Shown: piece by piece, positions 1 through 40,739 of the stretch
How positions within the stretch are numbered: position 1 is the stretch's first letter
How the letters are laid out: the number at the start of each line of letters is the position of its first letter
Assembly (NCBI GenBank): GCA_944350365.1
Contig: CALVOU010000007.1
Span: forward strand, 1-40,739
DNA from: an uncultured Bacilli bacterium
GTDB taxonomy: Bacteria > Bacillota_I > Bacilli_A > RF39 > UBA660
Direction of reading: 5' to 3'
DNA: 40,739 bases
Made by a program: the position numbers and the translations under genes
The notes under the pieces: generated by a model
The model's database searches: none
What the model was told of the DNA's origin: nothing
Seen by the model: the letters and a program-made list of their open reading frames with translations, nothing else

Positions 1-76
1 GGTAACTTTATCGATGAAGCAGAAAACCCAGGAGGCAACGACTGGGACATGAAAAATTTATTTTTCATTTTGTTCT
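1..76 (+). mobile_element. Right end of an IS200/IS605-type tnpB element with omega-RNA scaffold
   Basis: These 76 bases align with the right end of the complete tnpB element at 28531-28604. They differ by a few substitutions and two extra bases in the last hairpin. Both copies share the hairpin CCCAG...CTGGG (29-48 here), the intervening GAGGCAACGA, then GACATGAAA, and end in TTTTGTTCT. The terminal hairpin is ATGAAAAAT/ATTTTTCAT here and ATGAAAAT/ATTTTCAT in the other copy, so pairing is kept although the sequence changed. The rest of this element, including any tnpB gene, would lie upstream of the window. In TnpB systems this stretch is the 3' part of the guide RNA scaffold, and the bases after it act as the guide. 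Confidence 0.75.
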
Positions 77-85
77 TCGTTTTAA

Positions 86-115
86 TTGACAAACTAGCTT
101 TGTTTTGACTATAAT
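86..115 (+). promoter_or_regulatory. Near-perfect sigma-A promoter
   Basis: TTGACA at 86-91 and TATAAT at 110-115 are separated by 18 bases. The promoter lies directly after the tnpB-element right end and drives the small membrane-protein gene at 146. The -35 box lies inside the stretch that would serve as the guide of the upstream omega-RNA. Confidence 0.8.
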
Positions 116-145
116 GGTAGTATATTAGGAGGGAGTAGATGGAAG

Positions 146-493
146 ATGGATAATAAGACAAATATAGAACAGCAAGTAACAGAAGAACAAATCCAGATGG
201 CAGAACCTAAGAAAAAAGAAAGAAAAAAGAAAAAACGTAGTGTACTAAGTATCGTTTTTAATATCTTAGGACTTATCATCATTTTAATTTTAGTTGCTGA
301 ACTTATTATTGGATTTTTAAATATGCAGAAATTAAGTGATGGGGAAGAACCGATCTGGTGTTTAGATAATAAAACAGAAGAAAAAGAAAACAAAACAACA
401 AGGACTTGTAATTTAGGATTATATCGTATTATTAAAACGGATACGGATAAAGAAACTAAAATTACTTTACAGCCATTCTTTTTAAGTGAATAA
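146..493 (+). CDS. Small single-span membrane protein, unknown function
   Basis: A 115-residue protein of unrecognised family. The N-terminal 30 residues are charged and lysine-rich (KKKERKKKKR), so they are probably cytoplasmic. A single hydrophobic segment follows at about residues 33-58. The C-terminal half is hydrophilic with two cysteines (WCLDN and RTCNL) that could form a disulfide outside the cell. The ribosome site AGGAGGGAG is at 127-135. The ATG at 139 reads only four codons before a stop, so the ATG at 146 is the start. It has its own promoter (86-115) and ends just before a strong hairpin, so it is probably a single-gene unit. Topology is inferred from the positive-inside rule. 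Confidence 0.75.
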   Translation: MDNKTNIEQQVTEEQIQMAEPKKKERKKKKRSVLSIVFNILGLIIILILVAELIIGFLNMQKLSDGEEPIWCLDNKTEEKENKTTRTCNLGLYRIIKTDTDKETKITLQPFFLSE

Positions 494-503
494 TAGATAC
501 AAT

Positions 504-536
504 AAAACGTAGAAGAGGAATTCTTTTCTACGTTTT
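504..536. terminator. Bidirectional terminator hairpin
   Basis: AAAACGTAGAA (504-514) pairs with TTCTACGTTTT (526-536) as an 11-bp perfect stem. It lies between the end of the plus-strand gene at 493 and the end of the minus-strand miniprotein at 537, and has A/T tracts on both sides. Confidence 0.75.
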
Positions 537-629
537 CTATTGGAAATAAATAATTACACTAGCGACCATAGAGCCAACCATGATTACAGTTAAGAATATG
601 GCCATGAATTTCAACATTTTTTTATTCAT
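537..629 (-). CDS. 30-residue single-span membrane miniprotein (Prli42/DUF4044-like)
   Basis: A 30-residue reading frame on the minus strand. It starts at ATG 629 with a GAGGTG ribosome site about 8 bases upstream and ends with TAG at 537. The product begins MNKKMLKFM, continues as one hydrophobic helix (FLTVIMVGSMVASVIIYF) and ends in Gln. The short basic N-terminus plus a single helix of this length is the architecture of Firmicutes miniproteins such as the stressosome-associated Prli42 of Listeria and DUF4044 proteins. The family name is a resemblance judged by eye. A good ribosome site and a terminator immediately after the stop support it being a real gene. Confidence 0.6.
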   Translation of the reverse strand: MNKKMLKFMAIFLTVIMVGSMVASVIIYFQ

Positions 630-730
630 TGATAAACACCTCGTACTTATTATATAAGATTTTTTTTTAAAAGTAAATTTATCGGTATATTCTTTTTATT
701 TTTTAATATAGTTAACTAGGTGATAGAAAG

Positions 731-1348
731 ATGAATATTAAAAAAATAAATAAAGACAAGCTATTGGCTCAAAAAAAGAAATATATATTTTTACTTACTA
801 TTATGGTTCTTAGTATTCTTGCTGGTATTTTATTTGTCTTCTTTATTAGTAGTGAAGATAAGACTTTGTTACTAGATAACTTAAATGGCTTTTTTACTAG
901 TATTAAAGAGAATAAACTAAATTATACAGATAGTTTAATCAATAGTATTTCTGCTAATTTGCTTTCTATTCTTTTGATTTGGTTATTAGGTATATCAGTT
1001 ATTGGAATTCCTTTTATTTTGGGCTTTTTAGTATTTAAATGCTTTGTATTAGGTTTTTCGATTAGTTCTATTCTTGTTAATTATGGGTTTAAAGGAATAC
1101 TTGTTGCTTTTAGTTATATTTTTCCTCATCAACTTCTTTATTTAGTTATGTGGCTTTTACTTACTTTTTATGCTTTATCTTTTGCTTGTAAATTATTTCG
1201 TTTACTGTTTTTAAAAAAGAATATTAATTTAAAAGAACATTTTAGAAAATACTTAAAAATTCTACTTATCTGTTTAGTTTCTAGTTGTCTTATCTCTTTA
1301 TTTGAAGTATATGTTACTCCTCACTTGATAAAATTATTTATTTTCTAG
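731..1348 (+). CDS. spoIIM: Stage II sporulation protein M (SpoIIM) family membrane protein
   Basis: A 205-residue polytopic membrane protein with hydrophobic segments at about 19-39, 74-100, 101-117, 122-160 and 174-195. The stretch LGISVIGIPFILGFLVFK followed by GFSISSIL and then FPHQLLYL is characteristic of the SpoIIM/DUF95 family, and the length matches Bacillus SpoIIM (about 215). In Bacillus, SpoIIM works with SpoIID and SpoIIP in septal peptidoglycan thinning and engulfment by the mother cell. The start ATG follows AGGTG by 8 bases. In B. subtilis spoIIM lies close to xerD (ripX) and deoB (drm), and both are found 4-5 kb downstream here. No spoIID or spoIIP is visible, so a working sporulation role is not proven. 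Confidence 0.82.
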   Translation: MNIKKINKDKLLAQKKKYIFLLTIMVLSILAGILFVFFISSEDKTLLLDNLNGFFTSIKENKLNYTDSLINSISANLLSILLIWLLGISVIGIPFILGFLVFKCFVLGFSISSILVNYGFKGILVAFSYIFPHQLLYLVMWLLLTFYALSFACKLFRLLFLKKNINLKEHFRKYLKILLICLVSSCLISLFEVYVTPHLIKLFIF

Positions 1349-1359
1349 CCAAAATACGG

Positions 1360-1365
1360 TATAAT
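1360..1365 (+). promoter_or_regulatory. -10 box of the mnmA promoter
   Basis: TATAAT at 1360-1365, preceded by GG. The -35 region at the expected distance is weak (TTTATT at about 1337-1342). Transcription would start near 1372, which rules out the GTG at 1370 as an mnmA start. Confidence 0.55.
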
Positions 1366-1385
1366 AAACGTGATTGTATCAGGAA

Positions 1386-1420
1386 AAGGTGGTGGCAAGA
1401 GAGAAATCTCTTTAAAGATA
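1386..1420 (+). promoter_or_regulatory. Shine-Dalgarno separated from mnmA start by a hairpin
   Basis: The purine-rich GGTGGTGG (1389-1396) is about 25 bases from the mnmA ATG at 1421, too far for ordinary initiation. Between them AAGAGA-GAAA-TCTCTT forms a 6-bp stem with a GAAA tetraloop (1397-1412). Folding it out leaves about 9 bases between the ribosome site and the ATG. The structure is visible in the sequence; the role is inferred. Confidence 0.45.
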
Positions 1421-2527
1421 ATGAAAAAAGTAGTTATTGGAATGAGTGGAGGAGTCGATAGTAGTGTAGCGGCTATTTTATTAAAGGAACAAGGTTATGA
1501 GGTAGAAGGGTTATTTATGAGAAATTGGGATACTTCTTTAAATGGAGATATCCTTGGTAATCCTAATTTAAATGATCAAATTTGTCCGCAAGAGCAGGAT
1601 TATAATGATGCTTTAGCCGTATGTGAAAAAATAGGGATTCCTCTTCACAGAATTGATTTTGTTAAAGAGTACTGGGATTATGTTTTTGTTTATTTTTTGG
1701 ATGAGTTAAAAAAAGGAAGAACTCCTAATCCAGATATTATGTGTAACAAATATATTAAATTTGATTATTTTATTCGAGAAGCTAAACGACTTGGTGCAGA
1801 TTATATCGCAACAGGACATTATGCAAGAATTAAGGATGGACAATTGTTAAAAGCGGTGGATACAAATAAAGATCAAACTTATTTTTTATCACAACTTAGT
1901 CAAGAACAATTAAGTAAGGTACTTTTCCCAATTGGGGAATTAACGAAACCAGAAGTTAGAAAAATCGCAGAAAAATATGGTTTAGTTACAGCTAGAAAGA
2001 AAGATTCTACTGGAATTTGTTTTATTGGGGAAAGAAACTTTAAGAATTTTTTGAAAAATTACCTACCAAATATGCCTGGAAAGATTGTTAACATCGAAAC
2101 TAATGAAGTGGTTGGTGAACATATTGGTTTAATGTATTATACGATAGGGCAGAGAAGGGGACTTGAAGTAGGAGGAACAGCAGAGAGATTATTTGTCGTA
2201 GGAAAAAAATTACAAGATAACATTTTATACGTCGCTTTAGGTGAAGATAATCCTTATTTATATTCGAATAGTTGTATTATTGATACTGTCAATTTCAATA
2301 GTGATGAGCGTCCAACTAAGTGTAGTGCTAAGTTCCGTTATCGTGCCAATGATTATCCAGTTACTTTAGAATATTTAGATAATGGCGAAATAAAAGTAAA
2401 GTATGATGCTGTAAAATCAGTTACACCGGGACAAGCTTGTGTCTTTTATGATGGAGAAAAATGCTTAGGCGGTGGTATCGTAAAAACAGTATGTAAAGAC
2501 GATAAAAAAATTTGGTATATATTGTAA
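1421..2527 (+). CDS. mnmA: tRNA-specific 2-thiouridylase MnmA
   Basis: A 368-residue protein that adds sulfur to U34 of tRNA-Lys, -Glu and -Gln using ATP and a persulfide donor. The PP-loop SGGVDSS is at residues 9-15. The two catalytic cysteines lie in NPDIMCNK (C108) and STGICFIGE (C200), the same arrangement as E. coli C102/C199. The C-terminal beta domain with TPGQACVFY is complete, and length is normal for the family. The open frame extends back to a GTG at 1370, but a -10 box at 1360-1365 would place the RNA start at about 1372, and MKKVVIGMSGG is the usual N-terminus, so ATG 1421 is chosen. No good ribosome site lies directly before this ATG. The nearest, GGTGGTGG at 1389-1396, is separated from it by a small hairpin. 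Confidence 0.95.
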   Translation: MKKVVIGMSGGVDSSVAAILLKEQGYEVEGLFMRNWDTSLNGDILGNPNLNDQICPQEQDYNDALAVCEKIGIPLHRIDFVKEYWDYVFVYFLDELKKGRTPNPDIMCNKYIKFDYFIREAKRLGADYIATGHYARIKDGQLLKAVDTNKDQTYFLSQLSQEQLSKVLFPIGELTKPEVRKIAEKYGLVTARKKDSTGICFIGERNFKNFLKNYLPNMPGKIVNIETNEVVGEHIGLMYYTIGQRRGLEVGGTAERLFVVGKKLQDNILYVALGEDNPYLYSNSCIIDTVNFNSDERPTKCSAKFRYRANDYPVTLEYLDNGEIKVKYDAVKSVTPGQACVFYDGEKCLGGGIVKTVCKDDKKIWYIL

Positions 2528-2548
2528 ATGATTTGTAAACTTTACTAC

Positions 2549-2576
2549 TTGATTTTTTACTTAAACGTGATAGAAT
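2549..2576 (+). promoter_or_regulatory. Promoter of the helix-turn-helix gene
   Basis: TTGATT at 2549-2554 and TAGAAT at 2571-2576 are 16 bases apart. The -10 box is preceded by TGA (extended -10). AGGAGG at 2583-2588 then precedes the ATG at 2600. Confidence 0.6.
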
Positions 2577-2599
2577 TATATTAGGAGGTTTGATAGTAT

Positions 2600-3364
2600 A
2601 TGGCATTAAATGAGTTATTAATAGAATTAGGAATATCTAAAGTAAGATTAGCAAAATATTTAGGGGTATCCAGACAGATGCTGTATAATTATCTAGCTCA
2701 AAAAAACTTAAATGATTGGCCAAAAGAAAAAGCCATGAAAATATTATGTCTACTTGGGGTAAATACTCCGGAAGAAATGGAAAATATTAAAGTGGATGGC
2801 GAATATATTATTCAAGTAGAAAACCGTTTAAATGATGGAGTTAAAGAGACGAACGGAAAAGAAATTTTAACCGATCTAAAAGGTTTTAATAAAAAAGAAC
2901 AAGAATTATTGACGGATATTATTAACTTATTAAAAGAAAAACTCGCTGATGATAAATCTAAAGATACATATAATAGTTATCGCTATCTATATCATTTTTT
3001 ACAGTCGATGGAGACAAATAAAGAATTAAAATATATTCTTGCTTATATGTCTAAATCTATGGGCTTTATTGATCATACTGAGTATGCTTTTAATGAAAAT
3101 CAACAATTTATTTTTGAAAGTATTTTATTCTCAGCTATGACATTATATACAAATGGTGGGGCATCTCGATCAAAGATTGCTGAGACGCATAAGCGCTTTG
3201 TACAAGAAATTGAACACAAAAAAGAAGAACGACTAAGCAGAACCCAAGAATTAAATGCAGCTAAGGTTCAAGCATTAAAAGAGCTAGGATATACAGAAAT
3301 TAATAATGAAAACGCAAAAGAAGTTCTAGAAAAGATTGCGGAAATTCAGTCAAGAAAAGTATAA
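2600..3364 (+). CDS. Helix-turn-helix DNA-binding protein, unknown regulon
   Basis: A 254-residue protein. Residues 5-35 read as a lambda-repressor/XRE-type helix-turn-helix (VRLAKYLGVSRQMLYNYL). The central and C-terminal parts are charged and helical, with a probable coiled coil near residues 200-225 (HKKEERLSRTQELNAAK). No ligand-binding domain was recognised. It has its own promoter, a canonical AGGAGG ribosome site and a strong terminator, so it is a single-gene unit. The terminal region (AKVQALKELGYTEI) is amphipathic and may mediate oligomerisation. It is presumably a transcription regulator, but the target is unknown. Confidence 0.75.
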   Translation: MALNELLIELGISKVRLAKYLGVSRQMLYNYLAQKNLNDWPKEKAMKILCLLGVNTPEEMENIKVDGEYIIQVENRLNDGVKETNGKEILTDLKGFNKKEQELLTDIINLLKEKLADDKSKDTYNSYRYLYHFLQSMETNKELKYILAYMSKSMGFIDHTEYAFNENQQFIFESILFSAMTLYTNGGASRSKIAETHKRFVQEIEHKKEERLSRTQELNAAKVQALKELGYTEINNENAKEVLEKIAEIQSRKV

Positions 3365-3379
3365 TTTAAAGAGAATAAA

Positions 3380-3415
3380 ATAGGGGAGTACTACTCTACT
3401 TCCCCTATTTTTTTG
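3380..3415 (+). terminator. Rho-independent terminator after the HTH gene
   Basis: ATAGGGGA...TCCCCTAT forms a GC-containing stem whose inner GTA/TAC can extend it. Seven T residues follow (about 3408-3414). Confidence 0.85.
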
Positions 3416-3822
3416 TCTATTTTATGTTTAAATTGAGTTTAATTAATGTTTAAGAATAGTAAAAGCTATTTATTCATAGGTTTTATTCGTATATTTATCT
3501 TATGCGGGAAATAATAGGATAATTAAAATTAATTATCTATAATACATAATAATATATACAATAATTGATGATTATATAGATATTTATCATTTATATATAA
3601 TTAGATTAAATATATCAATCAATGAAGTATAAATATTATTATGATCGACGTAGTGAATAAAATTAAGTATCTATTAATGTCTTTATTTTATGGGTATTTT
3701 TTATCTAATTTCCTCTTAAATGCAACTTCGTATAATTAATATTATGTTAACTTCTTATAATCAAGTATCATTATTTGTATAAAACCCTACTATTTGGATA
3801 TTTTATAAATGGAGGTTTTTAT
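3416..3822. other. AT-rich intergenic stretch without a recognisable gene
   Basis: About 400 bases of very AT-rich sequence between a terminator and the Cys-rich mini-gene. No open frame with a ribosome site, no RNA gene and no clear repeat were seen. It may contain the promoter of the following mini-gene. It could be decayed former coding sequence, but nothing recognisable remains. Confidence 0.5.
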
Positions 3823-3961
3823 ATGAATAATAATCAAACAATTCGTTGTCACGTTGCTTCTTGTACCTTTTGGTAATAGTAAACATGCTAATTATGTAAC
3901 TGATCAGGAAGAAACAATTTGTAAAAGTTTTCAATGTGATGAAAAAAATAGCGCTAAATAA
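3823..3961 (+). pseudogene. Frameshifted Cys-rich mini-gene (DUF1540-like)
   Basis: A GGAGG ribosome site at 3811-3815 precedes ATG 3823. The first frame reads MNNNQTIRCHVASCTFW and stops. Shifting by one base at the TTTT run (about 3867-3872) continues without interruption as FGNSKHANYVTDQEE, then TICKSFQCDEKNSAK and TAA at 3959-3961. The joined product would be 45 residues with the spacing C-x4-C ... C-x4-C. The RCHVASCTF and TICKSFQC elements resemble DUF1540 mini-proteins of Firmicutes, probably metal-binding. One extra T in the run explains the break. A decayed gene, a sequencing error and a +1 frameshift are all possible. Confidence 0.5.
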
Positions 3962-3970
3962 CGCTATTTT
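3943..3970. terminator. Convergent terminator shared by the mini-gene and deoB
   Basis: AAATAGCG, loop CTAAATAA, CGCTATTT, flanked by A- and T-runs. The stem overlaps the last codons and stop of deoB (minus strand) and the stop of the Cys-rich mini-gene (plus strand). Confidence 0.7.
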
Positions 3971-5130
3971 AATTTGTCTAAAAATCCTGTTCCGATTAAT
4001 GGTTGCATAGTATCGAAGTTTTGCGTAATTGTTGCCCCGATATTTGCCATCGAATCTAAGATATCTAGTTTTTTAGGTTCTTTTAAATTACGGCCAAAAA
4101 TAAGAACTGGTACATTTTCTCTAGTATGACCATTACCTGGGAAAGTTGGATCACATCCATGATCAGCTGTAAGGATTAATAAATCATCCATATCCAGTTT
4201 ATTGATAATCATAGGTATCTCTACGTCAAATTCTTCAATTGCTTTGGCATAGCCTTCTAAATCCCTTTTATGACCATATTCTTGATCAAAGTCATTTAAG
4301 TTACATACACATAAACCGGTAAAATTCTTTCCCATAATATCTGTTAATTTATTAATTGCTTCAGAATTATCCTTCGCTTTAATCTTTTTGGTAATCCCTT
4401 CTCCATCGAAAACATCGGCAATTTTACCAATAGATATAACAGAAAATCCTTTTTCGCTTAGTAAGTTAAAGATACTTTTGGTTGGTGGTTTAACAGCATA
4501 TTCACACTTTTCATTAGTAAATTTAAAATTACCAGACTTTCCCGTAAATACTCGAGCAATTACTCTACCTACTTTTAATTCTTCAGTTAAAGTAATCTGC
4601 CTAATTTTTGTTGCATACTCGTATAATTTTGCGACTGGAATCACGTCTTCATGAGCCGCAATACATAAATTAGAGCCATTAGAAGTATAAAGAATTAAGA
4701 ATCCATATTCTAGTTGTCTTTCGCCAAGTTCATTGATGATATCTAATCCATTCGCATTTTTATTTCCAATTACTCGGCGTTGCGTAATATTTTCGATTTG
4801 GTCTAATAGTTCTCTAGGAAAACCATTTTCTGTAAATTGTTTAAATGGTACTAAGTTTCTAACGCCCATTAATTCATAATGTCCAGTCAAAGTATCTTTA
4901 CCAGGATTAGTTGGTCTTGCGATGGTATAATAAGCTTCCACATTTGGATTTTCATCCATGTTTAGAGTATTTAAAAACCCTAATTTTTGCAGATTTGGGA
5001 CAAAAAGATCATAATTTTCTTTAATATGACCGAGTGTATTGGCTCCTTGATCTCCGTAATTATTGGCATCTAATGCCTCCCCTACTCCTAAGGAATCCAT
5101 CACTACTAAAAATATTCGTTTAAATTTCAT
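3964..5130 (-). CDS. deoB: Phosphopentomutase DeoB
   Basis: A 388-residue enzyme that interconverts ribose-1-phosphate or deoxyribose-1-phosphate with the 5-phosphates in nucleoside salvage. It belongs to the alkaline-phosphatase superfamily. The N-terminal metal site VVMDSLGVGEALDA, the acceptor region GKDTLTGHYE and the C-terminal metal ligands TADHGCDPTFPGNGHTRE are all present, and length is typical. Upstream xerD ends at 5132, two bases before this start. An alternative ATG at 5139 overlaps xerD by 8 bases, but its AGGA ribosome site is only 2 bases away, so the ATG at 5130 (spacing 11) is preferred. The xerD-deoB pair is the ripX-drm order of B. subtilis and suggests translational coupling. 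Confidence 0.95.
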   Translation of the reverse strand: MKFKRIFLVVMDSLGVGEALDANNYGDQGANTLGHIKENYDLFVPNLQKLGFLNTLNMDENPNVEAYYTIARPTNPGKDTLTGHYELMGVRNLVPFKQFTENGFPRELLDQIENITQRRVIGNKNANGLDIINELGERQLEYGFLILYTSNGSNLCIAAHEDVIPVAKLYEYATKIRQITLTEELKVGRVIARVFTGKSGNFKFTNEKCEYAVKPPTKSIFNLLSEKGFSVISIGKIADVFDGEGITKKIKAKDNSEAINKLTDIMGKNFTGLCVCNLNDFDQEYGHKRDLEGYAKAIEEFDVEIPMIINKLDMDDLLILTADHGCDPTFPGNGHTRENVPVLIFGRNLKEPKKLDILDSMANIGATITQNFDTMQPLIGTGFLDKLK

Positions 5131-5131
5131 T

Positions 5132-6037
5132 TTATTCATCGTCCTTTCTTGGGTGGTATTCTTCGTAATCTTTTCTTACTTTTTGATTCGTAATATGCGT
5201 ATAAATTCTCGTTGTCGCAATATCACTATGACCAAGCATCTCTTGAATTACTCTAAGATCTGCCCCATTTTCTAATAAATGCGTCGCAAAACTGTGGCGT
5301 AGAGTATGTGGCGAGACATTAGGATTTAAATTCTTTTTGATTAATAATTCTTTTAGTATTTTGAAAAATCCTTGTCGTGATATTGGTTTTCCATGATTAT
5401 TTAAAAATAATTCTGAATAATTACTACTCTTCTTTTTCTCTAAAAGTGGTCTTTTTTCTAAATAGAGATGAAGAGAAGAGATAATATAATCATTAATCGG
5501 TACAATTCTTTCTTTTCTACCCTTTCCTGTACATCTTACTGTACAGTTTGTAAGATCGATATCATTTAGGGTTAAACTGAGTAATTCGCTAATACGAAGT
5601 CCAGTTCCGTATAGTAATTCTAACATAGCTTTATTACGATAGTCAAATGGAGTATTTAAAGGAATATCTAATAATTCATCCACTTCTTCTACGGTTAAGG
5701 TGTTAGGTAGTTGTTTTTTTAATTTAGGTCTTTCAATGTTCTTGGATACATCTTCTTTTAAATAACCAATTTTTAAAAAGTATTTATGAAAGTTTTTAAT
5801 TGTCGTTATCGCATGGGCAATCGATTGGGGGCTAATTTCTTGTCTTTTTAGCGATTCTAAATATTTAGTAATATGGTCAAATTTTACTTCTTTAATATCC
5901 GTGATATTATGCTGTTGTTTTAAAAAGTTGCAGTATTTTTCTAATTCTAGGCGGTAAGATTCTTTCGTGTTCATTGTTAAATGTTGTTCAATTAAGACAT
6001 ATTGTAAATAACTTTCTCTTTCTTTATCTAATTTCAT
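5132..6037 (-). CDS. xerD: Site-specific tyrosine recombinase XerD
   Basis: A 301-residue integrase-fold recombinase of the size of XerC/XerD, which resolve chromosome dimers at dif during division. The N-terminal SAM-like core-binding domain covers about residues 1-90. All catalytic residues are visible: R148 (GTGLRISE), K172 (GKGRKER), H244 and R247 (HTLRHSF), H270 (LGHSD) and Y279 (TRIYTH). XerD is preferred over XerC because of the B. subtilis-like neighbour deoB. No att-like repeats or phage genes are adjacent, so this is a housekeeping recombinase rather than an integrase. The ribosome site GGGGAAG precedes the ATG, and a promoter with an extended -10 lies just upstream. Confidence 0.92.
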   Translation of the reverse strand: MKLDKERESYLQYVLIEQHLTMNTKESYRLELEKYCNFLKQQHNITDIKEVKFDHITKYLESLKRQEISPQSIAHAITTIKNFHKYFLKIGYLKEDVSKNIERPKLKKQLPNTLTVEEVDELLDIPLNTPFDYRNKAMLELLYGTGLRISELLSLTLNDIDLTNCTVRCTGKGRKERIVPINDYIISSLHLYLEKRPLLEKKKSSNYSELFLNNHGKPISRQGFFKILKELLIKKNLNPNVSPHTLRHSFATHLLENGADLRVIQEMLGHSDIATTRIYTHITNQKVRKDYEEYHPRKDDE

Positions 6038-6060
6038 AGTACTTCCCCCACTACATTTGT

Positions 6061-6069
6061 ATTATACCA
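6061..6069 (-). promoter_or_regulatory. Extended -10 promoter of xerD-deoB
   Basis: On the minus strand TGGTATAAT (TATAAT at 6066-6061) lies about 25 bases upstream of the xerD ATG. The -35 region is weak, as expected for an extended -10 promoter. Confidence 0.6.
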
Positions 6070-6212
6070 TATTTTAGCTCACTACGGTTAATGTGTTATA
6101 GAATTTTACTTAGTTTTTTGGTAGAATAATATTAGCGGGTTTTTAAATCGATTATGGGTAGTTATTTATCCTAAAAGCTTATGGGAAAATACAGAAAGGA
6201 AGTTGCGATGCT

Positions 6213-7451
6213 ATGAATAAACCTTTAGCTTTAAAATTAACGCCTAATTCTATTGATGAAGTCATTGGACAAAAACATTTATTAGGAAAAGGAAAAATAT
6301 TACGTAATTTAGTAGAAAATAAGAAGATATTTTCGATGATTTTATACGGAAAGCCTGGTATAGGTAAAACTACGATCGCAACCGCTATTGTGAAAGATTT
6401 AGGAGTTAGATATCGTTTTTTAAATGCTACGATCAATAATAAGAAAGATTTTGATGTCGTAGTTGAAGAAGCTAAGATGTATGATGGAATTGTCTTGATT
6501 ATGGATGAGATTCATCGTTTAAATAAAGATAAACAAGATTTATTACTTCCACAATTAGAAAGTGGTTTAATTACATTAATTGGGATGACGACTTCTAATC
6601 CTTATTTTAAAATTAATCCTGCGATTCGTAGTCGTTGTCAGATTTTTGAATTACAGGATTTATCTTATGAAGATATCGTTGAGGGACTTCATCGTGCCAT
6701 AAAACACCCGGATTTAACTGGAATTGAAATTACTGAGGACGCGATTTCTTATATTGCCCATTTAGCCGGTAATGATTTACGGTACGCTTATAATTTATTA
6801 GAGATGGCTTTTTATGCGACGAAAGATAAAAAAGTTACTTTAGAGTTATTACAAAGTATCAGTAATAAACCGATAATGATTTCTGATAAGGACGAGTCTG
6901 GTCATTATGATTTACTCAGTGCGTTTCAGAAATCTATTCGTGGCAGTGATGTCGATGCGGCACTACACTATTTAGCTCGTTTAATTGCAGTTGGTGACTT
7001 GGATAGTATTTATCGACGAATGAGTGTCATTTGTTATGAAGATATTGGTTTAGCTAATCCCGATATGGGACCTCGGGTAATGGCTGCGATTTCAGCGAGT
7101 GAATTAGTGGGACTTCCTGAAGCGAGAATTCCTCTTTCTGAAGTGGTGATTGAGCTTGCGTTATCTCCTAAATCCAATACCGCACATGTTTCCTTAGATA
7201 AAGCGTTAGAAGATGTCGAGACTGGTCGTTGTGGCGATATTCCAGAGACCATTAAGATTCACTCTACTATTTATAAATATCCTCACGATTATCCCAATAA
7301 TTTTGTCGTTCAACAGTATTTACCAGATAACTTAGTGGGGAAAAAATATTATTTACCGAAAGATACTTCTCCTAATGAAAGGATGCTTGGGCAAATTAGA
7401 GAGAAATTGGATCGCTTAAAAGAAAAAGAAAATCAGCAGAAGGAGGGATAG
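6213..7451 (+). CDS. rarA: Replication-associated recombination protein A (RarA/MgsA), AAA+ ATPase
   Basis: A 412-residue clamp-loader-like AAA+ ATPase acting at stalled or collapsed replication forks, homologous to E. coli RarA and eukaryotic WRNIP1. Walker A GKPGIGKT is at residues 46-53 and Walker B LIMDEIHR at 95-102. Sensor 1 is in MTTSNPYFKINPAIRSR, including the arginine finger (AIRSRC). The C-terminal MgsA oligomerisation region carries the typical MSVICYEDIGLANPDM. Length is near the family norm. The ribosome site AAAGGAAG stands 10 bases before the ATG. The gene ends in AAGGAGGGATAG, where the stop codon overlaps the ribosome site of the next gene, so the two are coupled. Confidence 0.95.
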   Translation: MNKPLALKLTPNSIDEVIGQKHLLGKGKILRNLVENKKIFSMILYGKPGIGKTTIATAIVKDLGVRYRFLNATINNKKDFDVVVEEAKMYDGIVLIMDEIHRLNKDKQDLLLPQLESGLITLIGMTTSNPYFKINPAIRSRCQIFELQDLSYEDIVEGLHRAIKHPDLTGIEITEDAISYIAHLAGNDLRYAYNLLEMAFYATKDKKVTLELLQSISNKPIMISDKDESGHYDLLSAFQKSIRGSDVDAALHYLARLIAVGDLDSIYRRMSVICYEDIGLANPDMGPRVMAAISASELVGLPEARIPLSEVVIELALSPKSNTAHVSLDKALEDVETGRCGDIPETIKIHSTIYKYPHDYPNNFVVQQYLPDNLVGKKYYLPKDTSPNERMLGQIREKLDRLKEKENQQKEG

Positions 7452-7452
7452 T

Positions 7453-8082
7453 ATGGGAAAGATATTTTGTATTATAGGTAAGAGTTCAAGTGGAAAGGAT
7501 TCTATTTTTCAGATGCTCGAACAAGATTATCCCGCTATGGGAAGAATTGTACTTTATACCACACGACCAATTCGTATTGGGGAGATAGATGGCGTTACTT
7601 AGCATTTTGTAAATGATGAGGTTTATCATCAAATGGAAGCGGAAAATTTAATTATCGAAGCGAGAAGTTATCATACAGAACATGGTATTTGGACTTATTT
7701 TACTTCTAGTTATGGGATTGATTTAGAAAACAATAATTATCTACAGATTAATACTTTAGAGGGTTATCAACAGTTAAAAGCGTATTTTGGTGAAGATAAG
7801 GTTGTCCCTATTTATATTGAAGTTAAAGATGATGGTGAACGATTACAACGAGCGTTAACGAGAGAAAGAGCGGAAAAACAGCCAAAGTATCAAGAATTAT
7901 GTCGGCGCTTTTTAGCTGATCAAATGGATTTTAGTGAAGAAAATTTAGCGAAAGCAAATATTGGTAGTCATGATCGGTTTTGTAATGAAAATTTTATGAC
8001 TTGTGTACAAGCGATTGAAAAGAGGATAAATGCGGAGTTAGATCTTTCTAAGATAAAGAAACGATGTCTAGTTCAATCTTAA
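7453..8082 (+). pseudogene. Guanylate-kinase-like gene interrupted by one in-frame amber codon
   Basis: The ATG at 7453 follows AGGAGGGA, which sits inside the end of rarA. The frame is open for 210 codons except for a single TAG at 7600-7602 (codon 50). The product has a P-loop GKSSSGKD (residues 9-16) and LYTTRPIRIGEIDGV, the GMP-binding region of guanylate kinases. After the stop it continues in the same frame as HFVNDEVYHQ and later RALTRERAEKQPKYQELCRRFLAD. Relatives have Tyr or Phe at the stop position (DGVxYxFV), so one base change Tyr to amber explains it. It is a divergent nucleoside-monophosphate kinase homologue, probably not the essential Gmk. TAG is a normal stop elsewhere here (spoIIM, rarA, deoB), so this is a pseudogene, a sequencing error or low-level readthrough. 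Confidence 0.75.
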
Positions 8083-8102
8083 CATCAATTTAATACATTG
8101 TA

Positions 8103-8138
8103 AAAAAACAAGCTACTCGTGCCTGAGTAACTTGTTTT
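8103..8138. terminator. Terminator of the chaperone operon
   Basis: AAAACAAG-C-TACTC ... GAGTA-A-CTTGTTTT forms a long stem just after dnaJ (minus strand). It can also terminate the plus-strand kinase-like gene ending at 8082. Confidence 0.8.
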
Positions 8139-9264
8139 AATTATTATTTTCTCTAACAAAACGTTTAAATTTATCGATTTCTTTATCATTTAAATCTGTA
8201 TCATCAAGCATCTCGATTAATCGTTTTTGTTCTTTAGAAAGTTTCTTTGGTGTAATTACTTTTAAGACAATATACATATCTCCTTTACGATGAGTACTAT
8301 CGTTATGAATTCCTTTACCTTTGATTCGTTGTTTATCACCACTTTCACTACCAGACGGAACGGTTAAGTTGACGTTTCCGTAAAGAGTTGGAATTTCCTT
8401 TTTACAGCCTAGAATCGCTTCTGTTAAAGTAAGAGGAACTTCTAGATAGATGTCATCTTCATCACGAACATAGAACTCGTGATCCTTAACGGTAAACTCG
8501 ATATATAAGTCGCCATTTGGTCCACCGTTTGTTCCTGCTGAACCTTTACCAGATAGGCGAAGTCTATTTCCAGTATCGACACCAGCTGGGACTTTGATTT
8601 CTAATTCTTTTTCTACTCTTATTTTTCCGGTACCATTACATTCGCTACATTTCCGTTTGTAACTTTTTCCTTTTCCGCCACAATGTGGACAAGTGGTCTT
8701 AGATAGGAAACTACCAAAGATGGTATGTTGTTCACTAGTAATTGTACCACTACCATGACAATGTTCACACGTAGTCTCGTCAAAACCGCCTTTTCCATGA
8801 CAGTGATCACAGGTTTCTGTCACTTCTAATTCGATTTCTTTCTTGGTTCCATAGACAGCTTCTTCAAAGGTTAAGGTCATTTTTACTAAAGAGTCATTGC
8901 CTTTGGTCGCGCGATTACTACTTCTTCTAGAGCTTCCACCAAAGCCCCCGAAATCACCAAAAATATTGTCAAAAATATCGTCGTAACTAAAGCCAGAAAA
9001 GTCGAAGCCACCGAAGCCTCCACCTGCTCCTCCAGCACCACCTTGAAAAGCGGCATGACCAAATTGGTCGTATTGTTTTCTTTTCTCTTCGTCAGATAAT
9101 ACGGCATAAGCTTCTTGAATTTCTTTAAATTTCGCTTCTGCATCAGGCTCTTTACTGACATCAGGGTGATATTTTTTGGCTAATTTACGAAAGGCACTTT
9201 TTATTTCATCTTGTGAGGCATTTTTTTGTACACCCAACACCTCATAATAATCTTTCTTATCCAT
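8137..9264 (-). CDS. dnaJ: Chaperone DnaJ (Hsp40)
   Basis: A 375-residue class I J-protein that delivers unfolded clients to DnaK and stimulates its ATPase. The J domain (1-70) has HPD at residues 33-35. A Gly/Phe-rich linker follows, then the zinc-binding domain with four CxxCxGxG repeats ([32 protein letters not shown]), then the two beta C-terminal client-binding domains. Length is typical. It is the last gene of hrcA-grpE-dnaK-pepF-dnaJ and is followed by a strong terminator. The ribosome site AGAGGTG precedes the ATG. It is under HrcA/CIRCE control through the operon promoter unless a local promoter exists; none was evident. Confidence 0.97.
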
Positions 9265-9280
9265 TATACTTCACCTCTTT

Positions 9281-11077
9281 TTATTGATCTAGTTTTCGAT
9301 AAGAAGCGATTAAATCTCTAAACATTTCCATCGCTTTAGTGAAAACTTCTTCACTTGTCATGTCGATGCCGGCAACTTTTAGTTCTTCTATTGGATCCAT
9401 ACTGTCTCCTTTTTTTAAGAAGTTCAAATAGTCAGTTACGGCATTTTCTTCGTGAGATAAAATTCTATTTACAATGTAGCACGCCGCGATTAAACCGGTT
9501 GCGTATTGATAAACGTAGAAATTATAGTAAAAGTGTGGAACTCGTGCCCATTCATACCTGATTTCGTCGTTAACTACGATATCTTTACCGAAATAGAATT
9601 CATTTAATTGATAATATTTCTCTGATAGGATATCACTCGTTAGTGCTTTCCCTTCTTCTACACTATCATACATAAATTCTTCGAATTCACTGAACATCGT
9701 CTGTCTAAAGATTGTCGCTTTAAATAAATCCATCATTTCACTTAAGATAAATTTTTTCTCATTCTTATCTTTCGAATGTTCTAACATATAATAATTTAGT
9801 AACATTTCGTTTACTGTAGAAGCCACTTCTGCGACGAAAATCTTATAGCTACTATATATATAAGAGTTATTATGGTTAGAATAATAAGTGTGCATCGAAT
9901 GTCCTAATTCATGAGCAAGGGTAGATACATCATGATATTTACCTTGGAAATTAAGCAGAATAAATGGCTTTGTATCGTAAGAGCCTGCTGAATAGGCCCC
10001 TCCCCTCTTCCCTTTATTTGGGTAGATATCGATCCATCTATCTTGAAAAGCTTCTTTTACGACTTCTTGATATTCTTTTCCAAAGACAGAAATCACATCG
10101 AAAACGATTTTTTTTGCTTCTTCATAAGTATATTCATGATTCGTATCTTGGGCTAAATTTACTCCTGCATCGTATAAGCAGAAATCATCTAGTTTTAACA
10201 CTTCTTTTTTTAATTTAAAGTAGTCATACAAAACATCGATATGTTTATGTACTTCTTGAATTAACTTATCATAAACGATGGGGTTTACACGGTTTTTTAT
10301 TAGGCTTGCTTCTTTACTGTTTGAATATCCTCTTAGTTTATTCTCGACTACGATTTTAGAGACATTCCCTTGTAAAGCTTCCGCTAGAGATTGTTTATGA
10401 TCTTGATAGGCATGATACAAAGCTTCAAAAGCATCATGTCGTACCCTTCTATCTTTACTCATAATATACGTTTGATAAGTTTCATTGTTGATTTCTACTT
10501 CTTTTCCATTTTCATCTTGAATGGTATAGAACTTAATTTCGGCATTACGGAGAATACCCGCAATGTTTTCTGGTGTGTTTAAAGCGTTAGAAAAGGCAGA
10601 AATTACTCGTTCTTCTTGTTCAGATAAAACATGTCTCTTTTTATCGAATATTCGTTTTAACCATAATTTATACTTTTCCAACTCTTTATTTTCCTTTAAG
10701 TATTTTTCGATAATCTGTTCATCTTGTTGAAGTAATTCTGGGGTGATGAATGAAGTTTTTTCTAGATAATTCGTATAAAGATTGGTAATTTCTCCCTTCA
10801 TGCGATTCGCATCATCGTTAGTTAGATCTTCATCATAGCGACGAAAAGTATAAGTAAATAACTTTTCGATAATTCGTTCAGTTCCAAAAGAAATATCTAA
10901 TACAGAAACTAAGTTCTCACTAGAAGCTAGAATTTTTCCTTTATATGATTCTAATTCTTGTGTTTTTGCTTGTACATTTTCAATATCTGCTTGAAGACTA
11001 TCCCTATTCGTATAAATACTCTCTAAGTTCCAAGTATTTTCTTGTTCTTGTTCACTTCTACGTATCATTTTTTTCAT
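9281..11077 (-). CDS. pepF: Oligoendopeptidase F (M3 family zinc peptidase)
   Basis: A 598-residue cytoplasmic metallopeptidase that cleaves oligopeptides, usually 7-17 residues. The zinc site HELGH is at residues 389-393 within STLAHELGHSMHTYYS, and the third ligand is E417 in VAEVASTVNE. The N-terminal helical lid (RRSEQEQENTWNLESIY) is typical of PepF, and length matches the family. It is unusual that it sits between dnaK and dnaJ, in the same orientation and 16 bases before dnaJ, and so is likely co-transcribed with the heat-shock genes. A hairpin between dnaK and pepF may reduce read-through. The ribosome site AGGAG stands 7 bases before the ATG. Confidence 0.95.
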   Translation of the reverse strand: MKKMIRRSEQEQENTWNLESIYTNRDSLQADIENVQAKTQELESYKGKILASSENLVSVLDISFGTERIIEKLFTYTFRRYDEDLTNDDANRMKGEITNLYTNYLEKTSFITPELLQQDEQIIEKYLKENKELEKYKLWLKRIFDKKRHVLSEQEERVISAFSNALNTPENIAGILRNAEIKFYTIQDENGKEVEINNETYQTYIMSKDRRVRHDAFEALYHAYQDHKQSLAEALQGNVSKIVVENKLRGYSNSKEASLIKNRVNPIVYDKLIQEVHKHIDVLYDYFKLKKEVLKLDDFCLYDAGVNLAQDTNHEYTYEEAKKIVFDVISVFGKEYQEVVKEAFQDRWIDIYPNKGKRGGAYSAGSYDTKPFILLNFQGKYHDVSTLAHELGHSMHTYYSNHNNSYIYSSYKIFVAEVASTVNEMLLNYYMLEHSKDKNEKKFILSEMMDLFKATIFRQTMFSEFEEFMYDSVEEGKALTSDILSEKYYQLNEFYFGKDIVVNDEIRYEWARVPHFYYNFYVYQYATGLIAACYIVNRILSHEENAVTDYLNFLKKGDSMDPIEELKVAGIDMTSEEVFTKAMEMFRDLIASYRKLDQ

Positions 11078-11095
11078 TCCATTTCTCCTAATATA

Positions 11096-11132
11096 TAAGA
11101 GAAAGTCCTAGTTACCTAGAACTTCTCTTTGT
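11096..11132 (-). terminator. Hairpin between dnaK and pepF, likely attenuator
   Basis: On the minus strand AGAGAAG-TTCTAG-GTAA-CTAGGA-CTTTCTCT makes a long stem with few mismatches. It lies 6 bases after the dnaK stop. The T-tract is short (TCTCTTATAT), so partial termination or mRNA 3'-end protection is more likely than complete termination. Confidence 0.6.
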
Positions 11133-11138
11133 CTATGA

Positions 11139-12968
<1,830 letters not shown>

Positions 12969-13610
12969 CTAATCCTCTAATTTATTTACTTTTACTACCG
13001 AATGTTTAATGACTTTTTCTTTTAACTTGTATCCTTTAATCAATACTTCAAGGACGATACCATCCGGTTTTGTCTCATCTTTGGCTACCATCATGGCTTC
13101 CATATAATTTGGATCAAATGGATAACCTAAAGCCTCGATTTCGACTACGCCATATTTACTTAAAATGTTTTTGAATTGCGTACTAGTCATTTCGATTCCT
13201 TTTTTGATTTTCATTGCTTCTTCTGTTTCGCATTTTACTTGACTAGCTCGATCTAAGTTTTCGATCATCTCTAGTAAATCGACGATCAAATCTTGATTGG
13301 CAAATTTTAATAAATTGGCCACTTCTTCATCTTTACGTTTACGATAGTTAATACTATCGGCACGGGAAATCATTAATTTTTCTTGAAGATCCATATTTGT
13401 AGCTTGAAGTTCTTGAATTAGTTTTTTAGCCTCTTCTAATTCATGATGTTCTTTTCCGTTGCATTTTTTATGCTTTTTGTCACGGTGACATTTTTCGTGT
13501 TCGCAGTGGCAAGTTTCCTCTTTTGCCTCTGTCTGATTATTTTCTTCTTGTGGTTTATTGGTGGTTTGTTCTTCTGTTTTAACCTCTTCGTTTATCGTTT
13601 TATTTTTCAT
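12969..13610 (-). CDS. grpE: Nucleotide exchange factor GrpE with a Cys/His-rich N-terminus
   Basis: A 213-residue DnaK nucleotide exchange factor. The C-terminal two-thirds is the GrpE long helix and beta domain (YRKRKDEEVANLLKFA, LLEMIENLDRA, YGVVEIEALGYPFDPNYMEAM). The N-terminus is an acidic, Gln/Asn-rich tail of about 30 residues followed by an unusual cluster with C34, H35, C36, H38, C41, H42, H47, C50, H55 and H56. Ordinary GrpE tails are disordered and acidic but do not carry four cysteines and six histidines. This segment could bind zinc or copper, or act as a redox switch; that is inference. It sits between hrcA and dnaK, with AGGAAG as ribosome site. Confidence 0.95.
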   Translation of the reverse strand: MKNKTINEEVKTEEQTTNKPQEENNQTEAKEETCHCEHEKCHRDKKHKKCNGKEHHELEEAKKLIQELQATNMDLQEKLMISRADSINYRKRKDEEVANLLKFANQDLIVDLLEMIENLDRASQVKCETEEAMKIKKGIEMTSTQFKNILSKYGVVEIEALGYPFDPNYMEAMMVAKDETKPDGIVLEVLIKGYKLKEKVIKHSVVKVNKLED

Positions 13611-13622
13611 GTATCATCTTCC

Positions 13623-14606
13623 TTATTTTTCAATATTACTTTTGATATATTCTAGTAATGCTACTACACGATCATAATCCATTCGTTTTGGTCCGACAAT
13701 TGCGATTGTTCCTTCTTCTGATGGCGTATGATAAGTCGTTTTAATAATCGTTACGTCATCATCCAAGTTATTTTCTTTCCCAATATAAACCTTGATATCA
13801 TTATTATCAGTTTCAATATTGGCAAGTAGGTTCTCATCGTCTAGTTTGGTTAGGATTTCTTTGATTTTGTCTACATTGTTGAATTCTGGTTGTTTTAACA
13901 TATTATTTCTACCGACAACATCGACATTTTGGTGAGAGAATTCTTGAAATACTTGGTAGAATGTATTATAGATGATTTCGTGCTCTTTTACGTATCTACC
14001 GATAATCGGTTTGATTTCGAACTCTAGCTTACTACTTACTTCATCGATTGGTGTTCCAACAATTAAATCGTTAATTAGACTTACTGTCTTTTTCACTTCC
14101 TCTAAAGAAACATCTTTGATCGTTACTGTTTTATGTTCGACATGTCCTTTATCGGTAATGACGATAATAATCATATTTTCTCTGTCTAATGGTATGACAT
14201 TGATTTCTTTTAATTGATTTTCGTGGGATGCTTTTCCTAAGACGATTGAAGTGTAATTGGTCATATCAGAAATCAACTGTAAGCTTTTCTTTAGACAGTC
14301 AGATAACATCAAATTTTGATTTTTGAAAATGATTTGAAGCTTGAGCATTTCTTCTCCGTTCATCTCTTTTGGTTGCATCAAGTGATCAACGTAATATCTG
14401 TACCCTGCTTCACTCGGAACTCTTCCTGATGAAGTGTGAGTTTTTTCTAGTAATCCTAAGTTTTCTAATTCCACCATTTCATTTCGAACTGTGGCACTAG
14501 AACATTTTAACTTTTTGCAGATTAGATTAGAACTTACCGGTTTCGCTAGTTCAATATACTTCATGACAATCAATTTCAAAATATCTTCTTGTCTTTTTGT
14601 CAGCAT
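13623..14606 (-). CDS. hrcA: Heat-inducible transcription repressor HrcA
   Basis: A repressor of about 327 residues that binds CIRCE operators and is kept active by GroEL in other Bacilli. The N-terminal winged helix includes LTKRQEDILKLIV and CSSATVRNEMVELENLGLL. GRVPSEAGYRYYVDHL follows, and the GAF-like and dimerisation region ends with EGTIAIVGPKRMDYDRVV. The frame extends to a GTG at 14615, but the ATG at 14606 has an AGAAGG ribosome site at a usable distance and is preferred. It is the first gene of the chaperone operon and autoregulated: two CIRCE-like inverted repeats lie over its promoter. Confidence 0.96.
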   Translation of the reverse strand: MLTKRQEDILKLIVMKYIELAKPVSSNLICKKLKCSSATVRNEMVELENLGLLEKTHTSSGRVPSEAGYRYYVDHLMQPKEMNGEEMLKLQIIFKNQNLMLSDCLKKSLQLISDMTNYTSIVLGKASHENQLKEINVIPLDRENMIIIVITDKGHVEHKTVTIKDVSLEEVKKTVSLINDLIVGTPIDEVSSKLEFEIKPIIGRYVKEHEIIYNTFYQVFQEFSHQNVDVVGRNNMLKQPEFNNVDKIKEILTKLDDENLLANIETDNNDIKVYIGKENNLDDDVTIIKTTYHTPSEEGTIAIVGPKRMDYDRVVALLEYIKSNIEK

Positions 14607-14621
14607 CACTTCCACTACCTT

Positions 14622-14648
14622 CTAGCACTACTATTTCTCAAGTGCTAA
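14622..14648 (-). promoter_or_regulatory. CIRCE operator (HrcA binding site) 1
   Basis: CTAGCACTA-N9-AAGTGCTAA, close to the consensus TTAGCACTC-N9-GAGTGCTAA. It spans the predicted transcription start (about 14646) and reaches the hrcA ribosome site. Confidence 0.88.
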
Positions 14649-14652
14649 TAAC

Positions 14653-14681
14653 ATTATATTCAACTTGTTAGCAATTGTCAA
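14653..14681 (-). promoter_or_regulatory. Consensus sigma-A promoter of the hrcA operon
   Basis: On the minus strand TTGACA (14681-14676), 17-base spacer, TATAAT (14658-14653). Both hexamers are perfect. The -35 box lies in the second CIRCE-like repeat and the start point lies in the first. Confidence 0.85.
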
Positions 14682-14694
14682 TTGTTATTGCTAA
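14668..14694 (-). promoter_or_regulatory. Divergent second CIRCE-like operator over the -35 box
   Basis: TTAGCAATT-N9-TATTGCTAA has the 9-9-9 geometry of CIRCE and the same TTAGCA...TGCTAA ends, but AAT replaces CTC in the inner half. Eight of nine arm positions pair. It covers the TTGACA -35 hexamer. Confidence 0.65.
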
Positions 14695-14737
14695 TTTTTT
14701 TAAAATATTGCGAAAATAGGTCTATTTTTTGAAAGCC

Positions 14738-14771
14738 AAAAGGATACTGAGTTTTTCTTCAGTATCCTTTT
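14738..14771. terminator. Strong terminator between the lipoprotein gene and the hrcA promoter
   Basis: AAAAGGATACTGA pairs perfectly over 13 bp with TCAGTATCCTTTT, with an 8-base loop. It follows the minus-strand lipoprotein gene (ends 14856) and insulates it from the hrcA promoter. Confidence 0.8.
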
Positions 14772-14855
14772 CTGGTCAAGAAAACACCAAATATTATCTA
14801 TAAACAATTTATTTAGATATAGGTAATGGTATAAAGGTAAAATAAGGGTAAATTT

Positions 14856-15254
14856 TTATGATTCATTGATTTCAAACTCAACAGAAATATCGTGATTATT
14901 CGCTTTTTTTACCAAGCGATACTTTCCTTGTCCTAACTCACCGTATAAAGAGCCCCAAGACTGATTGATTTCTAATTTATTATCGTTTCCAACTGAATAA
15001 CCATTTAAGTTAAACCAATACTCTTCTGTGATTGGCTCTAATTCCTTCCATGTCCCATTTTCCATCTTATCTATTCTAAACCATTCTCCATAGGTATAAG
15101 ATTGTTTTGTCGTATCAGTAATAATAACTGTAGCTCCAGTTGTCGTTAATGTACCTTCTTTAATTTGCATAGAAATTCCCTCTATGCTACTCGTTTTTTC
15201 ACTACATCCTATCGCGCAAAAAAGTACGAATACCAATAGGATTAAACTTTTCAT
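14856..15254 (-). CDS. Lipoprotein with a bacterial Ig-like (Big_14-type) domain
   Basis: A protein of about 132 residues starting MKSLILLVFVLFCAIGC. The short basic start, hydrophobic core and AIGC lipobox indicate a lipid-anchored exported protein. The mature part (TTTGATVIITDTTKQSYTYGEWFRI, quoted here as TYGEWFRIDKMENGTW, then YGELGQGKYRLVKK) matches the pattern of Firmicutes Ig-like domains of the Big_14 kind, which consist of one beta sandwich. The frame extends 7 codons further to 15275, but GGTAAAG stands 8 bases before the internal ATG, and starting there gives a normal signal peptide. It is monocistronic, with a terminator after it. The role is unknown; surface binding is a guess. 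Confidence 0.7.
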   Translation of the reverse strand: MKSLILLVFVLFCAIGCSEKTSSIEGISMQIKEGTLTTTGATVIITDTTKQSYTYGEWFRIDKMENGTWKELEPITEEYWFNLNGYSVGNDNKLEINQSWGSLYGELGQGKYRLVKKANNHDISVEFEINES

Positions 15255-15275
15255 TTTATTCTTTACCATAAACAT

Positions 15276-15659
15276 TTACTGATTAAAATAATACTAAAAA
15301 ATTATTTTAACTATCCCTTTACTATTTTTGTTAATTTCTAAGTTAATTATATCATAGACATAAACTTTTCAAATACTCAAAACGATCAATTTAAGAGACG
15401 AAACAAAACGAAAAATAAACTTAAGTTAAAATCTGTTTTTACTGTTTTTGATGTTGTTTTAAATCGAAGAAAAGGATAATTAGAAAACGAATGGAAACTC
15501 TATTTATTTTCTTGACTTAGATACTACTGTTTCTTAAAATATTACTCAATACTTTACTTTTATTTCGCCATTATCTAATCTGCAAAGAAGGTAGAAAATC
15601 ATTTCATCAAACGCAAGAAATGTTTTATAATACATTATCTTTAACAAAAAGGAGAATAT
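15276..15659. other. Divergent intergenic region, no gene seen
   Basis: About 380 AT-rich bases between divergent genes. On the minus strand TATAAT (15351-15346) can serve the lipoprotein gene. On the plus side AAAGGAGAA precedes the kinase-like gene at 15660. No small frame with a ribosome site, and no RNA gene, was recognised. Confidence 0.5.
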
Positions 15660-16412
15660 ATGGCTTACTACGATAGAAAAAATAGAAAATTAGATAAACG
15701 GGATATGAAGTATTTAGCTAATGGTGGTTTTGGTAATGTTTATTTCGATGAAGAAACGATTTTAAAAGTATACTATCCGAAATGTAGCGATCCTTTTGAA
15801 GGGAAAATAACGCTTGAAGTATTTGATATTCTAAAAGAAATTCATCACCCTAATTTTATAGAATTATTAGATATATATAGTAATCTTGATTTTCTGACTT
15901 TATTTTGTAGAAAGTTTAATCTAATTTATAGTTTTCAAATTGATGCCTATACCGCCAAGTATTATCAAAAAGAGGATATTAATCCTCTACTAGAAAGTAA
16001 AGATTACTTATTAGATAATTTAAGAGAGATCAATCAGTTATGTACTCTGCTTACTAAATTAAGAATTCGACTAGATGATTTAAGAGCAGGAAACACGATC
16101 TTTACTAAGGAAAAAATGATTATTATCGATCCAGACTATTTTCGACTTACTGCTTTGTCAATGAAGCAACTTACTATTCATAACAAGAAAAGTCTATTTC
16201 TCTTAATGAAAGATATTTTTTCTAATTATCTAGAGGAATTTATAACTAAAGAAGATCCTACTTCAACAACGCGACAACTAATCATTACTGCCGATAGTAT
16301 AGTAAATAAGCGGTTGAATGATATCTATATAACTGAACAAACCGATATTCCAGCTGTACTATCCAAACGATTAAAATCCGCTAAAAAGACTGTTGAACTT
16401 TTTCGTAAATAA
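15660..16412 (+). CDS. Protein-kinase-like protein (single domain)
   Basis: A 250-residue protein with the landmarks of a compact eukaryotic-like kinase fold. It has a glycine loop NGGFGNVY (21-28), a likely ATP-anchoring lysine in ILKVYY (K36), and catalytic-loop-like DDLRAGNT (D140, N145). A metal-binding IIIDPDYF (D157) follows in place of DFG. No transmembrane segment or PASTA domain is present, so it differs from PrkC. The HRD His-Arg is replaced by LDD and the C-lobe is short, resembling lineage-specific or aminoglycoside-phosphotransferase-like kinases. Substrate unknown. The ribosome site is AAAGGAGAA and the gene is followed by a convergent terminator. Activity is plausible because the Lys, Asp, Asn and Asp are retained. 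Confidence 0.6.
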   Translation: MAYYDRKNRKLDKRDMKYLANGGFGNVYFDEETILKVYYPKCSDPFEGKITLEVFDILKEIHHPNFIELLDIYSNLDFLTLFCRKFNLIYSFQIDAYTAKYYQKEDINPLLESKDYLLDNLREINQLCTLLTKLRIRLDDLRAGNTIFTKEKMIIIDPDYFRLTALSMKQLTIHNKKSLFLLMKDIFSNYLEEFITKEDPTSTTRQLIITADSIVNKRLNDIYITEQTDIPAVLSKRLKSAKKTVELFRK

Positions 16413-16413
16413 A

Positions 16414-16443
16414 AATTTACTTATCTTTATTCAATAAGTAAAT
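16414..16443. terminator. Convergent terminator
   Basis: ATTTACTTAT pairs with ATAAGTAAAT (10 bp) around a 9-base loop, exactly between two convergent genes. Confidence 0.7.
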
Positions 16444-16986
16444 CTAATCATCCCAATTTTTGCTAAATGTATTTTGGCCATTACGGATATAAATTCTTTT
16501 TACTATCCGATCATTTTCTTTTCTTTCTAACGCATCTTCTCTTTTTGTTCCGAATGCCGTTAATAAACGACAAAATCTTTCCATCTTTTCCCTTGTTTTT
16601 TCGTCATAAAAAGAAAGGGTGGTAGCTAATTCTTCACTATCCATTTCTACTTGAATTTGATTTTCTAAAATATCATAGTGCCATTTTGTGGTTTCTTTCT
16701 CTAGGTAGGTCGCTAGAATTGCTTTTAATTTCCTTTCAAAGCTTAATTGATGTTCATAGTAAAAACGAAGGTCAATGAGGTCCGCAAAGTAGTAACCAAA
16801 CTCTTTTTCTTTTAAAATATTTTCTATTCCGGCTAAGTAATTTATTGGTAAAGATACAATTCTTTTAGAAGAAGTTGAAAAATAAGGATATGTATTTTGG
16901 GCAAGGCAAACAAACAATAGTTCAATAAAATGATCAATATCTATAACCGGTTCGATTGAGTAGAAGTACCCGCTATCATCTTTCAT
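16444..16986 (-). CDS. Hypothetical protein, unknown
   Basis: A 180-residue soluble protein, not recognised. It is rich in charged and aromatic residues, with no signal peptide, membrane segment or known motif. The ATG overlaps the end of the phosphatase gene upstream by 11 bases (16976-16986), and its ribosome site GGAGGA lies inside that gene, so the two are translationally coupled. It is the last gene of the ylb/rsmD operon and is followed by a convergent terminator. It is predicted mostly helical (FYDEKTREKMERFCRLL). Confidence 0.65.
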   Translation of the reverse strand: MKDDSGYFYSIEPVIDIDHFIELLFVCLAQNTYPYFSTSSKRIVSLPINYLAGIENILKEKEFGYYFADLIDLRFYYEHQLSFERKLKAILATYLEKETTKWHYDILENQIQVEMDSEELATTLSFYDEKTREKMERFCRLLTAFGTKREDALERKENDRIVKRIYIRNGQNTFSKNWDD

Positions 16987-17542
16987 GGATAAAATCCTCC
17001 TTTTTGATGGTGTGTTTTTGACAGAAACAGGTAGGAATAGAAAAATTCCGTAAATTGTTCTGCCGATTGGTTTTCTTTAAAATATGATGAAGAGCCCGGA
17101 CAACTGCCCCATGAGAAACGATTAGAATGGTATCGGTATCGTCATGTTTAGAAACGATATCTTCTAAAAAACTTTCACATCGATGAAAGACATCCTGTAT
17201 TTTTTCTACGCCTTCATCATCACTATTAAGCTGATAATCCCAATATTTTTTAGCGTTGTATTTACTTCGGTCTTCTCCTTCTAAATTACCGAGATAACGT
17301 TCAATTAGGCGTTTGTCTTCAGTAATTATCGTTCTATCCCCTGCTAAAATGATGGCGGTTGACCAAGCCCGAACAAGTGGCGAAGTATAACAAGCCGTAA
17401 AGGTGACATCTTGTAGTTTTTGTTTTAATTTTGTTGCTTCTCGGACACCATATTCATTCAGTTGTAGATTTTGCTTTTGCCCTTGTAAGGTATCGTTTTT
17501 ATTGGCATTCGTTTCCCCATGTCTAACTAGATAAATTTTCAC
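16976..17542 (-). CDS. Histidine phosphatase family protein
   Basis: A 188-residue member of the phosphoglycerate-mutase-like superfamily. The catalytic motif LVRHGETNAN contains the phospho-accepting H8. R58 (SPLVRAW) and the second histidine H144 (VSHGAVVRA) complete the active site. The length fits cofactor-dependent phosphatases such as CobC/PhoE types rather than glycolytic PGAM, which is longer. The substrate cannot be told. The start is GTG at 17542, directly after the rsmD stop, with GGGAGGAGA as ribosome site. It ends in TGA, overlapping the next gene. Confidence 0.85.
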   Translation of the reverse strand: MKIYLVRHGETNANKNDTLQGQKQNLQLNEYGVREATKLKQKLQDVTFTACYTSPLVRAWSTAIILAGDRTIITEDKRLIERYLGNLEGEDRSKYNAKKYWDYQLNSDDEGVEKIQDVFHRCESFLEDIVSKHDDTDTILIVSHGAVVRALHHILKKTNRQNNLRNFSIPTCFCQKHTIKKEDFIHER

Positions 17543-18091
17543 TTAAGTCTCCTCCCTTTTAAAAATAGCGATTTGCTTATATCCGTATTTTCGTTTCTTG
17601 ATTAAAACTAAGTCTTGATAGCGTTCATCTAAGTTCCCATTTTCGTATTCACAAACCACTATTCCAGCTGGTGTTACTTTATTTTGTTGAATTAGTGTTG
17701 GTAAAAGTTCAGATAAGAAGGTATATCGATATGGGGGATCTAGAAAAATAATGTCATATGACTCTTTATCTTGGGTTAAAAAGGCTCGGTAATCACTCGT
17801 TATTACACTTACTTGATTCTGACTGATTCCTAAGTGATCAATATTCTTTTTTATCGTTTGTGTTGCTTTAGGATTATTATCGATAAAGGTACAATGTCTA
17901 GCGCCATTACTTAATGCCTCTAATCCTAAATTACCCGTTCCCGCGAATAGATCTAATACTTTCGCTTCCCCTACTTCATTTTGAATCATCGCAAATAAGC
18001 TTTCTTTGACCCTATCTTGAGTAGGCCTAGTACCTTCTAATTGATACCCTAATATTTCTTTTCCTTTATATTTTCCACTGATAATTCTCAA
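17543..18091 (-). CDS. rsmD: 16S rRNA (guanine(966)-N2)-methyltransferase RsmD
   Basis: A 182-residue SAM-dependent methyltransferase modifying G966 of 16S rRNA (E. coli numbering). Motif I DLFAGTG is at 47-53 and the catalytic DPPY at 118-121 (IIFLDPPYRY). The N-terminal MRIISGKYKG and TRPTQDRVKESLF are diagnostic of the RsmD/YhhF family. The start codon is TTG, overlapping the TGA stop of ylbF by four bases (TTGA). This follows the B. subtilis order ylbF-ylbG-ylbH, where ylbH is rsmD; ylbG is absent here. Coupled translation is likely. Confidence 0.95.
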   Translation of the reverse strand: MRIISGKYKGKEILGYQLEGTRPTQDRVKESLFAMIQNEVGEAKVLDLFAGTGNLGLEALSNGARHCTFIDNNPKATQTIKKNIDHLGISQNQVSVITSDYRAFLTQDKESYDIIFLDPPYRYTFLSELLPTLIQQNKVTPAGIVVCEYENGNLDERYQDLVLIKKRKYGYKQIAIFKREET

Positions 18092-18396
18092 GCTACATCA
18101 CAATCCTTATGATCCGTTAATTCTTTGAAATGGCGATTGATTTCTAACGTCAAAAAATAAAGTTCATTTTCTAGTTGTTGATAACGTACATAGTCTTTAT
18201 TTTCAAAGATTTTTTTCTTTAATTCCTGGACTTCTTTACTGTTTTTATATTCTGCTAATTGATAGTTTTTTAGTAGCTCTTTAAAAGAGTCATCAGCTAG
18301 TAATTTTTCTTTTAACGCTTTTAACTCTATCATACGAGGATCTTTTTCTAGTAGCGCAATAATCTCTTCGGTTTTTTTCTGTATTTTTTCTTCCAT
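18088..18396 (-). CDS. ylbF: YlbF/YmcA family protein
   Basis: A 102-residue all-helical protein. LLEKDPRMIELKALKEKL, followed by FKELLKNYQLAEY and YFLTLEINRHF, is the Com_YlbF pattern. In B. subtilis YlbF forms a complex with YmcA and YaaT that supports RNase Y-dependent mRNA processing and influences competence, biofilm formation and sporulation. Position next to rsmD and ylbE/ylbD supports the call. It has its own extended -10 promoter (TGTTACAAT) after the ylbE terminator. It ends in a TGA that is also part of the TTG start of rsmD. Confidence 0.85.
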   Translation of the reverse strand: MEEKIQKKTEEIIALLEKDPRMIELKALKEKLLADDSFKELLKNYQLAEYKNSKEVQELKKKIFENKDYVRYQQLENELYFLTLEINRHFKELTDHKDCDVA

Positions 18397-18435
18397 CTTG
18401 AATCATGCTCCTTGTTTTCTAAACTTATTGTAACA

Positions 18436-18444
18436 GAATTTTAT
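18436..18444 (-). promoter_or_regulatory. Extended -10 promoter for ylbF-rsmD
   Basis: On the minus strand TGTTACAAT lies about 40 bases before the ylbF ATG. The -35 region is weak. It follows the ylbE terminator. Confidence 0.45.
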
Positions 18445-18460
18445 CTAAATAGAAAGAAAA

Positions 18461-18490
18461 AAGATTTCTAAAATCGTAAATAGAAATCTC
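18461..18490 (-). terminator. Terminator after ylbE
   Basis: On the minus strand AGATTTCTA, loop, TAGAAATCT, then TTTTTC. It separates the ylbD-ylbE unit from the ylbF-rsmD unit. Confidence 0.75.
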
Positions 18491-18712
18491 TCATTGAATA
18501 ATGTCCATAAAGGTTCTAATTCTCTCTATTTTTCTGGTTAAATCATCAATCTTATCACTAGGATTCAAATGATAGGCAGCTTTCATTTCTTCTTCCATAT
18601 CTTTAATGGCTTCAGGATGACGGTTTAATACTTTGTACCAAGCGGAATTATCTCTTAAATAACGGTATAGATACGGATTATTTCTTACTTTTATCTGAGT
18701 CTCGATATTCAT
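18491..18712 (-). CDS. ylbE: YlbE-like protein
   Basis: A 73-residue protein. VRNNPYLYRYLRDNSAWYKV with LNRHPEAIKDME is the YlbE-like signature (x-WY-x-x-LxRxP). It sits directly between ylbD and ylbF as in B. subtilis, starting one base after the ylbD stop. Function unknown. It ends in TGA and is followed by a terminator. Confidence 0.75.
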   Translation of the reverse strand: MNIETQIKVRNNPYLYRYLRDNSAWYKVLNRHPEAIKDMEEEMKAAYHLNPSDKIDDLTRKIERIRTFMDIIQ

Positions 18713-18713
18713 A

Positions 18714-19094
18714 TTAATCCTCTAAATGTTTATATAAGGGACGGGCTTGGTAATTGTTTTGTTTTTTCGATGTTGTTAGGTCTTGTACTAAAGCGACGGC
18801 TTTTGATAAACCATCTACTCCCTTACGAACAGTTTCTAAATCCATTTGTTTTACGAGATTAAACAAGTCTTTTAATGAGGTATCTCCTACTGTACTAGCG
18901 GTTGTTTTTGGTGCTTGTTGCCTAGATGTGGTGTTTGTTCCAGAAGAAGAAAAATAAGATTGCCAGATGGAATTATTTTCTCCATACATATCGTATAATT
19001 CATAAAATTTTTGCCAGGTCATCTGATTATTGGTTACATAGTGAACTAGTTCGGGATGACTTCTTACAAACATTTTAAAGTTCTCTTTAGACAT
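18714..19094 (-). CDS. ylbD: YlbD-type putative spore coat protein
   Basis: A 126-residue protein. The N-terminal FKMFVRSHPELVHYV followed by MTWQKFYELYDMYGE corresponds to the YlbD family motif (F-x-x-F-V-x-x-H-P ... W-Q-x-x-x-E). A Ser/Thr/Gln linker then leads to a C-terminal helix LFNLVKQMDLETVRKGVD. In Bacillus the family is annotated as coat protein YlbD. Synteny with ylbE, ylbF and rsmD supports the assignment. The role in this organism is uncertain because no coat-assembly genes are visible. Confidence 0.72.
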   Translation of the reverse strand: MSKENFKMFVRSHPELVHYVTNNQMTWQKFYELYDMYGENNSIWQSYFSSSGTNTTSRQQAPKTTASTVGDTSLKDLFNLVKQMDLETVRKGVDGLSKAVALVQDLTTSKKQNNYQARPLYKHLED

Positions 19095-19139
19095 ATGACC
19101 ACCTAATAAACTATATGTAAAAGAGAGGGTTTTGTTTCC

Positions 19140-19463
19140 TTATTTTTTGACTAATTGAAGTGGTTTATTTTCTTCATTAGTCGTAAATTCAGCTTCTTTT
19201 TCCTCAATGAATGCGAGTAGTTCTTTTACTTCATCTTCATTTAAGGCTTCGACATAGGCTTTTGCTTGCTTCCATTCCTGGAGACTAGCAACTGGTTTAT
19301 CGATAATGGCCGTTTCCGAACTAGTCGATGAAGTGGCACTCGTCGTTACACAACCAAGGGTGGTATTCGTAAAGGCATTCACATCTTCGTCTGTAAGGGT
19401 GATCGATGTGTATGAAGTTAGGCTAGACATTACCGTTGATGGGATAGTAGTTGTTATCGTCAT
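19140..19463 (-). CDS. Hypothetical protein with Ser/Thr-rich N-terminal half
   Basis: A 107-residue protein of unknown family. Residues 1-52 are over half Ser or Thr with many ITT, TSS and STSS runs and look disordered. Residues 58-107 are charged and helical (LQEWKQAKAYVEALNEDEV). No signal peptide or membrane segment. The ATG overlaps the upstream gene stop as ATGA, so both are translated together. Position before ylbD suggests an associated role, but no function can be assigned. Confidence 0.6.
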   Translation of the reverse strand: MTITTTIPSTVMSSLTSYTSITLTDEDVNAFTNTTLGCVTTSATSSTSSETAIIDKPVASLQEWKQAKAYVEALNEDEVKELLAFIEEKEAEFTTNEENKPLQLVKK

Positions 19464-20254
19464 GATTCTTTTTCCTTTCTATATACTTTATGCTTTGGTG
19501 ATAAGTTTTCTTGAAGTTGATTTTGTTTTAAATAAAGAAGAAGTTGTTTTAAGTTCTCTAACTCTTCTTTGGTAGTAATTTCTTGTTTCAACGATTGAAC
19601 AGAAGGAATGTCTGTACTTTTTTCTAGAGAGGAAGCAATTACTTTGGTAGCCGAAGAATATTGGTGTAAATCTCTGTTCATGATTTTTTCTTCTATTCGT
19701 TTTAATTTTTCATTTTGTTTTATACGGGTTAGATTATAGTCCTGAAGATTAATACATTCGAAATTAATCACTGCACTTATCATTTCTACAATCGATAACC
19801 CTATACAAAGAGGAAAAAGAATTCCACTTGGGGTAGAAAACAATATTATCGGTAGACAAAGAGCGATAATTCCTATGTTTTTCTTTAATTCCTTTTGATG
19901 AATACGTTTATTCCATTCTAAATACGGAATCAGTTCTTGGGAATAACCAGGATGGTAATGGTAATTGCGATTCTTTCTATGATTCATTTCTTTGCGAAAC
20001 AATAATTTTTGATAACGACTATTTTCTAGAAGAGCCTTTTTCTCTTGATCGGTTTGACATTTCTTTATTTTTTTCGCTGTACTTTTGGTTAAGAATTTTT
20101 CATAATAAGTAGTAATTTGGGGAAAACAGGTTAAGAGGATAGAATATTTTATTCTTTCTACCCAAAAAACCACTTGTTGAAATTGTCTTGCCCCTAATCG
20201 CTCGTATCTTTTTCGCTTTCTTTTTAATTCTTCTTCTCTACTGTTGTTTTTCAT
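19460..20254 (-). CDS. Hypothetical membrane protein with long cytoplasmic flanks
   Basis: A 264-residue protein, not recognised. A very basic N-terminal half (RKRKRYERLGARQFQQ) includes the segment HRKNRNYHYHPGY. A hydrophobic region follows at about residues 127-165 (IGIIALCLPIILF and GILFPLCIGLSIVEMISAV) that can form a two-helix hairpin. The C-terminal 90 residues are coiled-coil-like (LTRIKQNEKLKRIEEKI). It starts 50 bases after the parC terminator and ends in TGA overlapping the next ATG. Topology suggests both ends are cytoplasmic. Confidence 0.6.
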   Translation of the reverse strand: MKNNSREEELKRKRKRYERLGARQFQQVVFWVERIKYSILLTCFPQITTYYEKFLTKSTAKKIKKCQTDQEKKALLENSRYQKLLFRKEMNHRKNRNYHYHPGYSQELIPYLEWNKRIHQKELKKNIGIIALCLPIILFSTPSGILFPLCIGLSIVEMISAVINFECINLQDYNLTRIKQNEKLKRIEEKIMNRDLHQYSSATKVIASSLEKSTDIPSVQSLKQEITTKEELENLKQLLLYLKQNQLQENLSPKHKVYRKEKES

Positions 20255-20276
20255 TGTATACTCCCATTTTCTGATA

Positions 20277-20304
20277 GTAAAAGGGAAAAATTACTTTTCC
20301 CCTT
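20277..20304 (-). terminator. Terminator of the topoisomerase IV operon
   Basis: On the minus strand AAAAGGGGAAAA, loop GTAA, TTTTTCCCTTTT. It lies just after parC and before the gene starting at 20254. Confidence 0.75.
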
Positions 20305-20308
20305 TTTC

Positions 20309-22918
20309 TTAGTCATCGTCGTTTAAAAAGTCATCGATAGTCATTAAACGGTCATCAATTTCTTTTAGAGAGACTCGTTTAGCGGCAGGTGTTTTAGGAA
20401 CTTCTATAACGATTGGAGATTCTTCTTCAACTTCTTCGTTTACCTGAATATCCCCTACTTCTATATTTATGTCATTACTTTCTTCCGTATCCATCTCTTT
20501 TTTTTTTAGAGTTGCGACTAGGAAGACATCATGAACTTCTTCTTTTACTAACTGACTTCCTACTGAATAACGATCCATGAATGGGAAATCACTCGCTTTT
20601 AACATTTTAACCGTCGATGTTTTAATTCCAATATGATCTTTCATCTTTATGGCTAAAGATTTCGTTACATGGTAAGGATTACTTTTAATTTCTCGAAGCA
20701 GTAGTAAGCCACGACGAGCTCTGGTTGATTTTTCAAACTCGCTGAATTTGACTCGCTTTCCTGTTCCTTTAGTGGTCATAACGAGAAGCGCATCATGATA
20801 GCTAGTACTGAAATTATTGACACTAACTACATGATCTTGTTTTAGCGTAATTGCTTTAACACCACTTGTTTTTAAACCGACAATTGGGATATCCCGACGA
20901 TCAAACCATAATCCATAGCTATCTGAGGTAGCAATAAAGATTTCTGGATATTCCATTGGGAAAGCGGCAATTAAACGGTCTCCAGTTTTTAATTTCATAC
21001 AAGTAATTGGCTTAGAATAACGAGATACTTGGAAATCGGCAAGCGATGATTGTTTGATCATTCCCTGCTCACTAGCCAAACAAATCATTTTGTCTTTAGT
21101 GAATTCACTAACTGGAATACTGGCAACGATTTCTTCGGTTTCTTCTAATTTAATTAAATTACTTACATGTTTTCCTAACTCTTTCCATTTTAAATCTGGA
21201 ATCGTATGAACTGGGATATAAAGGTAGTTTCCAAGTGAAGTAAATAGTAATAATGTATCTAGAGTATTCATCTCATATAAACCAAGGGTATAATCTAGTT
21301 CTTTTACTTGCGTTTCTTCGCTGTTTGAGGCTTGATAACTACGAATACTTGTTCTTTTTACATAACCATCCTTGGTTACTGCGACGATAACATCTTCTTT
21401 AGGAATCATTACTGAAGTATCGATTTTAATCTCAGTAATTTCCTCTTTAATATCGGTTTTTCTAGGTGTAGCATATTCTTTTTTTACCTGACGAAGTTCA
21501 TCTTTCATCACTTTTCTTAATAAATTTTCATCTTTTAAGATTGCTTCTAATCCCTCGACAATTTTGGTTAAATTTGCAAGTTCTTCTTCTAAAAGAGTAA
21601 CATCGGTATTGGTTAACTTATAAAGTTGTAAGGTAACGATCGCTTCTGCTTGAGCTTCTGAAAAAGCATATTTAGCGACCAAATTATCTTTGGCGTCACT
21701 TTTGTTTTTACTAGAACGAATCGTACGAATCACTTCATCTAAGATAGAAAGACATTTAATTAAACCTTCTACGATATGAAGTCTAGCCTTAGCGTGGTCA
21801 AGATCAAATTTTGTTCTCGCTAGGATAATTTCTTTTTGATGAAGTAAGTAAGAATCGATAATATCTAGTAAACCTAATAATTTCGGACGACGATGGTCGA
21901 TAGCGATCATATTGTAGCTGTAACTGATTTTTAGATCAGTATTTTTTAATAGATAGTTTAAGACTAGATCACGGTTGGCATCTTTCTTTAAATCAATCGC
22001 GATTCTTAATCCATCACGGTCTGATTCATCTCGAACTTCGGCAATTCCTTCAATTTTTTTATCAATTCTGATTTCATCGATTTTTCTAACTAACTGGGCT
22101 TTGTTTACTTCAAAAGGAATTTCTGAGACAATGATGGCTACTTTTCCGTTCTTTTCTTCGAAAAAGGTGCGCGATTTGATGATAATTTTTCCTTTTCCGG
22201 TCTGGAAGGCGCTACGAATACCACTTAACCCTTCAACAATCCCACCAGTTGGGAAATCAGGTCCTTTAACAATTTCCATAATCGTATCTAAGGTACAATT
22301 CGGACTATCGATTCTTTTGATTGTCGCATCGATAATTTCTCCTAGATTGTGAGGTGGAATATTGGTCGCATAACCTGCGGAAATTCCACTTGTTCCGTTG
22401 ACTAATAAGTTAGGAAACCTAGCCGGTAACACCGTGGGTTCTAATTCGGTATCATCGAAGTTTGGGGCCCAAGTTACGGTATCTTTATCTAAATCTCGAA
22501 GTAATTCATTACTGATTTTCGCAAGTCGTGCTTCAGTATAACGCATTGCGGCAGGACTATCTCCATCCATACTACCGTTATTTCCATGCATATCGATATA
22601 AGGGGTATTTTGTTTCCACCATTGGCTCATTCTTACCATCGCATCATAAATACTAGAATCTCCATGAGGATGATAATTACCCATAACATTTCCAACGGTT
22701 TTCGCACTCTTTCGATAAGGTTTATCATAAGTGTTATGGTCACGATACATTCCATATAAAATTCGCCGTTGAACCGGTTTTAGCCCATCTCTGACATCAG
22801 GAATTGCGCGATCTTGAATAATATATTTTGAATATCTTCCAAAGCGTTCTCCCATGATTTCTTCTAAGGTATATTCGAATATTTTCTCGGTAATTGGTTG
22901 TTCATTTTTGTTTTTCAT
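20309..22918 (-). CDS. parC: DNA topoisomerase IV subunit A (ParC)
   Basis: An 869-residue type IIA topoisomerase A subunit that decatenates daughter chromosomes with ParE. The catalytic tyrosine is Y127 in AAMRYTEARL. The quinolone region reads NYHPHGDSSIYDAMVRMSQ, with Ser at the S. aureus S80 position and Asp where S. aureus has E84. ParC is preferred over GyrA because of MHGNNGSMDGDSPAAMR and because the C-terminal domain lacks an obvious GyrA box (QxxRGGxG). The C-terminal tail is acidic. Upstream on the same strand are an unknown gene and parE. Ribosome site GGGAGG; strong terminator after the gene. Confidence 0.93.
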   Translation of the reverse strand: MKNKNEQPITEKIFEYTLEEIMGERFGRYSKYIIQDRAIPDVRDGLKPVQRRILYGMYRDHNTYDKPYRKSAKTVGNVMGNYHPHGDSSIYDAMVRMSQWWKQNTPYIDMHGNNGSMDGDSPAAMRYTEARLAKISNELLRDLDKDTVTWAPNFDDTELEPTVLPARFPNLLVNGTSGISAGYATNIPPHNLGEIIDATIKRIDSPNCTLDTIMEIVKGPDFPTGGIVEGLSGIRSAFQTGKGKIIIKSRTFFEEKNGKVAIIVSEIPFEVNKAQLVRKIDEIRIDKKIEGIAEVRDESDRDGLRIAIDLKKDANRDLVLNYLLKNTDLKISYSYNMIAIDHRRPKLLGLLDIIDSYLLHQKEIILARTKFDLDHAKARLHIVEGLIKCLSILDEVIRTIRSSKNKSDAKDNLVAKYAFSEAQAEAIVTLQLYKLTNTDVTLLEEELANLTKIVEGLEAILKDENLLRKVMKDELRQVKKEYATPRKTDIKEEITEIKIDTSVMIPKEDVIVAVTKDGYVKRTSIRSYQASNSEETQVKELDYTLGLYEMNTLDTLLLFTSLGNYLYIPVHTIPDLKWKELGKHVSNLIKLEETEEIVASIPVSEFTKDKMICLASEQGMIKQSSLADFQVSRYSKPITCMKLKTGDRLIAAFPMEYPEIFIATSDSYGLWFDRRDIPIVGLKTSGVKAITLKQDHVVSVNNFSTSYHDALLVMTTKGTGKRVKFSEFEKSTRARRGLLLLREIKSNPYHVTKSLAIKMKDHIGIKTSTVKMLKASDFPFMDRYSVGSQLVKEEVHDVFLVATLKKKEMDTEESNDINIEVGDIQVNEEVEEESPIVIEVPKTPAAKRVSLKEIDDRLMTIDDFLNDDD

Positions 22919-22928
22919 GGCGTCCCTC

Positions 22929-23405
22929 CTAATTTGTAATCAATCCAATATAGTAATTATCGATATTTTTCGCAATATTATTCATCACGGTTTCTTCTTT
23001 CTGTTTAAGAAAAGGAAGAAAAGGTGCGACTACTTCTTGACCTAAAAGTAAGAAAATCCGTTTCGTATAAAAAAGACGAGTTGCCTCTAAGTATAATTTA
23101 TCCTCCAAAACGGATGATAGAAAATTATCTAAACGGACGATATCTCTAACTTCTTTTAAATGATAATATTTATCTTTTGTATAGGCCAACACATCGTCAA
23201 CAACCGCTAAGCGAGAGTGTTTTTTTAGATATTTTTCACGATTAAATGAGGCGCTAGCGACTAGAAAGTGTGCTAAGTTTTCGTATTCTTTGTTTAGTAA
23301 AATCTCTTGAAGTTGTTGTTGTTTTCTTTTTTTATCTTTGATTAAGTCATAACAGAGAATACTATTTTTATAGATTTGATTAAAAGCTGTTTTCTTAGAA
23401 ATCAT
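22929..23405 (-). CDS. Hypothetical protein between parE and parC
   Basis: A 158-residue protein, not recognised. It is helical and basic, with no signal peptide or clear membrane span (LFYTKRIFLLLGQEVVAPF is mildly hydrophobic). It lies 15 bases after parE and 10 bases before parC in the same orientation, so the three are almost certainly co-transcribed. In most Bacilli parE and parC are directly adjacent, so this insertion is unusual. A role with topoisomerase IV is suggested only by position. Confidence 0.7.
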   Translation of the reverse strand: MISKKTAFNQIYKNSILCYDLIKDKKRKQQQLQEILLNKEYENLAHFLVASASFNREKYLKKHSRLAVVDDVLAYTKDKYYHLKEVRDIVRLDNFLSSVLEDKLYLEATRLFYTKRIFLLLGQEVVAPFLPFLKQKEETVMNNIAKNIDNYYIGLITN

Positions 23406-23420
23406 ATTTACGCCTCTTTT

Positions 23421-25331
23421 CTACTTCTTTGTGATCGTATAATCGTCTTCTAGAGAAAACTCTACATTTTCTTCGATCCAATCTTTACGTGGTTCGACGT
23501 TATCTCCCATTAGGATACTAACTCTCTTTTCGGCAAGTATCGCATCTTCGATGGTTACGCGAATTAAACTTCTCGTTTTAGGATTCATGGTAGTTTCCGC
23601 TAACTGATCGGCATTCATTTCACCTAAACCTTTATATCGTTGTACTTCACATTTTTTGCCAGCTGTCTTTTGTTTCATCTCTTCCATCGTGTAAGCGTAT
23701 TGATGATCTTTTCCATTTTTGATTAAGAATAATGGAGGAAGGGCAATATAAAGACGTCCTGCCTCGATTAATGGTTTCATATAGCGATAGAAGAAAGTAA
23801 GTAATAAACACTGAATATGGGCTCCGTCATCATCGGCATCGGTCATAATAATGACTTTCGCATATTCTGCTTCTTCGATATCGAAGTTAGGGGCAACCCC
23901 CGCACCAATGGTATAAATCATGGTATTGATTTCTTCATTTTTTAAGATATCTTCCATCCTAGCTTTTTCAGTATTAATTACCTTTCCGCGTAGAGGTAGA
24001 ATCGCTTGAAAACGACGGTCACGGCCTTGTTTTGCAGATCCACCTGCTGAATCCCCTTCGACTAAGAAAAGTTCGTTTTTGGTTTTATCTCGTCCTTGAG
24101 CAGGAGAAAGTTTACCTGATAAAGCTCGCTCTTTAGGGTTTTTAGTCTTCCCTTTGCGTGCTTCTTCCCGTGCTTTACGAGCTGCCTCTCTAGCTACTTT
24201 ACTACGAAGGGATTTTTCGATAATATCGGTTGCGATTTTCTTGTTTTCTTCTAAGAAAAACTGTAATTTTTCGCTAACTAAGCTCTCTACTGCGGTTCTT
24301 GCTTGCGGAGTACCTAATTTTCCTTTGGTTTGTCCTTCAAATTGTAGTAGGGTTTCTGGTATTTTTAAAGAAATGATTGCGGTTAATCCTTCGCGGACAT
24401 CGCTTCCTTCTAAAGCTTTATCTTTTCCTTTGATATAGCCATTATTTTTGGCATAATCGTTAAACGCTCTCGTAAGAGCAGTCTTAAATCCTACTTCGTG
24501 AGTTCCGCCATCTACGGTTTTTACATTATTGACGAAGGATACGATATTTTCGTTATACGTATCGGTATATTGCATCGCAATATCGATTTCCATCTTATCT
24601 TTAACGCCTTCGAAAGAGATTACGTTATGAAGAACATTTTTTCCTTCATTTAAATAATGAACAAAGGCAATTAAGCCATCTTCGTAGTGATATTTTTCAT
24701 GACGCTCGTCTTCTTCGTTGATGACTTCAATCGTAAGTCCTTTAATTAGAAAAGCTGACTCTTGCATTCTTTCACAAATCGTTGTAAAAGAAAAATGATT
24801 GTTTCCGAATATTTCTTCATCAGGTAAAAAACGAACGGTTGTACCTGTTTTTGCTGTCATCCCTAGTTGTTTTAGAGGAATTACTTTTTTTCCTCCATTT
24901 TCAAAGCGGATTACCCATTCGTGTTTATCATTTTTTATTGTTACTTCCATCCATTTAGATAACGCATTAACTACACTTGCACCTACGCCGTGCAACCCAC
25001 CAGAGACTTTGTAGCCACCTTCTTCAAATTTACCACCAGCATGTAAAACAGTATAAATGACTTCAGGAGCGCTTTTTCCAGAGGAATGCATCCCAGTTGG
25101 AACACCACGTCCATGATCTTCTACACTAATACTTTTGTCTTTATGTAAGGTGATTTTAATATAATCTCCGTAACCGTTTATTGCTTCATCGATCGCATTG
25201 TCGACGATTTCCCATACTAAATGATGAAGACCCCGTTTGTCCGTCGAGCCGATATACATACCAGGTCTTTTTCTAACTGCTTCTAGTCCTTCTAATATTT
25301 TGATGGAATCTGCATCATATTTTGTTGCCAT
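23421..25331 (-). CDS. parE: DNA topoisomerase IV subunit B (ParE)
   Basis: A 636-residue ATPase subunit. GHKL motifs: EIVDNAIDEA (motif I), VEDHGRGVP (motif II) and GLHGVGASVVNALS (motif III). The TOPRIM part has LFLVEGDSAGGSAKQGRDR and MTDADDDGAHI. The C-terminus has QRYKGLGEMNADQL. Its neighbour parC and the overall length (about 640) support ParE over GyrB. The frame begins 7 codons further upstream, but AAGGAGAG lies 9 bases before the ATG at 25331, which gives MATKYDADSIKILEG. No promoter was clearly identified upstream. Confidence 0.94.
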   Translation of the reverse strand: MATKYDADSIKILEGLEAVRKRPGMYIGSTDKRGLHHLVWEIVDNAIDEAINGYGDYIKITLHKDKSISVEDHGRGVPTGMHSSGKSAPEVIYTVLHAGGKFEEGGYKVSGGLHGVGASVVNALSKWMEVTIKNDKHEWVIRFENGGKKVIPLKQLGMTAKTGTTVRFLPDEEIFGNNHFSFTTICERMQESAFLIKGLTIEVINEEDERHEKYHYEDGLIAFVHYLNEGKNVLHNVISFEGVKDKMEIDIAMQYTDTYNENIVSFVNNVKTVDGGTHEVGFKTALTRAFNDYAKNNGYIKGKDKALEGSDVREGLTAIISLKIPETLLQFEGQTKGKLGTPQARTAVESLVSEKLQFFLEENKKIATDIIEKSLRSKVAREAARKAREEARKGKTKNPKERALSGKLSPAQGRDKTKNELFLVEGDSAGGSAKQGRDRRFQAILPLRGKVINTEKARMEDILKNEEINTMIYTIGAGVAPNFDIEEAEYAKVIIMTDADDDGAHIQCLLLTFFYRYMKPLIEAGRLYIALPPLFLIKNGKDHQYAYTMEEMKQKTAGKKCEVQRYKGLGEMNADQLAETTMNPKTRSLIRVTIEDAILAEKRVSILMGDNVEPRKDWIEENVEFSLEDDYTITKK

Positions 25332-25352
25332 AGTTTCACTCTCCTTCCCCAT

Positions 25353-25697
25353 TATAGCAAACTTCTAAGCAAAAAAAAAGAAGCATGACATTTTTTGACG
25401 GTGAAACTTTACTCTTCTTTTTACATTTCTTACCAATTTTTTTTCAACAAATGTATTATCATCTGTTAGATTTTCTTTTTTCACTGACAAATATTTACTT
25501 CTCTTTCAAAATATTTTCTTCCACAATTACTCTACAAAGCCATAATATTTTAATGCTGCTAAAGTTTTTAGTTCATTCATAGATATTACTTGTTTTATAA
25601 ATTCTTCCATCATTTACTCCATTTCTTCTTTTAATATGTCAGTAGTTATACTAAATAAGAGAACAAAAGATGAAATTATAATAATGGTATTAAGTTA
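25353..25697. other. AT-rich gap with a possible mini-ORF
   Basis: About 340 bases between parE and the next membrane protein. The only frame with a plausible ribosome site is the 28-codon minus-strand ORF at 25527-25613. A plus-strand frame at 25385-25582 has no ribosome site and a low-complexity Phe/Leu product and is not considered real. Confidence 0.5.
25527..25613 (-). CDS. Possible 28-residue ORF or gene remnant
   Basis: ATGATG at 25613 follows AATGGAG. The product MMEEFIKQVISMNELKTLAA then LKYYGFVE ends at TAA. After the stop, a shifted frame continues as VIVEENILKEK, so this may be the start of a broken gene. Weak evidence. Confidence 0.25.
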   Translation of the reverse strand: MMEEFIKQVISMNELKTLAALKYYGFVE

Positions 25698-26279
25698 CTA
25701 TATTCTTGTTCTTTTTTTTATTTCTTTAATATATTCTATTTCTTCTTTTTGTTTTTTATATTCATTTATATTGCCAATAAATATATCATTATTCTTTTTC
25801 TTAATTAATTTAATAAATTCACGTGGGCTTCTTGATAAAGATGATTTAATAATATATTTTTTATTATTTTTTAAATAAATTATTTGTTTTTTTCCTATTG
25901 TAAATCCTTCACTACTAGAAATAATTGTCATAGGATCTAATGTAATACAAATAATATCATCATATTTTATATATGTAAATGTCTCCAAATCAAATATATA
26001 TTTTTGTGTCAAAAAACAATTTTTGTATTTTAATAAAACATCACTTAACTCTACTTCAAATTGTTTGATTTCCTCTTTACTATGGTGCTTTAGAAATTTT
26101 ATCATCAAATAATAATAATGTAACATTTTAAAAAGTATAACTATTCCTAATGATAAAAATAAATAACCAGTATATAAATCTTGTAAAGTATAAAAATAAA
26201 ATATTCCAAAAAATACTATAACAATGATTAAATCTATTATCATTATTTTTAATTTATGTTTTGTAAAAGTAAATTTCAT
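25698..26279 (-). CDS. Hypothetical membrane protein with two N-terminal spans
   Basis: A protein of about 193 residues. Two hydrophobic helices near residues 12-33 (IMIIDLIIVIVFFGIFYFY) and 39-60 (YLFLSLGIVILFKMLHYYY) are followed by a cytoplasmic domain of about 130 residues. That domain has alternating beta-like segments (KYIFDLETFTYIKYDDIICI, IYLKNNKKYIIKS), reminiscent of PH-like or YcxB-like domains of small Firmicutes membrane proteins. No family was firmly recognised. ATGGAGAGAAGTATG offers two starts. The inner ATG (26279) is preferred because GGAGAG then acts as its ribosome site. Confidence 0.6.
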   Translation of the reverse strand: MKFTFTKHKLKIMIIDLIIVIVFFGIFYFYTLQDLYTGYLFLSLGIVILFKMLHYYYLMIKFLKHHSKEEIKQFEVELSDVLLKYKNCFLTQKYIFDLETFTYIKYDDIICITLDPMTIISSSEGFTIGKKQIIYLKNNKKYIIKSSLSRSPREFIKLIKKKNNDIFIGNINEYKKQKEEIEYIKEIKKRTRI

Positions 26280-26386
26280 ACTTCTCTCCATATATTTATC
26301 TTCTACTTTATCATATTACATTATTTTCTGTTTCTCAAGATTTTTAATTTAAATCAATGAAAAAGAGTAAAATTTCTTCGCAAAGG

Positions 26387-26413
26387 AATAGTCGGATATC
26401 CGCCTATTTTTTT
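26387..26413 (+). terminator. Terminator-like hairpin at the left side of the mobile island
   Basis: AATAG-T-CGGATATCCG-C-CTATT followed by seven T residues. The T-run is on the plus strand, yet no plus-strand gene lies upstream. It may be an insulating structure in the left end of the DDE transposon. Confidence 0.5.
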
Positions 26414-26461
26414 AAAATATATATGTTAATATTTATATAAGAATAAAGGTGGTATGTAGTA

Positions 26462-26958
26462 ATGAATAGAAAAGAAAGAAAAAATTTAAAGAAAAATAAG
26501 GATTTAGTAAAAGAATTATATTCTATTATTAATAAATATCTTCCTAAACTATTAGATATGTTTGATAATTTAACTGATACTGGAAATCAATGTTATGTTA
26601 CTTATAAAATGAAAACTATTTGTGTGACTAGAGTATTTGGTTTACTTTGCGGTTTAACCACTATGACTGATATTTCTTCTGATGACTTAATTCTGATAGT
26701 TGTATTAAAAACCTATCTAAAATATGTAATCAAGAGTTAGAAGAACTTCCCTATCGGGAAACTATCCAAGATGTTTTTATAACTATTAAAATTATTCAAA
26801 AATACATTGTAAAAGCTTTAATCCGTTCTAAATTGTTCGATAGATATAGATTAGATGGGTGTTTTCAATTGATATTTGATGGTGCTGGTTTATCTAGTCA
26901 TAATTATATAACCTTATTAAATATAAGAGTATCATATTATCTACTTGTAAATATATAG
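26462..26958 (+). pseudogene. N-terminal part of a decayed DDE transposase
   Basis: ATG 26462 follows AAGGTGGT. The first frame gives 92 residues (NQCYVTYKMKTICVTRVFGL, then LCGLTTMTDISSDD). Shifting by one base at about 26688, where one T is missing from a TTT codon, continues as NSDSCIKNLSKICNQELEEL and later FDRYRLDGCFQLIFDG-GLSS up to TAG at 26958. This is the N-terminal region of a DDE transposase family common in clostridia and related Bacilli, judged from recall of family motifs (xxxVTYxMKTIxxTRLxxLLCG). The middle of the gene, including the catalytic core, is deleted. Confidence 0.7.
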
Positions 26959-26971
26959 AAACAAAAAAATA

Positions 26972-27162
26972 AAAAACTACTATTTTTAGATATATTAGTG
27001 ATTAGATATCAAAGATTCTAATATTAAGGAGATTATTTTTATGGGAAGAAAAAGATGGAAAACAGAAAATGAAAGTTTCTACACTCAAAAACATAGAACT
27101 TTCAATATATCTCATTTAAACAGTAGAAATGATACTACTATGAAGAATCATTATTTTTTTAT
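26972..27162 (+). pseudogene. C-terminal part of the same transposase, left of the tnpB insertion
   Basis: With two single-base frameshifts (in the TTTTT run near 26982-26987 and at GATTAG near 27004) the stretch reads KNYYF-YISD-DIKDSNIKEI, then IFMGRKRWKTENESF and YTQKHRTFNISHLNSRND, ending MKNHYFFI at 27163. The order GRxRWKxENE-F-xQK ... MKNHY is the typical C-terminal part of the transposase whose N-terminus lies at 26462. The reading continues at 28606 after the tnpB element. Confidence 0.7.
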
Positions 27163-27249
27163 ATACTAGGAATTTGCTTTGTAAAAGGTTAAAACATATA
27201 AGTGTGGAAAGGTATAAAAAAAGAAAAACAAGAAAATTTTGTAATTCAC

Positions 27250-27278
27250 TTGACTAGCATACATTTGTTTGTTATAGT
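27250..27278 (+). promoter_or_regulatory. tnpB promoter
   Basis: TTGACT (27250-27255), 17-base spacer, TATAGT (27273-27278): near consensus. AAGGGGG then precedes the tnpB ATG. Confidence 0.75.
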
Positions 27279-27314
27279 CTTGTTAACTATTAACACCAAA
27301 GGGGGAATGACATC

Positions 27315-28451
27315 ATGAATATGTATAAAAGTTATCAGTTTCGACTTTATCCAAACAACCAACAAATTATTCAAATTCAAAAAACATTTGGTTGTACAAG
27401 ACTAGTTTATAACCATTATCTTGAAAAAAGAAAAAAAGACAATTTGACTTGTTTTGAGATGATCAGAGTTTTGCCTAATTTATATTCAGAATATCCATTC
27501 TTAAAGGAAGTGAATTCATGTAGTTTGAGATGTAGTTTATTTGATTTAGATGTTGCCTTTAAACGTTATTTTAAACATCAAAACAATTATCCTAAGTTTA
27601 AAGGAAAGTATAGTTCAAAAAGAAGTTATCGGACGAATTATATTACTAGTACTTATAAAGAAAAAAAGTATGAAAATATTAGAGTAGATTTAAAAAGAGA
27701 AGTGATTATTCTTCCTAAATTAAAAGAAGTAAAAATTAGAGGATATAGAAATTTAGAATCTTTACCTGGAAGAATAATCAATGCGACAATCAGTGAATGT
27801 TCAAGTGGTAAATATTATGTTAGTGTATTAGTAGAGGTTAGTCATATTGTTCCAAAAATTATTCCAAAAAGAATAGTAGGAATTGATTTAGGAATAAAAG
27901 ATGTGTTAATTACAAGTGATGAAGAAAAAATAAAGAACGAAAGAATAATCGAAAAATATGAGAAAAGGATTAAAAGAAAACAACGAGAATTAGCTAGACG
28001 AGAAAAAGGAAGTAGTAATTACTATAAAACGAAGAAAAAGTTAGCCATTCTATTTCGGAAGTTAAAGAATGCCAGAAAATATTTTATTCATCAAATAACG
28101 AAAAAACTAGTATTAGAAAATGATATCATTGTAAGTGAAACATTAAAGGTAAAAGAGATGCTTGAAGAAAAGAAGGTATCCAAATTTCTAAGTGATGTTA
28201 GTTTATCCAAGATATGTAGTATACTGAAACAAAAAGCTAGCTACTATGGAAAAAGATATATCCAGATAGATAGTTATTATCCAAGTAGTCAAAAATGTAG
28301 TAAATGTGGATATAAAAATGAAAAGGTAAAAGATTTATCAATTAGAAATTGGATATGCCCAGAATGTGGAAGTTACCATGATAGAGATATCAATGCTAGC
28401 ACTAACATATTATTTGAAGGAATAAAGAAATATATGAAAGAATTAATTTAG
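27315..28451 (+). CDS. tnpB: TnpB RNA-guided endonuclease (IS605 OrfB family)
   Basis: A 378-residue protein. The N-terminal KSYQFRLYPNNQQ and TRLVYNHYL form the helix-turn-helix/wedge part typical of OrfB_IS605. RuvC-I has D191 in VGIDLGIKD, RuvC-II has E275 in IVSETLKV, and a four-Cys zinc ribbon has C328, C331, C348 and C351. RuvC-III follows in YHDRDINAST (D356/D358). All catalytic and zinc residues are intact and no frame is broken, so it is likely an active, omega-RNA-guided nuclease. It is of normal length for compact TnpB proteins. Own near-consensus promoter. In the family, the guide RNA comes from the tnpB 3' end and the element right end. Confidence 0.93.
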   Translation: MNMYKSYQFRLYPNNQQIIQIQKTFGCTRLVYNHYLEKRKKDNLTCFEMIRVLPNLYSEYPFLKEVNSCSLRCSLFDLDVAFKRYFKHQNNYPKFKGKYSSKRSYRTNYITSTYKEKKYENIRVDLKREVIILPKLKEVKIRGYRNLESLPGRIINATISECSSGKYYVSVLVEVSHIVPKIIPKRIVGIDLGIKDVLITSDEEKIKNERIIEKYEKRIKRKQRELARREKGSSNYYKTKKKLAILFRKLKNARKYFIHQITKKLVLENDIIVSETLKVKEMLEEKKVSKFLSDVSLSKICSILKQKASYYGKRYIQIDSYYPSSQKCSKCGYKNEKVKDLSIRNWICPECGSYHDRDINASTNILFEGIKKYMKELI

Positions 28452-28604
28452 TATAGAAAAAACAAGCATAAAAAAGGAAAAACAAAGTCTACGGCAGCGA
28501 CTGTCGAATGTTAAGTCTGTGGAGAATAGAGGTTACTCTATCGATGAAGCAGAAAGCCCAGGAGGCAACGACTGGGACATGAAAATTCATTTTCATTTTG
28601 TTCT
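28450..28604 (+). ncRNA. Omega-RNA (TnpB guide RNA) scaffold region
   Basis: The 3' part of the element after the tnpB stop. It contains the stem ATAGAG-GTTA-CTCTAT (28526-28541), the stem CCCAG...CTGGG (28557-28576) and the terminal hairpin ATGAAAAT/ATTTTCAT (28579-28596), ending TTTTGTTCT. The same scaffold occurs at 1-76. In TnpB systems the scaffold begins near or inside the tnpB 3' end, and the roughly 16-20 bases beyond the element end form the guide, here starting ACAATTTACAC. The 5' boundary is approximate. Confidence 0.7.
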
Positions 28605-28761
28605 ACAATTTACACATGCAATAAGACAGTTATTAGAACATGGTAATCTTTAACAAAATCATTAAAACTAAAAAATAAAGAAGTTTCTAAAAGCTCTTAC
28701 TTCTAACACCTCAGATTTTAACAATTTAGAAACTAACTTTCAGTTAAGATTTGATGGTTAA
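28605..28761 (+). pseudogene. C-terminal part of the decayed transposase, right of the tnpB insertion
   Basis: It continues the reading interrupted at 27162: QFTHAIRQLLEHGNL, frameshift (one T lost), TKSLKLKNKEVSK, frameshift, ALTSNTSDFNNLETNFQLRF-DG and TAA at 28759-28761. AMKNHYxxxQ...LxEHG and the terminal LRF are typical of this transposase's C-terminus. Several independent frameshifts show it is long inactive. Confidence 0.68.
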
Positions 28762-28779
28762 ATTATACACTGTTTGTTC

Positions 28780-28845
28780 TTTGAAATCACTGCTTTTTTA
28801 AAAATTTTTCAAACCAAAATTGGTTCTTTTTGCCGTGATTTCAAA
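28780..28845. repeat. Inverted repeat downstream of the transposase
   Basis: TTTGAAATCAC (28780-28790) pairs perfectly with GTGATTTCAAA (28835-28845), and AACCAA/TTGGTT pairs inside. It is probably the right-end structure of the decayed transposon. A copy at the left end was not found. Confidence 0.55.
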
Positions 28846-28864
28846 TTTTTTGTTTTGAGAAGAA

Positions 28865-28906
28865 AAAAATAGATAAATTTATTTTTTCAAATTTCTATCT
28901 ATTTTT
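28865..28906. terminator. Bidirectional terminator-like hairpin
   Basis: AAAAATAGATA (28865-28875) pairs with TATCTATTTTT (28896-28906), with T-rich loop and flanks. It can terminate the minus-strand phosphohexomutase gene ending at 29001. Confidence 0.6.
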
Positions 28907-29000
28907 ATCGATTAATTAATTTTTACTCTATTTACTGTACATCAAGCTATTTTCGTTTCGCTGTTTTCTTCTTCTCCTGATGTTCCATTTATTTTTTATA

Positions 29001-30389
29001 TCATTCTTCGATTTCTTGTTTAAATTTTTCAATTAACTCTAGGAAAGTTTCTTTTAATTTGTCCCTTACCTTTTCAGTAGTTCCTTCAAATCTAGCGGTG
29101 ATATTAGGGCCGGTATTACTTACTCTAATTAGTGCCCAGCCGTCATCAAGTTCGATTCTAACTCCGTCGATATCTATAATTTTATACCCTGCCGTCTCAC
29201 AATACTCTTTGACTTTCGCGACTACTTTATTTTTTATCTTATCACTTGTTGCGACCTTAATCTCAGGTGTGGAATAATATTTGGGGATTCCCTCTAGCCA
29301 TTCACTAACACTGCGATTAGAATTGGTTAAAATTTCAATTAAACGAAGTCCTGCATATAAACCGGAATCAAAGCCTGGAAAACGATCCCTAAAGAATAGA
29401 TGACCACTAAATTCTCCACCAAAAACGCAGTCTTTTTCTTTTGTTGCGGCTTTCGTATAAGAATTTCCAGTTCGATTGATAATTGGTTCGCCACCTAATC
29501 TTTCGATTTCTTCTGGTAGCGCTTTTGAGCATTTGACATCGTATAATACTCTTTTATTTTCTGATTTTGGCAAAATATCACGAGCAAACAAAATCATTAA
29601 CTGATCACTTGGGATATAATTTCCTTTTTCATCGACGACACCTATTCTGTCACCATCTCCATCAAAGGCGATTCCGACATCGGCATGCATTTCCACTACC
29701 GCATCTTTCAATACTTTTAGGTTTTCTTCGACACAAGGGTCAGGATGATGATTTGGGAAGTTAGGATCGCTCTTACCATAAAGAACAATTAAATCGATAC
29801 CGACTAAATTATATAATTCTGGAGCAAAAAAAGACGTTGTCCCGTTTCCACAATCAATGATTATGCGTTTTCGTTTTTTTGCATTGATCTTTACTGACTG
29901 TAGCAAGAGATTAAAGTAGTCATCGCGAATATTGAAGAAAGTAATAATCCCATATCCGTCATCAAATTCGCCTTTCTTTAAAAAATTATAAAAGTCTTCG
30001 ATCATTCTTCCTTTGGCATTTCCTCTTTCATCAAAAGAAAATTTAAAACCATTGTCTTCTTTCGGATTATGACTAGCAGTTACCATTACCCCAGCTGGTA
30101 TGTTTAAGAGAATACTAGCATAATAATACATTGGCGTTGTCACTAAACCTAAGTTTAATACATGAACACCTGTTTCAATGATTCCTTGAACCAAGGCATT
30201 TTGTATTTCTCTTGAAGAATAACGATTATCATGTCCGATGATACATTGATTTTGGCCAAGCTTCTTGATATAAGTTCCGTAAGCTTTTCCAAATGTATAA
30301 CCTACATCTTCATTGATTTCTTGAGGATACTCCCCGCGCACATCATATGCACGGAAGATGTCTTTATTTATATTTTTTACTAGCTTCAT
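29001..30389 (-). CDS. Phosphomannomutase/phosphoglucomutase
   Basis: A protein of about 462 residues of the alpha-D-phosphohexomutase family. The active-site serine loop is VTASHNPKEDNGFK (Ser about 106), the metal loop AFDGDGDRIG (about 241-250), the sugar-binding loop GGEFSGHLFF and the phosphate-binding loop ARFEGTT. The start FRAYDVRGEYPQEIN is typical of bacterial PMM/PGM such as AlgC. It converts hexose 6-phosphates to 1-phosphates for glycan or nucleotide-sugar synthesis. The frame allows GTG at 30395, but AGGGGTG gives the better spacing to ATG 30389. It has an extended -10 promoter and is monocistronic. It ends in TGA, one of the clear UGA stops. Confidence 0.93.
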   Translation of the reverse strand: MKLVKNINKDIFRAYDVRGEYPQEINEDVGYTFGKAYGTYIKKLGQNQCIIGHDNRYSSREIQNALVQGIIETGVHVLNLGLVTTPMYYYASILLNIPAGVMVTASHNPKEDNGFKFSFDERGNAKGRMIEDFYNFLKKGEFDDGYGIITFFNIRDDYFNLLLQSVKINAKKRKRIIIDCGNGTTSFFAPELYNLVGIDLIVLYGKSDPNFPNHHPDPCVEENLKVLKDAVVEMHADVGIAFDGDGDRIGVVDEKGNYIPSDQLMILFARDILPKSENKRVLYDVKCSKALPEEIERLGGEPIINRTGNSYTKAATKEKDCVFGGEFSGHLFFRDRFPGFDSGLYAGLRLIEILTNSNRSVSEWLEGIPKYYSTPEIKVATSDKIKNKVVAKVKEYCETAGYKIIDIDGVRIELDDGWALIRVSNTGPNITARFEGTTEKVRDKLKETFLELIEKFKQEIEE

Positions 30390-30415
30390 TGTCACACCCC
30401 TATATTCTATATATC

Positions 30416-30424
30416 ATTATAACA
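30416..30424 (-). promoter_or_regulatory. Extended -10 promoter of the phosphohexomutase gene
   Basis: On the minus strand TGTTATAAT (TATAAT at 30421-30416) is about 27 bases before the ATG. The -35 is poor. Confidence 0.6.
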
Positions 30425-30469
30425 GAAATGTAGCTAAGAAAAAAGAAATTTTATCATTTTCTTATAAGA

Positions 30470-31195
30470 TTATACTCTAACCTGCATTTCTTCATGAAAT
30501 TCTGTTTCTTCCTGTTCGTCTGTATTGAGTGAATATTGTTCATAAGCTCTTTTTGACCAATCTTCACAATAAGCATTTTGATAACGTTTCTCTTCTACAC
30601 ATAGAAATTTCATTTGGATCTGTGCTACTTGATAGAATATAGGGCTTTCTAGTTCTAATCTTATGTTGGTTTCATTTTCTTTTATTTTAGCACGATATTT
30701 AGCCACAAACTCTTCATATGTCAACGCCGATACATAGCCATTTCCAATAGCTACTTCTTCAATTATATTAGCAAGCTTATCTAGAGCTTGTCGGTAAAGA
30801 TGGTAATCTGCATTTTCTTCATTCAACTCCAAAAAATCAGGTAATATTTCTTTCTTTGATAGTACTATCTTCTCAATTTGAAGTAGCTCGACACTTAATT
30901 TATTTAACCAGGCTTTCGTTTGTTTTTCCTGTTGGTAATGATAGTTTATACATTCTTTCATTACATTATCGTCATTTCCATAGTTTCGTGCCTCCGGACC
31001 GATAAATTCTACATGACACAATCTAGGCAAATAATCTTTTACTAGTAAAAGATCGTATTTGCTTAATCTCTTCATAATCATAGCTATGTCTTCGCTCGAA
31101 TAATCTTTTTCACTAGTAGGAACTACTTGGGTGAGACGTAGCCTTCTTTCCTGTCTTTTTTTTACAATTGATTCTTCTATATTTGACAGTTCCAT
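30470..31195 (-). CDS. Hypothetical soluble protein
   Basis: A protein of about 241 residues, not recognised. It is strongly helical and charged with several coiled-coil-like stretches (ESIVKKRQERRLRLTQ, KLSVELLQIEKIVLSKKE). No signal peptide or membrane span. The frame begins at a GTG at 31204. The ATG at 31195 has AGGTGG 5 bases upstream and is chosen. It lies downstream of yneF on the same strand and may be co-transcribed with it. Function unknown. Confidence 0.6.
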   Translation of the reverse strand: MELSNIEESIVKKRQERRLRLTQVVPTSEKDYSSEDIAMIMKRLSKYDLLLVKDYLPRLCHVEFIGPEARNYGNDDNVMKECINYHYQQEKQTKAWLNKLSVELLQIEKIVLSKKEILPDFLELNEENADYHLYRQALDKLANIIEEVAIGNGYVSALTYEEFVAKYRAKIKENETNIRLELESPIFYQVAQIQMKFLCVEEKRYQNAYCEDWSKRAYEQYSLNTDEQEETEFHEEMQVRV

Positions 31196-31251
31196 TTTTG
31201 CCACCTACCATTTCTATTTTCATTATATCAAAAAAGAAAAGAAAAGTACAG

Positions 31252-31467
31252 TTACATATACTTTTCCATTGATTTCATCATTTGATTAATTTGCTTTTGA
31301 CTAGGTTTTCTACCCATCTGCATCATCAACGCTTTAATCATTTCTTCATTAATTGGTGGATTTTTCTTTAAATATTTCATCATGTATTTTCTAGCAAGAA
31401 AAAAACCAATTATGGCGCCAACTACTAAAAGTCCAACTACTTTTAATATATCTAAAATAAGTTCCAT
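31252..31467 (-). CDS. yneF: UPF0154 (YneF family) membrane protein
   Basis: A 71-residue protein with one N-terminal helix ([20 protein letters not shown]) and the family signature [20 protein letters not shown] then [10 protein letters not shown]. Function unknown. In B. subtilis yneF follows yneE (sirA) and tkt, and the same order tkt-sirA-yneF is found here. Ribosome site GAGGAGA. Confidence 0.9.
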
Positions 31468-31508
31468 ATCATCATCTCCTCGTTATTACTATACTAAAGA
31501 TCGAATGT

Positions 31509-31934
31509 TTATACAAGCATTTTTATTTCATTCAACCAAAAATAATCTTGATAATTGAAGTCGCAAACAAAAAAGTGGTCACTAAAAGATTGTATAATAG
31601 TAAAAAAAGAAGAATAGTTATGATTAGTGGTTACCAAAATGTAGCTACTTTTTATAGTCAGAATGCTGATTTCATCTTTATATAAATTATTGATGATATG
31701 TTCTTCTTTGTTTTTGGAATAGACCATTTCATCATGGTATCGAATATAAATTGCGCGATTTAAGCCGTCTTTATCGATTTTTTCTGCCAATTGGCTAAAC
31801 AAGTGAAAACCATAATCAATTTCGTGACTTTTCATATAATATAAGTGACGTAAAATGGAAAAAAGATTACTTGGATTATCGTGATATAATTGGACGAATT
31901 CTTTCTTCATCTGAAATATAAAATAAGTTCGCAA
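31509..31934 (-). CDS. sirA: SirA-like sporulation inhibitor of replication (YneE)
   Basis: A 141-residue protein. YFIFQMKKEFVQLYHDNPSN resembles the N-terminus of SirA (YxxYxIKEEFAxxYFGRE), and the end VCDFNYQDYFWLNEIK resembles SirA's C-terminal DFNxxxYxWLNPVK. In B. subtilis SirA binds domain I of DnaA and blocks new replication rounds in sporulating cells. Position between tkt and yneF is exactly that of B. subtilis yneE/sirA, which strengthens a weak sequence match. The start is TTG at 31934 with AAGGAAGGA about 8 bases upstream. Activity and DnaA contact residues were not verified. Confidence 0.7.
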   Translation of the reverse strand: MRTYFIFQMKKEFVQLYHDNPSNLFSILRHLYYMKSHEIDYGFHLFSQLAEKIDKDGLNRAIYIRYHDEMVYSKNKEEHIINNLYKDEISILTIKSSYILVTTNHNYSSFFTIIQSFSDHFFVCDFNYQDYFWLNEIKMLV

Positions 31935-31999
31935 AGTTTCATTCCTTCCTTTCTAGTTCTATCATAGAAAAAGAAAAGAAAAAAACTTGTCGTTTTTTC

Positions 32000-33994
32000 C
32001 TATTTTAATAATTTTTCGATTTTGGTAACTACACTATCGACATCGAAACCATAAGTGTGATAAAGTTCATCCTTACTAGCACTACTACCAAAACTATTCA
32101 TGTTAATTAAATATTTGTCGTTATAAACAAATTCATACCATGAATATGAAGAAGAGGCTTCAATCACAAAAGTTTTTACGCCAAGCGGTAACAATTCTTC
32201 TTTGTATTTTTCTTTTTGCTTATGCCATAGTTCAATGGATGGCATACTGATTACACGGATGTCATAACCTTTTTCTTCTAGTCGGGAAGCTGCTTCTAAG
32301 GCAATTTGAACTTCTTCTCCACTTGCGATAATGATTGCACTTAAGCTCTTACGCTCTTTACGAATGATGTATCCGCCTTTTGTGACATCATGGATACTTG
32401 TACTATCTTGAATAGGTAGTTCGTTTCTAGAAAGAATAAGAGCGGTTGGACCGGTTATATTACTCATGATGTATTTGTATGCGCCGATGATTTCATTCAC
32501 ATCACATGGGCGAAATACCGTTAGATTAGGAATTGAACGGAGGGCAATCAACTGTTCAACTGGTTGGTGGGTCGGGCCATCCTCACCAATAGAGAGGGAA
32601 TCATGGGTGAAAATGTAAGTAACACCTAGGTTCATTAGACAACTCAAGCGAATAGCCGGTTTTAGATAGTCAGAAAACGTTAAGAAAGTAGAAGCAAAAG
32701 GATGTAAACCAGATAGGGCAAAGCCATTAGAAATTGCCCCCATCGCATGCTCTCTTACGCCGTAGAATATATTTCTTCCTAAACGATTGTGTGAGGAAAA
32801 ATCACCAGATTCTTCTAGGTATACTTTGGTAGAAGAAGAAAGATCCGCACAGCCACCAATCAAAAAAGGATTATTTTTTCCTAGGCAAGATAAGATTTTT
32901 CCTGAAGTAACTCGTGGTGCTTCTACTTTTGATTCAGGGGCTTCGTAATCAATGGTAATATCATCAAGACTTAGATCTAAACTCTCTAATTTTTCAAGTT
33001 CTTTTTGAATATCTTCTGGTAATTTTTTTCTTACTTTTTTCTCTTTTTGATAAATTTCGTCGCATCTAGAGTGAATCATTTCTTGAAAGTTCGTCATCAC
33101 ATCACTAGATACGGTAAAAGGAATGTCTCTTACTCCTAGTTTTTCTTTAATCATCGAAATATCTTCTTTGTCTAGTGGTGTCCCATGTACTTTATTTGTT
33201 CCTTGATTCTTGGAATATTTACCAATCGTCGTGTTGACAATAATTATACTTGGTTTATCGCTAGAAGCTTTGGCTTGTTCTATCGCGTTATCGATCGCAG
33301 TAAGGTCTTCTCCATCATTAACAGAAAATACATTCCAATTCGCAGCAGTAAAGCGTCCAGAAATATTTTCTGTAAATACTTGGTCAGTTGAACCATCCAA
33401 GCAAATATGATTACAGTCATAAAGAACAATCAAATGATTTAATTTCAAAGTTCCGGCAAGAGATGCGGCTTCATAAGAAATTCCTTCCATTAAGTCCCCG
33501 TCTCCGCAAAGAACGTAAGTACGATAGTTGATAAGATCGTGATTTTTCTTTTTAAAATAATTTCGTAGATATTCCTCGGCGATAGCCATACCTACCGCAG
33601 TAGCGAAACCTTGACCTAAAGGTCCGGTTGACATATCTACTCCAGGAGTTACTTTATATTCAGGATGTCCTGGAGTTAGAGAAGCAAGTTTACGAAACTG
33701 TTTTAAATCTTCTAGCTCTAAACCAAATCCTGCCATATAAAGTGTCGAATAAAGTAATGCAGAACCGTGTCCGGCAGATAAAATAAAACGATCACGATTA
33801 AACCAATTTGCATCCTCCGGATTAATTTTCATGTGCTTTCCGTATAAGGAATAAATGATTGGGGCGGCATCTAATACAATGCCAGGATGTCCGCTTTTTG
33901 CTTCATTGATCATATCGATACCTAAACAACGGATATGGTCGACAATCTTCTTTTCATTGAATTCGTTTGAATTTTCCTTGGGTTTAAATAACAT
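32000..33994 (-). CDS. tkt: Transketolase
   Basis: A 664-residue thiamine-diphosphate enzyme of the pentose phosphate pathway that transfers two-carbon units between sugar phosphates. The N-terminal part has EAKSGHPGIVLDAAPI, LSAGHGSALLYS, and the ThDP/Mg motif GDGDLMEGISYEAASLAG. The central pyrimidine domain has GVREHAMGAISNGFALSG, and THDSLSIGEDGPTHQPVEQL contains the transketolase catalytic histidines. The C-terminal domain is present and length is typical. Extended -10 promoter just upstream. Downstream are sirA and yneF, as in B. subtilis. Confidence 0.96.
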   Translation of the reverse strand: MLFKPKENSNEFNEKKIVDHIRCLGIDMINEAKSGHPGIVLDAAPIIYSLYGKHMKINPEDANWFNRDRFILSAGHGSALLYSTLYMAGFGLELEDLKQFRKLASLTPGHPEYKVTPGVDMSTGPLGQGFATAVGMAIAEEYLRNYFKKKNHDLINYRTYVLCGDGDLMEGISYEAASLAGTLKLNHLIVLYDCNHICLDGSTDQVFTENISGRFTAANWNVFSVNDGEDLTAIDNAIEQAKASSDKPSIIIVNTTIGKYSKNQGTNKVHGTPLDKEDISMIKEKLGVRDIPFTVSSDVMTNFQEMIHSRCDEIYQKEKKVRKKLPEDIQKELEKLESLDLSLDDITIDYEAPESKVEAPRVTSGKILSCLGKNNPFLIGGCADLSSSTKVYLEESGDFSSHNRLGRNIFYGVREHAMGAISNGFALSGLHPFASTFLTFSDYLKPAIRLSCLMNLGVTYIFTHDSLSIGEDGPTHQPVEQLIALRSIPNLTVFRPCDVNEIIGAYKYIMSNITGPTALILSRNELPIQDSTSIHDVTKGGYIIRKERKSLSAIIIASGEEVQIALEAASRLEEKGYDIRVISMPSIELWHKQKEKYKEELLPLGVKTFVIEASSSYSWYEFVYNDKYLINMNSFGSSASKDELYHTYGFDVDSVVTKIEKLLK

Positions 33995-34020
33995 AATTTT
34001 TGCTCCTTTTCTTCTTCATT

Positions 34021-34029
34021 ATTATATCA
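34021..34029 (-). promoter_or_regulatory. Extended -10 promoter of transketolase
   Basis: On the minus strand TGATATAAT (TATAAT at 34026-34021) lies about 27 bases before the ATG. The -35 is weak. Confidence 0.55.
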
Positions 34030-34046
34030 CGTTTTCTAGCGAAAGA

Positions 34047-34072
34047 AAAAGATGACTTTTAGTCATCATCGA
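34047..34072 (-). terminator. Terminator overlapping the stop of the surface-protein gene
   Basis: On the minus strand GATGACT-AAA-AGTCATC followed by TTTTTC. The TAA stop of the gene ending at 34059 lies within the hairpin. Confidence 0.75.
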
Positions 34073-35501
34073 ATAAATCCTCGATATCTTTTAATACGTC
34101 ATCTTTTCTCTTGTCTTCTTTTATTTCTTTTGGACTTGATTCTATTTTCTGTTTTTCTTTATCCAGATAAAATTCTTTTGTTTCCTCTAAATCTCTTAAT
34201 CGTATAGCTTCTTCTTTGTCTAATTCTACTTGATTATCTGTCGGATCTGTTTCTTTAGAATTTGACTGAGTCTCATTTTTTTGACTAGAAGGCACCGTAG
34301 AAGCGTCGTTTGTTTCCATAGAGTTGGTTTCTTTATCTGTAATTGCGGATTCTTCTTGATGGTTGTTTCCTTTTTTTTCGTTATCGTTATTTTTTCCTTT
34401 TTTCTTCTTTGATGTTTTGATATAGAAATAAACACCGAAGCCACCGATTAGAAATAAGATTAGACAACCAATACTTACTAATACATATTGTAGAGTACGA
34501 TCTTTTCGATTGTCCTCGTAAATATTTCTACTTGTTTGATTGGTATTAGATGACGTCGTCGTGATGTTCTCTTCTTCTTCATCATCACCTTCATTTTCTG
34601 CTTCTCTAGTTACAGTGATTTTATATTCTCTTTTATTTCCATCGTCATCACTTACCGTTACAGTAACAACGGATTTCCCTACTTCTAATCCTGTAGCTCC
34701 ACTTACTGATACACTAGCATCACTACTTGTTGTGGCAGCTTGAATGGTCACATCTTGTGCTTCATATGGAATCGTTAACGTATAATTTAAGTTTTCAGGA
34801 TCAAAAGCTTGATCTAAAGTATATCCAGTTATCCGGAGTGATTTTAAGCTTAAATCTACAGGTTGTTTTTTTTCTTTTATAATAGTAAATTTATACCTCT
34901 CTTCATTGTTTATGAGAACTTTAATAACACTTCCGTCTACTAAACTGCTATCTCCAGTTACTTTTAGATCAACCTTACTTTTGTCGACATTTAATATAAT
35001 CGCTTCGCTAAGATTAAGTGTAGTTACATCAGCAGGTATTGTTATTGTATAATCAGTATTATTACTATTAAATGTTTTATCCAATGTTCCTATGTTTAGA
35101 TTTAAAGATGTAATTTTTATATCTTTAGGAATTACGGTTACTTCACAATGAGCAAAAAAATCTCCACCATTAGATTTGGCAGTAATTGTTACCTTTCCTG
35201 GACTTAAAGCTGTTACTTGCCCAGTTGTTGAGTCAACCACTGCAATTGCTTCATCCGAACTTGACCAAGTAACATGTTTATCGTCTGTATTTGTAACAGT
35301 CGCAATAAGAGTTTCACTTGCTCCCTCAGTTAGTTCTAATTGCTCTTTATTTAGCGTTATTGTTATTTTTCCAATAACTTCTGAGTTGCCATTTTCCTCT
35401 TCTGTTCCCTGACTTGGATCTTCTGCAAAAACAACACCCGGTGTTATTAAAAGCGCAAGCATGCTAAATAGCGCAATATTCTGTTTTAATTTTCTTTTCA
35501 T
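34059..35501 (-). CDS. Membrane-anchored surface protein with Big_2 and two cadherin-like domains
   Basis: A 480-residue protein. A signal peptide covers about 1-26 (LFSMLALLITPGVVFA). A bacterial Ig-like Big_2 domain follows at about 45-124 (LTEGASETLIATV, VTWSSSDEAIAVVD, GKVTITAKS). Two cadherin-like beta-sandwich repeats lie at about 131-208 and 219-299 (LNLNIGTLDKTFNSNNTDYT, LRITGYTLDQAFDPENLNYT). A Ser/Thr/Asn linker, a transmembrane helix at about 338-361 and a 120-residue cytoplasmic tail rich in Lys, Glu and Asn end the chain. The tail ends in DDVLKDIEDLFDDD. It is probably an adhesin or cell-surface scaffold. The large cytoplasmic tail is unusual and suggests contact with an internal partner. 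Confidence 0.78.
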   Translation of the reverse strand: MKRKLKQNIALFSMLALLITPGVVFAEDPSQGTEEENGNSEVIGKITITLNKEQLELTEGASETLIATVTNTDDKHVTWSSSDEAIAVVDSTTGQVTALSPGKVTITAKSNGGDFFAHCEVTVIPKDIKITSLNLNIGTLDKTFNSNNTDYTITIPADVTTLNLSEAIILNVDKSKVDLKVTGDSSLVDGSVIKVLINNEERYKFTIIKEKKQPVDLSLKSLRITGYTLDQAFDPENLNYTLTIPYEAQDVTIQAATTSSDASVSVSGATGLEVGKSVVTVTVSDDDGNKREYKITVTREAENEGDDEEEENITTTSSNTNQTSRNIYEDNRKDRTLQYVLVSIGCLILFLIGGFGVYFYIKTSKKKKGKNNDNEKKGNNHQEESAITDKETNSMETNDASTVPSSQKNETQSNSKETDPTDNQVELDKEEAIRLRDLEETKEFYLDKEKQKIESSPKEIKEDKRKDDVLKDIEDLFDDD

Positions 35502-35562
35502 TTTATTTTCTTACTTCCCTTTCATTCTATTATATCAAGATTATAGCATAACTAATACTAAA

Positions 35563-35591
35563 AATAAATAGCCAAAAAATAGCTATTTATC
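35563..35591 (-). terminator. Terminator of the gene at 35612
   Basis: On the minus strand ATAAATAGC, loop, GCTATTTAT, followed by TTTTAG. It separates the gene from the surface protein downstream. Confidence 0.65.
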
Positions 35592-35611
35592 GAAGTCGTC
35601 TTTATTTCCTA

Positions 35612-36019
35612 TTATTTTCTCTTTAATTTCTTCTGTTTTTTCATGCCAGATGAGGAAAAGAATAAATAGTTAAGATACTTTATTTTACTTTGATTTTCTT
35701 TTTCTAAATGTTTTATCGCCTGATATAAATTTTGATATTTTCCTTTTGCTTTTAATAATTGGTATAACTGTTGCTTATCTGATGTACTTAATAATAGTTT
35801 GTCGTTAGTTAACAATTGATTGAATCCGTAATCATAATCATAGTTTATGGCGTATGTCAGAAAATTGTCTCGGTCAGAAAATATACTTGGAAAATGCTCG
35901 TTAATATTTAGTTGTTCATCGGCCAAACACCTAGATAGTAGTTTGTCGTTTTTACTCATAATCGCATAACAAGTTTTTATACATAAATCGGATGGAAAAG
36001 CACGGATCTGAGACATCAT
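35612..36019 (-). CDS. Hypothetical protein
   Basis: A 135-residue protein, not recognised. It is helical, with a very basic C-terminus (GMKKQKKLKRK) that could contact nucleic acid or membrane. No signal peptide. It starts ATGATG after AAAGGGGAAT, 35 bases after the LysM gene on the same strand, so they are probably one transcript. Function unknown. Confidence 0.6.
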   Translation of the reverse strand: MMSQIRAFPSDLCIKTCYAIMSKNDKLLSRCLADEQLNINEHFPSIFSDRDNFLTYAINYDYDYGFNQLLTNDKLLLSTSDKQQLYQLLKAKGKYQNLYQAIKHLEKENQSKIKYLNYLFFSSSGMKKQKKLKRK

Positions 36020-36053
36020 ATTCCCCTTTCTTTATCGTTGATACTGCTTTCTT

Positions 36054-36401
36054 TTAGAGAGCAACAATTCCTTGTGGAATGATTAACCGTTGTCCTGGAA
36101 AAACGATAGGAAATCGCATTCCATTTATGGCCATGATACTTTCAACACCCACTCTAAAACGTCTAGCGATTGAAAAAATCGTATTTCCTCTTCTTACGAT
36201 ATAAATTCGGTTTGGTGGTGGTGTTGGTGGTACTTGAGGTGGTCTAGGTTTAGAAGGCCTAGGTGGGATGATAATAATCATTCCTGGAAAAAGTACTGTA
36301 TTTCTTCCTAAGCGGTTATAGGTAAGTAGCTCTTCGACAGAAACGCCGAATTTTTGCGCAATACTAGAAGGAGTATCTTGCGCAGTCACTGTATAGGTCA
36401 T
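36054..36401 (-). CDS. Two-LysM protein without signal peptide
   Basis: A protein of about 115 residues with two LysM domains (about 2-47 TYTVTAQDTPSSIAQKFGV, and 66-110 IYIVRRGNTIFSIARRFRVG). They are joined by a proline-rich linker (RPSKPRPPQVPPTPPP). LysM binds peptidoglycan or chitin N-acetylglucosamine. No N-terminal hydrophobic signal is present. Such cytoplasmically made LysM proteins are typical of spore coat/cortex proteins loaded from the mother cell (SafA-like); that role is inference. The frame starts at GTG 36410, but AAAGGTG favours the ATG at 36401. Confidence 0.82.
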   Translation of the reverse strand: MTYTVTAQDTPSSIAQKFGVSVEELLTYNRLGRNTVLFPGMIIIIPPRPSKPRPPQVPPTPPPNRIYIVRRGNTIFSIARRFRVGVESIMAINGMRFPIVFPGQRLIIPQGIVAL

Positions 36402-36571
36402 TTCTTTCACCTTTCTTCCTACCCTATTTTATTCGAATAATGATTATTTGTTCACGAATTAGATTTTCGTTATTTTCTCTAGTTTAATTATGCAAATAAT
36501 GGATTATCTTTTAAATTTTGATTCAGAATCCTATTTCCATGTTATGATTATAGATAAGGAGTTGTTTTACT

Positions 36572-37552
36572 ATGAGTTTTAATCCCTATCAACAATTTAA
36601 AGTCAATCAATTATTAGAAACAGACTTTAGAAAAGTATATGATCGTATTCCAGAGGATTTTAAAGCTAATTTTTATTTTCAACATTTTTTATGTGAATTA
36701 GCTTCCTTAGAAAGAAAAATTGACCAAGTACAACTTAGACAGCAAAGTGTATGTAAGTACAGTACTAATTGGATAGCAGATTTTCAAATCGAGGAAGAAA
36801 AAGAGGTACTGTCTGTTACGGCTAACTATAGGATGACTAGTCAAGGACTTATCGATAAAGAGAAGATGAAGATGTGTTTATATCCGGATGGGACACTATC
36901 TTTTAGCTGGGTACTTGCTTATATACCTAGCACAGAAAAATATATTCCTACTTCTCATGATACTCTTTTTGAATTTAGGTTACACCAAAGTCAAGATGGA
37001 AACCAAATTTTAATGGAATATATGATTTCTGATTACTCGCCTTGTCAATTAGAGTTGGTTTCTATTTTTGATCAAGATAATAATGAAATCTATCGGTATG
37101 ACAAAGTCAGAAACAAGGAAACAAATCAAATACTATCTCAAGAAGAAATTTCACTAGTTCCTCAAGAAAATATGGCACTTGCTTCAAGTTTCTTTAATGA
37201 TAGCAGTGTAGATGTAAATCAAATACTACAAATGTATGATGGGAAGGCAGCCGTTTTTTCTCTTCCCTATTTACAACATATCAATGAATTTTATATAGGA
37301 AAATGTACAGTTAATCAGGATACTAGATATGCAGTTTGTTTTAAACCAAAAGGTTTTGCGAATGGTGCTTACGAAAAAACATTTGAAAGTATCACTAGCT
37401 TTGGTAATCCTACTTCTAATTTGTTTTATACGTTAGATTGGGAACAAAAGCCATATGTAAAAGAAATTTCTCAAGATAGTTATCAACAATTAACCCAATT
37501 AGAGGTCAATAAGAATAAAATACTTAAAAAGGCATCTCATTATGGTAAATGA
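36572..37552 (+). CDS. Hypothetical protein
   Basis: A 326-residue protein, not recognised. It starts MSFNPYQQFKVNQLLETDFR, with no signal peptide or membrane span. The composition is soluble, with many aromatic and acidic residues. The central part alternates beta-like strands (VLSVTANYRM, CLYPDGTLSFSWVLAY, LFEFRLHQ). AAGGAG precedes the ATG by 10 bases, TGTTATGAT serves as an extended -10, and a strong terminator follows, so it is a single-gene unit. It is divergent from the LysM gene. Confidence 0.65.
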   Translation: MSFNPYQQFKVNQLLETDFRKVYDRIPEDFKANFYFQHFLCELASLERKIDQVQLRQQSVCKYSTNWIADFQIEEEKEVLSVTANYRMTSQGLIDKEKMKMCLYPDGTLSFSWVLAYIPSTEKYIPTSHDTLFEFRLHQSQDGNQILMEYMISDYSPCQLELVSIFDQDNNEIYRYDKVRNKETNQILSQEEISLVPQENMALASSFFNDSSVDVNQILQMYDGKAAVFSLPYLQHINEFYIGKCTVNQDTRYAVCFKPKGFANGAYEKTFESITSFGNPTSNLFYTLDWEQKPYVKEISQDSYQQLTQLEVNKNKILKKASHYGK

Positions 37553-37564
37553 GGTGCCTTTTTC
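37525..37564 (+). terminator. Terminator overlapping the gene end
   Basis: AAAAAGGCATCTCAT pairs with ATGAGGTGCCTTTTT (15 pairs, one G-U). The stem includes the last codons of the 326-residue gene. Confidence 0.85.
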
Positions 37565-37642
37565 ATTATATGACTATTTTTTTCTTTTTCTTGTTTGTAT
37601 TTTCGTCTAAGATAGATGGATGGTATGATTCATCACTAAGAA

Positions 37643-37686
37643 AATCAAAAAACTCTAGCTAAATAGAATGGCTAGAGTTTTTGATT
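37643..37686. terminator. Long perfect hairpin, terminator of the 427-residue gene
   Basis: AATCAAAAA-ACTCTAGC pairs with GCTAGAGT-TTTTGATT around an 11-base loop. It lies between two convergent genes. Confidence 0.75.
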
Positions 37687-37701
37687 AGACAATATTTTAT
37701 T

Positions 37702-38985
37702 TTACTTGACCCAGTCGTTTTTAATTAGAATTTTTCCTGTTCCTTCAAAGTTAGCTAGTTCCTGATCTAAATGCTTTCTTATAAAATAGGAATTAAAATC
37801 TACTACTGATAACTTATCTTCCGTTTCATCATAAACAATCCCAGGAATAATGTGCAAATTCCATCCTGCATTTAAATAGTTTGAGAACTCTATGATTGCG
37901 TATAAAGAGCTCGTAGTAATCGTTTTATCTACTATAGATTCAATTTTATGAAACCCAGAAAATCTTACTAATACATCCCGAATATCATTACGGGTTAGTT
38001 CTCTCAATTGGGTAAGTAGTTCACGCTTAGAAAGAGAGTTATTTACTCTGTTAAATGATGAGTACAAAGCTGTTTCTGCGGATAAAAAACCAGTTATTAG
38101 AGTGATCAAGTTCTTTTGATAACTTCTTTCTGGATTAGGGTATTCAAAATCAGGTGCTGAAGTTATTTTTTTATATTCGGTTTCATTTAGTCTTAGTAAG
38201 TTTTTATGTCGCATCCTGTCTATTTCTACTTCGGGAGTAAGAATGGTTGGTAATTGATAAATTAAATTACAATAGTTTCGAAACTCTTTGTCTGTGATAT
38301 ATCCGCGTTCTATTATATGATGAATATGATGAATATGATTGATACTGGGAATTGGTTTATTTTCTTCTAGAAGTTCGTATATAGTATAATATAATAAATA
38401 AACCAAATTTCCCTTTTTATGACCAAATCCAGTATTATATAAATATCCATTAGGGGTAATATACCATGAATCTGGCCACTCTATGGAAACGCCATTACTT
38501 TTTAATGGCATTTTTATGGTACTCTTTTTTTCAATTTCTTTGGATACTGCTTTTATTTGTTTTTGAGTATCTAATAGAAAATCTTTATGTTTAGGATAAA
38601 AGCCCGATAATAGAGGAATTAGATCATCTATTTCTATTAAGATACATTGTAGTTCCCAAGAAGTTAGTTTTATTTCTTCTTTTAAGATACGGTGTGAAGG
38701 AGATGAGTAATTTTCTCTAAGGTGGAAAAAAGCATCGTTTCTTAACCAAACTTCATCAGATAATCGCTCATCTTCTGAAGAATATGCTAATAATCGTTCA
38801 TTAAGACCCATGATCATTTCGTCTATAACCATTAGCTTGGGAAATAAGATTTGTAATTCTCTTAAATGATCATCGGAATAGCTTATATTATATAGCGATA
38901 AGTCTTGCTTTTTATCTAAAGAATCTCTAGTTAGATAAGTTTTAAATTCTCTTGGATTTTCTAATTCACGAAAATATTTATACAT
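37702..38985 (-). CDS. Large hypothetical protein
   Basis: A 427-residue soluble protein, not recognised. It starts MYKYFRELENPREFKTY. Helical regions alternate with a conserved-looking core (WPDSWYITPNGYLYNTGFGH, LVYLLYYTIYELLEE). It contains the short tandem repeat HIHHIHH, encoded by a 9-base repeat at about 38319-38340. No signal peptide or membrane span. AGGTG precedes the ATG and an extended -10 (TGATATAAT, minus strand) lies upstream. Neighbouring genes are a pseudogene and a restriction-endonuclease-like gene, so it may belong to an accessory region. No function assigned. Confidence 0.65.
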   Translation of the reverse strand: MYKYFRELENPREFKTYLTRDSLDKKQDLSLYNISYSDDHLRELQILFPKLMVIDEMIMGLNERLLAYSSEDERLSDEVWLRNDAFFHLRENYSSPSHRILKEEIKLTSWELQCILIEIDDLIPLLSGFYPKHKDFLLDTQKQIKAVSKEIEKKSTIKMPLKSNGVSIEWPDSWYITPNGYLYNTGFGHKKGNLVYLLYYTIYELLEENKPIPSINHIHHIHHIIERGYITDKEFRNYCNLIYQLPTILTPEVEIDRMRHKNLLRLNETEYKKITSAPDFEYPNPERSYQKNLITLITGFLSAETALYSSFNRVNNSLSKRELLTQLRELTRNDIRDVLVRFSGFHKIESIVDKTITTSSLYAIIEFSNYLNAGWNLHIIPGIVYDETEDKLSVVDFNSYFIRKHLDQELANFEGTGKILIKNDWVK

Positions 38986-39086
38986 TCTACAACACCTATC
39001 CCGTTTTGATTAATAGTTATTATATCATGCTTTTTAAATAGGTAAACAAAACAATTTTGGTATATTATTCATCAAAACAAAAAAAC

Positions 39087-39102
39087 AACATATTTCTATG
39101 TT
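39087..39102 (-). terminator. Hairpin after the frameshifted gene
   Basis: AACATA-TTTC-TATGTT (perfect). On the minus strand it is followed by GTTTTTTTG, a terminator for the degraded gene ending at 39112. Confidence 0.6.
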
Positions 39103-39111
39103 ACTTACCAA

Positions 39112-39563
39112 TTAAGATAATGGCTTTACTCTCTTTTTTATAATAGGTCCCTCTTCAGGATCTTGTTTTGTAGAAACGTCTTTTTCATTTTCTGTTATCG
39201 TCTGTAGTTTTGAAATAAAATCATCATAGCGATGTTCCTGATTGACGATGATCGCTTTTACTTTTTCATTTAAATCAATAACTACTGCGCTATGGATGTT
39301 TTCAGATGCCTTAACCATCATAAAATTAAGAACGGATTGCGGTTCTATCTCGCAGATTCCTTTGTAAACAAACTCCCATAAACTCTCTCCATTTAAATGA
39401 CCAAAATTAACAGATTCCATCTTTTGACCAACAATTCCATACTCTAATGTGTTCTTCTAATTCGTACTTTCCACTGGCATTATATACTCATTACTCTCAA
39501 TAATTGCTTTTAGCGTTGAAAGTAATTTTTTTTATCTTCGTTATATTGATTAATCATTTCCAT
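39112..39563 (-). pseudogene. Multiply frameshifted gene upstream part; intact 102-codon tail
   Basis: The longest uninterrupted frame is 39112-39420 (MESVNFGHLNGESLWEFVYK onward), but it has no ribosome site. The sequence before it reads on in shifted frames: MEMINQYNEDKK, then LLSTLKAIIESNEYI, then NASGKYELEEH, then TLEYGIVGQKMESVNF. A good ribosome site (GGGAAG, 9 bases) precedes the ATG at 39563. About three small indels in the first 150 bases therefore broke an original protein of about 155 residues. Function unknown. It lies just after the endonuclease-like gene on the same strand, possibly once an operon partner. Confidence 0.6.
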
Positions 39564-39622
39564 TGTTAAATTCTTCCCTGTTTTTCATTCTATTATACAT
39601 GCTTATTTTGAAAAGTCAATTT

Positions 39623-40378
39623 CTAATGTTCGTAGCAATAGACTTGATCAAATACTTTTTCCATATAGCCTTTTCTTACTGAAAACACCATTCCTTTATT
39701 TTTACTTTTACCAAAAGCCTTACCACTTCTAGCAAACCTTAGAAGTAAAGTTATTCGAATATCTCCTCGTTCTAAGCAGGTGATAAAATTTTCTATTCCC
39801 TTATAGCAATAACATTCTAGTTTGTAATATCGAAAGAATAACTCTTCAGCGATTTTCTTTTTACTGGCATAGAATAAAGCTAGCTTATTCAACTTGAGCT
39901 GTGCTCTTTGTTCTAAAGAATCAAAATCAATGAACGCTCTATCTTCTATAAACTTCAAATTGATATCGTAGATCTTTATATAGAGTCTTCTTCTCTCCTT
40001 GTCTATTACTAGTTCAAAATAGTATTTATCTGAAATTGCTACTTTTTGATTTACTTTTAAACGAACAATTAACTTGCGGTACTCGGGAAATATTTCATCG
40101 GCAATCCCATAGTTTTCTAAAAGATAGTTACTTTCAAATAAGGCTGGGCCGTCAAAAGATAGAGAAAATAAACTGATATCGTATTCACTATATCTCTGAG
40201 TGCATTTTATTTCTATTCCTTCATAATCTGGAAAAAACATGCTATCTGCTTTTTTTCCTAAACTGTTTTCTAGTGTAAGCCCCGCGGCGTTGATCAAGTT
40301 ATGACTAATACTAGGAATGTAGCCACGGCGATTCAAGATTAAAAATTTTTCTATTATGTTTTGAAATTCTGTTTCCAT
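39623..40378 (-). CDS. MvaI/BcnI-like restriction endonuclease family protein
   Basis: A 251-residue protein. The N-terminal part GYIPSISHNLINAAGLTLEN, then SLGKKADSMFFPDYEGIEIK, fits the MvaI/BcnI (PD-(D/E)xK) pattern: Gly-rich start, TLE-x-LLG, PD-x-x-GIE-x-K. The likely catalytic residues are D51, E56 and K58. This family includes monomeric type II enzymes that nick each strand in turn. No methyltransferase is visible in the window, so it may be an orphan, a nicking or repair enzyme, or the partner lies beyond the window end. Ribosome site AGAGAGGTGG. Confidence 0.68.
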   Translation of the reverse strand: METEFQNIIEKFLILNRRGYIPSISHNLINAAGLTLENSLGKKADSMFFPDYEGIEIKCTQRYSEYDISLFSLSFDGPALFESNYLLENYGIADEIFPEYRKLIVRLKVNQKVAISDKYYFELVIDKERRRLYIKIYDINLKFIEDRAFIDFDSLEQRAQLKLNKLALFYASKKKIAEELFFRYYKLECYCYKGIENFITCLERGDIRITLLLRFARSGKAFGKSKNKGMVFSVRKGYMEKVFDQVYCYEH

Positions 40379-40488
40379 AATCCACCTCTCTTTTTTTGGT
40401 AGATTATCTTAACAGTTGGTTAGAGCACATTTTGTCGATTTAAAGTTGATACTTTTATTTATAGGCAACTAAGATCGGTCATAGGTAC

Positions 40489-40597
40489 GAAAAAAAAGAC
40501 CTATAGGGTCCTTCGATTCAATTATGGTGCCTTTAGTGGGTAGATACTGAACTTCATAATTAACTAGTATTCCTACTTCAGTACAACTACAATATAT
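40489..40597 (-). ncRNA. Candidate structured RNA upstream of the endonuclease gene
   Basis: A minus-strand transcript from the promoter at 40604-40633 would start near 40597. It would form the stem TACTGAA/TTCAGTA (40583-40577 with 40551-40545) with a 25-base loop, in which GTAG can pair with CTAC just outside the stem (pseudoknot). It would end at GACC-loop-GGTC followed by eight T (40510-40490). No known RNA family was recognised. Confidence 0.35.
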
Positions 40598-40682
40598 CAA
40601 ATTATTCTAAAATAGCGAACTATTTTTTAACAAATTTAGTAAAATTAATAGATTTTTCTTATTTTTTCGCTATGTTGTAGTT
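40585..40682. repeat. Two-armed inverted repeat around a minus-strand promoter
   Basis: AACTACAA (40585-40592) with TTGTAGTT (40675-40682) and, inside it, ATAGCGAA (40612-40619) with TTCGCTAT (40666-40673). The right arm is nearly contiguous; the left arm is split by 19 bases. It may be an operator or a folded RNA element. Confidence 0.45.
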
Positions 40683-40739
40683 TTTAAGGGATAAAACCGT
40701 AGTCTGAATAGATCTCATTAAAATCGAAGATACTATGAT

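Follow-up and report, generated by a model that had tools for sequence, protein, structure and literature searches.

What kind of locus is the right end at the very start of the window (the whole stretch of DNA analysed here, 40,739 nt), and what does the difference between its terminal hairpin and that of a second right end in the same window mean? The window is the entire contig C7 of a genome of 1.47 Mb in 80 contigs. An earlier sequence-only reading had seen in both right ends the 3' part of a TnpB omegaRNA with compensatory changes in the last hairpin. We considered two alternatives for the former: it could be an ordinary end of a tnpB element, or it could belong to a guide locus devoid of tnpB. 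We hold with high confidence that window 1-75 is the right end of a multi-copy, tnpB-only IS200/IS605 element, comprising the 3' half of its omegaRNA (P4, P5 and the TTTGTTC tail) and directly followed by a presumed guide from the host; the assignment to a TnpB element right end encoding the 3' part of an omegaRNA is thus supported.

One family of IS200/IS605-type tnpB-only elements has right ends at window positions 1-75 (copy A) and 28485-28603 (copy B), both, like the other features of the two copies, on the forward strand. Copy A (1..75), cut on its 5' side by the contig edge and 88% identical to 28531-28603, comprises the P4 stem-loop CCCAG/CTGGG (27..46; arms 27-31 and 42-46), the terminal hairpin P5 ATGAAAAATTTATTTTTCAT (49..68) and the conserved tail TTTGTTC (69-75). 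The scaffold of copy B (28485..28603), supported by the right-end alignment and by covariation, contains P1 (28492-28506), P2 (28516-28519 with 28550-28553), P4 (28557-28576; arms 28557-28561 and 28572-28576) and P5 ATGAAAATTCATTTTCAT (28579-28596), the element ending at 28603. As had been claimed, the two copies do not differ in the CCCAG/CTGGG stem or in its loop of 10 nt, and both terminal hairpins pair with no mismatch. The segments that follow, 76..95 and 28604..28623, are the presumed guides; the former is the place where the empty orthologous sites begin, its role being suggested by analogy with ISDra2 (PMC8612924), and that of the latter is presumed from its position.

Copy B terminates a full element of about 1.44 kb (27161..28603, with ends taken from the left-end and right-end alignments), and a T-tract (27154..27160), presumably the target or TAM side, lies immediately to the left. 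The tnpB gene (27315..28451) encodes a protein of 378 aa with matches to Pfam PF12323, PF01385 and PF07282. Its RuvC residues are intact (D in GIDLG from 189, E in SETL from 274, D in DRDINAS from 356), as is the zinc ribbon CxxC...CxxC with its two CxxC pairs; the HTH, the OrfB/RuvC core, the zinc ribbon and the D-E-D triad of an IS1341-like tnpB-only element are all present. The closest natural solved structures are those of the ISDra2 TnpB, 8H1J and 8BF8 (phmmer, E=3.7e-64 for 8BF8). There is no adjacent Y1 tnpA, hence the element is not of the IS605 type, with tnpA and tnpB together. The sole Y1 TnpA found in the genome belongs to a tnpA-only IS200-type element on contig C18 and is not adjacent to tnpB; in a tblastn search of this protein against the window and a part of the sampled loci only its own locus matched. 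Just upstream of the full element, at window 26462-26740, there is a 92-aa ORF with no Pfam match.

The ends of the family are well defined, with subterminal hairpins (the one at the left end was judged by eye) and no target duplication. For the copy on C25, uninterrupted sites are seen in the genomes G012 and G016, where the left T-tract is directly joined to the right flank. Insertion occurs 3' of a short conserved sequence: almost every one of the 49 left ends has a T-tract on its left.

A search with the copy B right end yielded 15 related places in the genome, of which 13 are intact and two, on C68 and C77, are relics. The sequence-only reading had counted at least two guide loci, which is true but understated: there are about 14 right ends, and the copy at window 1 is not special among them. 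Its hairpin (A5/T5) is found in 11 of the 13 intact right ends, and the A4/T4 form in two (C7:28531 and C25). The latter is also present in the sister genome G016 and hence marks a subfamily; the two subfamilies are fixed for P5 variants of 8 bp and 7 bp, respectively. Being one event between subfamilies, the difference within the genome is by itself no covariation test, and the claim of a compensatory hairpin holds for the double changes across relatives that keep the pairing, rather than for the pair of copies from which it was drawn. Copies with an unpaired hairpin had been named as evidence that would count against this claim. One exists, on C68, where the outer part of P5 is lost; as the adjoining tnpB is itself truncated, reduced to the last 163 codons, we read this as decay. 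The C77 relic (L015 1153-1503) is a 350-bp decayed tnpB-less derivative with both ends kept; P4 is gone and there are in-frame stops, while P5 is still an 11-bp hairpin.

From 80 tnpB relatives on genome contigs, and from sister genomes, we read 75 distinct right ends, which share the order P1 - P2 - P4 - P5 - TGTTC. As in an omegaRNA/reRNA, a conserved structured scaffold reaches the element end and borders on the guide. Of 68 P5 hairpins, 52 pair perfectly and 57 carry no more than one mismatch; the spacing of P5 to the element end is nearly constant, mostly 6-8 nt. The check proposed earlier, aligning right ends and looking for covariation, was carried out across relatives on 17 distinct hairpins: pairing was observed in 94.1% of cells compared to 64.8% after shuffling, the number of double-changed cells was 39 compared to 11.0, and the covariation score was 0.80 compared to 0.19 (in each case 0/500 shuffles). 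When the partner was slid by 1-3 columns, pairing fell to 41-59%. For P1, P2 and P4 in 16 full-length ends, 98.8% of cells were paired and 57 were double-changed, compared to 17.7 in shuffles; here again the shuffle count was 0/500, and, since the alignments contain related sequences that inflate the counts, such shuffle counts are strong support and not probabilities. In P4 of the relatives both sides change in 5/5 pairs, with 96% paired. P5 was counted on its own alignment, as the full-length one put distant rows out of register; in alignment A1, one tail base outside the helix was trimmed from the last four rows. Folding of single sequences did not differ significantly from shuffles (z -1.95 and -1.33), thus the structural evidence is comparative, and an Rfam search at both the gathering threshold and a permissive E-value matched no RNA family. 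Taken together, sequence comparison establishes the repeat family and its boundaries, shows that the sister copy encodes an intact TnpB, and reveals four helices conserved through compensatory change. Judged from sequence, the right end in the window is ordinary and its element belongs to a known kind, the omegaRNA/reRNA architecture lying beside a catalytically intact TnpB.

Three other explanations of the right end need to be weighed. The difference between the two hairpins might be due to selection-free homopolymer slippage, as the A5/T5 and A4/T4 forms are distinguished by a single A and a single T within A/T runs and by changes in the loop; we regard this as very improbable, because both arms changed symmetrically, and relatives swap G-C, A-U and C-G stem pairs on both sides. 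It is also rather unlikely, if less far-fetched, that P5 is kept solely as a right-end DNA hairpin for TnpA with no working part in the RNA. TnpA proteins of the IS200/IS605 family are known to recognise hairpins located subterminally at the left and right ends (PMC6006769), P5 lies at a nearly fixed distance from the element end, and C77 lost P4 yet retained P5. However, the same transcript also shows covariation in P1, P2 and P4, hence the region is under RNA selection, and pairing in many relatives is kept via G-U/T states, which fits RNA, although DNA is somewhat tolerant of G-T. We consider that P5 probably has a double role, being both a part of the RNA and a right-end single-strand DNA hairpin for a Y1 TnpA acting in trans; of the two, at least the DNA role is favoured by the C77 relic, which has lost P4 but kept P5.

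The remaining explanation concerns position 1. If the window-1 right end were a MITE- or PATE-like guide locus without tnpB, it would borrow the TnpB made at 27315; indeed, no tnpB is visible to its left, and C77 demonstrates that a short derivative with both ends exists. But C77 is decayed, and the contig simply stops at this place: the first 77 bases are exactly common to C7 and the reverse complement of C53, after which the sequences diverge. Judging from the number, this overlap is the mark of a de Bruijn assembler with k=77 at a repeat junction. Thus, window position 1 is an assembly break, and that copy A lacks its left part does not argue for an element without tnpB. Moreover, at least seven contig ends (C28, C62, C10, C18, C25, C58 and C66) have a left end and the beginning of tnpB but no right end, as expected of broken full copies. 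The tnpB-less element that had been suggested here is therefore unsupported, and we give it little credence.

The right boundary of copy A is confirmed by the host DNA to its right, which is found without the element in G012, G006 and G016, with homology starting from window 73-78; upstream of the junction, the DNA has diverged in all three relatives. An 18-nt stretch of the presumed guide of copy A has no second match with fewer than two mismatches in the genome. The presumed guide (76-95, the first 20 nt of host flank) overlaps the -35 box of a sigma-70-like promoter, TTGACA-18-TATAAT (TTGACA at 86-91, TATAAT at 110-115), which belongs to the downstream gene at 146-493 and starts 10 bp beyond the end of copy A.

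In ISDra2, TnpB is guided by an RNA made from the right end plus about 16 nt of flank, and the donor is cut beside the left-flank motif (PMC8612924). By analogy, the TnpB described here would bind a processed right-end RNA of this kind, and would cut the donor site next to the left-flank motif. The Y1 TnpA would be supplied in trans, the single gene found, on C18, being the candidate; against this partnership counts the fact that the end hairpins of the IS200 tnpA element differ from those of the tnpB element. One TnpB may possibly be shared among guides.

The left ends, [T]ATATACTAGGAATTTG, lie directly 3' of T-tracts in this genome and its relatives, and these T-tracts tend to be parts of terminators. 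Scoring a single hairpin that ends at a T-tract (at least 5 T, threshold -6 kcal/mol), we observed a hairpin at 31 of 44 left ends, compared to 84 of 452 intergenic T-tracts of the own genome (70% vs 19%; odds ratio 10.4, p=2.6e-12) and 88 of 1969 coding T-tracts of the same genome. With at least 6 T the same tendency is seen (26/36 vs 53/220, p=3.7e-8), also for the own genome alone (9/14 left ends vs 53/220, p=0.0025), whereas at -8 kcal/mol and at least 7 T the difference is not significant (6/23 vs 17/97, p=0.38). On the left of the full copy in the window there is but a weak hairpin (-2.5), and copy A has its left flank beyond the contig edge, hence the terminator pattern rests on copies outside the window; examples of left ends behind terminator hairpins are L079, L080, L191 and L004 (G000 and relatives). 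In G012, G001, G015 and G008 the C1 site has the terminator but no element, and thus the terminator is older than the insertion. A 3.3-kb segment at this site in G012 and G016 was considered as another insertion and rejected, as it is a host protease-like gene. In G012 (C35:3242-6547; L281 343-3648) this is a 1101-aa subtilase-like protease gene lying where C1 of G000 has the element, and it is absent there in G000.

A similar pattern is observed for IS200. We read the left flanks of eight IS200 tnpA elements from the same bacterial family: seven follow a hairpin of at least -8 kcal/mol in strength and the remaining one a hairpin of -5.2, with L220 having a less certain boundary; the tnpA-only element G000:C18:6433-6897 (L048/L211) follows a tRNA gene and its terminator. 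For IS200C/IS200F of E. coli and Salmonella, all 14 distinct sampled sites (loci L294 and L297-L313, from different strains, taken in the order of the search listing), scanned over the final 16 nt of the left flank, show a hairpin at least as strong as -10 kcal/mol at 0-8 nt from the boundary, compared to 17 of 96 random flank positions, a control unmatched for T-tracts or intergenic position (p=1.4e-9). Most of these hairpins are textbook Rho-independent terminators, several of them behind yfeX, glyS, potE, tkt, ugd, carB and plaP, while the L307 site has a strong hairpin with almost no T-run.

We tentatively propose, giving it a little less than an even chance, that IS200/IS605-type elements, from the tnpB-only ones of gut Bacilli to classical IS200, pick their targets by the single-strand DNA structure of an intrinsic terminator, and hence land behind genes. 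The target, a hairpin with a T-tail, would have the layout of the element's own right end (P5 and TTTGTTC), and insertion behind genes would do little harm and leave the upstream terminator intact. Alternatively, no hairpin is read, and terminator adjacency results from a T-tract target and survivorship, other insertions having been purged; this is a serious possibility, albeit one we would not bet on. Intergenic T-tracts are indeed already enriched in terminators (19% at 5 T or more, 31% at 7 T or more), and at the strictest setting the difference is not significant. On the other hand, the left ends exceed this intergenic background at -6 kcal/mol by far (p=3e-12), and every sampled E. coli and Salmonella site has a strong hairpin, including the nearly T-run-free L307. 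The over-representation of IS200 between converging gene ends in a large survey (PMC9208149) agrees with the terminator association. We found no report of terminator-directed IS200/IS605 insertion in the open-access literature, to which the search was confined, and novelty is therefore uncertain. It is this link to terminators that deserves further attention: if Y1 elements do read the structure of terminators, this would explain both the persistence of IS200 with little harm and the fact that many TnpB guides here start just behind terminators, and would provide a simple rule for the prediction of insertion sites. Independently of this, the well-supported covarying omegaRNA scaffold from uncultured gut Bacilli is useful for TnpB mining.

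Among known systems, the closest is ISDra2 with its TnpB and reRNA/omegaRNA (PMC8612924; 8BF8, 8EXA, 8H1J): the TnpB proteins are alike over nearly the full length, the right-end scaffold overlaps the 3' end of the element, the guide comes from the right flank, and the left flank has a T-rich motif, although it is a T-tract here and TTGAT in ISDra2. Unlike ISDra2, the present element is tnpB-only, with no adjacent tnpA, and is known from its sequence. With the tnpA-only IS200C/IS200F of E. coli and Salmonella the family shares the insertion next to terminators, and the Y1 TnpA of the same genome is 58% identical to the IS200F TnpA; however, IS200 has neither tnpB nor omegaRNA, and its end hairpins differ. 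Finally, the established precedent for landing behind terminator stem-loops is that of group IIC introns, which insert 3' of a terminator or another stem-loop, recognising the hairpin and a short sequence (PMC10190682, PMC7923331), but these are retroelement ribozymes with unrelated machinery.
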